Under the pieces are notes generated by a model. The model worked only from the letters and a program-made list of their open reading frames with translations, made no database searches and was not told the DNA's origin. This document shows positions 1-58,485 of a stretch of DNA of 58,485 nucleotides, piece after piece. Made by a program: the position numbers and the translations under genes. Source of the stretch: an uncultured Pelagibacteraceae bacterium (GTDB taxonomy: Bacteria > Pseudomonadota > Alphaproteobacteria > Pelagibacterales > Pelagibacteraceae); assembly GCA_902586495.1 (NCBI GenBank), contig CACIHQ010000008.1, forward strand, positions 1-58,485, in the 5' to 3' direction. Position 1 is the first letter of the stretch, and each line of letters starts with the position of its first letter.

Positions 1-73
1 TCTGATTTTGATTGACTTCCAAATTTTCAGCCTCACAATATAGTTTAAATTTTTCTTCAAGATCCTTTGGCAT
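1..73 (-). CDS. Unidentified protein, N-terminal fragment cut by the window edge
   Basis: An ATG at 73-71 overlaps the stop of the cupin gene by one base (TGATG arrangement), and the frame stays open for 24 codons to base 1. The visible start reads MPKDLEEKFKLYCEAENL, a charged and probably helical segment with no signal peptide. The tight coupling suggests translation from the same transcript as the upstream bamB-cupin genes. I cannot identify the family. It does not begin like Der, the GTPase often found next to bamB, because no P-loop appears near the N-terminus. Confidence 0.6.
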   Translation of the reverse strand, partial: MPKDLEEKFKLYCEAENLEVNQNQ

Positions 74-504
74 CAATCTTTTTTGGTCTTGAAATCGATG
101 CCATATTCTGATCTTGGGCCTTTTCTAAGTCCAAAAGGACCAGATATAAATATTGTCATAGGTTTTGTGCCTGGTTTTATATCAACTCTATGAAGGTTAT
201 TTGCTGATCTAAATCCAATATAGCCAGGAGGTCTCCAAAATTTTCCAGTGCTTAAAGTTTCCCAATAACCATCTCTCAATATTATTGTAATATAAGGAAA
301 TGTATGATTATGAACTCCTTCCCCATGATCATCTGCTAACATTTCATGTATTAAAATATTAAAAGGAAACCATTTTGGTCTATGTCTCATTAAAACATAA
401 TATCTATTCATCCACGGTTTAGCTTTATGGAATTCGGGATGGGAAGGTCCTCTATCTAGGACAATTTTCTTTCTACCTATTTTTTCTAAAAATTTTAAAA
501 ACAT
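73..504 (-). CDS. Cupin-fold protein of unknown function
   Basis: This 143-residue cytoplasmic protein has the hallmarks of a small single-domain cupin. A VHNH pair (His65 and His67) starts the first motif, an aromatic beta-rich segment follows (YITIILRDGYWE, residues 71-82), and LHRVDI (His105) supplies a candidate third metal ligand. This resembles aspartyl/asparaginyl hydroxylase-like or dioxygenase-like cupins, but I cannot name a substrate. It lies 2 bases after bamB and overlaps the next start by one base, so it is probably the sixth gene of the csaA-lysE-acnA-yfgM-bamB transcript. The start sits directly after the bamB stop with no alternative ATG nearby. Confidence 0.7.
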   Translation of the reverse strand: MFLKFLEKIGRKKIVLDRGPSHPEFHKAKPWMNRYYVLMRHRPKWFPFNILIHEMLADDHGEGVHNHTFPYITIILRDGYWETLSTGKFWRPPGYIGFRSANNLHRVDIKPGTKPMTIFISGPFGLRKGPRSEYGIDFKTKKD

Positions 505-506
505 TT

Positions 507-1802
507 TTATTTGTATTGTACAACAGAGCCATTTTTAATCATAAACAAATGATTATTATATAAAAAAGGTTTTGACATTATTTTTCTAGCAATTTTTTCT
601 GCTTTCAAAACATTACCAGTTTTAAGATCTAAGATGATTAATTTACCATCATTATTGGAAAGATAGATTTTATCCTGACTTATTGAAAATCCTGTGGGTT
701 TAATCTTCTTTCTGTTTTTATCTTTATACATTTTATAAATATCTTTTATCTTAACAATGTTTCCTTGTTCCTTATCTATCACAAATAAATAACCATTATC
801 TGAAAATGTGATGATGAAATTACCAATTAAAATTGGAGTTAAACTTGAGCTAATATCATTAATCCAGTTTATTGAACCATTTTTCAAATTAACAGAGTAA
901 AATTCGTTTTTATTATTTGAAAAAAAAATATTTTTTCCTTCTGAGACTATTTTTGAATTTTTAAAATTATAAGTGATGTTTGTAATATCGCTACTTTGAG
1001 TTGGAAGTTGCCACATCAAATCCCCTGAAAGAATATCTGCCGCTGTTAAGTCCCCTAGATTATTAATAAAATAAACTAAGTTACCAGCCATTAATAATGA
1101 GTTTTTTGAATTTGTTATAGTCAACGTTTTTTCAGTTTCAAGACTCCAACATTTGGAACCATCTTTTATAAAATAACACCTCAAAACATTTTTAAGGTCT
1201 ATAACATAAAACTTATTATCAAATATTTTGATTTCTGAATTGAAAGGATAGTCATTTTTTTTCTTCCAAATTAAATTACCATTTTTAAAATTTATTAAAA
1301 ATAAGTTAGATAAATTATCAACAACAATAAGTTTATCGCCATGTATTGCAAAGGAAAGCTTTGGATTATTCTTTTTTTCAAATTTAGAATAATAATTTTT
1401 TTTCCAAACTATTTTTTGATCATTATCAAATCTAATCACAGAACCTTTTCCATCAAAAAAAACTATACCGTCTCTTAAAAATAAAGGTTTTAAATCAGTT
1501 TCAATTTCATTATTAAATTTTGAAAATCTGAAATTTTTTGTTTTTTTTAGTTCACCTGAGTATCTTTGAATACCAAGATTATTTTTATTATCTAAAATTT
1601 TATTTTGAATATTAATCTGTGATAAATTTAAGCTTATATTTGGATTTAATTCATTATAAGAAATTTTTTTTTCTGCAAATACAATTTTGGTATTTCTATC
1701 AATATTTAATTTTTTATTTTTATTCCATATTTTTGAATTTTCATTTAAAGAACAATTTGCCAAAATAAAAGGAAATAAAAAAAATATAAAAATTCTAATC
1801 AC
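507..1802 (-). CDS. bamB: BamB-like outer-membrane assembly lipoprotein
   Basis: This 431-residue protein starts with a lipoprotein signal peptide (hydrophobic residues 3-15 and a lipobox ending in LANC, Cys17). It then shows repeated blades of a PQQ-type beta-propeller with the usual W near each blade end (GNLIWKKK, SGDLMWQLP, NGSINWIND, TGNVLKAEK). BamB is the scaffold lipoprotein of the beta-barrel assembly machine and acts on the periplasmic face of the outer membrane. The preceding gene is a YfgM-like membrane protein, the same pairing seen in many Proteobacteria, and the two overlap by 8 bases. Repeat sequence is weakly conserved, so the call rests on lipobox, propeller pattern, length and context. 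Confidence 0.82.
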   Translation of the reverse strand: MIRIFIFFLFPFILANCSLNENSKIWNKNKKLNIDRNTKIVFAEKKISYNELNPNISLNLSQINIQNKILDNKNNLGIQRYSGELKKTKNFRFSKFNNEIETDLKPLFLRDGIVFFDGKGSVIRFDNDQKIVWKKNYYSKFEKKNNPKLSFAIHGDKLIVVDNLSNLFLINFKNGNLIWKKKNDYPFNSEIKIFDNKFYVIDLKNVLRCYFIKDGSKCWSLETEKTLTITNSKNSLLMAGNLVYFINNLGDLTAADILSGDLMWQLPTQSSDITNITYNFKNSKIVSEGKNIFFSNNKNEFYSVNLKNGSINWINDISSSLTPILIGNFIITFSDNGYLFVIDKEQGNIVKIKDIYKMYKDKNRKKIKPTGFSISQDKIYLSNNDGKLIILDLKTGNVLKAEKIARKIMSKPFLYNNHLFMIKNGSVVQYK

Positions 1803-2439
1803 TTAAATCTCTATTTAATCTTTTTCGCGCTTCTGTAACTAAATCAGGGTTTGATTTTTTTAAATTAATAATTTGATTAAAAAACTCTTTAGACTTCTGT
1901 TTTTGGTTTTTAGAGTAAAAATACTCTGCTAGTAAATATAATGCATGTGAACTCCATACACTTTCTGACTTTATAATGGGATTTAAAATTTCCAATAATT
2001 CATTTTCGGATATTTGGTCAGCATTATATAAACCTTTTTTATAAATTATTAAATTTTTAATCTCTTTTTCTAATGAGGTTTTTTCAATCAAAATATTAAA
2101 CAAATTATTAATTTGATCTGTATTTGAAATTAAATCATTATCTAAAATATAATATAAAGAAAGTGGAGAATATGTTGGATCTTTTAATTCTATAATTTCT
2201 GTTAATTTTTTAGTGGCTCTATCTTTATTGTTTTCCCCATAATTTATGATAGTTGAATAGAATAAATTTGAAACTTTTTGTCTCTGATAATCTTTAAACT
2301 CTCCGTAACCAAAAAAAGATATTATTAAAATTACGATTATTGTCGAAAAAGTTAATAATTTTTTTTTATTATTTAAAAAAAAGTTTTTTATTTTTTCATT
2401 TCTTGTATTTGAATTAATTATTGATATATCCTCATCCAT
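1795..2439 (-). CDS. YfgM-like membrane-anchored TPR protein
   Basis: The 214-residue product has a short charged cytoplasmic N-terminus, one transmembrane helix (about residues 28-45, LLTFSTIIVILIISFFGY), and a helical periplasmic tail with TPR-like repeats near the C-terminus (SSHALYLLAEYFYSKNQKQK). This is the layout of YfgM/ancillary SecYEG translocon subunits, thought to help hand over outer-membrane proteins to periplasmic chaperones. Its 3' end overlaps bamB by 8 bases and acnA ends 2 bases upstream. The family is assigned from topology and neighbour; the sequence itself is fast-evolving and lysine-rich. Confidence 0.7.
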   Translation of the reverse strand: MDEDISIINSNTRNEKIKNFFLNNKKKLLTFSTIIVILIISFFGYGEFKDYQRQKVSNLFYSTIINYGENNKDRATKKLTEIIELKDPTYSPLSLYYILDNDLISNTDQINNLFNILIEKTSLEKEIKNLIIYKKGLYNADQISENELLEILNPIIKSESVWSSHALYLLAEYFYSKNQKQKSKEFFNQIINLKKSNPDLVTEARKRLNRDLSD

Positions 2440-2441
2440 AT

Positions 2442-5111
2442 CTAAATCATATTTCTTAAAACATATTGAAGTATTCCACCGTTTTTATAATACTCTAATT
2501 CATTTTTGGTATCAATTCTGCACAGGGTATCAATTATTTTAACATCACCCGATAAATACTTAATCTCAATTTTAACTTTATCAGAAGGTTTAATTCCTTT
2601 TTCAATATCTACTACACTTATCAATTCGGAGCCTAATAAATTAAGATTTTTTCTATTCATATTTTCTGTAAATTGTAATGGCAAAATCCCCATCCCAATT
2701 AAATTAGATCTATGTATTCTCTCAAAACTCTCTGCAATTACTACCTTAACTCCAAGTAGTTTAGTCCCTTTTGCAGCCCAATCTCGAGAAGACCCTGTGC
2801 CATATTCTTTGCCACCAATTACAACTAAATCCGTTCCTCTTTTTTTATATTCCACCACTGCATCATAAACTGACATTACTTTTTCTTCTGGATACAATTT
2901 TGTAAAACCGCCTTCAGTTCCTGGGGCCATTTCATTTTTAATTCTTATATTTGCAAATGTACCTCTCATCATTACCTCATGATTTCCACGCCTAGAGCCA
3001 TATGAATTATAGTCCTTAGGAAGAATTTGATAATTCATAAAATATTCACCCGTTGGACTATCCTTTTGAATATTACCAGCTGGAGAAATATGATCAGTGG
3101 TAACCATATCTCCCAATATCAGTAAAGGTCTTGCATTTTTAATTTCCTTAAAACCCTCTGGCTCATCGCTAAGATTTTCAAAAAATGGAGGTTTTTTTAC
3201 ATAAGTAGAATTTTCATCCCAATTGTAAATGCTGCTTTTTTCTGTTTTGATTTCTTGCCATTGTTTTGGTCCCTCAGATACATTTGAATATCGCTTAACA
3301 AACATATCTGCATTTAAAGAATTTTTCAAAGTATCCTCTATTTCTTTATTTGAAGGCCAAATATCTTTTAAAAATATGTCTTTACCATTTTTATCTTTTC
3401 CAAATGAGTCTTTGAATAAATCAAATTCCATGTGACCTGCAAGGGCATAAGCAACAACAAGTGGCGGAGAGGCTAAATAATTTGCTTTGATATGAGGTGA
3501 AATTCTTCCTTCAAAGTTTCTGTTGCCTGACAAAACCGATACTCCGTATAAATTGTCTTTTTGAATAGCCTCTACTATATTTTCTGCTAAAGGACCTGAA
3601 TTGCCGATACAAGTTGTACAACCATAACCGACTAAATTAAATCCTAATTGATCTAAGTAAGTATTTAGACCGGCTTTCTCTAAATAATCTGTTACTACTT
3701 GAGACCCTGGGGCTAAAGAGGTTTTAACCCATGGTTTAACATTTAATCCTAACTCAACAGCCTTTTTTGCTAAAAGGCCAGCTCCAATTAGAACGTTAGG
3801 ATTAGAAGTATTGGTACATGATGTAATTGCGGCAATTAATATTGAACCATCCTTTATTTCATAATCTGTGTCTTTTACCTTAGAAATTTTGTAATCTTTT
3901 TTATCTGTAGCCTCTTTAAATACTTTTTTAAAATTACTTGATGCATTAGTTAAAAGAACTTTGTCTTGTGGTCTTTTAGGACCTGATATAGTTGGAACTA
4001 CAGTGGACATATCTAAAGAAATTTTATCAGTGAACTCGATTTCATCACTAGACCATAAACCTTGTTCTTTTGCGTACTTTTCGACAATTGCCACTGTTTC
4101 TTTATCTCGTCCAGAAAATTCTAAATACTTTAAAGTTTCTTCATCTATTGGAAAAAACCCACATGTTGCTCCATATTCAGGAGCCATGTTAGCAATTGTC
4201 GCTCTATCAGCTAAAGTTAAATTTTTTAAACCCTCACCATAAAATTCAACGAATTTTCCAACTACACCTTTGTCTCTGAGCATTTTAACAACTGTTAATA
4301 CTAAGTCTGTAGCAGTTGTGCCTTCTGGCATTTTTTTTGTAACTTCAAACCCGATTACTTCAGGGATTAACATCGAAATAGGTTGTCCTAGCATCCCTGC
4401 TTCAGCTTCAATTCCACCAACACCCCAACCTAGAACTGACAAACCATTAACCATTGTTGTGTGGCTGTCTGTTCCAACAAGTGTATCTGGGAATAAATAT
4501 TTATCACCTTTATACTCCTCTGACCAAACTACTTTTGATAAATATTCTAAGTTTACCTGATGACAAATACCAGTTCCTGGAGGAACAATTCTAAAATTGT
4601 TAAAGGCACTTTGACCCCATTTCAAAAAAGAGTATCTTTCACTATTTCTTTTAAATTCAATATCTACATTTTTTTCAAACGAATCTTTTTTTGCAGATTG
4701 GTCAACTTGAACGGAATGATCAATAACTAAGTCAACTGCAGACAAAGGGTTAATTGTATTTGGATCTTTATTTTTCTCTTTTACAGCCTCTCGCATAGCA
4801 GCCAAATCAGCTACTGCTGGTATTCCTGTATAATCTTGAAGCAAAACTCTGGCTGGCCTATAAGCTATTTCAGTTTTTGATTTTTTTGTTTCAAGCCAGT
4901 TTTTTATGGCTTCAATTTGGCTTTTATTAACTGATACATCGTCCTCGTATCTAAGTAGATTTTCCAATAAAACTTTTAACGACTTCGGTAATTTTGAAAT
5001 ACCTTGTAATCCACTCGACTCAGCTTTTTTTAATGAATAATATTTAAAATCTTTACCATTAACCTCTAAGTGAGATAAAGAATTGTAAGAATTTTTATTT
5101 CCTGGTTTCAT
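2442..5111 (-). CDS. acnA: Aconitate hydratase A
   Basis: The 889-residue enzyme interconverts citrate and isocitrate in the TCA cycle. The length and domain order match the AcnA/IRP1 group. The three [4Fe-4S] ligands are visible as the single Cys in ITSCTNTSNP (about residue 432) and the pair in GCTTCIGNSGPL (about 499-502). The swivel domain carries GTGSSRDWAAKGT near residue 770, with the substrate-binding arginine. It sits 3 bases after a LysE exporter and 2 bases before the YfgM-like gene, an unusual metabolic gene inside an envelope-assembly operon. Start ATG at 5111 is well placed; no promoter fits in the 3-base gap, so expression comes from upstream. Confidence 0.97.
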   Translation of the reverse strand: MKPGNKNSYNSLSHLEVNGKDFKYYSLKKAESSGLQGISKLPKSLKVLLENLLRYEDDVSVNKSQIEAIKNWLETKKSKTEIAYRPARVLLQDYTGIPAVADLAAMREAVKEKNKDPNTINPLSAVDLVIDHSVQVDQSAKKDSFEKNVDIEFKRNSERYSFLKWGQSAFNNFRIVPPGTGICHQVNLEYLSKVVWSEEYKGDKYLFPDTLVGTDSHTTMVNGLSVLGWGVGGIEAEAGMLGQPISMLIPEVIGFEVTKKMPEGTTATDLVLTVVKMLRDKGVVGKFVEFYGEGLKNLTLADRATIANMAPEYGATCGFFPIDEETLKYLEFSGRDKETVAIVEKYAKEQGLWSSDEIEFTDKISLDMSTVVPTISGPKRPQDKVLLTNASSNFKKVFKEATDKKDYKISKVKDTDYEIKDGSILIAAITSCTNTSNPNVLIGAGLLAKKAVELGLNVKPWVKTSLAPGSQVVTDYLEKAGLNTYLDQLGFNLVGYGCTTCIGNSGPLAENIVEAIQKDNLYGVSVLSGNRNFEGRISPHIKANYLASPPLVVAYALAGHMEFDLFKDSFGKDKNGKDIFLKDIWPSNKEIEDTLKNSLNADMFVKRYSNVSEGPKQWQEIKTEKSSIYNWDENSTYVKKPPFFENLSDEPEGFKEIKNARPLLILGDMVTTDHISPAGNIQKDSPTGEYFMNYQILPKDYNSYGSRRGNHEVMMRGTFANIRIKNEMAPGTEGGFTKLYPEEKVMSVYDAVVEYKKRGTDLVVIGGKEYGTGSSRDWAAKGTKLLGVKVVIAESFERIHRSNLIGMGILPLQFTENMNRKNLNLLGSELISVVDIEKGIKPSDKVKIEIKYLSGDVKIIDTLCRIDTKNELEYYKNGGILQYVLRNMI

Positions 5112-5114
5112 ATC

Positions 5115-5705
5115 TTATATATAAAATGTAATTATGCTCAAAAGAAGAAGCCCTGACATAACATAATTAAAGTATTTAATAAATTTCTCATTTGTCGCAA
5201 ATTTTCTTAAATATTTGCCAACAAAAGTCCAAAAGGTGATGCTTGATAAAGATACTATAAAAGCAAATAAAACCACTTGAGTCGCATAATTTAGATAATT
5301 TTCTCCGTATTCAACATATGTCGAGACTATAATAATTCCAATCAAAACACCTTTCGGATTCAAAAACTGAAAAATAAAAGTATCTAAAAAGGAAATCGGG
5401 TTTTCGTTTTTTTTTTCGTCAGATGGTTTTGAAAAACTAATTTTATAAGCTAGATAAATTAAAAATAAACTTCCTAAATATTTCAAAATCGTTTGTATAA
5501 TTGGAAACAGTTTAAAAACATTAACTAAGCCGATTGTTAAAGCAAATACTACAGAAGTAAACCCAAAGGTAACTCCAAAAATATGTGGGATTGTTTTTTT
5601 AATTCCAAAATTAAAACCAGAATAAGATGCAACAACGTTATTTGGTCCCGGGGTATAGGCGGCCACAATCCAAAAGAGTGCCATTGATAAAAACTCTGGG
5701 TGCAT
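5115..5705 (-). CDS. LysE/RhtB-family amino-acid exporter
   Basis: This 196-residue inner-membrane protein has about six hydrophobic segments. The LysE signature lies near the N-terminus (TPGPNNVVASYSG, residues 19-31), followed by GIKKTIPHIFGVTFGF and the FLNPKGVLIG block (about 112-121), which is typical of the family. Members export basic or neutral amino acids and homoserine lactone-type compounds by proton antiport; the substrate cannot be read from sequence. It lies between csaA (2-base gap) and acnA (3-base gap). It is distinct from the second LysE-family gene at 33290. Confidence 0.9.
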   Translation of the reverse strand: MHPEFLSMALFWIVAAYTPGPNNVVASYSGFNFGIKKTIPHIFGVTFGFTSVVFALTIGLVNVFKLFPIIQTILKYLGSLFLIYLAYKISFSKPSDEKKNENPISFLDTFIFQFLNPKGVLIGIIIVSTYVEYGENYLNYATQVVLFAFIVSLSSITFWTFVGKYLRKFATNEKFIKYFNYVMSGLLLLSIITFYI

Positions 5706-5707
5706 AT

Positions 5708-6049
5708 TTATGCTATCGGTAAACCGTTATCTGCTTTTTGTGATGGATGTACCAGTGTTACTTTTCCTTCAGAGTCTATTGATCCTAAAAGTAAAAACTG
5801 AGATTTTATACCAGCAATATTTTTTTCTGGAAAATTACAAACACCAATCACTTGTTTGCCAACTAAATTTTGTTCATTATAAAAATGAGTTATTTGCGCG
5901 GAAGATGTTTTAACACCTATTTCATTTCCAAAATCAACTTCTACTACTAACGAAGGTTTTCTGGCTTTTTCGTTTTTTTTGACTGATAGGACGGTTCCAA
6001 GTCTAATATCTATTTTTTCAAATATGTCGTAAGTAATTTGCTCTTTCAT
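5708..6049 (-). CDS. csaA: CsaA-like tRNA-binding-domain protein
   Basis: The protein consists of one OB-fold tRNA-binding domain of the type found in CsaA and at the end of MetRS/Arc1p: FEKIDIRLGTVLSVKKN, KARKPSLVVEVDFG, TSSAQITHFY, VIGVCNFPEKNIAGIKSQFL. CsaA proteins are about 110 residues and have been proposed to act as secretion-related chaperones or RNA binders. An open frame extends to 6079, but the family normally begins as MKEQITYDIFEKI, so I place the start at the ATG at 6049 (113 residues). This leaves 29 bases to the divergent argE start. It heads the minus-strand run toward acnA and bamB. Confidence 0.88.
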   Translation of the reverse strand: MKEQITYDIFEKIDIRLGTVLSVKKNEKARKPSLVVEVDFGNEIGVKTSSAQITHFYNEQNLVGKQVIGVCNFPEKNIAGIKSQFLLLGSIDSEGKVTLVHPSQKADNGLPIA

Positions 6050-6078
6050 AAACGTGATATTTATATTAATTATTACCA

Positions 6079-7269
6079 ATGAGTACAGAAGTAAATTTAG
6101 AGAAAATATACAAGAATTCTATTCAGATTTTATCTGATTTAATTGGATTTAAAACTATTTCAGGAGATGATAACAATGATTTAATTAATTATTGTGAAAA
6201 ATACCTTAGTAACCTAGGGGCATCCTCATTTAAAACATACGATGAAGAAAAAAAAAGAGTAAATCTTTTTGCAACAATTAAAGCAAAAAAATCAAATGGG
6301 GTTAAACCAATAATTTTATCTGGTCATACTGATACAGTGCCTGTTTCAAAGAGTTGGAGTACAGACCCTTTCAAAGCAACAATTAAAGAAGATAAACTTT
6401 ATGGAAGAGGTTCTTGTGACATGAAAGGATTTATTGCATGCACTTTAGCATTTGCTCCAATTTTTTCTAAAGTTGATCTAAATAGAGATATTCATTTTTC
6501 TTTTACTTTTGACGAAGAAACTGCATGCTTAGGTGCACCATTATTAATTGAAGAACTTAAAAAAAGAAAAATTCAAAACGGAATTTGTATAGTTGGTGAG
6601 CCTACAAATATGAAAATCATAGACGCACACAAAGGATGTTACGAATACACTACTTATTTTGAGGGACTGGCTGGACATAGCTCAATGCCACACAAAGGTG
6701 TCAGCGCTGTTGAATTTGCATCAAGGTATGCCAATAAATTAATAGAGCTTAGAGAAGAACTAAAAAAAAGAGCACCTAAAGACTCAATATTTGATCCTCC
6801 ATTTTCAACGCTACAAGTTGGAGGTATATTTGGAGGTATAGCTCATAATGTAATAGCTGATAAATGTCGCGTTGAATGGGAAACAAGACCAGTTGTCAAA
6901 GAAGATGGTGTCTTTCTAAATCAACAAATAGATGAATATGCAAAAGATGTTTTATTACCAGAAATGAAAAAAGTTTTTCCTAATTCAAAAATAACAAAGG
7001 AGATAATTGGTGAGGTTGCTGGTTTCGATCGTATAAATAAATCAGAGGCATGTGAATTGGTCTCAAGTCTAACTGGCGATAATTCTAGGGAAGTTGTGTC
7101 CTTTGGGACTGAAGCAGGATTATTTCAAGAAATAGGTATTAGCACAGTTGTTTGTGGCCCTGGTTCTATAGAACAAGCTCATAAAGTTGATGAGTTTATA
7201 GAACTAAATGAGCTTAAAAAATGTTTGAAATTTCTTGAGGGAATTAAAAATAAATCTACTCTTAATTAG
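6079..7269 (+). CDS. argE: Acetylornithine deacetylase (M20 family)
   Basis: The 396-residue cytoplasmic enzyme matches ArgE, which removes acetate from N2-acetylornithine in arginine synthesis. M20 metal-site motifs appear in order: SGHTDTVPV (about 80-88, His ligand), GRGSCDMKGF (about 111-120, bridging Asp), DEETACLGAP (general base Glu, then ligand), GEPTNMKI, and GPGSIEQAHKVDEF near the end (last His). It starts only 29 bases from the divergent csaA start. Its 3' end overlaps the convergent aldehyde dehydrogenase by 8 bases. M20 deacylases are easy to misassign; another N-acyl amino-acid deacylase role, for example in acetylated polyamine or ectoine intermediates, cannot be excluded. Confidence 0.85.
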   Translation: MSTEVNLEKIYKNSIQILSDLIGFKTISGDDNNDLINYCEKYLSNLGASSFKTYDEEKKRVNLFATIKAKKSNGVKPIILSGHTDTVPVSKSWSTDPFKATIKEDKLYGRGSCDMKGFIACTLAFAPIFSKVDLNRDIHFSFTFDEETACLGAPLLIEELKKRKIQNGICIVGEPTNMKIIDAHKGCYEYTTYFEGLAGHSSMPHKGVSAVEFASRYANKLIELREELKKRAPKDSIFDPPFSTLQVGGIFGGIAHNVIADKCRVEWETRPVVKEDGVFLNQQIDEYAKDVLLPEMKKVFPNSKITKEIIGEVAGFDRINKSEACELVSSLTGDNSREVVSFGTEAGLFQEIGISTVVCGPGSIEQAHKVDEFIELNELKKCLKFLEGIKNKSTLN

Positions 7270-8698
7270 TCCACCCACCAACTGATTTGACTTCTAAGAA
7301 TTCTTGAAGCCCATGCTCACCAGCTTCTCTACCTATTCCTGAATGTTTAAAACCTCCAAAAGGTGTATCTATGGCTATTCCTGCTCCATTTACATCAACC
7401 ATTCCTGATCTAAGTTTTTTTGCAACTCGTTTGGCTTTTTCTTGATCTTGAGTTTGAATATAATTTGTTAATCCATAAGGAGTATCGTTTGCAATTTTGA
7501 TTGCATCTTCCTCTGTTTCAAATGGTATAACTGACAATACAGGTCCAAAAATTTCGGTTCTCGCAATTTCCATACTATTATCAACATCGACAAATACAGT
7601 TGGTTTTACAAAATAGCCTTTTTCGTGACCATCAGGTTTTCCTAGTCCGCCAGCAATTAGTTTTGCTCCCTCATCAATTCCTTTTTTAATTAAATCCTGA
7701 ATTTTATTATATTGAATTTCTGATACAACTGGCCCAATATGTTCCCCTCCTTTCTTAGGATCTCCTACCTGAATAGTATCAGTATATTCTTTGAGTCTTT
7801 TTATTGCCTCAGAGTAATTCGATTTTTCAATTAACATTCTTGTTGGCGCATTACATGATTGACCTGAATTTTTAAAACATCTTAAAGCACCCCATTCAAT
7901 AGCTTTTGGATCAGCATCTTTAAAAATTATATTTGCTCCTTTGCCACCTAACTCTAAGCTTACTCTTTTAAAATCATTTGCTGCATTTTGTGAAATTAAA
8001 GCACCAGCTCTAGTCGAACCAGTGAAAGAAATCATGTTAATATCCGGATGTCGCGTAAGTGCATCGCCAGTTGTATTTCCATCACCATTTATTAAATTAA
8101 ACACTCCTGGGGGAAATTTTGTTTCATCAATAATTTCAGTCAAAACTATTGAAGATAATGGGGCAAGTTCTGATGGTTTTAGGATCATTGTACACCCTGA
8201 TGCCAATGCAGGTATTACTTTAAGACAAACCTGATTCATTGGCCAATTCCATGGTGTTATCAATGCACAGACTCCTTTAGGCTCGTATAAAAGTCTTTGA
8301 TTGGGAGCATGATCGCCCAAGGGTTTTTCAAATTCAAAATTCTTAAGATGTCTTATAAAAGATTTAATATGAGCAGCTCCTGTGCCTACTTGAAGCTTTG
8401 TTGCAAAGTCTTTTGGTGCACCCATTTCAGTAGTAATTGCCTCAGAAATATCTGCCCACCTTTTTTTATAATTTTCATAAAGTTTTTCTAAAAGTTTTAT
8501 TCTTTCATCTTTAGTTGAAAAAGCCCAAGAGTCATAAGCTTCTTTAGCTGAGTTTACAGCAATATCGACATCCTCTTTATTACCAAGAGTTATGATCGCA
8601 CATTTTTCTTCAGTTGAAGGATTAACAACTTCAATTTGTTGTTTGCTCTTTGGGGCCTGCCATTTTCCATTTATATAAAAATTTTTTTTGTCTTTCAT
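7262..8698 (-). CDS. NAD(P)-dependent aldehyde dehydrogenase
   Basis: This 478-residue enzyme has the complete ALDH fold. The Rossmann and cofactor region contains ITPWNWPMNQ (about 142-151), KPSELAPLS (about 174-182) and SFTGSTRAG. The catalytic Glu lies in LELGGKGANI and the catalytic Cys in NSGQSCNAPTR (about residue 282). ALDHs of this group oxidise aminoaldehydes, betaine aldehyde or semialdehydes to acids. The adjacent agmatinase-like gene, 20 bases upstream on the same strand, suggests a role in guanidino or polyamine breakdown, for instance 4-aminobutyraldehyde or 4-guanidinobutyraldehyde; this is inference. It converges on argE with an 8-base overlap. Confidence 0.93.
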   Translation of the reverse strand: MKDKKNFYINGKWQAPKSKQQIEVVNPSTEEKCAIITLGNKEDVDIAVNSAKEAYDSWAFSTKDERIKLLEKLYENYKKRWADISEAITTEMGAPKDFATKLQVGTGAAHIKSFIRHLKNFEFEKPLGDHAPNQRLLYEPKGVCALITPWNWPMNQVCLKVIPALASGCTMILKPSELAPLSSIVLTEIIDETKFPPGVFNLINGDGNTTGDALTRHPDINMISFTGSTRAGALISQNAANDFKRVSLELGGKGANIIFKDADPKAIEWGALRCFKNSGQSCNAPTRMLIEKSNYSEAIKRLKEYTDTIQVGDPKKGGEHIGPVVSEIQYNKIQDLIKKGIDEGAKLIAGGLGKPDGHEKGYFVKPTVFVDVDNSMEIARTEIFGPVLSVIPFETEEDAIKIANDTPYGLTNYIQTQDQEKAKRVAKKLRSGMVDVNGAGIAIDTPFGGFKHSGIGREAGEHGLQEFLEVKSVGGWTN

Positions 8699-8718
8699 AA
8701 CTTTTTACTAGCTTTTTA

Positions 8719-9678
8719 TTATTTTTTTGCAAATAAATTAGTTAATTCATAAACAATCGTAGCAGCTGCAAGTGATGTGACCTCAGCATGATCATATGCT
8801 GGCGAAACTTCAACTACGTCTGCTGATATAAGATTTAACCCCGATAGGCCTCTTAAAACATTAACCATTTCCCTTGAGGTCATCCCAGCAATTTCTGGAG
8901 TTCCAGTTCCAGGTGCGAAAGCAGGATCTAATACGTCTATATCTATAGATAAGTATAAAGGATTGTTGCCTACTCTTTTTCTAATTCTCTCAGCTATTTT
9001 ATCCGTACCTTCTGATTGAAATTCATCACAATGAATAATTTTAAATCCAAAACTCTCATCGTTCTTAATGTCATCTCTGCTATATAGAGGACCTCTAATT
9101 CCAACATGCATTGATGCATCATCTAAAAATAAATTTTCTTCCCTCGCTCTTCTAAAAGGAGTTCCATGAGTGTATGGAGCTCCAAAATATGTATCCCAAG
9201 TATCAAGATGAGCATCAAAGTGCACCAATGCGACTGGTCCATTATTAATCTTATTCACTGCTTTCAAGAGAGGAAAGGCAATCGTGTGATCTCCACCCAA
9301 ACAAATAATACCTCCAACCTTTTTTAACAACTCCTCAGCTCCTATTTCTATCTGCTTTATTGCTTCATTAATATTAAAAGGGTTGCAGGTAATATCTCCT
9401 GCATCAGCAACTTGTTGAATTTTAAACGGTTCAACATCATAACTTGGATGATAATTGGTTCTTAAGTGTCTTGAGGCCTGTCTTATACTTTGGGGTCCAA
9501 ATCTTGCTCCAGGTCTGTAACTTGTGCCAGCATCAAATGGAACTCCAACAATTGCAACATCACAACTCTCCACATCTCTTAGCTCTGGCAATCTAGCGAA
9601 TGTTGAAGGTCCTGCAAACCTAGGGACTTTTGTTCCGCTAACAGGTTGAATTGGATCTTTATTAGTTTTTTTTTTCAC
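8719..9678 (-). CDS. speB: Agmatinase-like ureohydrolase
   Basis: The 319-residue protein is an arginase/agmatinase-superfamily enzyme. The binuclear Mn site is intact: GGDHTIAFP (about 125-133), HFDAHLDTWD (about 150-159, DAHxD) and SIDIDVLDPAFAPG (about 240-253, DxDxxDP). The GTGTPEIAGMTSREM segment after it is typical of SpeB-type and guanidinobutyrase-type enzymes. It would hydrolyse agmatine or a related guanidino compound to an amine plus urea. The codon at 9678-9676 is GTG; no in-frame ATG exists near the expected N-terminus, so GTG is the likely start. The next gene on the strand is an aldehyde dehydrogenase, consistent with a short catabolic unit. Confidence 0.9.
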   Translation of the reverse strand: MKKKTNKDPIQPVSGTKVPRFAGPSTFARLPELRDVESCDVAIVGVPFDAGTSYRPGARFGPQSIRQASRHLRTNYHPSYDVEPFKIQQVADAGDITCNPFNINEAIKQIEIGAEELLKKVGGIICLGGDHTIAFPLLKAVNKINNGPVALVHFDAHLDTWDTYFGAPYTHGTPFRRAREENLFLDDASMHVGIRGPLYSRDDIKNDESFGFKIIHCDEFQSEGTDKIAERIRKRVGNNPLYLSIDIDVLDPAFAPGTGTPEIAGMTSREMVNVLRGLSGLNLISADVVEVSPAYDHAEVTSLAAATIVYELTNLFAKK

Positions 9679-9732
9679 AGTAAAAACTGTATCACATTCT
9701 TTTAATTTGGAATATCTTCTATATAAAGATTT

Positions 9733-10455
9733 ATGATTTATTTTAGATATATAATATTATTTTTTATAATTATTAATTCAGCACAAGCAGATACCATTTA
9801 TAATCTCATCAAGATTCCAAATTTGGAAATATATAATATTAAAACTCCAAATAAGCTTAGATACTTGTACGCTAAACAACCTTTCACAATAGGAGTTGAT
9901 AATAATATAAATTGTTACAACTCTAAAAAAAAAACGTTAGATAAAAAGTATGAAATTATTCAGAAAAATTTGAGTAAATATAATCAAGCATTTTTAAAAA
10001 GAATAAATTTAAAATATGTAGTTTTATGTGAAGATTTATCAATCTCAAATATCAATACAGCAGGTATTCCAGATAATGTAATGAAAACATTAATTCTTGA
10101 TATAAAGTTTAACGAAAAATATTTTGAACGAGTAATTCATCATGAAGTTTTTCATATAATTAACGACAGTTTTAAAGATATATTTAATGAAAGTACTTGG
10201 TCGAGCTTCAATTTAACAGATTTTAAATATGCAGAATGTTCCACCTGTACAAATAAATTAGGTCTAGAAACCTATAATAATACCAAGGGATTTTTCTCAG
10301 AATATTCTCAATCCACTGCATCTGAAGATATGGCAGAAGTTTTCTCTCATTTGATGATTGGTACCAACTTGAATAATAAGGACCCAATCTTAGAAAAAAA
10401 AATAAATTTTATAAAAAAAAATTTGTTAAAAATTGATCCAAATTTTATCCTATGA
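9733..10455 (+). CDS. Secreted putative zinc metallopeptidase, unknown family
   Basis: This 240-residue protein begins with a signal peptide (hydrophobic residues 5-16, cleavage near SAQA-D). Its centre carries a gluzincin-like site: HHEVFHIIND (about residues 136-145, HExxH), followed about 60 residues later by TASEDMAEVFSHL, whose acidic residues could provide the third zinc ligand. Similar HExxH...EDxAE layouts occur in putative zinc-binding peptidases of unknown function. Four to five cysteines, including a CSTC pair (about 173-176), suggest disulfides in the periplasm. The stop codon overlaps the start of a membrane-anchored cyclophilin (ATGA), so the two are co-translated. I do not recognise a named gene. 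Confidence 0.7.
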   Translation: MIYFRYIILFFIIINSAQADTIYNLIKIPNLEIYNIKTPNKLRYLYAKQPFTIGVDNNINCYNSKKKTLDKKYEIIQKNLSKYNQAFLKRINLKYVVLCEDLSISNINTAGIPDNVMKTLILDIKFNEKYFERVIHHEVFHIINDSFKDIFNESTWSSFNLTDFKYAECSTCTNKLGLETYNNTKGFFSEYSQSTASEDMAEVFSHLMIGTNLNNKDPILEKKINFIKKNLLKIDPNFIL

Positions 10456-11099
10456 TCAAAAAAATTAAGGCAACAAGATCAGAAAAAATAATTCTAATAT
10501 TTTTACTATCTTTGGCAATATTTTCTTTTGGTTCTTTTTTTTTAATAAAGAATAAGTGTTTATTTGTAAAAAATTACGACCCAACAAAAATTACTTTTGA
10601 AAATCCCTCAAATATCGCAATTTTAAATGTTCCTTGCGGGAATGTTATAATTGAACTCTATCCTCAAATTTCTCCAAATGCTGTTCAAAGATTTAAGAAA
10701 TTAGTTGAGTCTAAAGCCTATGATAATTCTGCCTTTCATAGAGTGATAAAAGATACACTTGTACAAGCGGGTGATTTAGAATTTGGTAAAAAAGGAAGCT
10801 TGAATTATGCAAAGATTGGTACCGGCAAGTCTGGTTTAGGAACAATAAATTCAGAGATAGACACTCCATTTGATTTTAAAAAAGGGAGTGTGGGATTAGC
10901 AAGATCAAAAAATTATAATACAGAGGATAGTCAGTTTTTTATAATTTTAAGAGATGAACCGTTATACGAGTCTGAATACACTCCTATAGGTAGAGTAATT
11001 TACGGTTTAGAGGCGCTAAAAAAAATTAAGTATCTTGATAAATCTCAGTATGTGTTAAGACCAGATTTTATTAATTCTGTTAGAATGCTAATTAACTAA
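10452..11099 (+). CDS. Membrane-anchored cyclophilin-type peptidyl-prolyl isomerase
   Basis: The 215-residue protein has an N-terminal membrane anchor (about residues 13-32, IILIFLLSLAIFSFGSFFL) followed by a small cyclophilin domain. Family motifs are AFHRVIKDTLVQAGD (about 98-112), the counterpart of FHRVIpgFMxQGGD, then GSVGLARSK, DSQFFIIL, and YTPIGRVIYGLEAL near the end. It should catalyse proline isomerisation on the periplasmic face of the inner membrane. It shares an ATGA overlap with the preceding secreted HExxH protein and overlaps the convergent beta-oxidation gene by 12 bases. The substitution of Gly-Gly by Ala-Gly in the catalytic loop is mild. Confidence 0.9.
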   Translation: MIKKIKATRSEKIILIFLLSLAIFSFGSFFLIKNKCLFVKNYDPTKITFENPSNIAILNVPCGNVIIELYPQISPNAVQRFKKLVESKAYDNSAFHRVIKDTLVQAGDLEFGKKGSLNYAKIGTGKSGLGTINSEIDTPFDFKKGSVGLARSKNYNTEDSQFFIILRDEPLYESEYTPIGRVIYGLEALKKIKYLDKSQYVLRPDFINSVRMLIN

Positions 11100-13310
11100 T
11101 GGCTTACCAGTAGCTAAGGTGTGTTTTATTCTGTCTTGTGTTTTTTTTGTTTCGATTAATCTCATAAATGCATCTAGCTCTAACTTAAACAAATCATCTT
11201 CGGTTAATGTTTTGTCTATTGTTGTGTCCCCACCACTTAAAACATGTGCCAATTCTTTTGCAACTTGTACACCATGGTCTAATATCACTTTTTCATTATA
11301 AAGTTTTTCTATAATCTTATTCATTTCACCTCTGACACTTTCCCCAGGAAGCTTAAATACAAGCTCCTCAGGTACTTTAAAATTTTTATTCTCATTAAGG
11401 ATTTTTTTTGAGACTTCTAATAAACTGTTTCTATTCATAATTTTTTTGTCTTCAGGTCTTAGATATTTCAACGGTTCAGCTTCTACAGGTGAGGTAGCTG
11501 TCTTTCCATAGCCAATAATATCAAAAACTTTAAGTGGAGCAAAATTTGGATCTTTTTTTGCTTGTTCTGTCTCTAACCATCTGCCTAACATTTCCTTACA
11601 TCCTCCACCTGCAGGAATTAATCCAACAATGGTCTCGACAAGTCCTACAACAATATTTGTATGAGATGCTACAAAATTACTTTGAACCATAACCTCAAAG
11701 CCACCACCAAGCGTTAAACCCGATGGCGCAGAAATCACTGGATATTTTGAATATTTTAAATGCTTACACGTCTCTTGAAAATATTTAATAAATTTTTCTA
11801 TTGATTTAAAATCATTTTTGTCTGCAAATTGCATGGTATAAGTTAGGTTTACACCAGCAGAGAATTGCATACTCTCATTTATAATTATTAAAGGTTTGTC
11901 AGTAGCTTTTTTAAGAGCATCCATTGAGTCGTAATCTAAAGCATTAGCTTTAGTGGTAAACTCAACAATATTATAATCTTGGAACCTATAAATCTTTGCA
12001 GAGTCATTGCCATCTAAACTAATTGCTGATTTTTTAACTTTACCTAATGTTTCAATATTGGTGTATTTCTGTCTTTCTCCATAGAAATCTTCATTTTTAT
12101 TTTTATTTAATTCCTCTAAAAAACTGTTTCCACTAAAATCATCAACTTTGTTAAAAAAGTTTTGAACACCAATTTCCTCAAGCATTTCAAATGGTCCTTT
12201 GGCCCAGTTAAAACCTAATCGCATTGCCTCATCAATATCATTAAATTGATTAGTAATCCCTGGAACTAGTGATGATGCATATTTTATTATTTTTGAAATC
12301 ACGGACCATGCATACTCACCGTATTTATCTTTTCTGTTAATTAATCCTTTAAGATCTACCTTGTCAGACTTAATATCAATTTTTTTGCTTGGCGAATAAT
12401 CGCCTGTTTCAAGATTAATTGCCTCCATAACTTTAGTAGTTCCAGATTTATTCATTCTATAAAAACCACCCTTACCTTTTCTTCCCGTATAACCCGTCTC
12501 AATTAACTTTTTTACCAGTGGTATTTCTTTAGCAACTTCATGAAATTCATCTGTTTCTGGTAGCTCTTTAATAAAACTTTTTAATACATCAGCCATTAAA
12601 TCGATCCCAATCAAGTCATAGAGACCAAAAACACCTGTTTTTGGAATTCCCATCGGCCTTCCAAAAATAGCGTCTGCCTCCTCAACTGATAATTTCATTT
12701 TAAAAGCTTCTGTCATTGCAATTTGCATTGCATAAACTCCCACTCTATTTCCTAAAAATCCTGGTGTATCGTTGCAAACAATTGCGCCTTTACCTAGCTC
12801 AGTTTCACAAAATTCTTTTAATTGATTTATTTTATTTAGATCGTTGTTCTCATTTTTAACGATTTCTAATAGCCCCATATATCTAACAGGATTAAAAAAA
12901 TGAGTTATACAGAAATCTTTTTTTTCTGTATCTGTTAAGTTTTGAGATAAAACTTTTATAGGTATCGAAGAAGTATTAGATGAAACAATTGCGCCTGCTT
13001 TTCTTGATTTAAATATTTTTTCATAAATTTGGTGTTTTACATCTATTCTTTCAACTACCGCCTCGACAATCCAATCAGCATTTTTTACAACATCAAAATT
13101 ATCAGATATATTTCCAACTTTAATATTATTTATTTTGGATTTATCGATTAATAATGGAGGTCTAGATTTATGAATTCTTTCCCTAGCCTTTTCACTAATT
13201 TCAGTTTTTAAATCTAATAATGTAACTGGGATATTTGCATTACATAGATGGGCTGCTATACCACTTCCCATCGTACCAGATCCAATCACCACAACATTTT
13301 TTATATTCAT
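11088..13310 (-). CDS. Bifunctional 3-hydroxyacyl-CoA dehydrogenase / enoyl-CoA hydratase (FadN order)
   Basis: The 740-residue enzyme combines two beta-oxidation steps. The N-terminal half is the dehydrogenase: NAD-binding VVIGSGTMGSGIAAHL (about 7-22), THFFNPVRYM (about 136-145) and the C-terminal 3HCDH domain with GFLGNRVGVYAMQ. The C-terminal part (about 430-640) is a crotonase-fold hydratase with SAPSGLTLGGGFEVM holding the oxyanion loop. This order, dehydrogenase first, is that of FadN, not FadB/FadJ. It follows potC by 12 bases on the same strand, so it may be co-transcribed with the transporter, and overlaps the convergent cyclophilin gene by 12 bases. Confidence 0.9.
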   Translation of the reverse strand: MNIKNVVVIGSGTMGSGIAAHLCNANIPVTLLDLKTEISEKARERIHKSRPPLLIDKSKINNIKVGNISDNFDVVKNADWIVEAVVERIDVKHQIYEKIFKSRKAGAIVSSNTSSIPIKVLSQNLTDTEKKDFCITHFFNPVRYMGLLEIVKNENNDLNKINQLKEFCETELGKGAIVCNDTPGFLGNRVGVYAMQIAMTEAFKMKLSVEEADAIFGRPMGIPKTGVFGLYDLIGIDLMADVLKSFIKELPETDEFHEVAKEIPLVKKLIETGYTGRKGKGGFYRMNKSGTTKVMEAINLETGDYSPSKKIDIKSDKVDLKGLINRKDKYGEYAWSVISKIIKYASSLVPGITNQFNDIDEAMRLGFNWAKGPFEMLEEIGVQNFFNKVDDFSGNSFLEELNKNKNEDFYGERQKYTNIETLGKVKKSAISLDGNDSAKIYRFQDYNIVEFTTKANALDYDSMDALKKATDKPLIIINESMQFSAGVNLTYTMQFADKNDFKSIEKFIKYFQETCKHLKYSKYPVISAPSGLTLGGGFEVMVQSNFVASHTNIVVGLVETIVGLIPAGGGCKEMLGRWLETEQAKKDPNFAPLKVFDIIGYGKTATSPVEAEPLKYLRPEDKKIMNRNSLLEVSKKILNENKNFKVPEELVFKLPGESVRGEMNKIIEKLYNEKVILDHGVQVAKELAHVLSGGDTTIDKTLTEDDLFKLELDAFMRLIETKKTQDRIKHTLATGKPLVN

Positions 13311-13322
13311 GTAATGAAATTT

Positions 13323-14177
13323 CTATCGATTTATACCTCTGAGTCTTTCAGATCTTCTTCTTAAAAGTTCAGCGGTAACTAATATTAATGTTGATAAAAT
13401 GATTAGACAAGTTGCAACCGCAAGAATTGTTGGACTTAGTTGTTCCCTCAAACCTGTCCACATTTGAATTGGTATAGTTGTGTTTTCTAATCCTGCTAAA
13501 AATAGAACTACTACAACTTCATCAAATGATGTTACAAAAGCAAATAGCCCTCCAGATATCACTCCTGGTAAAATAAGTGGTAAAGTGATTTTCATAAATG
13601 TATTTACTGGGTCACTACCTAAACTGGCTGCAGCTCTTGTGACACTATGATCGAACCCTGATAGAGTTGCGGTTACTGTAATAACTACAAATGGCGTTCC
13701 TAAAATAATATGTGCAAGTACTATTCCTGTGTGAGTGGCTGCTAATCCAACTTTAGCCATGAAGAAAAATATCGCTACACCCGAAATAATTAAAGGAACT
13801 ATCATAGGTGAAATTAATACTGCCATAATTAAACCTTTGTACGGCATATGCCTGCTACTCAAGCCCAAAGCCGCAACTGTTCCAAGTATTACCGAGCCTA
13901 TTGTTGCAAAGATAGCAATGATAAAACTATTTTTTGCAGCTAATCCCCAAGGATTTTTAGTACCATAAATCATATCTTGATACCATCTTAAAGAAAACGC
14001 ATCAGGATCTAAACGTTTCATTCCATCAGAAAAAACTAAAAATTCCTCAGCATTAAAAGATAATGGAAAAATAACAAACAATGGTGCAACAAGAAAAAAG
14101 AATACTGCTGCACAAATTGTCAAATAAACATAGTGCCAAATTCTATAATGTGGTTCTGTATATTTGGGTAAAGCCAT
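13323..14177 (-). CDS. potC: Pot-type ABC transporter permease, PotC-like
   Basis: This 284-residue inner-membrane protein has six predicted helices and the ABC permease EAA loop around residues 180-200 (AAASLGSDPVNTFMKITLPL). The sequence matches permeases of the spermidine/putrescine class: LRWYQDMIYG early on, and LVPLIISGVAIFFFM in the middle. With PotB it forms the channel for substrate delivered by PotD and driven by PotA. It begins 5 bases after potB, consistent with translational coupling, and is followed by the FadN-like gene. A polyamine substrate is the family expectation; other cationic solutes are possible. Confidence 0.9.
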   Translation of the reverse strand: MALPKYTEPHYRIWHYVYLTICAAVFFFLVAPLFVIFPLSFNAEEFLVFSDGMKRLDPDAFSLRWYQDMIYGTKNPWGLAAKNSFIIAIFATIGSVILGTVAALGLSSRHMPYKGLIMAVLISPMIVPLIISGVAIFFFMAKVGLAATHTGIVLAHIILGTPFVVITVTATLSGFDHSVTRAAASLGSDPVNTFMKITLPLILPGVISGGLFAFVTSFDEVVVVLFLAGLENTTIPIQMWTGLREQLSPTILAVATCLIILSTLILVTAELLRRRSERLRGINR

Positions 14178-14182
14178 TTTGT

Positions 14183-15436
14183 TTATCCTAATTTAATGTT
14201 ATCTATTCCAACTAATTTATTGTACAGCCAATAAATGACTAATACTCCACTTAACAACATAAGTCCCATTGCTGAAGCAAAACTCCAATCAAGAGTACTT
14301 TTCATATGAAATGCTATCTGGTTACTTATTAAAGTACCAGAAGCTCCACCAACTAAAGCTGGGGTAATGTAATAACCTATTGCTAAAATAAAAACTAATA
14401 AACATCCCGCTCCAATACCTGGGATAGTTAAAGGGAAATAGACCTTCCAAAAAGCCACAAAAGGTGTACCACCTAACGACTTACCGGCTCTCATTAAACT
14501 TGGAGAGATTGTTTTCATCACACTGTAAAGTGGAAGAACCATAAAAGGCAATAAAATTTGAGTCATTGCAACATAACTACCTGTTTTATTAAACATCATT
14601 TCTAGCCTGTTATCATCACTAACCAGTCCTATCATAACAAAGAAATCATTTACTATTCCTTGCTGTTGTAGAAGTATCATCCAACTAGCAGTTCTAACTA
14701 ATAATGAGGTCCAAAAAGGAAGCAAGACACAAATCATTAACAGGTTACTATACTTCATTGGTAATGTTGCCAATAAATGTGCGATTGGATATGCCATCAA
14801 GAAACAAAACACCGTAACAAAGAATGCAATTTCCAAAGTCCTCATCCATAAAATTCTATGAACTCTTCTATCTTCGGGAACATTGATTATTTCTCCTTTT
14901 TCATTTTCATACATATCAATCCCCTTTAAATATTTTTGATAAGTATATGCAGGTGCTCTTCTTTTAATTGCTCTCCAATATTCAACATCAGCCCATCTTC
15001 GATGAACAGACATAATTTGTTCTTTATAATTACCCTCTTCAAAAGATTTGGACTTTCTTCTTAATTTTTTAATAATACTTTTAAAACCATTTTTTGTATA
15101 ATTAAGTTGTGTTGAAAGTTTTCCTTCTCGTTCCTCTTCAATCAATTTTTGAAAATCAAAATAGAAAGCTTCAAATACTTCTTCAGGAGGAAGATCCTGT
15201 CCGTCCCATTTTTCCATGGATTTAAAAGTTTTAGGAAGCATTTCAGTTACCATTTTATCGTCAACGCTTCTCATAAGCATATCGCCTATTGGAAACACAT
15301 ATGTAATAATTATGAACAACAATAATGGAGCAACAAGTAAAAAAGCTTTAATCTTGTTTTTCTTTTCTGCTTTTTTAAGGCTTACTTCTAAAGGAATTCC
15401 GTCAGTTGTTAAAATTTGTTTTGTTTCTGAGCTCAT
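14183..15436 (-). CDS. potB: Pot-type ABC transporter permease, PotB-like, with large periplasmic loop
   Basis: The 417-residue permease is much longer than E. coli PotB (about 275). The first helix (about 33-53, AFLLVAPLLLFIIITYVFPI) is followed by an insert of about 140 mostly charged residues (about 58-198, rich in Lys, Glu and Arg) before helix 2. The remaining helices and the EAA loop (GKSLGGTPFVAFWKVYFPL, about 318-336) are normal. The insert should lie outside the membrane facing PotD. A hairpin terminator ends about 10 bases before the ATG, and no Shine-Dalgarno motif is visible between them. Partner genes are potD upstream and potC 5 bases downstream. Confidence 0.9.
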   Translation of the reverse strand: MSSETKQILTTDGIPLEVSLKKAEKKNKIKAFLLVAPLLLFIIITYVFPIGDMLMRSVDDKMVTEMLPKTFKSMEKWDGQDLPPEEVFEAFYFDFQKLIEEEREGKLSTQLNYTKNGFKSIIKKLRRKSKSFEEGNYKEQIMSVHRRWADVEYWRAIKRRAPAYTYQKYLKGIDMYENEKGEIINVPEDRRVHRILWMRTLEIAFFVTVFCFLMAYPIAHLLATLPMKYSNLLMICVLLPFWTSLLVRTASWMILLQQQGIVNDFFVMIGLVSDDNRLEMMFNKTGSYVAMTQILLPFMVLPLYSVMKTISPSLMRAGKSLGGTPFVAFWKVYFPLTIPGIGAGCLLVFILAIGYYITPALVGGASGTLISNQIAFHMKSTLDWSFASAMGLMLLSGVLVIYWLYNKLVGIDNIKLG

Positions 15437-15438
15437 AA

Positions 15439-15469
15439 ATAAAAAGGGCGGTTATCAAATAACCGCCCT
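15439..15469 (-). terminator. Intrinsic terminator/attenuator between potD and potB
   Basis: On the minus strand GGGCGGTTAT (15468-15459) pairs perfectly with ATAACCGCCC (15455-15446) around a 3-base loop, and a run of five T follows at once (15445-15441). This G+C-rich hairpin stands out in an A+T-rich gap. It should stop most transcripts after potD, favouring the binding protein over the permeases, with read-through feeding potB and potC. The T-run lies only five bases from the potB ATG. Confidence 0.85.
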
Positions 15470-15508
15470 CTTAATATATTATAAAATTTTAATCTTTAAA
15501 ACTTAAAA

Positions 15509-16624
15509 TTAAAATCCTGCTTTCATTGCTTCCCATTTTTCGCCAAGTTCTGTTCCGTTATCAGCCCAGTAAAGTGGATCTACTAAGAAGTAATTTTTAG
15601 TGTTTGCTGGTGCAGTTGGCATATTAGGTACCATGTTTGTTTTACCATCTTTGTACCATGGCTCACCTTTTTCCATTACAGCAATAGATGATTTTCTCCA
15701 AGGTGCATATGCAATATATTTTGCACTTCCTGCTAAACCTTCTGTACTTGTCATCTCAGCTAAGGCTTTTTTAGCATCAGCTTCATTTGGCGAACCTTTA
15801 ACTAATACGAAATACTCGTAGTCTAAACCTTGAGCGTCCCATACTTGTACGATTGGAGCACCTTCTCCAACAGCAGCATTAAAGAATCTACCATTCCAGC
15901 CAGTTGCCATAACAACTTCACCACTCATTAATAGTTCTGGTGGTTGAGCACCTGCAGACCAAAATACACATCCACCTTGTGGGTCTGTGCAAAGTTTTTT
16001 GATCTTATCCATAGCTCTTTGAACACCTTTGTCAGTGTTTAAAGCCTTATAGATTTTTGCTCCACCTTTACCTGGTTTGATACCATCTGCAGCTAAAGCA
16101 ATCTCTAAGTTTGTTAGAGCGCCTTTGTAGATAGCTCTTTTTCCAGGGAATTTTTTAGTGTTAAAGAAATCTTTGATAGTCTTTGGAGTACCTTTAACGT
16201 TATCTGAGTTATAAGCATAGTTCCAAGAGTATAAAATATTTCCTACAGCACATTCACTTGGCATGCTAGTGAAAAAGTCTTTACTTGCAGGAGTTCCATC
16301 TGGAGCTGCTGGGAAGTCTTTATCAAAATCAAATTTAACAAATAAACCTTCATCACAGCCATTGATAGTATCCATAGCAAATACGTCCATTATATCCCAC
16401 GTAATTTTGCCAGCTTCTTTCTGTGCTTTAATTTCTGATAATCCACCTGAGTAGTCGACCCAATTGATCGGTATACCTAACTTTTTAGCAGTAGGATCAC
16501 CATAACCTAACTTTTGACTTTCTGTATAAGCTCCACCCCAAGACGCAACTGTTACTGCGAATGCTGATGTAGTTATAGAAAATAAAAAAGATAGGGCTAG
16601 TAATAATTTACTAATTTTTTTCAT
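15509..16624 (-). CDS. potD: Pot-type periplasmic substrate-binding protein, PotD-like
   Basis: The 371-residue protein has a Sec signal peptide (about 1-23, cleavage after AFA) and a type II periplasmic-binding fold of the PotD/AfuA group. Residues likely to line the pocket occur in MATGWNGRFF (about 243-252) and VWDAQGLDYEYF (about 261-272). These Trp, Asp and Glu residues resemble the aromatic box and acidic groups that hold polyamine nitrogens in PotD; this is by pattern only. Four cysteines could form disulfides. It has its own promoter and a strong GGAGG ribosome site, and a terminator hairpin follows, so it is probably expressed above the permeases. Confidence 0.88.
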   Translation of the reverse strand: MKKISKLLLALSFLFSITTSAFAVTVASWGGAYTESQKLGYGDPTAKKLGIPINWVDYSGGLSEIKAQKEAGKITWDIMDVFAMDTINGCDEGLFVKFDFDKDFPAAPDGTPASKDFFTSMPSECAVGNILYSWNYAYNSDNVKGTPKTIKDFFNTKKFPGKRAIYKGALTNLEIALAADGIKPGKGGAKIYKALNTDKGVQRAMDKIKKLCTDPQGGCVFWSAGAQPPELLMSGEVVMATGWNGRFFNAAVGEGAPIVQVWDAQGLDYEYFVLVKGSPNEADAKKALAEMTSTEGLAGSAKYIAYAPWRKSSIAVMEKGEPWYKDGKTNMVPNMPTAPANTKNYFLVDPLYWADNGTELGEKWEAMKAGF

Positions 16625-16657
16625 TTTTCCTCCGTTTAAACGTTTTGTATAAATACT

Positions 16658-16686
16658 ATTACAACAAGATCGATAATGAGAGTCAA
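16658..16686 (-). promoter_or_regulatory. Sigma-70-type promoter of potD
   Basis: On the minus strand TTGACT (16686-16681) and TGTAAT (16663-16658) are separated by exactly 17 bases, close to the sigma-70 consensus. The promoter lies in the 102-base gap between potA and potD, about 35 bases before the potD start. The ribosome site CGGAGG (around 16635-16629) lies just upstream of the ATG. It gives potD transcription independent of potA. Confidence 0.75.
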
Positions 16687-16726
16687 CAGCCCTTTTTTAC
16701 TTGTTTAATTGAGATATTTCTGGTGT

Positions 16727-17812
16727 TTATTTTGGATCTAGTGCTCTAGCATCTTCACTGTTCCAACCAATCTTAATTTCATTTCCTAGTTTAATATCAA
16801 GATTAGACGAACTATTGGGGACTTTAAGAATAAATTCAGAATTACCTAATAAATTAATTCTAACTCTTGTGTGATCTCCATGGTAAATTACTTCTTCAAT
16901 TTTTCCTTTATGAATATTGTCCATTTTATCACTTGGATTAATTAAAGCTCTTTCAGGTCTTAATGAAACTGTCGTTCTCTCACCTTTTCCTTTAACGGAA
17001 ATTGGGTTTGCCAATATATCCGCACTCGCTAACTTAACTTTACACTTTCCACCTGAAATATCAGCAACTTCTCCTGCAAAAGTATTATTTTCTCCAATAA
17101 ATTCTGCTACAAAAGAATTAACAGGTTTTTCATATAACTCATCTGGACTAGAAAGTTGTTGAACCTTTCCATCATTAAAAACTGCAATTCGGTTAGACAT
17201 GGTTAGTGCTTCACTTTGATCATGTGTTACATAGACAACGGTCACTCCGATACTTTCATGAATATGTTTGATTTCATATTGCATACTTTCTCTTAAATTT
17301 TTATCTAAAGCTCCAAGAGGCTCGTCCATCAAAACTAATTGTGGGTCAAAAACTAAGGATCTTGCTACTGCTACTCTCTGTTGCTGTCCACCTGATAATT
17401 GACCTGGCATCCTTTGAGCAAATCCTTGTAAGGACACCATAGATAAAGCCTTATCAATTTTTTTATCTGCTTCATCTTTTGGAATTTTCCTGACTCTCAA
17501 CGGAAAAGCCAAATTTTCATACACTGTCATATGAGGAAATAAAGCATAGTTTTGGAAAACCATTCCTATACCTCTTTTATGTGGAGGAATACTGGAGATC
17601 GCATTTCCATCAAGGTATATTTCTCCATTGGTTGGTGTTTCAAATCCAGCTAGCATCATTAAACAAGTGGTTTTACCTGATCCAGAGGGACCTAACATGG
17701 TAATAAACTCACCTTCTGCAATGTCTAATTGGAGGTCTTTGACAACTAAAACTTTGCCATCGTAACTTTTATCTACTTTATCAAACTTAACGAATTCTTT
17801 ATTAACTGACAT
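16727..17812 (-). CDS. potA: Pot-type ABC transporter ATP-binding protein, PotA-like
   Basis: The 361-residue ATPase energises the importer. Walker A is GPSGSGKTT (about 42-50), the signature is LSGGQQQRVAVARSL (about 138-152), Walker B with the catalytic Glu is LVLMDEPLGALD (about 159-170), and the H-loop is VTHDQSEA. The C-terminal 110 residues form the TOBE-type regulatory domain found in PotA/MalK-class proteins (NNTFAGEVADISG, VSLRPERALI). It lies 51 bases after the EutD/DoeA-like gene and 102 bases before potD on the same strand. Family members move polyamines, thiamine, iron or similar; the match to the PotBCD genes supports the polyamine class. Confidence 0.93.
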   Translation of the reverse strand: MSVNKEFVKFDKVDKSYDGKVLVVKDLQLDIAEGEFITMLGPSGSGKTTCLMMLAGFETPTNGEIYLDGNAISSIPPHKRGIGMVFQNYALFPHMTVYENLAFPLRVRKIPKDEADKKIDKALSMVSLQGFAQRMPGQLSGGQQQRVAVARSLVFDPQLVLMDEPLGALDKNLRESMQYEIKHIHESIGVTVVYVTHDQSEALTMSNRIAVFNDGKVQQLSSPDELYEKPVNSFVAEFIGENNTFAGEVADISGGKCKVKLASADILANPISVKGKGERTTVSLRPERALINPSDKMDNIHKGKIEEVIYHGDHTRVRINLLGNSEFILKVPNSSSNLDIKLGNEIKIGWNSEDARALDPK

Positions 17813-17863
17813 AAATTAAGTAACTATAAAACATTTGTAAGAAAAAATATCAACCTTAAATAA

Positions 17864-19033
17864 TTAGCTTTTAACGTGAAGTTCTTTTGACATATTACAA
17901 AATAGTTCTGATCCTTTGTCAGTAACTCTAATAGCTTCTGAAGCTTCAACACCCCAATCACCAAATTGCATAACAGCAATCATATGAAAACAAACATTTG
18001 GTTTTAGTACAGTCATATCACCTTTATAAATATTTAATGTATGCTCTCCCCAATCTGGTGGATAGCCAATACCAATTGAATAACCAGTTCTTGATTTTTT
18101 TTCTATTCCATACTTGTCCAAAACTTTCCAGAAAGCTTGCGCTACATCATTAGCAGTATTACCTGGTTTAGTAGCGCTTATACCTGCATCGATTGCTTCA
18201 ATAGTTTTTTTCATTGTATCGATTTTTAATTGATCAGGTTTTCCTAACAAAACTGTTCTAGCAATTGGAGCATGATATCTTTTAAAAACCCCTGATAATT
18301 CAATAATAGTTGCCTCACCCTCAACAAATTTGTCTTGTGATGCAGTCAAATGTGAAGCTGAAGTACCTTTTCCAGTTGGTAATAAAGTAGCGATACTTGA
18401 ATACTCCCCACCAAATTCGGGCGATCCATAAAATAAAGATTTTTGAATTTCACCAACAGCATCACATTGTCTAACTCCTGGTTTAATTACTTCAAAAGCT
18501 GTTTTCATTCCAATTTCAGAAATTTTTGCTGCAGATTTCATATAATCTATTTCAACATCAGATTTTACTAGCCTCGCCCAATTAACCAGTCTCTCTGAAT
18601 CTTTCAAATTTGCATTTGGCAAACCTTGTTTAATTTTTTTATAACAAAATGCTGTAAAATAATGAGCATCCATTTCTAATCCTATAGAAAGTTTATCCCA
18701 CTTTTTATCTTTAATAACTTTAACTAAATAATCGTAAGGATGTTTTGGCCAATTATGAATATAATGTTCATCATAAACAATTATGTTTTCTTTTTTTAAA
18801 TATGTTTTTATATAAGCCCCTCCAGCATCTTGATCTCTTACAAAACATATAGGTTCATCAGCATTTATATGAACCACTGCACATTGAGCGTAATAAAATG
18901 ACCAAGCATCATACCCCGTTAGGTAATTGATATTATTCGTGTCATGAGAAATCAAAAGTTCAATGCCTTTTTCTTGCATCATTTTTTGAACTTTAGATAA
19001 TCTTTGTTTGTATTCTTCTTTTGTAAAAAGCAT
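17864..19033 (-). CDS. eutD: EutD/DoeA-type ectoine hydrolase-like protein (M24 fold)
   Basis: The 389-residue protein has a creatinase-type N-terminal domain and a pita-bread M24 catalytic domain, but the usual metal ligands are missing. Where prolidases show D...G..SD.TRT, this protein has IIELSGVFKRYHAPIART (about 243-260), so the first Asp is Glu245 and the second is Pro256. That loss and the segments GIGYPPDWGEH (about 312-322) and GDWGVEASEAI match EutD/DoeA, which opens the ectoine ring through a metal-independent mechanism using a glutamate; Glu245 is the candidate. The next gene upstream (2-base gap) is EutA-like, as in ectoine-utilisation clusters. Creatinase is the main alternative; DddP and prolidase are unlikely without metal ligands. 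Confidence 0.78.
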   Translation of the reverse strand: MLFTKEEYKQRLSKVQKMMQEKGIELLISHDTNNINYLTGYDAWSFYYAQCAVVHINADEPICFVRDQDAGGAYIKTYLKKENIIVYDEHYIHNWPKHPYDYLVKVIKDKKWDKLSIGLEMDAHYFTAFCYKKIKQGLPNANLKDSERLVNWARLVKSDVEIDYMKSAAKISEIGMKTAFEVIKPGVRQCDAVGEIQKSLFYGSPEFGGEYSSIATLLPTGKGTSASHLTASQDKFVEGEATIIELSGVFKRYHAPIARTVLLGKPDQLKIDTMKKTIEAIDAGISATKPGNTANDVAQAFWKVLDKYGIEKKSRTGYSIGIGYPPDWGEHTLNIYKGDMTVLKPNVCFHMIAVMQFGDWGVEASEAIRVTDKGSELFCNMSKELHVKS

Positions 19034-19035
19034 AA

Positions 19036-19782
19036 TTAAGAATTGGTAAACAAACTTCCAAAACCTTTGATATTATTATTTTTTCCAATTTTTTCTAAAG
19101 TATCCCAAATCAATGTTTGATTGCTAGATAAAACAGGTTTGTTTAATTTTTTTTCTAGTCTGTCTATAATTTTTAAAACCGGTAAGGCTGTGCAAGAGAT
19201 GAATAAAGCATCAGCATCTTCAATATTCATATTAACTAGAGAGTCATAGATAAAATCTTGATCAACTTTTCCAATGTCATAATCTGCAGCTATATCTAAA
19301 TATGAATTGGAAACCACTTCAAATTTTTCCTCTTTGAAATATTCAACAACCTCATTATTTAGTTTTTTACTATACGGAGTAAAGATAGCTAATTTTTTTA
19401 CCTTTAATTTTTTTAACGCTTTTATCGCAGCTGTGCTAGGAGTTGTTAACTCAGCCTTAGGTTTTGCTGCCCTTACTTTTTTCTCAATCACATCATGACC
19501 TGTTGCTATTGTTCCAGAGGTACATCCATAAACAACACAATCTATATTCTCATTGGGTAAAATATTATTTGTAACTTCAGTTACTTTATCAGACATTTTT
19601 ATTAAATTTTCTTTTGTTAAGGGATTATAACATTCAATTCTATTAACAAAAAAATCAATCTCTTTATCTTTAATTACGTTTATAAAATCCTTCTCAATCA
19701 TAAAATCAGTAGCTAAAGCAATTAATCCAATCCTAGGATTAGAGTTTTTTTTAAACCGAGGTTCTATTTTGTTTAATTTCAT
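19036..19782 (-). CDS. eutA: EutA-like protein of the Asp/Glu racemase / maleate isomerase fold
   Basis: This 248-residue cytoplasmic protein has both catalytic cysteines of the Asp/Glu racemase, arylmalonate decarboxylase and maleate isomerase superfamily: CVVYGCTSGTIATG (Cys87) and ALFISCTALPVL (Cys197). ATDFMIEKDF near the N-terminus is also typical of the maleate-isomerase/EutA branch. EutA occurs in ectoine-utilisation clusters, where its exact reaction is not settled. Its stop is 2 bases from the start of the EutD/DoeA-like gene, which strongly suggests joint function. The start faces the divergent livJ-like gene across 136 bases. A maleate cis-trans isomerase or amino-acid racemase remains possible. 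Confidence 0.72.
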   Translation of the reverse strand: MKLNKIEPRFKKNSNPRIGLIALATDFMIEKDFINVIKDKEIDFFVNRIECYNPLTKENLIKMSDKVTEVTNNILPNENIDCVVYGCTSGTIATGHDVIEKKVRAAKPKAELTTPSTAAIKALKKLKVKKLAIFTPYSKKLNNEVVEYFKEEKFEVVSNSYLDIAADYDIGKVDQDFIYDSLVNMNIEDADALFISCTALPVLKIIDRLEKKLNKPVLSSNQTLIWDTLEKIGKNNNIKGFGSLFTNS

Positions 19783-19855
19783 ACTAAATTAATATGAAGT
19801 AAGTCTAGATTAATTAAACGCATTATAAAATAAGATAATTTGCTTGTTGAAAATC

Positions 19856-19884
19856 TTTACAAATCGGATTTAATTAAATTTATA
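19856..19884 (+). promoter_or_regulatory. Putative promoter of the livJ-like gene at 19919
   Basis: TTTACA (19856-19861) and TTTATA (19879-19884) are separated by 17 bases, and further TATA-like hexamers overlap the second box. A clear ribosome site AGAGGA follows about 7 bases before the ATG at 19919. The site lies in the 136-base divergent gap with the EutA-like gene. The surroundings are A+T-rich, so chance matches are likely and confidence is moderate. Confidence 0.45.
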
Positions 19885-19918
19885 TAAAATAATTGTTAAC
19901 TAAATATAGAGGATAATA

Positions 19919-21100
19919 ATGAAAAGACTAATTGTTGCTGCTTTCATATTTGTTTCAACTTTTTCAACAAATGTTTTAGCAGAAATTAAAATGGGTGTAA
20001 TTTTGGGTTTCACTGGTCCTATTGAGTCTTTAACCCCCGCTATGGCTGCATCAGCCGAGCTTGCTTTCAAGGAAGCTTCAGATTCTGGATCTCTACTAGG
20101 TGGAAAAAAAATTTCAGTGATTAGAGCTGACTCAACATGTGTGGACTCTGCCGCTGCGACTGCAGCCGCTGAAGGAGTTATTTCACAAGGAGTTGCAGCA
20201 ATAATGGGTGCTGATTGCTCAGGAGTAACTGGTGCGATAGCATCAAACGTTGCGGTTCCAAATGGTGTTGTAATGATTTCACCATCGGCAACATCACCAG
20301 GATTAACAACTCTTGATGATAAAGGATATTTCTTTAGAACTGCACCATCAGATGCAAGAGGTGGTCAAATCCTAGCTGATATTACTAAAGATAGAAAAGT
20401 TAAAAGTGTTGCAATTACCTATACAAATAATGATTATGGAAAAGGTTTAGCAGATGTTTATAAGGCAGCTGTAGAAGCACACGGGATTAAAGTTACTACT
20501 GTAACTGCTCACGAAGATGGAAAAGCAGACTACTCTTCTGAAGTAGCAACTCTTGCCTCAGCAGGCGGAGATGCAGTAGCTGTAATTGGATATCTAGACC
20601 AAGGTGGTAAAGGAATTATTCAAGCTTCTTTAGACTCTGGTGCATTTGATAAATTTATTTTATCGGATGGAATGATCGGCCAATCATTAGTTGATGCATT
20701 TGGAAAAGACTTAAGAAAATCTTTTGGTTCAATGCCAGGATCAACAGGAAAAGGTGCTGGAGTATTCTCTAAAGTTGCAAGTGCTGCAAACATAGATAGC
20801 TCTGGTCCATACACTGGTGAGTCGTACGATGCTGCTGCTTTAATCGTTTTAGCAATGCAAGCAGGAAACTCAGCTGATAGAGCTTCAATTGCAAAAAATG
20901 TGATGGATGTTGCCAACAGCCCTGGAACAAAAATTTATCCAGGTGAACTAAAAAAAGGTTTAGATTTATTAGCTAAAGGTAAAAAAGTTGACTACGAAGG
21001 TGCAACTGGTGTTACTTTTACTAGCGTCGGTGAAGCTGAAGGTTCTTTCTTAGAACAAGAAGTTAAAGGCGGAAAATTTAAAACTAAAAAACAAAGATAA
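19919..21100 (+). CDS. livJ: Liv-type periplasmic binding protein, system 1
   Basis: The 393-residue protein has a signal peptide (about 1-21, VLAE cleavage region) and a type I periplasmic-binding fold. Typical Liv-class blocks are KMGVILGFTGPIESL at the N-terminus, GVISQGVAAIMGADCSGVT (about 88-106), MISPSATSPGL and SVAITYTNNDYGKGLAD. The class binds branched-chain or other amino acids, amides and sometimes urea; ligand cannot be told. It stands alone on the plus strand and converges on a livGFHM operon on the other strand, its probable partner. It is better supplied with G+C-rich codons than its neighbours, suggesting high expression. A strong terminator follows. Confidence 0.9.
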   Translation: MKRLIVAAFIFVSTFSTNVLAEIKMGVILGFTGPIESLTPAMAASAELAFKEASDSGSLLGGKKISVIRADSTCVDSAAATAAAEGVISQGVAAIMGADCSGVTGAIASNVAVPNGVVMISPSATSPGLTTLDDKGYFFRTAPSDARGGQILADITKDRKVKSVAITYTNNDYGKGLADVYKAAVEAHGIKVTTVTAHEDGKADYSSEVATLASAGGDAVAVIGYLDQGGKGIIQASLDSGAFDKFILSDGMIGQSLVDAFGKDLRKSFGSMPGSTGKGAGVFSKVASAANIDSSGPYTGESYDAAALIVLAMQAGNSADRASIAKNVMDVANSPGTKIYPGELKKGLDLLAKGKKVDYEGATGVTFTSVGEAEGSFLEQEVKGGKFKTKKQR

Positions 21101-21116
21101 CTTATCTTAAAATTTA

Positions 21117-21152
21117 AACCCCTAACATTAATTTGTTGGGGGTTTTTTTTTT
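21117..21152 (+). terminator. Rho-independent terminator after livJ (system 1)
   Basis: AACCCCTAACA (21117-21127) pairs with TGTTGGGGGTT (21134-21144) as an 11-base-pair stem with one G-T pair and a 6-base loop, followed by T through 21152. It ends the livJ transcript. The small minus-strand ORF at 21151-21222 stops exactly at its edge, so the hairpin may serve both directions, although the reverse T-run is poor. Confidence 0.9.
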
Positions 21153-21222
21153 AAAAAAATAAATATTTATCAGCCATATATAAAGCCCAAGCCAATGCAG
21201 CACCTGTAATGATATATTTCAT
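21151..21222 (-). CDS. Candidate 23-residue single-pass membrane peptide
   Basis: An ATG at 21222, four bases past the livM stop, opens a 23-codon frame ending in TAA at 21153-21151. The start reads MKYIITGAALAWALYMAD, then six more residues ending KYLFF. The peptide is a near-ideal transmembrane helix flanked by Lys residues with Trp and Tyr near the interfaces. The stop abuts the terminator hairpin, so the frame fills the space between livM and the end of the transcript. The ribosome site is weak (AAG only). Small hydrophobic subunits are known for some transporters; a role with LivHM is inference. Confidence 0.5.
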   Translation of the reverse strand: MKYIITGAALAWALYMADKYLFF

Positions 21223-21226
21223 AATC

Positions 21227-22597
21227 TTATTTTATTTCTATTTTTTCAGGAAGTATACCTTTTGGTCTATATCTCATTATGACCAAGAGACCTACTCCCA
21301 TCATTAAAAATCTAAAATATGGAACACTTTCAATTAAGTGTACTTTTAAAAAGTGTGTGTCGTCTAATCCAGCAGTAGTTAAATTAACTAAGTAAATACC
21401 AATTGGTGCAGCCTCAATCCATAAGAACCAAACAACAAAACCTCCAAGAATTGCACCAAAGTTATTTCCACTTCCACCGATAATAACCATTACCCAAATT
21501 AAGAAAGTATATCTCAAAGGTCTATAACTTCCTGGGGTAAACAAGCCATCTTGAGTAACTAACATTGCGCCCGCAATACCAACAATGGCTGAACCTAAAA
21601 CAAAAATTAAAAGGTGTTGTTTAACTACATTTTTGCCCATCGCATTGGCTGCTTCCTCATTATCCCTAATTGCTCGCATCATTCTTCCCCAAGGAGAATA
21701 GAGAGCTTTTTGAGTTAAAATTAATAAAATAATTACTACAACTAAAAATAATCCAGAATAACAAAGTTTTACGAAAACTGATGATCCCTCGATTACAAGT
21801 TGATTTAGTGTAGCTTGTCTTTCTGTTAAATCAGTAATTAGATTTAATTTACTTGAGTTAAATTTTTCAACAAGACTTATAAACCAATCTGTTTGTTGCA
21901 AATTTACCTCATAAGGTGCAGGTCTTTTTAATCCAATTACATTTTTAACACCTCTTGTTAACCAATCTTCATGTTTTATAATTGCAATAACAATTTCTGA
22001 TATTAGTAAAGTTGCTATAGCAAGATAATCAGCTCTTAAACCTAAGGCAACTTTTCCTATAACAAAAGCTAATCCACCTGCAAAAAAAGCTCCAACAACC
22101 CAAGAAAAAATAATTGGAAGACCTAATCCACCAAGAAAACCAGTTTTTGCAGGATTAACTCCCTCAATAGCTTCAATCCCTGGTTCAGAAACAAATCTTA
22201 TGATTACAATTCCTAAAATTATAATAGCAGCTAATATGTAAGTTCTGTTTTTTGATTTCTTATAATTTTTTAAAATATACCTAACAGCTAATACCATTGC
22301 TATTATAAGAAAAAGACTGAATAAAATATTAAATCCACCTGCACTCCATGCTTCTTGAACAGGATCTACTGAGATTAAAACAGCTGCTAAACCACCTAAA
22401 GCTGTAAAACCCATTATCCCAAAGTTAATAAGACCAGCATAACCCCATTGAATGTTGGCACCCATTGTCATTACTGCTGAAATTAGACAAAGATTAAATA
22501 TTGATAAAGCTATGTTCCAAGACTGGAATATACCAACAAGGATAATCAGCCCCATCATTATACTGTATGCAGCAATTACATTTAAATTTTTTCTCAC
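21227..22597 (-). CDS. livM: Liv-type ABC permease, LivM-like, system 1
   Basis: The 456-residue inner-membrane protein has about ten hydrophobic helices and the LivM consensus blocks: NIQWGYAGLINFGIMGF (about 48-64), LGLRADYLAIATLLISEI (about 187-204), RAIRDNEEAANAMGKN (about 315-330) and IGGSGNNFGAILGGFVVW. It is about 100 residues longer than the LivM of system 2. The extra length comes from a first-half extension and a charged loop (about 208-280) that should sit outside the membrane. The start overlaps the livH stop by 4 bases (ATGA). A possible 23-residue peptide gene follows. Confidence 0.92.
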   Translation of the reverse strand: MRKNLNVIAAYSIMMGLIILVGIFQSWNIALSIFNLCLISAVMTMGANIQWGYAGLINFGIMGFTALGGLAAVLISVDPVQEAWSAGGFNILFSLFLIIAMVLAVRYILKNYKKSKNRTYILAAIIILGIVIIRFVSEPGIEAIEGVNPAKTGFLGGLGLPIIFSWVVGAFFAGGLAFVIGKVALGLRADYLAIATLLISEIVIAIIKHEDWLTRGVKNVIGLKRPAPYEVNLQQTDWFISLVEKFNSSKLNLITDLTERQATLNQLVIEGSSVFVKLCYSGLFLVVVIILLILTQKALYSPWGRMMRAIRDNEEAANAMGKNVVKQHLLIFVLGSAIVGIAGAMLVTQDGLFTPGSYRPLRYTFLIWVMVIIGGSGNNFGAILGGFVVWFLWIEAAPIGIYLVNLTTAGLDDTHFLKVHLIESVPYFRFLMMGVGLLVIMRYRPKGILPEKIEIK

Positions 22598-23613
22598 AAC
22601 ACCTTCCCTTTAAATATACCTGATGGACGATAAAGTAAGACGATGACTAAGATTGAAAAAGATACTGCAAATTTATAATCTGTAGAGAGTAATTGAATTA
22701 GACCATCTGGCTCCATACTTTCAGGTAAAACATACATGAAAAATTTTCTATAAGCGTAAGTTAACAATATTTCAGAGAAGGAAATTACATATCCACCGAG
22801 AAAGGCTCCAAATGGATTACCAATGCCACCCACTATAGCCGCTGCAAATATTGGTAGCATATTATTAAAGTAGGTGAATGGTTTAAAGCTTTTATCTAAA
22901 CCATATAAAGCACCACCAATTGTTGCAAGAATGCCTGCTATGACCCAAGTTATCATGACAATTTTTTTGGGATCGATACCTGATAATAATGCTAAATCCT
23001 CGTTATCAGAGTATGCTCTCATACTTTTTCCAGTCTTAGTTTTATTTAAAAACCAAAACAAAGTTGAAACTAAAATCAACGTAACAATAATCGTAATAAC
23101 TTGAGTAGATTTTATTGCAAGACCCTCGTTTAATCCTGTCATTTCTTTAAATTCACCAGCTTTAATTAAAAATTTTTCTCCATCAAAAAATCTTCTATCT
23201 GAAGGGCCAATAATTATACGAACCACTGCCTGAGTAACAAACATCACGCCAATACTTACCATCGCTAATTGCACAGGGGGACTTTTGTTTATTCGGTAAT
23301 ATTTAAATACTAATTTATCTACTATCAGCATGTAGCCAACCATAAAAATAATACCAAAAGGAATTGCTAGAAGGGCTGTAGGTAAAACCCCAAAACTAAT
23401 TCCAATAGACTGAAAATAGAAAGTGAATAAAATCACAAACATTGTCCCAAAAGACATCATGTCCCCTGTAGCAAAGTTTGCAAATCGTAAAATCCCGTAA
23501 ATCAATGTTACAAAAATTGCACCAAGTGCGAGTTGAGATCCGTACGCTAAAGCTGGAACAAAAATATAATTTAATAAAAGTATAATTGCATTTACAAAGT
23601 CCATATTAACCAC
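22594..23613 (-). CDS. livH: Liv-type ABC permease, LivH-like, system 1
   Basis: This 339-residue permease shows the LivH pattern: GSQLALGAIFVTLIYGILRF (about 24-43), NFATGDMMSFG (about 45-55), the conserved cytoplasmic loop TKTGKSMRAYSDNEDLALLSG (about 190-210) that contacts the ATPases, and AAAIVGGIGNPFGAFLGGY (about 257-275). It forms the channel with LivM. It overlaps livF by 8 bases and livM by 4, so the operon is tightly coupled. Confidence 0.92.
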   Translation of the reverse strand: MVNMDFVNAIILLLNYIFVPALAYGSQLALGAIFVTLIYGILRFANFATGDMMSFGTMFVILFTFYFQSIGISFGVLPTALLAIPFGIIFMVGYMLIVDKLVFKYYRINKSPPVQLAMVSIGVMFVTQAVVRIIIGPSDRRFFDGEKFLIKAGEFKEMTGLNEGLAIKSTQVITIIVTLILVSTLFWFLNKTKTGKSMRAYSDNEDLALLSGIDPKKIVMITWVIAGILATIGGALYGLDKSFKPFTYFNNMLPIFAAAIVGGIGNPFGAFLGGYVISFSEILLTYAYRKFFMYVLPESMEPDGLIQLLSTDYKFAVSFSILVIVLLYRPSGIFKGKVL

Positions 23614-24313
23614 CTAGAAAAGAGCTTCTTACTCTTGGGTCTTCAAGTAGTTCTTTTCCAGTGCCGGAATGCCGGTTCTCCCCAGTCACCAGAACATAAC
23701 CCCTATCAGAAATATTTAATGCTTGTTTTGCATTTTGCTCAACCATTAAAATTGCTACGTTCGTTCTTTTTACTTTTACGATATGGTCAAATAATTCATC
23801 CATCACGATTGGTGATACACCAGCAGTTGGTTCATCTAACATTAATACAGAGGGTTTGATCATAAGTGCTCTACCTAATGCAACTTGTTGTCTTTGTCCT
23901 CCAGATAACTCACCAACTAATTGATTTTTTTTTTCTTTTAGAATTGGAAATAAGTCAAAGATTTCATTAATAGTCTCTTTAAATTCTGTGTTTATTAAGA
24001 AAGCACCCATCTCTAAATTTTCCTCCACCGTCATACCTGCAAAAACATTTTTTGTTTGAGGAACGAATGAGATGCCTTCTTTTACTCTGTCTTGTGGAGA
24101 AAGTTTTGAAATATCTTTACCATTGATAATTACTGAACCAGATTTTAAATTTAATAAGCCTAACATTGCTTTCATTGCGGTAGATTTTCCAGCTCCATTA
24201 GGTCCAAGGATCGATACTATTTCTCCTCTTTCAACATTTACCGAACATGAATTAATTATGTCTGGGCCATTTCCATATCCACCGGTCATGTTATTCCCTT
24301 CAAAAAATGCCAT
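23606..24313 (-). CDS. livF: Liv-type ABC ATP-binding protein, LivF-like, system 1
   Basis: The 235-residue ATPase has Walker A GPNGAGKST (about 38-46), signature LSGGQRQQVALGRAL (about 137-151), Walker B LMLDEPTAGVSP (about 158-169) and a LivF-type end (VLVTGENRHSGTGKELL, LGG terminus). It pairs with the LivG next door to power LivHM. Its start follows the livG stop without a gap, and its end overlaps livH by 8 bases. Confidence 0.93.
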   Translation of the reverse strand: MAFFEGNNMTGGYGNGPDIINSCSVNVERGEIVSILGPNGAGKSTAMKAMLGLLNLKSGSVIINGKDISKLSPQDRVKEGISFVPQTKNVFAGMTVEENLEMGAFLINTEFKETINEIFDLFPILKEKKNQLVGELSGGQRQQVALGRALMIKPSVLMLDEPTAGVSPIVMDELFDHIVKVKRTNVAILMVEQNAKQALNISDRGYVLVTGENRHSGTGKELLEDPRVRSSFLGG

Positions 24314-25099
24314 TTAATTATCCTTTAATTTTGAGCCTCTACCTAAATAACTTTCAATAACTTTTTCATCTTTTTTTGCATCCTCAACTGAACCTTCAAA
24401 AAGAACTGAACCTTCTGCCATTACAATCACTGGATCACATAGTCTTCCTATAAAATCCATGTCATGTTCGATCATACAAAAAGTGTAACCTTTTTCTTTA
24501 TTAAGTTTTTCAATAGCTGTTCCAAGATCCTTTAGTAGAGCTCTATTTACACCAGCACCTACCTCATCTAACAATACTAATTTTGCATCAACCATCATTG
24601 TACGACCTAATTCTAACAATTTTTTTTGTCCCCCAGATAAATTTCCAGCCAACTCATTTTTTAAATGGCTAAGATTAAGAAAATTAATAACTTCCATAGC
24701 CTTTTCTTTAATTTGACTTTCTTCTTTTGCAACTAATGAGGGTTTTAACAAAGCATTAACCAATTTTTCTCCAGATTGATTTCCTGGAACCATCATTAAA
24801 TTTTCTAAAACAGATAAATTTGTAAATTCATGAGCTATTTGAAAAGTTCTTAGCAATCCTTTTGAAAATAATTCATAGGAAGGAACATCAGTAATGTTTT
24901 CATTATTAAAAATCACACTGCCAGCAGAGGATTTTAAATTTCCAGCAATAAGGTTAAATAAAGTTGTTTTACCAGAGCCATTAGGTCCAATAATACCTGT
25001 AATAGTTCCCTTTTTAACTTTAAGAGAACACTCCGATACTGCCGCTAGTCCTCCAAAATATTTTGACAAATTATTAATTTCTAAAATATTTTGTGACAT
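24314..25099 (-). CDS. livG: Liv-type ABC ATP-binding protein, LivG-like, system 1
   Basis: The 261-residue ATPase has Walker A GPNGSGKTT (about 37-45), Q-loop region LLRTFQIAHEF, signature LSGGQKKLLELGRTM (about 149-163) and Walker B LVLLDEVGAGVN (about 170-181). The usual Pro after the catalytic Glu is Val here (DEV, not DEP), which is uncommon but leaves Asp and Glu intact. The H-loop is MIEHDMDFI. It starts 3 bases after the ProC-like gene, linking the operon to the upstream csiD-proC genes. Confidence 0.92.
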   Translation of the reverse strand: MSQNILEINNLSKYFGGLAAVSECSLKVKKGTITGIIGPNGSGKTTLFNLIAGNLKSSAGSVIFNNENITDVPSYELFSKGLLRTFQIAHEFTNLSVLENLMMVPGNQSGEKLVNALLKPSLVAKEESQIKEKAMEVINFLNLSHLKNELAGNLSGGQKKLLELGRTMMVDAKLVLLDEVGAGVNRALLKDLGTAIEKLNKEKGYTFCMIEHDMDFIGRLCDPVIVMAEGSVLFEGSVEDAKKDEKVIESYLGRGSKLKDN

Positions 25100-25102
25100 T
25101 AA

Positions 25103-25870
25103 TTATTTGCTTAGTCTTTTGTGTATATCATTCAAAGTTTTTACAACTGAATTATAAACACCTTTACTTCTCATAAGTTTAAGACCTTGCTCATTTAATC
25201 CTTTAGGGGTTTGAGACTCTTTTACTAAATATTTGAGTTCCTTCTTTGAGTTTACAACTGCATCTTCAGACAAAGCTACAAATAGAGAAGTAATATATTT
25301 CTGTGCATCTTGTCTCTTTACTCCTTTTTTTACCAACCAATCACTCATGATCTTTAAAATTTCATAATAAGCAGCCATCATCCCCGATGTTGACCAAAAA
25401 TTAATTGATAACTTTTCATTTTTAATCTCTACAGTTGAGCCAAGTTTATCAAAAAAACTTTTTACTTTTTTATTTGGAGGACAAATTGGAACTGGTCCTT
25501 TTTTTAATGAAATTGGAGGTAACGGTATAGCTCTTACTATGTCTGATTTAACTTTTATTATTTTTTTCAATTGTGGTATCGTGATTGTTGAAATAAAACT
25601 TATTACAGTCTGATTTGGTCTAAATTTAAGATCTTTTAATATTTTTTTACCTACAGTTGGTGTGACTGCTAGAAATATCCAACTGCAACTATCAATTATT
25701 TTTTGATTATTTTTTTCGATAGAAATTTTTTTAAATTTTTTTTTGAGATTTTTAGAGATTTTATTATTTCGTGAAGAAACAAATATCCTGTTATATTTTA
25801 TAGATGAATTACAAATACCAGTTATAACTGATGATGTAATTTTACCCGTTCCAATAAAACCTAATTTCAT
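25103..25870 (-). CDS. Divergent pyrroline-5-carboxylate reductase-like protein
   Basis: The 255-residue protein has a Rossmann start (KLGFIGTGKITSSVITGI, residues 2-19) and the helical C-terminal domain of the ProC family. TPKGLNEQGLK (about 219-229) stands where P5C reductases have TSPGGTTIxGL. The substitutions in this signature and the high lysine content mark it as divergent. It would reduce P5C to proline or act on a related cyclic imine or dehydroamino acid with NAD(P)H. It sits 30 bases after csiD and 3 bases before livG, which suggests catabolic or transport-linked use; a simple role in proline synthesis is not assured. Confidence 0.75.
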   Translation of the reverse strand: MKLGFIGTGKITSSVITGICNSSIKYNRIFVSSRNNKISKNLKKKFKKISIEKNNQKIIDSCSWIFLAVTPTVGKKILKDLKFRPNQTVISFISTITIPQLKKIIKVKSDIVRAIPLPPISLKKGPVPICPPNKKVKSFFDKLGSTVEIKNEKLSINFWSTSGMMAAYYEILKIMSDWLVKKGVKRQDAQKYITSLFVALSEDAVVNSKKELKYLVKESQTPKGLNEQGLKLMRSKGVYNSVVKTLNDIHKRLSK

Positions 25871-25900
25871 AATTTAAATACTTATAAAGAATTGTTTATA

Positions 25901-26815
25901 TTAATTAATAAAAAAAGAACCCCTTATTCTTAATAATTCTCTACTTAAATCTTTATTTTCTTTAAAAGGTCTTCGTCCATGAAGCCAAAAATAGTTGTTT
26001 GCTACAATTGAAGATCCCACCGGAAGTTTTGTGATTATCTTATTTTTACTCTCTTCTAAGTTGTCAGATAACTTTTGTAAAAAAATACCTTGTTTCATAT
26101 TTTTTGGTTCTGGAAACTGATCTATATAAGAAATTTGAGCTCTACCATTTTGATCTGTTGAAAATATAGGATGTTCAACTTTATAGTCTATATTTTTACT
26201 TTTTGGTGACCCCCAAAGAAAATTTTCCTGTCCTGTTGGATCATTAAACAATTCATCACAATGTTCCCAATCATCGAGATGCAACATAGCAGTTTCACCA
26301 CCTTCTGCATTTCTTTCCTCTAATTTTGACATTAACAACCAATCGGTTTTCTCTTTTACGTAAGTGCCATCTGTGTGAAGATCCATGTTTGTATACGCTT
26401 TCCTTAAATAAGAGTCGCTTTTATCGACGTGCTTTACATGAAATCTTGCATAATATTTACCAGCCATAGCATCGTAATTAGGTATACCTACTAAATGTGA
26501 AATGGCAGTTGATAATTTAACTAAAAAATTGTCATCAATTTTTGGATTTAAATTTTGAGGTTTAATAATAAAACATCCTGTGTTTCGATCTTTTAAAATT
26601 TCATTTAAAAATTTTGATAATTTATTATTACTCAAGTCGTCTAAACTTTTTGCAATTGTGAATCTTGTAAAAGGTTTATATTCTAAAGCAGTAGTATCGA
26701 ACTTATTGAATGGAAAAATAAGTTTACTTAAAACTTCATCGCTGATGTCTATATTAACAATTCTAGATGATAGTTCGTGTTTTTCTATTTGAAATCCATC
26801 AATTTTTTCGCTCAT
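25901..26815 (-). CDS. glaH: CsiD/GlaH-type glutarate 2-hydroxylase
   Basis: The 304-residue protein is a close relative of E. coli CsiD (GlaH), the Fe(II)/2-oxoglutarate dioxygenase that converts glutarate to L-2-hydroxyglutarate. Shared blocks are ALEYKPFTRF (about 43-52), YDAMAGKYYARFHVKHVD (about 114-131), SDSYLRKA, LHLDDWEH (about 178-185), YIDQFPEPK (about 230-238) and the C-terminal RELLRIRG. The iron ligands are intact: HTD (His147, Asp149) and WLHGRRPF (His279). CsiD acts in lysine/cadaverine breakdown via 5-aminovalerate and glutarate. Here it follows azlD (4-base overlap) with no L-2-hydroxyglutarate oxidase adjacent. Identification is by remembered family sequence; no alignment was run. 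Confidence 0.9.
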   Translation of the reverse strand: MSEKIDGFQIEKHELSSRIVNIDISDEVLSKLIFPFNKFDTTALEYKPFTRFTIAKSLDDLSNNKLSKFLNEILKDRNTGCFIIKPQNLNPKIDDNFLVKLSTAISHLVGIPNYDAMAGKYYARFHVKHVDKSDSYLRKAYTNMDLHTDGTYVKEKTDWLLMSKLEERNAEGGETAMLHLDDWEHCDELFNDPTGQENFLWGSPKSKNIDYKVEHPIFSTDQNGRAQISYIDQFPEPKNMKQGIFLQKLSDNLEESKNKIITKLPVGSSIVANNYFWLHGRRPFKENKDLSRELLRIRGSFFIN

Positions 26816-27135
26816 ACAAAACTTGTAATAAGAGATAGTATGATAGCAGAGAAAATTGTAGGGTAAACTAAATTTTTTTTAGTTATAAAGAAAATAATTA
26901 TACATAAAGAAACTACAAAAATTCTGATTAATAAATCTACTTCTGCTAAAGATCCTAATGGAAAAATAACTATTCGAGCAATTAATGCAGCAAGAGTTGA
27001 ATAAGCAAGACAATTAAACCATCTGAACATTTTTGAGGTTTCTTTAATTCTTTCTGAGCTAACAACTCCTAAAAATCTTGATAAATATGTAGCTAGAGAT
27101 GTGACAAATATAACAATTAAAATATTACTTGCCAT
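26812..27135 (-). CDS. azlD: AzlD-family small membrane subunit of amino-acid exporter
   Basis: This small membrane protein of about 107 residues has four hydrophobic helices and the AzlD start pattern SNILIVIFVTSLATYLSRFLG. A TTG-initiated frame extends to 27147, but the ATG at 27135 (MASNIL) is the better start and gives an 11-base overlap with azlC. AzlCD pairs export branched-chain amino acids and their analogues. Its 3' end overlaps csiD by 4 bases, so the exporter and the dioxygenase are translated together. Confidence 0.85.
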   Translation of the reverse strand: MASNILIVIFVTSLATYLSRFLGVVSSERIKETSKMFRWFNCLAYSTLAALIARIVIFPLGSLAEVDLLIRIFVVSLCIIIFFITKKNLVYPTIFSAIILSLITSFV

Positions 27136-27829
27136 TTTTTTCTCCAATTAAAAACGCTATTGTCCCAGCAGTAAAGCCACCAAACAAAATGCACCACTCA
27201 GCTGATAAAAAATAAAAAATAGGGCCAAGCGTTGCACCTAAGATAACCGATAAACTTATTTGAAAAGTCTTCATAGCTCCAACCATCATGCATATAAAAT
27301 ATATTGGATTTATAATTGCTAAACCAATAAGTATGTCTTTGTTAAAAAAATCAGAAGCAACATAGCCAATAATTGTTGAGAATATTGCAACAGACCAAGT
27401 TGCTACTCCAATTCCAATCCAAAAATCAATTCTATTTTGTTTTTCTATGTTTTCATAATTATCCTTCATTATCAGCCAGGAAGAAACTGCTATAAAATGA
27501 CAAGATAAATAATATTTCCATCTTGGTTGATCTTGATGCATCAACAACGGCATTAACGCGACAGTCATTGGATATAATCTTGCATTTACTAACCAAACAG
27601 CCAAAAAAATATTTATCAAAGATGCTCCGATTAACATCGACTCAGCCATTACTAGTGAGCCAGGTAAAGCGTATGTAAGGAATGTCGAAAAAATACTTTG
27701 TTGGATTGTGAAACCTAAATTTTTTAATAGTGCGCCTATAGCTATAAAACTTGCACCTAAGGCTATGGCAGGACTACCAACACCTTTTATAGCACTAAAG
27801 CCTTTTAAAAAATATTTTGTACTAATCAT
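27125..27829 (-). CDS. azlC: AzlC-family branched-chain amino-acid exporter subunit
   Basis: The 234-residue inner-membrane protein matches AzlC/YgaZ: GFSAIKGVGSPAIALGASFIAIGALLKNLGF-type N-terminus (about 9-40), FLTYALPGSLVMAE (about 50-63) and WLVNARLYPMTVALMPLL (about 80-97). With AzlD it forms an amino-acid efflux pump. It follows livF of system 2 with its ATG overlapping the livF stop (1 base), so this exporter is in the same transcript as an importer of the same substrate class. Confidence 0.9.
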   Translation of the reverse strand: MISTKYFLKGFSAIKGVGSPAIALGASFIAIGALLKNLGFTIQQSIFSTFLTYALPGSLVMAESMLIGASLINIFLAVWLVNARLYPMTVALMPLLMHQDQPRWKYYLSCHFIAVSSWLIMKDNYENIEKQNRIDFWIGIGVATWSVAIFSTIIGYVASDFFNKDILIGLAIINPIYFICMMVGAMKTFQISLSVILGATLGPIFYFLSAEWCILFGGFTAGTIAFLIGEKNGK

Positions 27830-28614
27830 TAACCACCCAAAAACAGGCGACCAACATCTGGATTATTTAAAAGATCATCCCCTTTACCCGCAATTGCAGT
27901 CTGACCAGATACTAGCACGTAACCAATATCCGCGAACTCGAGTCCTTTTTTAGCATTTTGTTCAACTAAAATAATTGTCTTTTTTTCATTCTCTTGGAGA
28001 TCTCTTAAAATTTCGAATACCATATCAATATATCTTGGCTCTAAACCAATTGATGGTTCATCAACTAATAATACTGATGGCTTCATTACCAATGCTCTAG
28101 AAATTTCTAATAATCTTCTTTCCCCACCCGATAATACTTTTGCAGGTTGGTTTCTTCTATTCCTTAATCTTTCATACTTTTCAAAAATTCGCTCAGCTTC
28201 CGCGTACGACTCTTCCGTTTTTTCTTTAATGAAACCACCCATTAATAAATTTTCCTCTACAGTCATATCTGGAAAAACAGAATTATCTTGCAATATATAT
28301 GCTATTCCTACAGTTTTTAATTTTTCAGCTGGGGTTAGATTTGTAATTTCTTTTCCATCAATTTCTATTTGCCCAGAAAAAATATTTGTAAAACCATAAA
28401 TTGAATGAAGAATTGTTGATTTGCCAGCCCCATTTGGACCAATCAAACATAGTGACTGGGCTTTACTTACGAAAAGATCAAAATTATGTAAAATTTCCAT
28501 TTTTCCATAACCTGCGTTCATATTTTTAATTGTAAGATGCAAATTTGATGGTGACAGTTTTTTTAGATCTTCAGCCACTGGCGCCTTACCTAAAACTTCA
28601 TATTGATTAGACAT
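27829..28614 (-). CDS. livF: Liv-type ABC ATP-binding protein, LivF-like, system 2
   Basis: The 261-residue ATPase has an N-terminal extension of about 25 residues before the ABC core (LTIKNMNAGYGKMEILH). Walker A is GPNGAGKST (about 58-66), signature LSGGERRLLEISRAL (about 161-175) and Walker B LLVDEPSIGLEP (about 182-193). It ends with LGG like its system 1 counterpart. It overlaps livG and azlC by one base on each side. Confidence 0.93.
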   Translation of the reverse strand: MSNQYEVLGKAPVAEDLKKLSPSNLHLTIKNMNAGYGKMEILHNFDLFVSKAQSLCLIGPNGAGKSTILHSIYGFTNIFSGQIEIDGKEITNLTPAEKLKTVGIAYILQDNSVFPDMTVEENLLMGGFIKEKTEESYAEAERIFEKYERLRNRRNQPAKVLSGGERRLLEISRALVMKPSVLLVDEPSIGLEPRYIDMVFEILRDLQENEKKTIILVEQNAKKGLEFADIGYVLVSGQTAIAGKGDDLLNNPDVGRLFLGG

Positions 28615-29354
28615 TATTGCGCTCCTAAATAAGCATCAATTACACGCTTATCATTTTTAATTTCCTCAGGTGAACCATTAGCCAACATTTTACCGTGTGC
28701 TAAACAGAAAATATTTTCAGCCAGTTGCATTATTACTCTCATATTGTGCTCGATAACTAAAAGAGTAATCCCAAAATCTTGATTTACTTTAATTAACCTA
28801 TTTATAATTCCATTAATCAACGTAGGATTAATTCCAGCAGTTGGTTCATCTAATAATAACATTTCTGGCTCATTCATTAATGCCATGGCTAATTCTAATA
28901 ATTTTTGCTGTCCAAAGGATAAATCGCCTGCTCTCAAATTTCTTTTTTGATATAAACCTACAAAATTTAGCAAATTTTCTGCCTTTTCTGTGAGTTCTTT
29001 TGGGATTGTTGAAAAGATCTTCATTAAACTCTCATCACTACCTTTGTGACTGATGAGCATATTTTCTACACAATTAAGCTTTCCATAAATTCGAGTTTGT
29101 TGAAAAGTTCTTAACAACCCAAGTTTTGCGATAACTGGCACTGGTAGTTCTGAAACCTCTTTATCATTAAACTTGATTGAACCATTATCAATTGGGTATG
29201 TCCCAACTATTGAATTAAATAATGTTGTTTTACCAGATCCATTAGGGCCAATTAGTCCAACTATTCTACCTTTTTCAACATTCATTGATATATCAACATT
29301 CGCTTTAACACCACCAAATGATTTACTTACGTTGCTTACTTCTAAAATACTCAT
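28614..29354 (-). CDS. livG: Liv-type ABC ATP-binding protein, LivG-like, system 2
   Basis: The 246-residue ATPase shows Walker A GPNGSGKTT (about 36-44), Q-loop LLRTFQQTRIYG, the LivG-specific signature LSFGQQKLLELAMAL (about 144-158) and Walker B LLLDEPTAGINP (about 165-176). The H-loop is VIEHNMRVI. It overlaps livM by 4 bases and livF by one, as expected for a coupled transporter operon. Confidence 0.93.
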   Translation of the reverse strand: MSILEVSNVSKSFGGVKANVDISMNVEKGRIVGLIGPNGSGKTTLFNSIVGTYPIDNGSIKFNDKEVSELPVPVIAKLGLLRTFQQTRIYGKLNCVENMLISHKGSDESLMKIFSTIPKELTEKAENLLNFVGLYQKRNLRAGDLSFGQQKLLELAMALMNEPEMLLLDEPTAGINPTLINGIINRLIKVNQDFGITLLVIEHNMRVIMQLAENIFCLAHGKMLANGSPEEIKNDKRVIDAYLGAQ

Positions 29355-30412
29355 TTAAGCTCCACCTGTGCCTTACGATCTTTTTCATCCACAACTTCAC
29401 CAAATCGCTCAGGATATTTTTCTCTTAACCATCCCATTATCCCCTCCGGAAAATAGATAACTATTACAACAATTAAAACTCCTAATGCAACATACTGCCA
29501 ACCTAAGAAGAAAGTCCAAAAACCCTCTTTAAAGATATGAAACACAGTTGCGCCAATTATTGGTCCCCAAAGAGTTCCTTTACCTCCTAAGATTGCCATT
29601 AAAACCATGAAAACTCCCATCTCTCTTCCGTCAAATGCAACGTCTGTTGAATCAATATATCCAACTAAACCTCCCATGATCCCTCCTGCAAGACCACAAA
29701 AGAAAGCTGATATCATCCAACCAACTATTTTATACTTCATCGTTTCAATTCCCATAGCCTCAGCTTTATCTTCATTATCTCTAATTGCATTTAGTATTAG
29801 TTTAAATCTAGTTGAGTAAATTACCCTCACAGTTATGAAAGTTAGTACTAAAACAAAAAAACTTAAGAAATAGAAAAATTCACCTCTCGAATCTAAAGAT
29901 CCAACATCAGGAAATGGTGGTGTAGTGAAACCTTGTCCAGCTCCAATGATTTCAATTCCTCCTGAAATCTCGCCAGCTGCAACTCCTAATCCTAATGTAC
30001 AAATGGCAAAATAATGCCCTCTAAGTCCTAAAATAGAATATCCAATTAAACCAGCCACAATAGTTGGTACAACCGCCGCAACGATTAATCCAACAGCCAT
30101 TCCTTGAAAAAATTGTGCTGGAGTGTGTACAAATGTTTTCTCACCACCACTTTCCGTCCATTCTGCTAATGGAAAAAACATTCCAACTTGGACGGAAGCA
30201 CAAAGATACATTCCAAGTCCATAAAATAAAATATTACCAAAAGAATTATATCCCATTTCACCACCTTGAATATTCCATGTGGTTGCTAAAACTATTAAAA
30301 CACAAAGAATTGAGAGTTGTACTTTAAAAGCTGGAAACAAAAATGGAGCAGCTATACCAAATATTAAAATTCCAATATATAAAATTAAATTTTTATTTAT
30401 CATTTTAAACAT
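29351..30412 (-). CDS. livM: Liv-type ABC permease, LivM-like, system 2
   Basis: The permease of about 353 residues has the LivM blocks TTWNIQGGEMGYNSFGNILFYG-type (about 45-66), LGLRGHYFAICTLGLGVA, LNAIRDNEDKAEAMGIE (about 214-230) and LGGKGTLWGPIIGA. A TTG frame begins at 30415, but the ATG at 30412 overlaps the TGA of the upstream secreted gene by one base (TGATG) and is the likelier start; a further ATG at 30403 is possible. The gene follows an unrecognised periplasmic protein instead of livH, which is unusual. Confidence 0.92.
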   Translation of the reverse strand: MFKMINKNLILYIGILIFGIAAPFLFPAFKVQLSILCVLIVLATTWNIQGGEMGYNSFGNILFYGLGMYLCASVQVGMFFPLAEWTESGGEKTFVHTPAQFFQGMAVGLIVAAVVPTIVAGLIGYSILGLRGHYFAICTLGLGVAAGEISGGIEIIGAGQGFTTPPFPDVGSLDSRGEFFYFLSFFVLVLTFITVRVIYSTRFKLILNAIRDNEDKAEAMGIETMKYKIVGWMISAFFCGLAGGIMGGLVGYIDSTDVAFDGREMGVFMVLMAILGGKGTLWGPIIGATVFHIFKEGFWTFFLGWQYVALGVLIVVIVIYFPEGIMGWLREKYPERFGEVVDEKDRKAQVELK

Positions 30413-31008
30413 CAATTAGATTTTATCTTTCTGATCTTCAAATTTGTCATAGCTCTACCTTTGCAAAACTTGTAATCATTATCTCCTAATTTTTTTCCAG
30501 TCGCATCATCAAACAATTTCCAATTAAATTTTACACAATCTTTTGGTTTTTTTCCTAAACTAAGTATTTTAAGCTCTACAGTCCTTGCTCCACGATCAGT
30601 AACTGAGAATGTTCTAATTTCACCTTTTTTCCAAAAACCTAAAGGAAACTTGCATCCATTTTTGATGTATTTAGTTCCTGATCTTCTTTGATCATATACT
30701 CTTCCCATACACTGACCATCATTAGTAACTGTAAAAAGTTGTGTTTTTTTTACTCTACCCTCTCTATTTTTTTGCGTTCTCTTGTAAACTTTGATAATTT
30801 CCTTAGAGCCTGGAGCTCTCCAATCAATAGGGCCTACAATTTTTTTTCTGCGTTTTTCACCAAAAATTTTGTCCGCAGGAGTAAATTTTATTTCATTATC
30901 ATCTCTTATCTCTCCCCCAGTAAAAAGTTCCAACGGTATAAATCTTTCATTTCCTATAGATAAATTTGGAAATGTTAACATTAATATAATTAGTAATATT
31001 TTCTTCAT
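30412..31008 (-). CDS. Unrecognised secreted protein inside the Liv operon
   Basis: The 198-residue protein has a clear signal peptide (about 1-19, LLIILMLTFPNLSIGNE) and no further membrane segment, so it should be periplasmic. The mature part is very basic, with four cysteines (in GQCMGRVYD, NGCKFPLGF, KDCVKFNWK and KFCKGRAM) that could form two disulfides. I see no binding-protein, protease or TPR motif and do not recognise the family. It is locked between livH (ATGA, 4-base overlap) and livM (1-base overlap), so it should be made with the permeases in similar amounts. A structural or ligand-delivery role for this importer is inferred only from position. Confidence 0.8.
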   Translation of the reverse strand: MKKILLIILMLTFPNLSIGNERFIPLELFTGGEIRDDNEIKFTPADKIFGEKRRKKIVGPIDWRAPGSKEIIKVYKRTQKNREGRVKKTQLFTVTNDGQCMGRVYDQRRSGTKYIKNGCKFPLGFWKKGEIRTFSVTDRGARTVELKILSLGKKPKDCVKFNWKLFDDATGKKLGDNDYKFCKGRAMTNLKIRKIKSN

Positions 31009-31898
31009 TTTAAGTATTCCCTTTTTCTTGATAATTTAAATCTTCTATAAACTAAGATTAATACTAATAATAAGAACACCGAACCTATTCTAAACTCAGT
31101 GCCTAAAATATAATCGGCAAATTCTTCAAAAACTCCTAGTCCCATTCCTGACATTGCAACACCAGGTAAATTTCCTAATCCTGCAACAATAACAATCATG
31201 AAAGATCTAATTGTGTATGGAAGCCCCATATAAGGATGAATTGTAAAAGTAATTGAAATTAATGCTCCCGCAACACCACAAAGAGCTGCATTTATACCAA
31301 AAGTTGCTGCATAAACTTTTTCTGTATCAACACCTAAAATCTTTGCAGCTCTTGCATTTTGGGCTGTAGCTCTAATTGCACGACCAAGCTTAGATTTTTT
31401 CATGTAAATTACTAAACAAATTGCAAATAAAATGCTTATAAAAGCTGAAAATATTTTTGAATTTGGAAGCACTACATTGCTGTTAAATAACATAGTTGTT
31501 CCATAATCTGAATTTGCTAGAACAACGTCAGCTCCAAATGCAAAGTTCATTAATTGCATGAAAAGAATACTTATTCCAAAAGTTGCTAAAATAGAGATAA
31601 ATAAATCTCTATCAACTACTTTATTAATTACGAGTTTGTAAATTGCTATACCTACAAAGAACATAATTATTGGAGATACAATTACTCCCCAAGCTGGATG
31701 AATTCCATATAGATACATAAAGTAAGCAATGTATCCTCCTAAAATAACAAGATCTCCTTGAGCAATATTAATTATATTCATTACTCCCCATTGCAGCGCC
31801 ATACCATAAGCAATCAATGCAAATAAAATGCCAAGTAAAATTCCATCCAAACATGCTTGAACGGAAATCATTGGATATTGGAAGACCATGAAATCCAT
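31005..31898 (-). CDS. livH: Liv-type ABC permease, LivH-like, system 2
   Basis: This 297-residue permease shows LivH blocks: YGMALQWGVMNIINIAQGDL (about 31-50), KSKLGRAIRATAQNARAAKILG (about 167-188) and VIVAGLGNLPGVAMSGMGLG (about 235-254). It forms the channel with LivM. A hairpin terminator separates it from livJ upstream, and AGGA lies just before its ATG. Its stop overlaps the next secreted-protein start by 4 bases. Confidence 0.92.
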   Translation of the reverse strand: MDFMVFQYPMISVQACLDGILLGILFALIAYGMALQWGVMNIINIAQGDLVILGGYIAYFMYLYGIHPAWGVIVSPIIMFFVGIAIYKLVINKVVDRDLFISILATFGISILFMQLMNFAFGADVVLANSDYGTTMLFNSNVVLPNSKIFSAFISILFAICLVIYMKKSKLGRAIRATAQNARAAKILGVDTEKVYAATFGINAALCGVAGALISITFTIHPYMGLPYTIRSFMIVIVAGLGNLPGVAMSGMGLGVFEEFADYILGTEFRIGSVFLLLVLILVYRRFKLSRKREYLK

Positions 31899-31908
31899 AA
31901 TGAGTCCT

Positions 31909-31950
31909 ATAAAAAAATACCCCCTATATATATTATATTAGGGGGTATTT
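31909..31950 (-). terminator. Intrinsic terminator/attenuator between livJ and livH, system 2
   Basis: The arms AAATACCCCCTA (31950-31939 on the minus strand) and TAGGGGGTATTT (31926-31915) form a perfect 12-base-pair stem around a 12-base A+T loop, and the run of T continues to 31911. It lies 10 bases after the livJ stop. As with potD, most transcripts should end here so that the binding protein exceeds the membrane subunits. Confidence 0.88.
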
Positions 31951-31960
31951 ATAGATTTGT

Positions 31961-33199
31961 TTATCTTTCAGACCACGAAGGAATTGGGTGAATCAATTTA
32001 GCTGAAGCCCATTTAGTTGGAGCAACAACTTTGTTTTCACATTTTCCTCCATCATCACACATAACTTGGAAAAGTACCATTGGCTTATCAACATTCTGAC
32101 CACCTTCAGCAAATTTTATATTTCCATAAAAAGTTTGCATGTTAGTAGCAGCGAGAGCATCTCTTACTTTCTTTTGATCAAAAGAATTTGCTCTTTCAAA
32201 TGCATCTTTAAATACCAATAGCGCAGCTGATGATTCTGCTGCTTGATATGGCGGCGCATAACCAAACTCTTTAGTAAAGTCTGCATCATATGTCATACCA
32301 TCTTTAAAGAAATCATCTTTGTAAGTTAGTGTTTTGTGCCACTGAGAAGCGCATAAAGCATATTGTGAGTTTTTACCATGTTGCTTTGATAATTTAGCTG
32401 CATCACAGTGAGTCATTGCTAACATTGGAACATCTACTTTCATCTCAGAAATTTGTCTGATAGCAGTAAGTGCACCTTTTGTATGACCTGAAACAACTAA
32501 AACATCTGGTTTCATTTGCTTCACTTTTACTAAAGTAGCTGCCATATCATTCAGCTCTTTTGGCAATTTATCATCGATTACCTTTTTAGAGCCAGTTCTT
32601 TTAATTGCATCCAAAACTCCAAGTCTTACGTCTTGAGAAAACGCATCTTGCTCAAATGCCATTGCAACTGTTACACCTTTTCCATTATTCTTTTCAACTG
32701 CTAAATCTATAGCAACATCAAGATATAAGTTAGCTGGAGCTAAAACTGCAAATAGATATTTGTAACCTTTTGTAAACAAAGATCTAGAGGCACCATTTGC
32801 TTCAACCATTGGAACACCATATTTTTCTGTAACCGGTGCAATTGCTTTTGTCAAACCTGAGCTATACGGCCCAAGCATAAACTCAACACCATCTTGTGAG
32901 ATTAATCTTTCTGCTAACTGAGCTGCTCTTTTTGGGTTTGATTCATCGTCATAATAAATGATTTCAAACTTATAAGTTTTTCCACCAACTTTTACTCCAC
33001 CCATGCTGTTAATTCTATCAACAGCCATATTGTAACCGTTTTGTGTATGAACACCATTAGATGAGTATTTTCCAGTTAATGAAATGGCAGCACCTAAGAC
33101 AATCTTATCTCCAACAACTTTTGCAAATGATACAACTGAAGTTGAAAGTAAAATTGCTACTGCAGAAATAAAACTCAAGATTATTTTACTTATTTTCAT
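31961..33199 (-). CDS. livJ: Liv-type periplasmic binding protein, system 2
   Basis: The 412-residue protein has a signal peptide (about 1-26, SVVSFAK) and a type I periplasmic-binding fold: IVLGAAISLTGKYSSNG (about 33-49), FMLGPYSSGLTKAIAPV (about 107-123) and MVEANGASRSLF (about 131-142). The GPYSS and NGAS segments are typical of amino-acid/amide-binding members. It heads the second Liv operon, has AAGGAAA as ribosome site, and is followed by a strong attenuator. Ligand is unknown; the neighbouring azlCD and csiD suggest amino acids or their breakdown products. Confidence 0.9.
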   Translation of the reverse strand: MKISKIILSFISAVAILLSTSVVSFAKVVGDKIVLGAAISLTGKYSSNGVHTQNGYNMAVDRINSMGGVKVGGKTYKFEIIYYDDESNPKRAAQLAERLISQDGVEFMLGPYSSGLTKAIAPVTEKYGVPMVEANGASRSLFTKGYKYLFAVLAPANLYLDVAIDLAVEKNNGKGVTVAMAFEQDAFSQDVRLGVLDAIKRTGSKKVIDDKLPKELNDMAATLVKVKQMKPDVLVVSGHTKGALTAIRQISEMKVDVPMLAMTHCDAAKLSKQHGKNSQYALCASQWHKTLTYKDDFFKDGMTYDADFTKEFGYAPPYQAAESSAALLVFKDAFERANSFDQKKVRDALAATNMQTFYGNIKFAEGGQNVDKPMVLFQVMCDDGGKCENKVVAPTKWASAKLIHPIPSWSER

Positions 33200-33250
33200 T
33201 TTATTTCCTTTTGTTATTAATTAATTAATACTCAATTTAATAAATATTTT

Positions 33251-33279
33251 GAAAGTATTGCAAGTGGCAAAAATACTTT
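33251..33279 (-). promoter_or_regulatory. Putative promoter of livJ, system 2
   Basis: In the 90-base gap upstream of livJ the minus strand carries TTGCAA and, 17 bases further on, TTAAAT, a plausible sigma-70 pair, in front of an A+T-rich leader and the AAGGAAA ribosome site. Exact positions and strength are uncertain in this composition. Confidence 0.35.
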
Positions 33280-33289
33280 TACGTATGTA

Positions 33290-33904
33290 CTAATATTGTT
33301 GTGTAACAATAATAATTAAGGCAATGATTACTAAAACACTCGCTGAGATTGTATTAATTGTTTTTGGATTTGCTTTTATCCATGTAACAAGTTTTTGTGC
33401 CAACAGAGCGTAACCAATCAAAGAAATAAAATCCAAAACAACATAAGTAGTTATTAAAATAAAAAATTGGACGATATAATTAGCACTAAAGTCAATAAAT
33501 TGAGGGAATATTAAGGGAAAGAACAACCAAGCCTTAGGACTTGTGCCCGCAACTAAAAAACCATCTTTATAAAAAGAAAAAGTTCCTTTTGAGCTAATTA
33601 TTTTCGAATTAACATCTTTTGGTGAAGATTTGTAAACATCATAAGCTAAATAAATTAAATAAATTACACCAATCCATTTAAAAATATTTAGGATATTTGG
33701 ATTGTTAGATAAAAAAGAACCAATGACAAAAATTACTAAAGTTGCCTGTATTAAATTTGCGGTAACATCTCCAAAAGCTGTCCAAATACAATTTTTAACT
33801 CCATAATTCATTGAATAAGAGATGATTACTATTCTAGGGGTACCAGGTGTAATAAATAAAAAAATAATGATCTGTAAAAAAAGGATAAAATCCAAGGGGA
33901 GCAT
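33290..33904 (-). CDS. LysE/RhtB-family amino-acid exporter, second copy
   Basis: The 204-residue membrane protein has six hydrophobic segments and LysE motifs: FITPGTPRIVIISYSMNYG (about 17-35), FGDVTANLIQATLV (about 43-56) and GTSPKAWLFFPLIFPQF (about 119-135). It exports an amino acid or similar amine. The ATG at 33904 is preceded by a T-run and a hairpin with no ribosome site; there is no better start because the frame has a TAA just upstream. It lies upstream of the second Liv operon on the same strand, separated by about 90 bases. Confidence 0.88.
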   Translation of the reverse strand: MLPLDFILFLQIIIFLFITPGTPRIVIISYSMNYGVKNCIWTAFGDVTANLIQATLVIFVIGSFLSNNPNILNIFKWIGVIYLIYLAYDVYKSSPKDVNSKIISSKGTFSFYKDGFLVAGTSPKAWLFFPLIFPQFIDFSANYIVQFFILITTYVVLDFISLIGYALLAQKLVTWIKANPKTINTISASVLVIIALIIIVTQQY

Positions 33905-33958
33905 AAAAAAAGATAGTCCTTAAAAACCGGGAACTAAAGATGGCTAAAAAGGACTATC
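33905..33958 (-). promoter_or_regulatory. Leader hairpin directly upstream of the lysE-like start
   Basis: On the minus strand GATAGTCCTT (33958-33949) pairs perfectly with AAGGACTATC (33921-33912) around a 27-base loop that contains a G+C-rich patch (GTTCCCGG). Seven T and then the ATG at 33904 follow immediately. This is a terminator-like shape placed at the start codon, with no ribosome site. A TATAAT sits just upstream on the minus strand (33966-33961), although its predicted start point would fall within the first stem arm. It could be a small attenuator or riboswitch; I recognise no known class. Confidence 0.55.
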
Positions 33959-34022
33959 AGATTATAATATATCAGGTCTTAAAAAAAATGCATTATAGTA
34001 TTTTTTAAAATATAAGGATTTT

Positions 34023-34319
34023 ATGAAAAAAAAAGGTCACAGGCCAGTTACCCGCGTCAAAAATCCTCAGCCCAATATTGAAGATCCAGATTGGGTCATC
34101 TGGGCAGCTTGGGCAGACAGAATCACTTTTGAGGAAATCGAAAAAAAAACTGGTTACTCAGAATCTGACGTCATAAAAATAATGCGAAGATCACTCAAAC
34201 CCTCATCATTTAGATTATGGAGAAAAAGGGTTCATGAAAAAAGTATCAAACATAGAAAAAAATTTGAATACTCTCGAAAACAAATATCTAGTAAAATTAA
34301 AAAAGGTGATTATCTATAG
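34023..34319 (+). CDS. TIGR03643-type conserved protein of unknown function
   Basis: The 98-residue protein matches a small conserved family of unknown role: DPDWVIWAAWADRITFEEIE (about 24-43), TGYSESDVIKIMRRSLKPSS (about 45-64) and FRLWRKRVHEK. The helix-turn-helix-like middle and the basic tail suggest nucleic-acid binding, but this is not shown. The ribosome site AAGGA lies 6 bases before the ATG. It is followed 3 bases later by a glutaredoxin gene. Confidence 0.8.
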   Translation: MKKKGHRPVTRVKNPQPNIEDPDWVIWAAWADRITFEEIEKKTGYSESDVIKIMRRSLKPSSFRLWRKRVHEKSIKHRKKFEYSRKQISSKIKKGDYL

Positions 34320-34322
34320 TCT

Positions 34323-34577
34323 ATGAAAAATGTTACAATATATACTGGTCCTTACTGTAATTATTGCGATGCAGCAAAAAGATTATTAACAAGAAATAAC
34401 GTACAATATAAAGAAATTAATGTAGCTGAAGTTAATGGTGCAAAAGATGAAATGATAAAAAAAGCTAATGGGAAAAAAACAATACCACAAATTTTTTTCA
34501 ACGATGAACACATTGGTGGCTATGATGAAGTCAGAGCTTTAGAAAAAGAAAACAAATTAAAAAATCTTTTAAAGTGA
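34323..34577 (+). CDS. grxC: Glutaredoxin, GrxC-like
   Basis: This 84-residue protein has the thioredoxin fold of monomeric dithiol glutaredoxins. The active site is CNYC (residues 12-15) in place of the usual CPYC. KTIPQIFFNDEHIGGYDEV (about 53-71) supplies the cis-Pro and glutathione-binding GG. It would reduce protein disulfides or glutathione-mixed disulfides in the cytoplasm. It is 3 bases after the TIGR03643-type gene and converges on the secreted protein at 34583 with a 5-base gap. Confidence 0.93.
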   Translation: MKNVTIYTGPYCNYCDAAKRLLTRNNVQYKEINVAEVNGAKDEMIKKANGKKTIPQIFFNDEHIGGYDEVRALEKENKLKNLLK

Positions 34578-34582
34578 ATTAA

Positions 34583-35314
34583 TTACTCAAGTGTAAGAAC
34601 TACATCAGGTCGGTTTGCATAAAAACCTCTATTCGCAGCAGCGATTAAAGTACAATCGGTTGCTAGTCCAGCATTTTCTAAATATCCCAATGCTGTTGAT
34701 GTTCCAAAAGCAATTTTAACTGTTGGAATTTTTCCAGCCTCCATAGTAAATGGTGCTGAAAGTGCTTCTCTATACTCAAAAAAATCATCACCAGCATCAA
34801 CTGTCCCTGTTGCAGAGTCTGTTCCTGTTCCGTCACCAGCTGTAGTGCTGTTCATTACATCTCCATGATTTGTACCACCTGGAATACCTGCGTAATAAGT
34901 TCCATCAACTGCAGCTCCTGAAGTTGTGCTTCCTATTCCATTTACGCTGGCGGATGCAGATGATTTTGAACGAGTATAGCAAGTTGTTGCTCCACTTGTA
35001 ACACTACCAGCAACTGTAAAAGCTCTATTCATTGTAATCTGAAAATAAGTATAAGTTTTTCCAAATTCAACTTTTGATAAATCTCCTAAACTTGCTGCTG
35101 TCGCTCCAGCCGCAGTCGATGCAATATCAATAGACCCAGAATTACCGGAATATAAAACTATAGGATTATTACATGAGGCATCAGTACTGGTGCTGTCACA
35201 AATTTCAATTCTTGTTATTGTAATTTTATAAGTTGTTGCCTCACCTTCAAGTGCAAAAGATTTTGTATTAAAAGAAGTTAAAATAAATAAAATTATAAAA
35301 AAAATATTTCTCAT
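34583..35314 (-). CDS. Secreted Ser/Thr/Ala-rich protein next to the beta-barrel gene
   Basis: The 243-residue protein has a signal peptide (about 1-21, SFNTKSFALEG region) and a mature part rich in Ser, Thr, Ala and Gly with alternating beta-strand patterns, as in surface or fibre-like proteins. Cysteines occur as a likely pair near the N-terminus (EICDSTSTDASCNN) and again near TTCYTR and ATDCTLIAA. No transmembrane helix, protease or adhesin motif is recognisable. It starts one base after the stop of the inverse-autotransporter-like barrel, so it may be its exported or anchored partner. I do not recognise the family. Confidence 0.75.
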   Translation of the reverse strand: MRNIFFIILFILTSFNTKSFALEGEATTYKITITRIEICDSTSTDASCNNPIVLYSGNSGSIDIASTAAGATAASLGDLSKVEFGKTYTYFQITMNRAFTVAGSVTSGATTCYTRSKSSASASVNGIGSTTSGAAVDGTYYAGIPGGTNHGDVMNSTTAGDGTGTDSATGTVDAGDDFFEYREALSAPFTMEAGKIPTVKIAFGTSTALGYLENAGLATDCTLIAAANRGFYANRPDVVLTLE

Positions 35315-35315
35315 C

Positions 35316-36185
35316 TTATTGACTTGTAATAATTACTGAACCTTGGATTTCTACAGTTAAATCGTAATTTCTTCGAACTTTTTCATTTAATTTTGCTTGC
35401 ATATCCTCTTTTTCAAAAGCTACATTAGACAATCCCTCATTCATCGTTCTTATATTTTCTCTAGGCGGATAAACAAATAATAGTTCAGCTTCCAAAACAT
35501 CATCTACACCAGGAAGAGAAGAGTCGTCCATCGATAAGTTCAATTGTAATGAAGGGTTTATATTTAATTCTGAAATATATTTATTTCCTTTTGAGTCTTG
35601 TGAAGTTTTTTCACCCTCCCATTTATAACCCTTGAAACTAAATTTTGCCCAAGGTGTATAAGGAACTTGAGTGGTTAAGTAGTAATCCCAGCCACTAAGT
35701 ATTTGTTCAGCTGTTCCATCAATAGTCTTCATATTTGTTATCTTTTGGTATCGATTTAAAGATAGATCTAATATCGATGCTTTTGCTTCAAGTCCATATC
35801 CCAATCTCCTGTGTCCCTCTAATATGTCTGCATCAATAAAAGTATTTGCGCCATACATCATTGAATTATCATCACTTAATTTTCTATAACCAATACCTAA
35901 ATTACCATGAATTCTTCCATCGCTATTTACCTCTTTAGTTCTCAAGCTAAACTGCGTGAATAGGTTTGAATTATCCTCCTCAAGGATATTTCTAAGACCT
36001 AAAATTGAAAATTTTATCTGATCTTCATCCTTATCATTTAATTTAATAGATGTTTCGGTTAATCCATCGCCAGGAATAAGATTTGAAATGTACTCACTTA
36101 TTTTAGTGTCTAAACTCTCTGCGCTTGATTTTGAAACCAAACCTAGACTGAAGACAAAAAATATAGCTATTATTTTTTTTAACAT
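35316..36185 (-). CDS. Free-standing inverse-autotransporter-type outer-membrane beta-barrel
   Basis: The 289-residue protein has a signal peptide (about 1-22) and a barrel domain like the N-terminal translocator of intimin and invasin. The signature runs LGIGYRKLSDDNSMMYGANT (about 97-116), FIDADILEGHRRLGYGLEAK (about 117-136) and LDLSLNRYQKIT, corresponding to the GYR....DD..mlGaN.F.D.d...gH.RlG.G.E pattern of that family. The remaining C-terminal segment is a charged 45-residue tail with no Ig-like passenger, so it is a barrel without cargo. The next gene, one base later, encodes a secreted protein. Confidence 0.8.
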   Translation of the reverse strand: MLKKIIAIFFVFSLGLVSKSSAESLDTKISEYISNLIPGDGLTETSIKLNDKDEDQIKFSILGLRNILEEDNSNLFTQFSLRTKEVNSDGRIHGNLGIGYRKLSDDNSMMYGANTFIDADILEGHRRLGYGLEAKASILDLSLNRYQKITNMKTIDGTAEQILSGWDYYLTTQVPYTPWAKFSFKGYKWEGEKTSQDSKGNKYISELNINPSLQLNLSMDDSSLPGVDDVLEAELLFVYPPRENIRTMNEGLSNVAFEKEDMQAKLNEKVRRNYDLTVEIQGSVIITSQ

Positions 36186-36233
36186 TTTTTAAATATTGTT
36201 ATATTCAATTTTATAATTATTGCTATTCTTAAA

Positions 36234-36605
36234 TTATTTTTTTGGTTTAAAGATTAAACATATACCGTTATTACAATATCTTTTACCAGTAGGTTGAGGT
36301 CCATCTTCAAAAATATGTCCATGATGGGCATCGCAATTCTTACAATGATATTCTGTACGTGCATAACCTATTAAATGATCAGTTTTTGTTTCAAATACAT
36401 CTGGTAAGGATTCATAAAATGAAGGCCATCCAGATCCACTTTCATATTTTGTTTTTGAGTCAAATAACTTTATATCGCAATTGGCGCAGTGATAAGTTCC
36501 TTCTTGCTTTTCATTATTTAGTTCACTTGATCCAGGTGGTTCAGTGCCTTCTTCAAACATGACTAATTTTTGCTCTGCTGTGAGATTTGGATTTTTTTTA
36601 TTCAT
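36234..36605 (-). CDS. msrB: Peptide-methionine (R)-S-oxide reductase
   Basis: The 123-residue enzyme repairs methionine-R-sulfoxide in proteins. Zinc is held by two CxxC pairs, HCANCDIKL (about 42-50) and HCKNCDAHHGHIFEDG (about 87-102). SGSGWPSFYE (about 60-69) and the catalytic cysteine in GKRYCNNGICLIF (about 107-119) complete the MsrB signature. It is cytoplasmic with no signal. It lies 5 bases after the HDAC-like gene on the same strand. Confidence 0.96.
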   Translation of the reverse strand: MNKKNPNLTAEQKLVMFEEGTEPPGSSELNNEKQEGTYHCANCDIKLFDSKTKYESGSGWPSFYESLPDVFETKTDHLIGYARTEYHCKNCDAHHGHIFEDGPQPTGKRYCNNGICLIFKPKK

Positions 36606-36610
36606 AACTA

Positions 36611-37504
36611 CTAAATTAATTTAGCACATGACTGGTGCAAAAAAGAATGTAATTCAACAAGTTTATTAATATTTTTATTGTAACCGCCACCTAAAACTCC
36701 GCAAAGGGGAATTTTTTTAGAAAAAAAATTTTCCGTAACAATTTCATCTCTTTTTTTTATACCGTCATCCGAAACCTTTAATTTACCCAAACGATCATTA
36801 AAATGAATGTCAACTCCTGCAATATAGAAAACAAAATCAAAATTTTCTTTATTTAATTCATTCAAATGAAATTGAAGTATATTTAAATATTCATTGTCCT
36901 CTGTATTATCTTTAAGCTCAACATCGCGATCGCTAATTGATTTTTTGGCAGGATAATTTGATTTTGAATGCATACTAAAAGTAAAAACTTTTTTATTGTC
37001 CTTGAATATATCTGAGTTGCCGTTTCCTTGATGAACATCCAAATCAACAATTAATATTCTTTTTGCCAATTTCCTATCCAATAGAAATTGAGAGGCAACC
37101 GCTACATCATTAAAAACACAATATCCCGCACCACTATCATAGTTCGCATGATGGCTTCCTCCTGCAGTATTACAAGCAATACCATGATTAATTGCAAGTT
37201 TAGATGCTAGCACAGTTCCTCCTGTTGCAACCAACGACCTTTGAACTACACTATCAACTAATGGAAAACCAATTTTTTTAACTCCATTTTCATCTAGTGT
37301 TTTATTTTTGATTTCATTAATATATTTTTCAGAGTGGGCACCCTTTAAAGTTTCATCTGAACATGGATATGGTTTATGAAACTTTGTAACTATCTTATTC
37401 CTTAATAAAAAATCTGCAAGATCACCAAATTTATTAATAGGAAATTTATGGTCGTCGCCAATTTTAGCAAAATAATCTTTATGATTAACTACAGGTAAAT
37501 CCAT
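36611..37504 (-). CDS. HDAC-superfamily amidohydrolase (acetylpolyamine/acetoin-utilisation type)
   Basis: The protein of 297 residues has the arginase/deacetylase fold. Active-site motifs are GGSHHANYDSGAGYCVFND (about 114-132, paired His), DLDVHQGNGNSDIF (about 154-167, zinc Asp and His) and AGVDIHFNDRLG (about 231-242, zinc Asp). Bacterial members deacetylate acetylpolyamines or small amides. A TTG frame reaches 37513; the ATG at 37504 is the better start. It lies between a 2-hydroxyacid dehydrogenase gene (1-base gap) and msrB. The Pot importer elsewhere in the window makes acetylpolyamines an attractive but unproved substrate. Confidence 0.88.
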   Translation of the reverse strand: MDLPVVNHKDYFAKIGDDHKFPINKFGDLADFLLRNKIVTKFHKPYPCSDETLKGAHSEKYINEIKNKTLDENGVKKIGFPLVDSVVQRSLVATGGTVLASKLAINHGIACNTAGGSHHANYDSGAGYCVFNDVAVASQFLLDRKLAKRILIVDLDVHQGNGNSDIFKDNKKVFTFSMHSKSNYPAKKSISDRDVELKDNTEDNEYLNILQFHLNELNKENFDFVFYIAGVDIHFNDRLGKLKVSDDGIKKRDEIVTENFFSKKIPLCGVLGGGYNKNINKLVELHSFLHQSCAKLI

Positions 37505-37505
37505 T

Positions 37506-38456
37506 TTACTCAATTACACGAATTGGTTTACCATTAACGCAAGCCTCTAGTGACTCGATCATTTGAGAAAAATAAACGTGATAATTTTCAGCTGTCACAT
37601 ATCCAATGTGAGGTGTGAGTAAGGCATTGGGCAAAAATCTTAATTTATTATTTTCTGATAAAGGCTCTTTTTCATAAACATCTAATCCAGCACCTGCAAT
37701 TACATTTGTTGATAATGCAATTATCAAATCGTCTTCGTTTATTATGGAACCCCGAGAGGTATTAATTAAAAATGAGGTCTTTTTCATCTTATCCATTTCT
37801 TTAAGAGTAATGCAATTTTTATATCTCTCTCCACCTTGTACATGAATAGATAAAAAGTCAGAGTTTTTTATTAGATCTTCTTTACTACAGGGCAGAACGT
37901 CTAATTCTTTGCAGGTGTCTAAATTTAAATTTTCACTCCAAGCCATCACTTGCATACCAAATGCCTTACCCACTTTAGCAACCTGCGTTCCCACTTTTCC
38001 AAGACCAATCAAACCAAGAATTTTACCTTTTAGTTCTACGCCAACTGAAGTTTGCCAATAACCTTGGTACATATTATCAATTTCCTCTTTTAAGTTTCTT
38101 GCTAATCCTAGTATTAATGCCCAAGTTAATTCAGGTGTTGGATTAGTATTGCTCTCAGTGCCACTGACAATAATTTTTCTTTTTTTTGCAGCATCTAAAT
38201 CAATTGATTTATTTCTTAACCCACTAGTGATTATAAATTTTAATTTAGTTAAATTTTCTATCAAATTTTTTGTTATAGGAGTTCTTTCTCTCATTATAAG
38301 AAGAGCCTCAAATTCTGCTAATTTCTCTATAGCATCAGCTTCATCTACAAAAGGCTCACTAAAAATTTTAATTTCATATTTTCCTGATAATTTATTTAGA
38401 TCCACAAATTGTTGTGAAACATTTTGATAGTCATCTAAAATTGCGACTTTAAGCAT
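37506..38456 (-). CDS. D-isomer-specific 2-hydroxyacid dehydrogenase
   Basis: The 316-residue NAD(P)-dependent enzyme has the SerA/PdxB/GhrB fold. Cofactor motif is LGLIGLGKVGTQVAKVG (about 147-163), the catalytic Arg lies in LINTSRGSIINEDDL (about 231-245) and the His in LLTPHIGYVT (about 281-290). It reduces a 2-keto acid or oxidises the matching D-hydroxy acid. Nearby is a DadA-like deaminating oxidase that would make 2-keto acids, so both may belong to one amino-acid or keto-acid pathway. Substrate is not readable. Confidence 0.92.
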   Translation of the reverse strand: MLKVAILDDYQNVSQQFVDLNKLSGKYEIKIFSEPFVDEADAIEKLAEFEALLIMRERTPITKNLIENLTKLKFIITSGLRNKSIDLDAAKKRKIIVSGTESNTNPTPELTWALILGLARNLKEEIDNMYQGYWQTSVGVELKGKILGLIGLGKVGTQVAKVGKAFGMQVMAWSENLNLDTCKELDVLPCSKEDLIKNSDFLSIHVQGGERYKNCITLKEMDKMKKTSFLINTSRGSIINEDDLIIALSTNVIAGAGLDVYEKEPLSENNKLRFLPNALLTPHIGYVTAENYHVYFSQMIESLEACVNGKPIRVIE

Positions 38457-39345
38457 AAACTTTTTTATTAGATAAATAAATGCCAGACAATATAAAAAAT
38501 GCTCCTACAAAATGATACATTTCAAATTTTTCTTTGAAAATAATAATTGCCATAACGGCACTAAATAACGGCATTAATTGAATAAACATAGAAGCTCGAT
38601 TTGGACCAATTATCTCAATTCCTTTTTGCCAAAAATAATAAGCAGCTATAGCTGGAAAAATTGCTACGTAAGTCAATATTAAAAAAAAATTTTTATCTAA
38701 ATTTAATTCAAGACCAATTGATTTTTCATAAAAAAATTGTGGAATTAAAAAAATTATTCCTACCGAAACCATTAGTTGTATCAAAGTAAATTGTGAAAAT
38801 TTAAACTTATTTTTTTTTAGCAAGGTTGAATATAGAGACCAGGTAATTACACAAACTAACATCCATATATCACCTTTATTAAAATCTAGAGAAATTATCT
38901 TTTGGAAATCTCCATTAGAAATTATTGAGCCTATTCCAACTATTGAAACTAATAATCCAATTAACTGAAAAATATTTGTTTTTTCAATTTTCATTAATGA
39001 TGAAAGAACAATTGTTGCTGCTGGAATAGCTGAAAGCATAAGCACGGCATTTATTACTTGTGTATAATTAAGAGCAAAATAAACTACAGAATTAAATGTG
39101 CTTATTGTAATCACTCCCATAAAACTAATTACAAGCCAATTTTTTTTTATATAGGATAGATTTTTAAAAATTTCTTTGTAGGTAAAAGGTATCAGAATAA
39201 ACCAAACAGAAATCCACCTAAAAACATTTAAAGTTAAAGGGGGAATTTCAAATAATGTTGCGAATTTTCCAACTATAAAATTGCCTGACCAACAAAATGT
39301 TGCAAGCACTAAAAATAGGTATGCTAAATAGTTTTTATTAGACAC
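38449..39345 (-). CDS. EamA/DMT-superfamily transporter
   Basis: The 298-residue membrane protein has ten helices in two EamA repeats, with LATFCWSGNFIVGKFA (about 14-29) and the second repeat starting GDIWMLVCVITWSLYSTLL (about 158-176). Such transporters export or import amino acids, nucleosides or other metabolites. The first codon is GTG (39345-39343). It overlaps the 2-hydroxyacid dehydrogenase by 8 bases and follows the DadA-like gene by 4, forming one operon. Confidence 0.9.
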   Translation of the reverse strand: MSNKNYLAYLFLVLATFCWSGNFIVGKFATLFEIPPLTLNVFRWISVWFILIPFTYKEIFKNLSYIKKNWLVISFMGVITISTFNSVVYFALNYTQVINAVLMLSAIPAATIVLSSLMKIEKTNIFQLIGLLVSIVGIGSIISNGDFQKIISLDFNKGDIWMLVCVITWSLYSTLLKKNKFKFSQFTLIQLMVSVGIIFLIPQFFYEKSIGLELNLDKNFFLILTYVAIFPAIAAYYFWQKGIEIIGPNRASMFIQLMPLFSAVMAIIIFKEKFEMYHFVGAFFILSGIYLSNKKVYA

Positions 39346-39349
39346 AAAA

Positions 39350-40591
39350 TCAAGAAAATCTTCTCGAGCTATAAGGATCTAAGTTTAAATTTGTATTTTC
39401 TTTAGCTATCATTCCAGAGACTATCTTTCCAGATATTGGACCTAATGTCCATCCTAAATGATGATGTCCAAAACAATAAAAGACGTTTTTATAATTTTTT
39501 GATGGACCCATTACTGGCAAAAAATCTGGTAATGTTGGCCTGAAGCCTAACCACTCATCCTCATGCTCAGGAAGGTCCCCCAACATATACTTTGCATTAT
39601 TAATTAAATTATTTATTCTTGATTTTGAGGCGGGATTATCTAAACCACCAAATTCTACAGTGCCAACTACTCTTAAACCTTGTTCCATTGGCGTTATACC
39701 AAAACCTCTATTATGAAATATGACTGGTCTACTTAAAAGATGATCACAATCTTTAAAATGAACGTGGTAACCTCTCTCTGTATCTAATGGAATTTTTTCA
39801 TCCAATTTATCAGTTAGTTTCTTAGAAAAAGCGCCACAAGTTATTACAATCTTATCACAGCCGAAACTTTCATTTTCACTAAGCAAAACAGGGCTCTCTC
39901 CCTCAAAATTAATATTTAAAATATTCTTATTTTCAAATTTCCCGCCTTTTTTTAAAAAAAGTTCAAAAAGTTTTAATAAAATCTTTTTTGGGTTTCTGGC
40001 ATGTCTTGCGTATGGATAATAAACTCCTGCATGATAAAATTTTTTAAGATTCGGTTCTAAATCATGTATATCTTTTTTATCTACGAGTTGTTGTTTAACA
40101 CCTAGCTCTTCTCTTACTCTGATTTCTAGTTCTCTACTTTTTAAATTTTTATCATTCCAAACGTAGAGAATGCCTTTATTTTCAACTAAGTTTTCTAGAT
40201 TAATTTCCTCAAATAATTCATCATAAGCAGGAAGAGCTAAATCCAAAATTTGGTGCATATTTTTTGCGGTGTACATCATTTTGTTTTTAGTCGTATTAAA
40301 AATAAATTTTAAAAACCAAGGAATCATTTTTGGTACATAATTCCATTTTAAAGCTAAAGGACCTGTTGAACTTAATAACATAGCAGGAACATCCATTAAA
40401 ATATCTGTTCTATTCAATGATAAGGATGCGTATGGTGAAAAATGACCAGCATTGCCATATGAGGCGACAGGACTACCAGGTTTTTCTCGATCAAATATTG
40501 TTACTTTAAAACCTTTTTTTTGTAAAAATAGAGCATTAGAAATACCTTGAATACCAGCACCAATTATTCCAACGTTTAAATTTTTATTCAT
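39350..40591 (-). CDS. DadA-like FAD-dependent D-amino-acid dehydrogenase
   Basis: The protein of about 413 residues has the FAD-binding start VGIIGAGIQGISNALFLQ (about 7-24) and the DAO-fold ending of DadA proteins: GFRPTLPDFLPVMGPS (about 365-380) and FGHHHLGWTLGP (about 388-399). It would oxidise a D-amino acid (or a glycine derivative) to a keto acid and pass electrons to the respiratory chain. A TTG-initiated frame extends to 40606, but the ATG at 40591 fits the family better. It heads the operon DadA-DMT-dehydrogenase-HDAC-msrB. Confidence 0.9.
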   Translation of the reverse strand: MNKNLNVGIIGAGIQGISNALFLQKKGFKVTIFDREKPGSPVASYGNAGHFSPYASLSLNRTDILMDVPAMLLSSTGPLALKWNYVPKMIPWFLKFIFNTTKNKMMYTAKNMHQILDLALPAYDELFEEINLENLVENKGILYVWNDKNLKSRELEIRVREELGVKQQLVDKKDIHDLEPNLKKFYHAGVYYPYARHARNPKKILLKLFELFLKKGGKFENKNILNINFEGESPVLLSENESFGCDKIVITCGAFSKKLTDKLDEKIPLDTERGYHVHFKDCDHLLSRPVIFHNRGFGITPMEQGLRVVGTVEFGGLDNPASKSRINNLINNAKYMLGDLPEHEDEWLGFRPTLPDFLPVMGPSKNYKNVFYCFGHHHLGWTLGPISGKIVSGMIAKENTNLNLDPYSSRRFS

Positions 40592-40641
40592 TGAAAAAAT
40601 ATACAATTATTCTCTTAAAAAATTTAAGCGACAAATTATAC

Positions 40642-41769
40642 TTAGGCGATTAATTGTTGACTATGCACCCTTGCACTCATTACTATTCCAAAACCAATCA
40701 TGGTAGCTAACATTGAAGAGCCTCCATAAGACATTATTGGCAAAGGAGATCCAACTATAGGTAGCAAGCCTAAAACCATGCTCATATTTATTGTAATGAA
40801 AACAAAAATGGCAGCTCCAAAACCATAACAAAAAAGTTTAGCAAAATAACTTCTAGAATTAGCTCCAATTGCAATTATGCGATAAATTATAATGATATAA
40901 ATTACTAGCAAAACTACTGAACCAACAAAACCAAACTCTTCTGAAAACAGAGTAAATATAAAGTCAGTGTGCTTTTCTGGCAGAAATTCCAAATAACTTT
41001 GAGTACCTTTTAAAAAACCTTTTCCAAAAATGCCTCCAGATCCAACTGCAATTTTAGATTGTATAATCTGATAACCTGCACCTAGAGGATCTTTGTCTGG
41101 GTTTAGAAAAGTTAAAACTCTTAACTTTTGATAAGGTTTTAAAAACGCTATTACAAATGGTAATGAAATTACAAATCCTAACATAGTATAGATAAAATAT
41201 TTGTGATTAATTCCTGCAAACCACAAGACAGCTATTCCGCTAACAGCTATTAGCACTGAAGTACCCAAATCAGGCTGAACTATCACGAGACCCATAGGTA
41301 ATAAAATTATTATGAGTGAGGTTAAAATTGTATAGACGGAATTAACATTCTCTAATTTCATCCTATGAAAGTACTTTGCCAGACACAAAATTATAAAAAT
41401 TTTCATAAGTTCTGATGGTTGTAAATTTATAAAATATAAGTCCATCCATCTTTTTGACCCTGAAGATGTTATTCCAAAAAAATAGGTCCATACTAATAAG
41501 CTCACCACAACTATGTAAGATAGATAGCCAATGGAAAACCAAAATTTGATATTGATAAATGAAATAAAAAGCATCATCATTGTAAAAAACATTAGTTTTA
41601 TAAAATGACTTTTTGTATGAAATAAAATCTTTCCGCCATCTGTCGAATACATAGTTGCCAAACTAATAAAACCTAACAATAAAATACAAATCAGTAAAAT
41701 ATAATCAAAATTTCTAAATTTTTGAAAAAAACCAAAATTGTTATTTGTTAATCTGGTATGTTGATACAT
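40642..41769 (-). CDS. rodA: RodA, SEDS peptidoglycan polymerase of the elongasome
   Basis: The 375-residue protein has about ten helices and SEDS motifs: LQPSELMKIFIILCLAKYF (about 115-133), GLVIVQPDLGTSVLIA (about 158-173), LPEKHTDFIFTLFSEEFG (about 267-284) and LPIMSYGGSSMLATM (about 345-359). RodA polymerises glycan strands together with PBP2. Its start follows mrdA with no spare bases, as is usual in the mre-mrd cluster. Length is normal. Confidence 0.96.
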   Translation of the reverse strand: MYQHTRLTNNNFGFFQKFRNFDYILLICILLLGFISLATMYSTDGGKILFHTKSHFIKLMFFTMMMLFISFINIKFWFSIGYLSYIVVVSLLVWTYFFGITSSGSKRWMDLYFINLQPSELMKIFIILCLAKYFHRMKLENVNSVYTILTSLIIILLPMGLVIVQPDLGTSVLIAVSGIAVLWFAGINHKYFIYTMLGFVISLPFVIAFLKPYQKLRVLTFLNPDKDPLGAGYQIIQSKIAVGSGGIFGKGFLKGTQSYLEFLPEKHTDFIFTLFSEEFGFVGSVVLLVIYIIIIYRIIAIGANSRSYFAKLFCYGFGAAIFVFITINMSMVLGLLPIVGSPLPIMSYGGSSMLATMIGFGIVMSARVHSQQLIA

Positions 41770-43644
41770 CTAAATCTCTAAATATTTTTTTTCATTAATT
41801 GATTGTCTTATTTCATGTCGATCAATAATAAGTTTAAATAATTTCTTTGCCATTGGAGCAGCAGTTGTACTTCCATTACCGCCATGCTCTACAACAATGC
41901 TTAATGCGTATCTTGGATTAACATAGGGGCCATAAGCAATATATAGAGCATGATCTCTTTGCTCATATGGAATTTCAGAAGTTTTTAAATCTAACTCTCT
42001 TTCCCGCTCAGTAATTTTTTTAACCTGAGCTGTACCTGTTTTGCCAGCAAATTGATATTTTGGATCGTCAATTCTTGATCGATAGGAAGTTCCCATTACT
42101 TCGTTGGTAGAGCCAAACATTGCATCTTGAATAATTTTTATATTTCTAGAATTTTTATAAAGAGGTGTGTAATAATCACTTGGCTTTATTTTATCTTTAT
42201 CATCTATGACTATTTTTGGATATATTTTATATCCACCATTGGCAATTTGTGCTGTCATTAGGCATAATTGTATCGGTGTAGTTTGAATATATCCCTGGCC
42301 TATTCCAGTAATTATTGTTTCTCCTAATAACCATCCTTTACCTAAAGCATTTTTTTTCCATTGAGTATTTGGAATCAATCCATCTTTTTCAATTTCAAAT
42401 AAGTTATCAAAAACTTTTTTTCCTAATCCAAATTTTTTTGCTGTTTCACTTAACTTATCTACTCCAAGTTTCCTTGCTATCTCATAAAAATAAGTATCAC
42501 ATGACATCTTCATAGCGTTTCTAAGGCTAACATATCCATGACCCTCTTTTTTCCAACAATGATAAGTTTGATCATATAATTCAGTTTTTCCAGTACATCT
42601 GACAGTAAAGTTTGTATTTATAATTCCGTTTTCTAAAGCAGATAAGGCTACAATGGGTTTCAATGTTGAGCCTGGGGAATATCTACCTTGCAAAGTTTTG
42701 TTCAATAGTGGTTTCATTGGATCATTACGGATTATTTGCCAATTATCTTGACTAATACCGAAAACAAACAAATTTGGATCAAATGAGGGAGATGAGTGCA
42801 TGGCAATAACCTCACCGGTAAATATATCCATTACACATATAGATCCTGCTTTATCTTTCAATAGTTCGTTTGCTAATTTTTGAATTTCTGTATCAACTGT
42901 GAGTTTTAAGGTTTGACCTTTTTTACCTTTTTGAAACTCAAGCTGACTTATTCGTCTACCATATGCATTTACTTCGTATCTCTCGATATCATTAGTTCCA
43001 ATTAATTTTTCTTCAAAAGATTTTTCTAATCCAATTTTTCCAACTTTAAGACCAGGTACAAAATTCTTTTTTATTAATTCTGTATTTTCAATATCCTGTT
43101 CATTTGCCTGACTTACATAACCAATAATATGAGTAAAGTTTTCGTCAAAAGGGTAATTTCTTGAAATAGAGATAACAGGTTTCACTCCATTTAAATCATA
43201 CAAATGATTATTTATTTTTGAAAATTTATCCCAACTTAGATTGTTTGAAACAATTAGAGTTTCCCAAGGTTTAATCTCTTTTTTCTTTTTTAAAACTTTT
43301 TTGAACTCTGAGTCAGATAACTCTAATAAATCTTTAAGTCTGTAGATAACATATTTGAAATTTTCTACTTGCTCAGGTATCACATGTAGCTGATAAGCTT
43401 CAAAGTTACCAGCTATTACATTACCAAAATAGTCGTGAAATTCTCCTCTAACAGGTGCTAATTTCCATTCTCTAATTCTGTTCTTATCCGAGAGTGTAAG
43501 ATATTTTTTATTCTCTTTAACTTGTAAAAAAAACAACCTACTTACAATTCCCACCATTATAAAAAACTTTAGTGATCCCGTTATAAACATTCTACGATTA
43601 ATAGAATTTAATTTTTTTACGTTATCACTTGATGAATTAATCAT
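41770..43644 (-). CDS. mrdA: Penicillin-binding protein 2
   Basis: The 624-residue transpeptidase has an N-terminal membrane anchor (about 19-38), a dimerisation domain and a transpeptidase domain. The catalytic serine is in SPGSTLKPIVA (about 326-336, SxxK), the second motif is SCDTYFYE in place of SxN, and the third is AGKTGTAQV (about 531-539). It crosslinks lateral-wall peptidoglycan with RodA and MreBCD. It overlaps mreD by 8 bases and abuts rodA. Confidence 0.96.
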   Translation of the reverse strand: MINSSSDNVKKLNSINRRMFITGSLKFFIMVGIVSRLFFLQVKENKKYLTLSDKNRIREWKLAPVRGEFHDYFGNVIAGNFEAYQLHVIPEQVENFKYVIYRLKDLLELSDSEFKKVLKKKKEIKPWETLIVSNNLSWDKFSKINNHLYDLNGVKPVISISRNYPFDENFTHIIGYVSQANEQDIENTELIKKNFVPGLKVGKIGLEKSFEEKLIGTNDIERYEVNAYGRRISQLEFQKGKKGQTLKLTVDTEIQKLANELLKDKAGSICVMDIFTGEVIAMHSSPSFDPNLFVFGISQDNWQIIRNDPMKPLLNKTLQGRYSPGSTLKPIVALSALENGIINTNFTVRCTGKTELYDQTYHCWKKEGHGYVSLRNAMKMSCDTYFYEIARKLGVDKLSETAKKFGLGKKVFDNLFEIEKDGLIPNTQWKKNALGKGWLLGETIITGIGQGYIQTTPIQLCLMTAQIANGGYKIYPKIVIDDKDKIKPSDYYTPLYKNSRNIKIIQDAMFGSTNEVMGTSYRSRIDDPKYQFAGKTGTAQVKKITERERELDLKTSEIPYEQRDHALYIAYGPYVNPRYALSIVVEHGGNGSTTAAPMAKKLFKLIIDRHEIRQSINEKKYLEI

Positions 43645-44143
43645 TTAGACCTTTTAGATAATATTTAAATAAATAGGCAAAAAACATATATAAAATAAAA
43701 GTAAAAAAAATATTCACTAGATAACTTAAAAGTAAAAGATCGTATGAAAAAAATAAAGTCAAAATTGAATAATTTATTGAATTTATCAAACTAATTATAA
43801 ATAAAAAGTAAAACCAATCTTTTATTGGATTAGGTCTAATGGTAATATTTCTCAAATAGGATGTTGCAATACAGATTAATATATAAGATAAACTGCTAAT
43901 TCCTAAGGGCAACCCAACAACTGTATCATTCACTAAGCCTGCTAAAAAAACTAAAAGATAATCAAAATTTTTAAAATCTTTTAAAGTAAAGAAAAAAATT
44001 AAAATAAAAGGAAAATTGAATGAAAAGTATTCAAGTTTCAAATAATTTAGGTCAAATTCATTTAATACGGAAATAAATAACACTATTATTGGTAAAAAAG
44101 AGTAAAATTTAATGTAAAAACCTCTTGATTTAAAATTACTCAT
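43637..44143 (-). CDS. mreD: MreD, rod-shape-determining membrane protein
   Basis: The 168-residue membrane protein has five or six hydrophobic helices and the short MreD-like motif LVFLAGLVNDTVVGLPLGISS (about 63-83). MreD sequences diverge strongly, so position between mreC and mrdA is the main support. It overlaps both neighbours by 8 bases, implying translational coupling across the whole cluster. Confidence 0.85.
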   Translation of the reverse strand: MSNFKSRGFYIKFYSFLPIIVLFISVLNEFDLNYLKLEYFSFNFPFILIFFFTLKDFKNFDYLLVFLAGLVNDTVVGLPLGISSLSYILICIATSYLRNITIRPNPIKDWFYFLFIISLINSINYSILTLFFSYDLLLLSYLVNIFFTFILYMFFAYLFKYYLKGLND

Positions 44144-45365
44144 CAGTCTGTCCTTTATTCATTACACAACTTTTGTATTCTAAAGTTCCTACTTCAAAAC
44201 CATCATTATTTAAGAAAGACTTACGACATGTGTGACCAAATTTTAGATTTAATCTTAAAAACTCAATTTCGTCCAAGTCAATATTGTACTGAGCGATTAT
44301 TTGTTTTTGATCATAAACTTCATTTTTAAAGTCTGAAATTTGTTTATTTAAATTATTAATTGTGATTTTTAATAATTCATTCTCATCTTTAAATTTTAAA
44401 TTTGTTTGTTCAATAATCTTTTTTTCATCTTCTAGTATTTGTAATTTTGTATCCACTGTGTTATTTATTTGTGAATTCCCTGCATCAACTTTTTGATCTT
44501 CATTCTTAACGTCAATTTTAGTAACTAATTCGGCAAAAACATACTTTAATTGGCTAAAATCGCTGTAAAAGTCTACTTTAAATTTTTTTGAGTTTCCTGT
44601 ACCCGCCACATCTACTCTTCCAATAGGAATACCACTTTTAAAAATTGCACCAGTGCCTGATGTGTAAACTATACTATCCTGTGAAATTAAATTTGAAATA
44701 CCCTCTTTAATATATTTTATTTCACCATAATTCTCACCAGTTCCTGTTATAATTGCTTGAATATTTTGTGGCGCTATCGTTGCAGGAACATTGGAATTAA
44801 GATCAGATAGTAATAAAACTCTTGAGGTTTTATAATTTACCTCAACCACTCTGCCAACTAAGTATGATCTATCATAAATGTTAGTACCGATTTTAATATT
44901 ATCCTTACTACCTTTGTTAATAATGATACTTTTTAAATATGGGCTGTCATGGTCAACAATTATTTTAGCTAACAGTTTATCTGAACTTAAAGTATAATTA
45001 TTTATAAGCTCTTTTAGTTCTTCATTTTCAAATTGAGTTATTTTATCTGAGATGCTTTTAGACTTTAACTCGTTAAGCTCTTCTTTGTTTATTTTATAAT
45101 TTTTAAAAAAAGTGGAATATTCCCTTATTTCAAAAAAAGTGTTTTTTAAAAAGTTTTCAGGTATTGAGACAATAAATGAGGATCTATATACCGCCTCACT
45201 AATTCCTGCTTTTAAATACCTTATAAACTTTAAATCAAAACTAGATAAAACAATTATAAAAATAGATATAAAAACTAACGTTAATAACGAAAACTTTTGT
45301 TGAGTGCTTTTTTTTAAAAAAGCAGAACGAATTGCAATTATAAAATCATCTCTGCTAGAGGCCAT
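44136..45365 (-). CDS. mreC: MreC with a long C-terminal coiled-coil extension
   Basis: The 409-residue protein starts with a transmembrane helix (about 27-43), a first coiled coil (about 85-135) and the MreC beta-barrel domain (KIIVDHDSPYLKSIIINKGS, GTGAIFKSGIPIGRVD, ADFSQLKYVFAEL-type end near 275). MreC usually stops near residue 280-300. Here about 110 more residues follow: a second predicted coiled coil (about 310-365) and a tail with HTCRKS...GFEVGTLEYKSCVM, where two cysteines bracket a GF..GT..Y motif. MreC scaffolds the elongasome in the periplasm. The extension is probably genuine because the frame runs to the mreD overlap. Confidence 0.9.
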   Translation of the reverse strand: MASSRDDFIIAIRSAFLKKSTQQKFSLLTLVFISIFIIVLSSFDLKFIRYLKAGISEAVYRSSFIVSIPENFLKNTFFEIREYSTFFKNYKINKEELNELKSKSISDKITQFENEELKELINNYTLSSDKLLAKIIVDHDSPYLKSIIINKGSKDNIKIGTNIYDRSYLVGRVVEVNYKTSRVLLLSDLNSNVPATIAPQNIQAIITGTGENYGEIKYIKEGISNLISQDSIVYTSGTGAIFKSGIPIGRVDVAGTGNSKKFKVDFYSDFSQLKYVFAELVTKIDVKNEDQKVDAGNSQINNTVDTKLQILEDEKKIIEQTNLKFKDENELLKITINNLNKQISDFKNEVYDQKQIIAQYNIDLDEIEFLRLNLKFGHTCRKSFLNNDGFEVGTLEYKSCVMNKGQTDE

Positions 45366-45368
45366 CTT

Positions 45369-47980
<2,612 letters not shown>

Positions 47981-48063
47981 AAAATTATCTTTCAAGAAAT
48001 ATACAACCTATCGTTTAGATTGCAAAATAAATCAACTAAATTAGCCCAAATTGAAACAACAAA

Positions 48064-49654
<1,591 letters not shown>

Positions 49655-49655
<1 letters not shown>

Positions 49656-51421
49656 TAAACTAAGGCTTTTCCTTTACCTGTAATTTTATTATCTTCTTTA
49701 TCATTTGGACCTAAAATCATTTGGTTGTGAGGTTTACCTGATGGTATCATTGGAAAGCAATTCTCATTAGGGTCAACTCTACAATCAAAAATTACTGGAC
49801 CATTATGATCTAACATTTCATTTATTTTAAGGTCTAATTCATCTGGATTATCAGCTTTAATTCCTTTGCACCCATACGCCTCTGCTAATTTTACAAAATC
49901 TGGTAATGCCTCTGAATAACTCTCAGAATAGTTTTTTTCATGAAGTAATTCCTGCCATTGCCTTACCATTCCCATATATTGATTATTCAAAACAAATATT
50001 TTAATTGGCAAATTATACTGAACTGCTGTTGACATCTCTTGCATGGTCATTAGTACTGATGCTTCTCCAGCAATATCAATAACAAGCTTATCAGGATGCG
50101 CAATTTGAACCCCTACTGCAGCCGGAAGACCATATCCCATTGTTCCAAGTCCACCAGATGTCATCCATCTATTTGGTTTATTAAATTTATAATGTTGTGC
50201 GGCCCACATCTGATGTTGACCGACTTCTGTAGTAATAAACGTGTCTTGATTTTTTGTTAATTCGTATAATCTTTGCACCGCATGTTGGGGTTTAATAGAT
50301 TCTTTGCTATTTATAAAACCGAGTGAGTTTTTTTCTCTCCATTTTTCAATTTTTTCCCACCATTTAGAAACATTTTGTTTATTTGAATTTTTAAAACCAT
50401 TTTTTTTTTGACTAATAGTTTTAACGGTTGCTTTGAGAACCTCATTCACATCACCCACGATTGCTAAATCAACTTTAATTATTTTATTTATCGAAGATGG
50501 ATCAATATCAATATGAACTTTTTTAGATTTTGGAGAAAATTCGTCTATCTTTCCAGTAATTCTGTCATCAAATCTGGCTCCAATATTTATTAATAGATCA
50601 CAATCATGCATAGCATTATTTGCTTCATAAGTTCCATGCATACCAAGCATACCTATGAACTGACTATCATCTCCAGGAAAAGCCCCTAGTCCTTGTAATG
50701 TTGAAGTAATCGGAAAACCAATCATTCGCACAAACTCTCGTAACGACTCACTTGCTTCTGGGCCTGAGTTAATAACTCCACCACCAGTGTAAACTACAGG
50801 TTTTTTTGCTTTCGCAATTAAGTCAACTAATTCATTAATTTCTTCTTTAGAAAAATTGTTATGCAATTTTCCATTAGATTTTTTTTCTTTTTTTGGTTTA
50901 GTATATTTGATTTTTGCAAATTGAATATCTTTTGGAATATCTACTAAAACAGGACCTGGTCTTCCTGTTGTGGCAACTCTAAAGGCTTCATGAAGAGTTT
51001 TTGATAATTCTTTAATGTCTTTCACTAACCAATTATGTTTTGTGCATGGTCTAGTAATTCCTGTTGTATCGCACTCTTGAAAGGCATCTGTTCCTATCAA
51101 ATGCGTTGGTACTTGTCCTGAGATACAAACTAATGGTATCGAATCCATATAAGCATCAGTCAATGCTGTAACTACATTTGTAGCTCCCGGTCCAGAAGTA
51201 ACTAGAACAACACCAGGTTTACCAGACGACCTGGCATAACCCTCGGCTGCATGACCGGCACCTTGTTCGTGTCTAACTAATATATGCTTTATAGAAGAGT
51301 GATTTTTTAATTCATCATAAATTGGAAGAACAGCACCTCCAGGATAACCAAAAATAAATTCGACGTCTTGATCCTCAAGGCATTTAAAAACAATTTCAGC
51401 TCCTGAATATAATTTAGACAT
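49655..51421 (-). CDS. ilvB: Acetolactate synthase large (catalytic) subunit
   Basis: The 588-residue thiamine-diphosphate enzyme makes acetolactate or acetohydroxybutyrate. FGYPGGAVLPIYDEL (about 19-33) carries the conserved N-terminal motif, VRHEQGAGHAAEGYARS the catalytic Glu, and the thiamine diphosphate/Mg region runs from GEASVLMTMQEM (about 455-466) to FVLNNQYMGMVRQW (about 479-492). It leads the ilvB-ilvH-ilvC-leuA block. The 54-base gap to miaA has a weak short inverted repeat but no clear ribosome site. Confidence 0.97.
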
Positions 51422-51475
51422 TTAAGCAATCTAGCTGAAGTTGTGCTTATTGGTCAAGGTAAAGTAAAAAAATAT

Positions 51476-52384
51476 CTAAATATTTTTAAGAAAGTTGTTC
51501 AACCTGGTATGCCTGATTTTGTTCCAATCCATCATATTTCCTCTACCCCAAGTAACCTGTCTTTTAGCGTATTGCCTAGTCTTTATTGATATTCTCTCAA
51601 TAACCTCATTGATTTCAATTTTTTTATCAATAAAGTCCTTAATTTCAATTAAGCCTATTGCCTTAGTTGCAGTTCTTTTTTTTGAAACCTTCATGTTCAA
51701 AAATTTTTTAGCCTCTAAAATGGCGCCTTTATTTACCATGTTTTGAGCACGGTTGTGAATCTTATTTACTAAAACATCCCTTGGGTAATCGATATAAATT
51801 TTATAAAAGTCTTTATCTTCAAAAATTGATTTAGTTGCCTTAAACCACTCAATTAATGTTTTTTTGGTAAATAGTTTAACTTCATAAGCCCTTATTAATC
51901 TTTGGGTATCAGATGGATTGACATAATCTTGAATTTTTGGATCAAGTTTTTTTAATTTTTTTAGAAAAATTTTATTACCCATAGAACTGTTTAATTTCCT
52001 AACTTTTTCTCTAATTTGAATTGGAATTTTAGGAATGTTAACTATCCCATCAGTTAACGTTTTGAAATATAAACCTGTACCGCCAACTATTATTGGAACA
52101 TTCTTTCTCTTTTTAATTTCAGAAATTTTTTTTTTTGCAGCTTTAAGCCATTCTCCTGATGAGTAATTTTTTTTTACAGACTGAAATCCATATAAATGAT
52201 GCTTAATCTTTTTGTAATCTTTTTTTGATGGTCTAGCAGATAAAATTTTAAGCTCTTTATAAACCTGCATACTATCAGCATTAATTATTTCACCCTTTAT
52301 TTTTTTTGCAAGTTTTACTGCAAATTCTGATTTTCCTGATGCTGTGGGTCCATAGATTAAAATAATTTTGGATTTAAAATCCAT
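51476..52384 (-). CDS. miaA: tRNA dimethylallyltransferase
   Basis: The 302-residue enzyme adds the dimethylallyl group to A37 of tRNAs reading UNN codons. The P-loop is IYGPTASGKSEFAVKLA (about 9-25), with NADSMQVYKEL (about 36-46), VGGTGLYFKTLTDGI (about 99-113) and RQYAKRQVTWGRGN near the C-terminus for tRNA contact. It follows degP by 3 bases and precedes ilvB. Confidence 0.96.
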   Translation of the reverse strand: MDFKSKIILIYGPTASGKSEFAVKLAKKIKGEIINADSMQVYKELKILSARPSKKDYKKIKHHLYGFQSVKKNYSSGEWLKAAKKKISEIKKRKNVPIIVGGTGLYFKTLTDGIVNIPKIPIQIREKVRKLNSSMGNKIFLKKLKKLDPKIQDYVNPSDTQRLIRAYEVKLFTKKTLIEWFKATKSIFEDKDFYKIYIDYPRDVLVNKIHNRAQNMVNKGAILEAKKFLNMKVSKKRTATKAIGLIEIKDFIDKKIEINEVIERISIKTRQYAKRQVTWGRGNMMDWNKIRHTRLNNFLKNI

Positions 52385-52387
52385 AAA

Positions 52388-53809
52388 TTAATCCAACTTA
52401 ATACCAATATATCTTCTTTGATTTTGACTATTATAAATAACAAGTAAAATTGTTTTTTGATCACTATTTAAAACTTTTTTTACAACATCAGATAAGTCAT
52501 CTATCGATCTTATTTTTTTCTTTTGTGCCTCTAAAATTATACTATTTAATTCTATAGATCCTTTTAGTGGACTATCATTTTCAATTTTAGTGATTACCAA
52601 CCCTGACGTTTGATTGGGTAAATTTCTACTTTTAATATCTTCTTTATTAATCAACCTTACGTTAATTTTTAGTTTGTCAATTGAAATCTCTTTTGGTGAG
52701 GTTTTTTTCTCAGCAACTTTAAAGTCCTCTGAAGTTTCTAATCTACCAAGCGTGATTGTTTTAATTATCTCTTTTTTATTTCGCCAAATCTTTACTTTTA
52801 CATTTTTTCCAACTTCCGTTCTTGCAACAATTGTTGGAAGTTCTTTCATCTCTTTTATTTTTTCACCATTAAATTCAAGTATGATATCACCTGCCTTTAC
52901 ACCAGCTTTTTGAGAAGGACTATTTTCAGCAACACTAGCAACTAATGCGCCTCTAGGTTCATCTAAATTTTCAACATCTGCAATCTCTTTTGTAACATCT
53001 TGAATTCTTACACCTAACCAACCTCTTTTGGTTTCACCAAATTTTACTAATTGATCAATTACAATTTTTGCACTGTTAGATGGTATTGCAAAACCAATAC
53101 CAATAGAACCACTCCTTCCAAGAATTGCTGTGTTGATACCAATTACATCTCCGTTTAAGTCAAAAAGGGGCCCACCAGAATTTCCAGAGTTAATTGATGC
53201 ATCTGTTTGTATGTAGTCTTCATATCGAGTTAAACCTAATGAACGATTTCTTGCTGAAATAATTCCAGATGTAACAGTTCCACCAAATCCAAATGGATTA
53301 CCAATTGCAATTACCCAGTCACCAATTCGTGCTTTGTCAGAGTTTCCAAATTTGACTGGAATAAATTTCTCATTAGAATCTAGTTTTAGTACAGCTATAT
53401 CAGAAAGGGGATCTGCTCCGATTACCTCAGCTTTAAATTCTTTATCGCCATTAACTCTTACTATAATATCCTCTGCATCTTGGATTACGTGGTTATTAGT
53501 AATCACTATTCCTTTTTCATCTATAATAAAACCTGATCCTAGTGCAGCAGACTTCCTTTCTTGAGGTGCTCCAAATTCTTTAAACATATCTTCAAATGGT
53601 GAACCAGGTGGAAACTGAAATGGAAAGGGATTAGATTGAGTTGTAACAGTTGTAGTAGTGGAAATATTTACAACTGATGGCATTAATTTTTCTGCTAAAT
53701 CTGCAAATGATCCTGGAATTTCCTTTGAAAATGAGGGAAGTGAATTACTCCATAACAACAAGATAGAGATTAGAAATACTCTTACTTTTTTTATTTTAAA
53801 ACTTGGCAT
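52388..53809 (-). CDS. degP: Do-family (DegP-like) periplasmic serine protease
   Basis: The protein of about 473 residues has a signal peptide (about 4-29), a trypsin-like domain and two PDZ domains. The catalytic triad is His in TNNHVIQDAED (about 106-116), Asp in DPLSDIAVLKLD (about 134-145) and Ser in NSGNSGGPLFDLNG (about 209-222). It degrades or refolds damaged periplasmic proteins. A TTG frame reaches 53818, but the ATG at 53809 fits better and leaves a 14-base overlap with the DUF2065 gene. The order hflK-hflC-DUF2065-degP is conserved in Alphaproteobacteria. Confidence 0.95.
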   Translation of the reverse strand: MPSFKIKKVRVFLISILLLWSNSLPSFSKEIPGSFADLAEKLMPSVVNISTTTTVTTQSNPFPFQFPPGSPFEDMFKEFGAPQERKSAALGSGFIIDEKGIVITNNHVIQDAEDIIVRVNGDKEFKAEVIGADPLSDIAVLKLDSNEKFIPVKFGNSDKARIGDWVIAIGNPFGFGGTVTSGIISARNRSLGLTRYEDYIQTDASINSGNSGGPLFDLNGDVIGINTAILGRSGSIGIGFAIPSNSAKIVIDQLVKFGETKRGWLGVRIQDVTKEIADVENLDEPRGALVASVAENSPSQKAGVKAGDIILEFNGEKIKEMKELPTIVARTEVGKNVKVKIWRNKKEIIKTITLGRLETSEDFKVAEKKTSPKEISIDKLKINVRLINKEDIKSRNLPNQTSGLVITKIENDSPLKGSIELNSIILEAQKKKIRSIDDLSDVVKKVLNSDQKTILLVIYNSQNQRRYIGIKLD

Positions 53810-53981
53810 AATAAACAATTATAAAACCTATTACTGCAAAAACTAATCCACCAGTCCTAAGTTGTCCTGAAGGAATTAATTCTAATTTTTTCAACATACT
53901 TTTCATTTTTGATGGAAATATGGCATATAATACGCCCTCGATAAATAAGAATAGACCAAATGCAATGATCAATTCACTCAT
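53796..53981 (-). CDS. DUF2065-family small membrane protein
   Basis: The 61-residue protein has two helices, LIIAFGLFLFIEGVLYAIF (about 4-22) and GGLVFAVIGFIIVYYAKF (about 44-61), with the short loop SKMKSMLKKL between. This matches the DUF2065/YjeT family, nearly always found beside hflC. Its function is not known, though association with the HflKC complex is plausible. It overlaps degP and sits 6 bases after hflC. Confidence 0.9.
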   Translation of the reverse strand: MSELIIAFGLFLFIEGVLYAIFPSKMKSMLKKLELIPSGQLRTGGLVFAVIGFIIVYYAKF

Positions 53982-53987
53982 TAATAA

Positions 53988-54860
53988 TTAATTTGATTGA
54001 GGCTGTTTTATATTTCCAAAAAATTTAAAAAACTCGCTGTCAGGTGATAAAATCAATGAAGTTTCACCTCCTATCAAAGCCTTTTCGTATGCTTGCATTG
54101 CTCGATAAAATGCAAAAAATTCTGGATCTTGTCCAAAGGCACTAGCAAATATATTATTTCTCTTACCATCGCCTTCACCTTTCATAATCTCTGATTTTTT
54201 TTGCGCGTCAGCTAAGATCACCGTTACTTCTTTATCTGCTGTGGAAGTTATTGTTACTGCCATCTCCGCACCTCTTGCTCTAAATTCTTTTGCCTCTCTT
54301 TCCCTTTCAGTCTGCATTCTTCTAAAGATCGCATCACTGTTTGCTTGAGGAAGATCTGCTCTTTTTATTCTCACATCATTAATTTTTATCCCAAAGTTTT
54401 CAGCTTCATTATTAACTCCTTCTTGAATTAAAGCCATTTGCTTTGTTCTATCTTCTGATAATAAAGTTTGAAGTTCTTGTTGACCTAAAACATTTCTAAT
54501 TCTTGAATTAATAATTGTTGCTAATCTTGATCTAGCTACTCGCTCATTACCCACAGAAATATAAAATTTTAATGGATCAACTATTTGAAATCTAGCAAAA
54601 GCATCTACGATTAATCTTTTTTGATCTGATGCAATGACCTCTTCAGGTGGAGTATCTAAATTTAAAATTCTTTTATCTAAAAAAACCACGTTTTGAATAA
54701 ATGGAATTTTAAAATTTAAACCTGGTTTCACAATTATTCTTTTCGGGTCACCAAACTGCAAAACGATAGCTTGATTTACTTCTTTTACAATAAAGATTGA
54801 AAAAAATAATGTTGCAGCTATTGCAACACTAATACCAGCAATAATTTTTCCCATACTCAT
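53988..54860 (-). CDS. hflC: HflC, FtsH-protease modulator subunit
   Basis: The 290-residue protein has an N-terminal transmembrane helix (about 5-25) and an SPFH/band-7 domain facing the periplasm: VLQFGDPKRIIVKPGLNFKI (about 33-52), RFQIVDPLKFY, DVRIKRADLPQ (about 168-178) and REREAKEFRARGAE. With HflK it forms a large cage around FtsH and limits its activity. It lies 3 bases after hflK. Confidence 0.96.
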   Translation of the reverse strand: MSMGKIIAGISVAIAATLFFSIFIVKEVNQAIVLQFGDPKRIIVKPGLNFKIPFIQNVVFLDKRILNLDTPPEEVIASDQKRLIVDAFARFQIVDPLKFYISVGNERVARSRLATIINSRIRNVLGQQELQTLLSEDRTKQMALIQEGVNNEAENFGIKINDVRIKRADLPQANSDAIFRRMQTEREREAKEFRARGAEMAVTITSTADKEVTVILADAQKKSEIMKGEGDGKRNNIFASAFGQDPEFFAFYRAMQAYEKALIGGETSLILSPDSEFFKFFGNIKQPQSN

Positions 54861-54863
54861 ATT

Positions 54864-55967
54864 CTAATTAGTCACTTTCTTTTTTAACTCAGGAAGTGGT
54901 AAATAAGGCACTACCCCTGATCCAGCATTTTTTTCTATAATCACTTTATCTATGTCTGCTAAAACCTTTTCCATAGTTTCCAAATACATTCTTTCTTGTG
55001 TTACTGATTTAGCATTTTTGTACTCATTATAAATTGCTAAAAATCTGCTTGCTTCACCTTCCGCTTTTGCAACAACCTCTTTTTTATATGCTTCAGCAGC
55101 TTGCAATATTTTTGCAGCTTCACCACGAGCTCTTGGTATAACATCGTTTGCATATGCTTCAGCCTCATTCTTAGATCTTTCCATATCAGCTCTGGCTGCT
55201 TGTACATCTCTAAACGCATCAATTACTTGATCTGGTGGATCGGCTTTTTGTGTTTGAACTTGAGTGATTTGGATACCACTTGAATACTCATCTAAGATTT
55301 TTTGAATAATCTCTTGCGTATCAGTTTCTATTAAAGATCTTCCCTCTGTAAGAATAGGTTGAATATTTGATCTAGCAATTACTTCTCTCATTGCAGTTTC
55401 TGCTGCGGCTTTTACAGTACCTTCTGGATCTTGAATCTTAAATAAAAAATTTCCAGCATCTTTAATTACCCAAAAAACTGAGAAATCTATATTAACAATA
55501 TTTTCATCTCCAGTTAGCATTAAGCTTTCTTGTGGAACATCAGCAACACCACCTTGAGAAGAAAATCCGCTATCTCTTTCAGACCTGAAACCTATATCTA
55601 TTCTGTTCACCTTTGTAACTTTTGGGGTAAGCACAGATTCAACGGGAAAAGGAATATGATAATTTAATCCTGGTTGAGTAGTTTTTACAAACTTTCCAAA
55701 TCTTAAAACTACACCCTGTTCATCTGGCAGCACTCTGTAAAGACCACTTGCCAACCAAACAAAACCTAAAATAAGCAAAACTAAGATAGCTTGTTTTCCA
55801 CCAGAAGAACTTCCACCTGGTAAAAACCTTTTTAGTTTTTCTTGAAATTCTCTTATAATTTTATCGACATCAGGTGGTGTTGGTCCTCTACCTGAACCAT
55901 TTCCAGTTCCTCCTCCTGGGGGTTTGCCCCAAGGACTTCCACCGCCTTGTCTGAAATCATCTGACAT
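54864..55967 (-). CDS. hflK: HflK, FtsH-protease modulator subunit
   Basis: The 367-residue protein starts with a Gly/Pro-rich cytoplasmic tail (GGGSPWGKPPGGG, about 8-20), one transmembrane helix (about 60-78) and the SPFH domain (YRVLPDEQGVVLRFGKFVKT, about 78-97), followed by the long helical region (ARADMERSKNEAEAYAND). It pairs with HflC. Its start is 52 bases from the divergent mrp start; promoters for both must share this gap. Confidence 0.96.
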   Translation of the reverse strand: MSDDFRQGGGSPWGKPPGGGTGNGSGRGPTPPDVDKIIREFQEKLKRFLPGGSSSGGKQAILVLLILGFVWLASGLYRVLPDEQGVVLRFGKFVKTTQPGLNYHIPFPVESVLTPKVTKVNRIDIGFRSERDSGFSSQGGVADVPQESLMLTGDENIVNIDFSVFWVIKDAGNFLFKIQDPEGTVKAAAETAMREVIARSNIQPILTEGRSLIETDTQEIIQKILDEYSSGIQITQVQTQKADPPDQVIDAFRDVQAARADMERSKNEAEAYANDVIPRARGEAAKILQAAEAYKKEVVAKAEGEASRFLAIYNEYKNAKSVTQERMYLETMEKVLADIDKVIIEKNAGSGVVPYLPLPELKKKVTN

Positions 55968-56019
55968 TATGGCAATCTATATAATGTCTTTATAATGAAA
56001 AACAAGGTAAGATCACATA

Positions 56020-56844
56020 ATGCCTAAGGAAAAGCCAGAATTAAGTGACGCAATGCGTAAAAAGTTGAGTGGAAAATCAACCGAACGGAAGCCAATTAAT
56101 GGAACAAAATTCACTATTGCCATTTCTAGTGCTAAGGGTGGAGTAGGAAAGTCAACTTTTGCAACGAACCTTGCTTTAGCTTTAAAACAAATCGGCTGTA
56201 GAGTTGGGTTGTTAGATGCTGATATATATGGACCTTCTATTCCTAAAATGTTTGGGATAAATGAGAAACCGAAGAGTGATGGTCAAAAGTTAGAGCCAAT
56301 CATAAAATACAACATTCAATGTATGTCTATAGGCTTTCTGACTGATGAAAAAACCCCTATGATATGGAGAGGTCCAATGGTAACAAGCGCAATTAAAACA
56401 TTTACTCAACAAGTAAATTGGAAAGATTTAGATTTTATAATTGTAGATATGCCACCTGGAACTGGCGATACTCAATTAACTTTTTCTCAAAGCATTGAAA
56501 TGAATGGGGCAATTATAGTATCTACCCCTCAAGAAGTAGCTCTTTTAGATGTTAAGAGAGGAATAAAAATGTTTGATAAACTAGGGGTAAAAATTTTGGG
56601 TCTTATAGATAATATGAGCTCTTTTACAGGAGATGATGGAAAAAAATATACAATTTTTGGAGAGGGTGGAGTTAAAAGAACCGCAAAGGAATTTAATAAA
56701 GAATTTTTAGCTGAAATACCAATTGATCCAGATGTTGGTAAATTTGCAGATCAAGGAAAGCCAATAGTAGAAAGTAATCCTAACAATGAGATATCTAAAA
56801 TCTATATTAATTTAGCAAAAAAAATTAAATCAATTTATCTTTAA
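56020..56844 (+). CDS. mrp: Mrp/ApbC-like P-loop ATPase lacking MIP18 domain and CxxC
   Basis: The 274-residue cytoplasmic protein has the deviant Walker A motif [18 protein letters not shown] (about 32-49), [14 protein letters not shown] (about 66-79), and [13 protein letters not shown] (about 145-157), all typical of the Fe-S carrier Mrp/ApbC. Two parts are missing: the N-terminal MIP18 (DUF59) domain, replaced by about 25 charged residues, and the CxxC, since after DNMSSF the chain reads [15 protein letters not shown] with no cysteine. Fe-S binding at that site is therefore doubtful. The ribosome site AAGG lies before the ATG; the end overlaps the convergent thyX by 20 bases. Confidence 0.9.
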
Positions 56845-57772
56845 GTTCTAAAGCGGACATAAGCTCGTTCCACTCTCTTTTTGATAAGCCAGACTTTTCA
56901 GCATCAACTTTTTCACCACTAATAAGTTTTTGTATTATTTTTTTTCCTTTTGATGATACTTCAGTACCTCCCACTCTATAATCTAAAAATGCATCATAGG
57001 TAATTGGTACCCATCTTTTAACAGTATCTAACATAGCATCTGCATAAGCCCTTATTTCATATTGAGCGTGATAATCAGCTCTTAATCTTAAAAAATTCAT
57101 TAAATTTAAAAGATCTGTTTTCCAATACCACTGTGTATAAGTGTTTAAAGTTAAATTCATTCTTGCTAGTTCTCTTGCTAAACCAACTTGTTTTTCATCT
57201 ATTACAGAGCCATCATATCTCTCATTAAGCATAGTTTCATAATTATCATAAGTTTGCTCAGCATCTTTCTTTAGCAAACTTAGAACCTTTTTGGCTTGAT
57301 CGCCTGTAAGAACATCTCCTCTTCCTTGTCTATTACTTTGAGATTGCGCTGCTAAATTTTCTATTGTAGGTAAATAAAATTCTTTATCTAAAATAGAGTA
57401 TCTTGCTGAATATTCATTCACATTTGCGGTTCTGTGCCTAATCCATTGTCTAGCAATAAAAATTGGAAGTTTAACATGATATTTAATTTCACACATTTCA
57501 AATGGAGTGCTATGCCAGTGTCTCATTAAATACTTTATTAAGCCAGAGTCAGTTGAAACTTTTTTAGTACCCTTGCCGTAAGAAACTCTTGCTGCTTGGA
57601 CTATTGAAGTATCATCTCCCATATAATCAATAACTCTGATAAAACCATGGTCTAGAATGGGTATTGCCTCATAAAGAATTTTTTCTAGTTCAACTACAGT
57701 AACTCTTTTTGTTTTATTTTCTTGAGACTGTAGCTCTTTAATTTCATGTTGTTGTTCTTTAGTTAATTTCAT
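56825..57772 (-). CDS. thyX: Flavin-dependent thymidylate synthase
   Basis: The 315-residue enzyme makes dTMP from dUMP with FAD and methylene-tetrahydrofolate. The ThyX signature is [14 protein letters not shown] (about 109-122), preceded by QWI; further conserved parts are [16 protein letters not shown] (about 85-100) and [20 protein letters not shown] (about 200-219). ThyX replaces ThyA in many streamlined bacteria. The ATG at 57772 faces the tmRNA-like gene; the 3' end overlaps mrp. Confidence 0.96.
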
Positions 57773-57816
57773 GAATAATTTATTGAATCTTTAAGAGTTA
57801 CTTTTATATCAATCAT

Positions 57817-57942
57817 GTTGGTTTTCCAACTATGACGATAAACGAATTTCGTAATAACCATTGCGGACGTGGGGGCAGTACCCACCACCTCCACCATTTA
57901 CAACTTATGGGGGTGAACTAGATTTGACGGATGGCCAAATTC
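57817..57942 (+). ncRNA. ssrA: Permuted alphaproteobacterial tmRNA: acceptor piece, spacer and start of the coding piece
   Basis: A G+C-rich island in A+T-rich DNA has the layout of a circularly permuted tmRNA. The 3' half comes first: a hairpin (57817-57830), a GGACG block (57865-57869), a T-arm stem GTGGG/CCCAC (57869-57873 and 57881-57885), and the 3' acceptor strand CACCTCC followed by ACCA (57886-57896). After a 12-base spacer comes the 5' acceptor strand GGGGGTG (57909-57915), complementary with one G-U pair, then AACTAGATTTGACGG like the start of other tmRNAs. P2 pairing is visible: ATGG with CCAT and AAATTC with GAATTT (57844-57849). The tag-coding region is not recognisable because a gene ends at 57949. 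Confidence 0.78.
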
Positions 57943-57948
57943 TATATT

Positions 57949-58485
57949 TTAATAAAAATATTCTTTAAAAAAGTTATCAATTTCTAATTTATCTTTTAAT
58001 AAATCTTTATTTGTTGTACTAGCAATACTATCAACTAATTCCTTTAAAGAATTTTCCTCATAAACTCTTCCAATCTTATTTCTCGAGTATTCCTCAATAG
58101 ATTGATCATTATATTTTTTTGAATATTTATTTAATATTTTTTTTGGAGAATTAATCAAAAAAGCTTTTTTTTTTTGAAAATACGAAAATTCTATGAATAT
58201 TCCCGACCAATCAGAAATAAGTGCGTTAAAATTGTAAAAATCAATCTCATCGTTATCATCTATTTTATAACCTATAGTTTCTAACTCTAATCTTGAAACT
58301 TCTTTTTTTGTAAAGGATGTAGGATGGGGTCTTATAGAAAAGCGCATATTTTTTTCGCTTAATAGTTTAAATAAAATATTATGATAATTATTTTTAAAAA
58401 AAGAAGTATTCCAAGATGGAGCGATTAAAATATTTAAATTGAAATTTAAAGGTTTGAAATTTTTACTAAATAAAGCATATTTTGA
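57949..58485 (-). CDS. CDP-glycerol glycerophosphotransferase (TagF-like), C-terminal part
   Basis: The frame is open from the right edge to a TAA at 57951-57949, giving about 178 residues; the first visible Met at 58347 is internal. The reading contains LNILIAPSWNTSFF, then SIRPHPTSF (about residues 52-60 of the visible part), and NALISDWSGIFIEFSYFQKK, the donor-site block of TagF/CDP-glycerol:poly(glycerophosphate) transferases and related glycosyltransferases. Such enzymes add glycerol-phosphate or similar groups to surface polymers. The 5' part lies beyond the window. The stop lies only 7 bases past the last recognisable tmRNA base. The gene may be the first of a cell-surface island. Confidence 0.8.
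   Translation of the reverse strand, partial: SKYALFSKNFKPLNFNLNILIAPSWNTSFFKNNYHNILFKLLSEKNMRFSIRPHPTSFTKKEVSRLELETIGYKIDDNDEIDFYNFNALISDWSGIFIEFSYFQKKKAFLINSPKKILNKYSKKYNDQSIEEYSRNKIGRVYEENSLKELVDSIASTTNKDLLKDKLEIDNFFKEYFY

Follow-up and report, generated by a model that had tools for sequence, protein, structure and literature searches.

A truncated two-piece tmRNA gene, probably a fragment at the edge of a surface-polysaccharide island, in two SAR11 assemblies

The tmRNA of alphaproteobacteria is described in Rfam as a two-piece molecule (RF01849, alpha_tmRNA), and in Candidatus Pelagibacter ubique its gene, ssrA, adjoins thyX (PMC2704228, in part). Permuted tmRNAs without a coding sequence are also on record, comprising 72 unique sequences, and mitochondrial tmRNA is described as having no tag frame; the same source rejected large internal tmRNA deletions in some metagenome assemblies as unreliable (PMC11915505, in part). 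The locus that we describe here, from an uncultured member of the Pelagibacteraceae, agrees with RF01849 in its acceptor piece, spacer, 5′ acceptor strand, D-like segment and position beside thyX, and differs from it in having no outer P2 helix, PK1, tag frame or 3′ hairpin. With displaced tDNA fragments of the Islander type (PMC4383910, in part) it shares a tmRNA gene fragment at what appears to be an island edge, and relatives in which an intact copy lies past inserted genes. Unlike those fragments, it is the left half of a permuted gene, at a putative site, and a regenerated copy was not seen in its own genome. This truncated SAR11 gene did not appear among the open-licence papers listed on SAR11 tmRNA, on Pelagibacter islands and integration sites, or on displaced fragments of permuted tmRNA genes.

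Within the genus, ssrA is near-universal. RF01849 matches 328 of 399 genomes, 292 of them over the cut-off; when only the 57 genomes of at least 90% completeness are counted, 55 match. Among 61 relatives, 52 match (49 over the cut-off), including 18 of the 18 at least 90% complete. The window analysed here is the whole of one contig, 58,485 nucleotides long, from an assembly of 1,050,714 bases in 30 contigs that is 79.5% complete. RF01849 matches it at 57817-57953 with 90.3 bits (E 3.2e-23), so the likeness to half a tmRNA is not due to chance, and the match covers model positions 40-193 of 355. The features of the locus are collected in Table 1.

Table 1. Features at and around the broken tmRNA gene (positions in the window)
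Feature	Position	Strand	Evidence
Presumed Mrp-like ATPase gene, adjoining thyX	56020..56844	+	ORF; beside thyX in most of the relatives compared
thyX, the usual neighbour of SAR11 ssrA	56825..57772	-	ORF; adjoins ssrA in most of the relatives compared
Promoter-like -10 hexamer of the tmRNA gene (TATATC in the window)	57805..57810	+	Sequence comparison; putative promoter role
Acceptor piece of permuted tmRNA (5′ hairpin, P2 strand, T arm, 3′ acceptor strand, CCA)	57817..57896	+	RF01849 and RF04321 matches; 0 window-unique bases against 22 distinct relatives
12-base spacer between the two tmRNA pieces	57897..57908	+	Sequence and alignment with relatives
Start of coding piece (5′ acceptor strand, D-like segment, inner P2 strand), broken at about 57945/57946	57909..57945	+	Alignments with relatives and with AG-337-M21
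TagF-like (CDP-glycerol glycerophosphotransferase-like) gene, C-terminal part, cut by contig end, native stop	57949..58485	-	ORF; weak PF04464 match; homologues; AG-337-M21

Aligned with the intact tmRNAs of its relatives, the window agrees with them from the acceptor piece across the spacer and the 5′ acceptor strand (GGGGGTG, 57909-57915, plus strand) to the D-like segment, after which it departs from them. A same-genus search matched 311 of 399 genomes, the window's own included, and among the matches listed for these 311 the alignments, the window's own aside, stop between window positions 57929 and 57950. A preliminary description, made from the letters of the window, had recognized these same elements on the plus strand, and both the sequence and the covariance model uphold it. 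Its further claim, that both strands of helix P2 are present and complementary, is only partly right, since only the inner six-pair block survives, with one mismatch; gone are the two outer blocks that can be paired in intact relatives. These pairings were traced by eye on the covariance model. Beyond the break, with relatives diverging at about 57945 and the model match ending at 193 of 355, the locus has no complete P2, PK1, tag reading frame or 3′ hairpin of an alpha-tmRNA. The RF01849 match ends at 57953 and does not extend through 57949-58110. ARAGORN called no gene. Having no tag frame, the fragment could not by itself tag stalled proteins, and it is most likely non-functional on its own.

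The space in which the coding piece would lie is filled, as the preliminary description held, by an opposite-strand TagF-like gene, whose stop codon we confirmed at 57949-57951. The encoded protein matches PF04464 below the cut-off (E 0.0005, 19.6 bits against 22.1). The proteins most similar to it, from G168 and G170, end where it ends, and the stop is therefore considered native. Homologues are patchily distributed, occurring in 7 of 201 genomes of the genus, own included. A phage origin for this gene was considered and dropped: a search for close relatives found none in viral_contigs, and the DNA of 57700-58485 had no match in phage records.

The contig ends at 58485, inside the TagF-like gene and only 540 bases past the junction, and an assembly or amplification chimera was the explanation that we initially favoured. 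Chimeras are common in amplified single cells (PMC1855051, in part), the contigs of several relatives end inside the tmRNA gene, and in one relative (G223) the start of a contig fuses tmRNA to inverted thyX, in what looks like a fold-back, at almost the same position. We abandoned this explanation once the same junction was found in a second assembly. Searching genome_contigs with the TagF-like protein returned one record, contig CABZPS010000013.1 of AG-337-M21, which is 93.8% identical to window positions 52949-58485 over 5,537 bases and carries the same gene, 97% identical, against the same truncated tmRNA; in both cells the gene ends 4 bases past the tmRNA break. Since no artefact would arise twice, in assemblies that are separate and diverged, we take the truncation to be real, and either inherited or shared by recombination, and we regard a chimera at the contig end as extremely improbable. 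Exact patterns spanning the junction occurred 0 times in genome_contigs and 0 times in viral_contigs, as patterns that could not match AG-337-M21, which differs within them.

The join in the contig of G223 is an observation in its own right. In its first 110 bases (L118:1-110, contig C8 of that genome), tmRNA and inverted thyX meet at a short word common to both; this is apparently an amplification fold-back, of the mechanism described in PMC1855051 (in part), at nearly the same tmRNA base as the junction in the window. A hairpin origin for the window's own junction was also considered and rejected, as the stem that can be drawn there is no stronger than those of shuffled sequences (z -0.48; 58 of 200 as good), and its energy was reached by 680 of 2000 random triple transitions.

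The two assemblies differ unevenly across the region that they share. Over 52949-58485, 14 of 138 four-fold sites differ in the TagF-like gene and thyX, against 73 of 343 in mrp, hflK and hflC; because divergence is lower in the former pair, the comparison hints that the TagF-like gene, the ssrA fragment and thyX may have spread as a block by recombination. Beyond the remnant, the AG-337-M21 contig reads, towards the remnant, through genes whose products we take to be a sulfatase/LTA-synthase-like protein, a PPDK-like protein, an amidotransferase and a nucleotidyltransferase, and then the TagF-like gene, which in the window has the sub-cut-off Pfam match given above. The fragment adjoins an operon of surface-polysaccharide type, and in both cells a fragment of the target gene abuts foreign genes, the pattern sought in identifying island-end fragments.

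We consider it probable that the window carries the left-hand fragment of an ssrA gene at the edge of a cell-surface-polysaccharide island, with an intact ssrA lying beyond that island. The near-universality of ssrA in the genus counts in favour of this reading. The arrival of the island, or recombination with it, would have broken ssrA in two, its acceptor half staying next to thyX. Of the truncation by island insertion put forward in the preliminary description, the break and its abutment on a surface-polysaccharide-type operon in two cells are borne out, while the insertion event itself is conjectural. Relatives provide parallels: in one single-contig genome (G012) one large ORF lies in the 1.9 kb between thyX and an intact tmRNA gene, in another genome (G009) two large ORFs lie in the corresponding 3.1 kb, and in both the intact tmRNA lies beyond the inserted genes. 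In G009 a 16-base copy of the tmRNA start lies 43 bases from the start of thyX, compared with 44 in the window. Against the island-edge reading, the alignment score of this scar (27) does not exceed what 50 shuffles gave (best 30), leaving only its position as telling, and G012 has no tmRNA scar beside thyX. Counted by hand, some 35 of the 311 genomes with a match show two separate matches and a best E weaker than 1e-60 (G009 and G012 are those examined), suggesting frequent separation of thyX and tmRNA. In G170 a similar gene set is located between mrp and thyX, and ssrA matches in full.

The far side of the putative island can be placed by comparison. Contig C14 of the window's genome ends 60 codons into ppdK, after glyQ-glyS, and the glyQ-glyS-ppdK genes are those that follow ssrA in two relatives (G141 and G084), so the far side is unassembled. 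An intact ssrA beyond the island would then reside in this unassembled stretch, towards ppdK and glyS. In G170 it is nadA that follows ssrA; the window genome's own nadA neighbourhood contained no tmRNA piece in 38 kb. Two further points weigh against the island-edge reading: no intact ssrA was seen in either cell, that is, in the window's assembly or in the AG-337-M21 sequence examined, and smpB is absent from the window's assembly.

The same two points favour what is the main rival, a true loss of trans-translation, by which the island would have destroyed the only ssrA gene and left a sub-lineage without tmRNA tagging, perhaps without SmpB, and dependent on another means of ribosome rescue. 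The covariance model, run over the rest of the assembly, gave only weak matches below the cut-off. The two strongest, on contig C4, were examined as a candidate for the missing coding half and discarded, because they turned out to be tmRNA 3′ hairpin copies that flank a LAGLIDADG-like gene. BLAST with the coding half of G318 found two matches of 18-19 bases (E 0.07 and 0.2), which is the level of chance. The idea, raised in the preliminary description, that the coding piece had been displaced elsewhere is thus not borne out in the assembled part, and the second intact ssrA gene for which it proposed a search does not appear there either. Its suggested search for smpB (PF01668) was likewise without a match. 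For each of these absences, it counts against true loss that the assembly is just 79.5% complete. Moreover, smpB is missing from 36 of 151 genomes of the genus (present in 115) but from only 2 of the 22 that are at least 90% complete (present in 20), and its absence is therefore often a gap. The genes that neighbour smpB in relatives were likewise not found in the 65% of the assembly examined, apart from one unlinked match of about 70% identity, a result that is gap-like without being decisive. An assembly gap explains the absence of smpB as well as loss does. The decay of the sister remnant in AG-337-M21, discussed below, fits the island-edge reading and adds some weight to true loss as well; we regard true loss as possible but unlikely.

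These searches bear equally on a trans-split tmRNA, in which the remaining coding piece would be transcribed from another locus. In its favour, a mature permuted tmRNA consists of two pieces in any case (PMC11915505, in part). No such piece turned up in the assembly with either the covariance model or BLAST, the break falls inside the coding piece and would have cut that piece itself in two, and the sister copy is decayed; we assign this arrangement a negligible likelihood.

The state of the fragment differs markedly between the two cells. Changes were assigned to lineages with eight relatives. In AG-337-M21, 16 lineage-specific changes have accumulated in the 108 bases corresponding to 57817-57924, compared with 7 in the 948 bases of its thyX; CCA is lost, the acceptor and T stems no longer pair in places, and the remnant reaches no family at gathering score (RF01849, 48.3 bits against a cut-off of 50). 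The window, in contrast, retains a tRNA-like domain with acceptor stem, T arm and CCA, and has 0 lineage-specific changes in the same 108 bases, compared with 4 in 948 in thyX, where the four-fold differences of thyX and the TagF-like gene would predict a few neutral changes per branch. Compared with 22 distinct relatives, it is free of unique bases in 57817-57924 but has three immediately ahead of the break, at 57925, 57934 and 57936; the states at 57934 and 57936 are also found in AG-337-M21, which is outside that set. All of the window's changes sit at the junction end, 57925 and 57940 being its own and 57934, 57936 and 57941 being common to both cells.

The unchanged 108 bases are the best argument against reading the window's copy as a dead fragment. 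They may reflect selection, or recent recombination with an intact gene. We favour recombination, because the changes cluster next to the junction, as would be left by a replaced tract ending at about 57924; gene conversion from an intact ssrA up to that point could have kept the fragment intact-looking. Selection could explain the unchanged bases equally, and to that extent they count against the island-edge reading.

Selection is what a functional tag-less tmRNA would require, the tRNA-like domain alone being retained in the window's cell as it is in mitochondria; the preliminary description had raised this with reference to jakobids. The window resembles the mitochondrial CDS-less tmRNAs (PMC11915505, in part) in that only the tRNA-like domain remains, and the contrast between 0 changes here and 16 in the sister would fit such a role. 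It differs from them in its D-loop, a conserved loop in which the unique change at 57925 falls, and in its promoter-like hexamer, which is TATATT in 38 of 40 distinct sequences, AG-337-M21 included, and TATATC in the window; most of P2 is also gone. The decay of the sister copy speaks against placing the window's copy among tag-less tmRNAs, and we judge a functional role of this kind distinctly unlikely. Equally slim, in our estimation, is the chance of the broader scenario in which tagging and the mRNA-like half of tmRNA have both disappeared from a free-living SAR11 sub-lineage, some of whose cells keep the tRNA-like domain under selection.

In SAR11, a near-universal ribosome-rescue gene lies at a site that takes up islands of surface genes, and physical disruption of the gene can occur at that site. 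Should complete genomes that carry this junction prove to have no other ssrA, they would be rare examples of free-living bacteria without trans-translation; if they have another, islands at this site would leave decaying ssrA fragments able to mislead annotation.

Other sequences derived from tmRNA are present in the genus. On contig C4 of the window's genome (L009:1599-2916), a gene for a 365-residue LAGLIDADG_3/HNH_repeat protein lies between direct-orientation copies of the tmRNA 3′-terminal hairpin; from its sequence, this looks like a small mobile element that uses the tmRNA 3′ end as its site. Lone copies of the 3′ hairpin without a tmRNA occur in several genomes of the genus (L050:6111, L050:6772, L057:4616, L059:7074, L062:881, L062:1903, L063:2483, L068:778 and L125:1247), and 5 of the 13 copies listed have in common an upstream ACAAAGTT(C/T)G, unlike tmRNA itself. 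These lone hairpins seem attachment-site-like, and two others (L095, L131) are probably the 3′ ends of tmRNA genes in stretches that were cut. Elsewhere in the window, a rhtB RNA element (RF01814, 70.7 bits), a known SAR11 motif, lies on the minus strand at 33894-33976. Phage-borne two-piece tmRNA is already known (PMC9004378, in part), and the exact SAR11 tmRNA acceptor motif occurs in 49 contigs of viral_contigs (L205-L253); the 6 of 6 tested (L206, L207, L209, L226, L232 and L244) match alpha_tmRNA from end to end.
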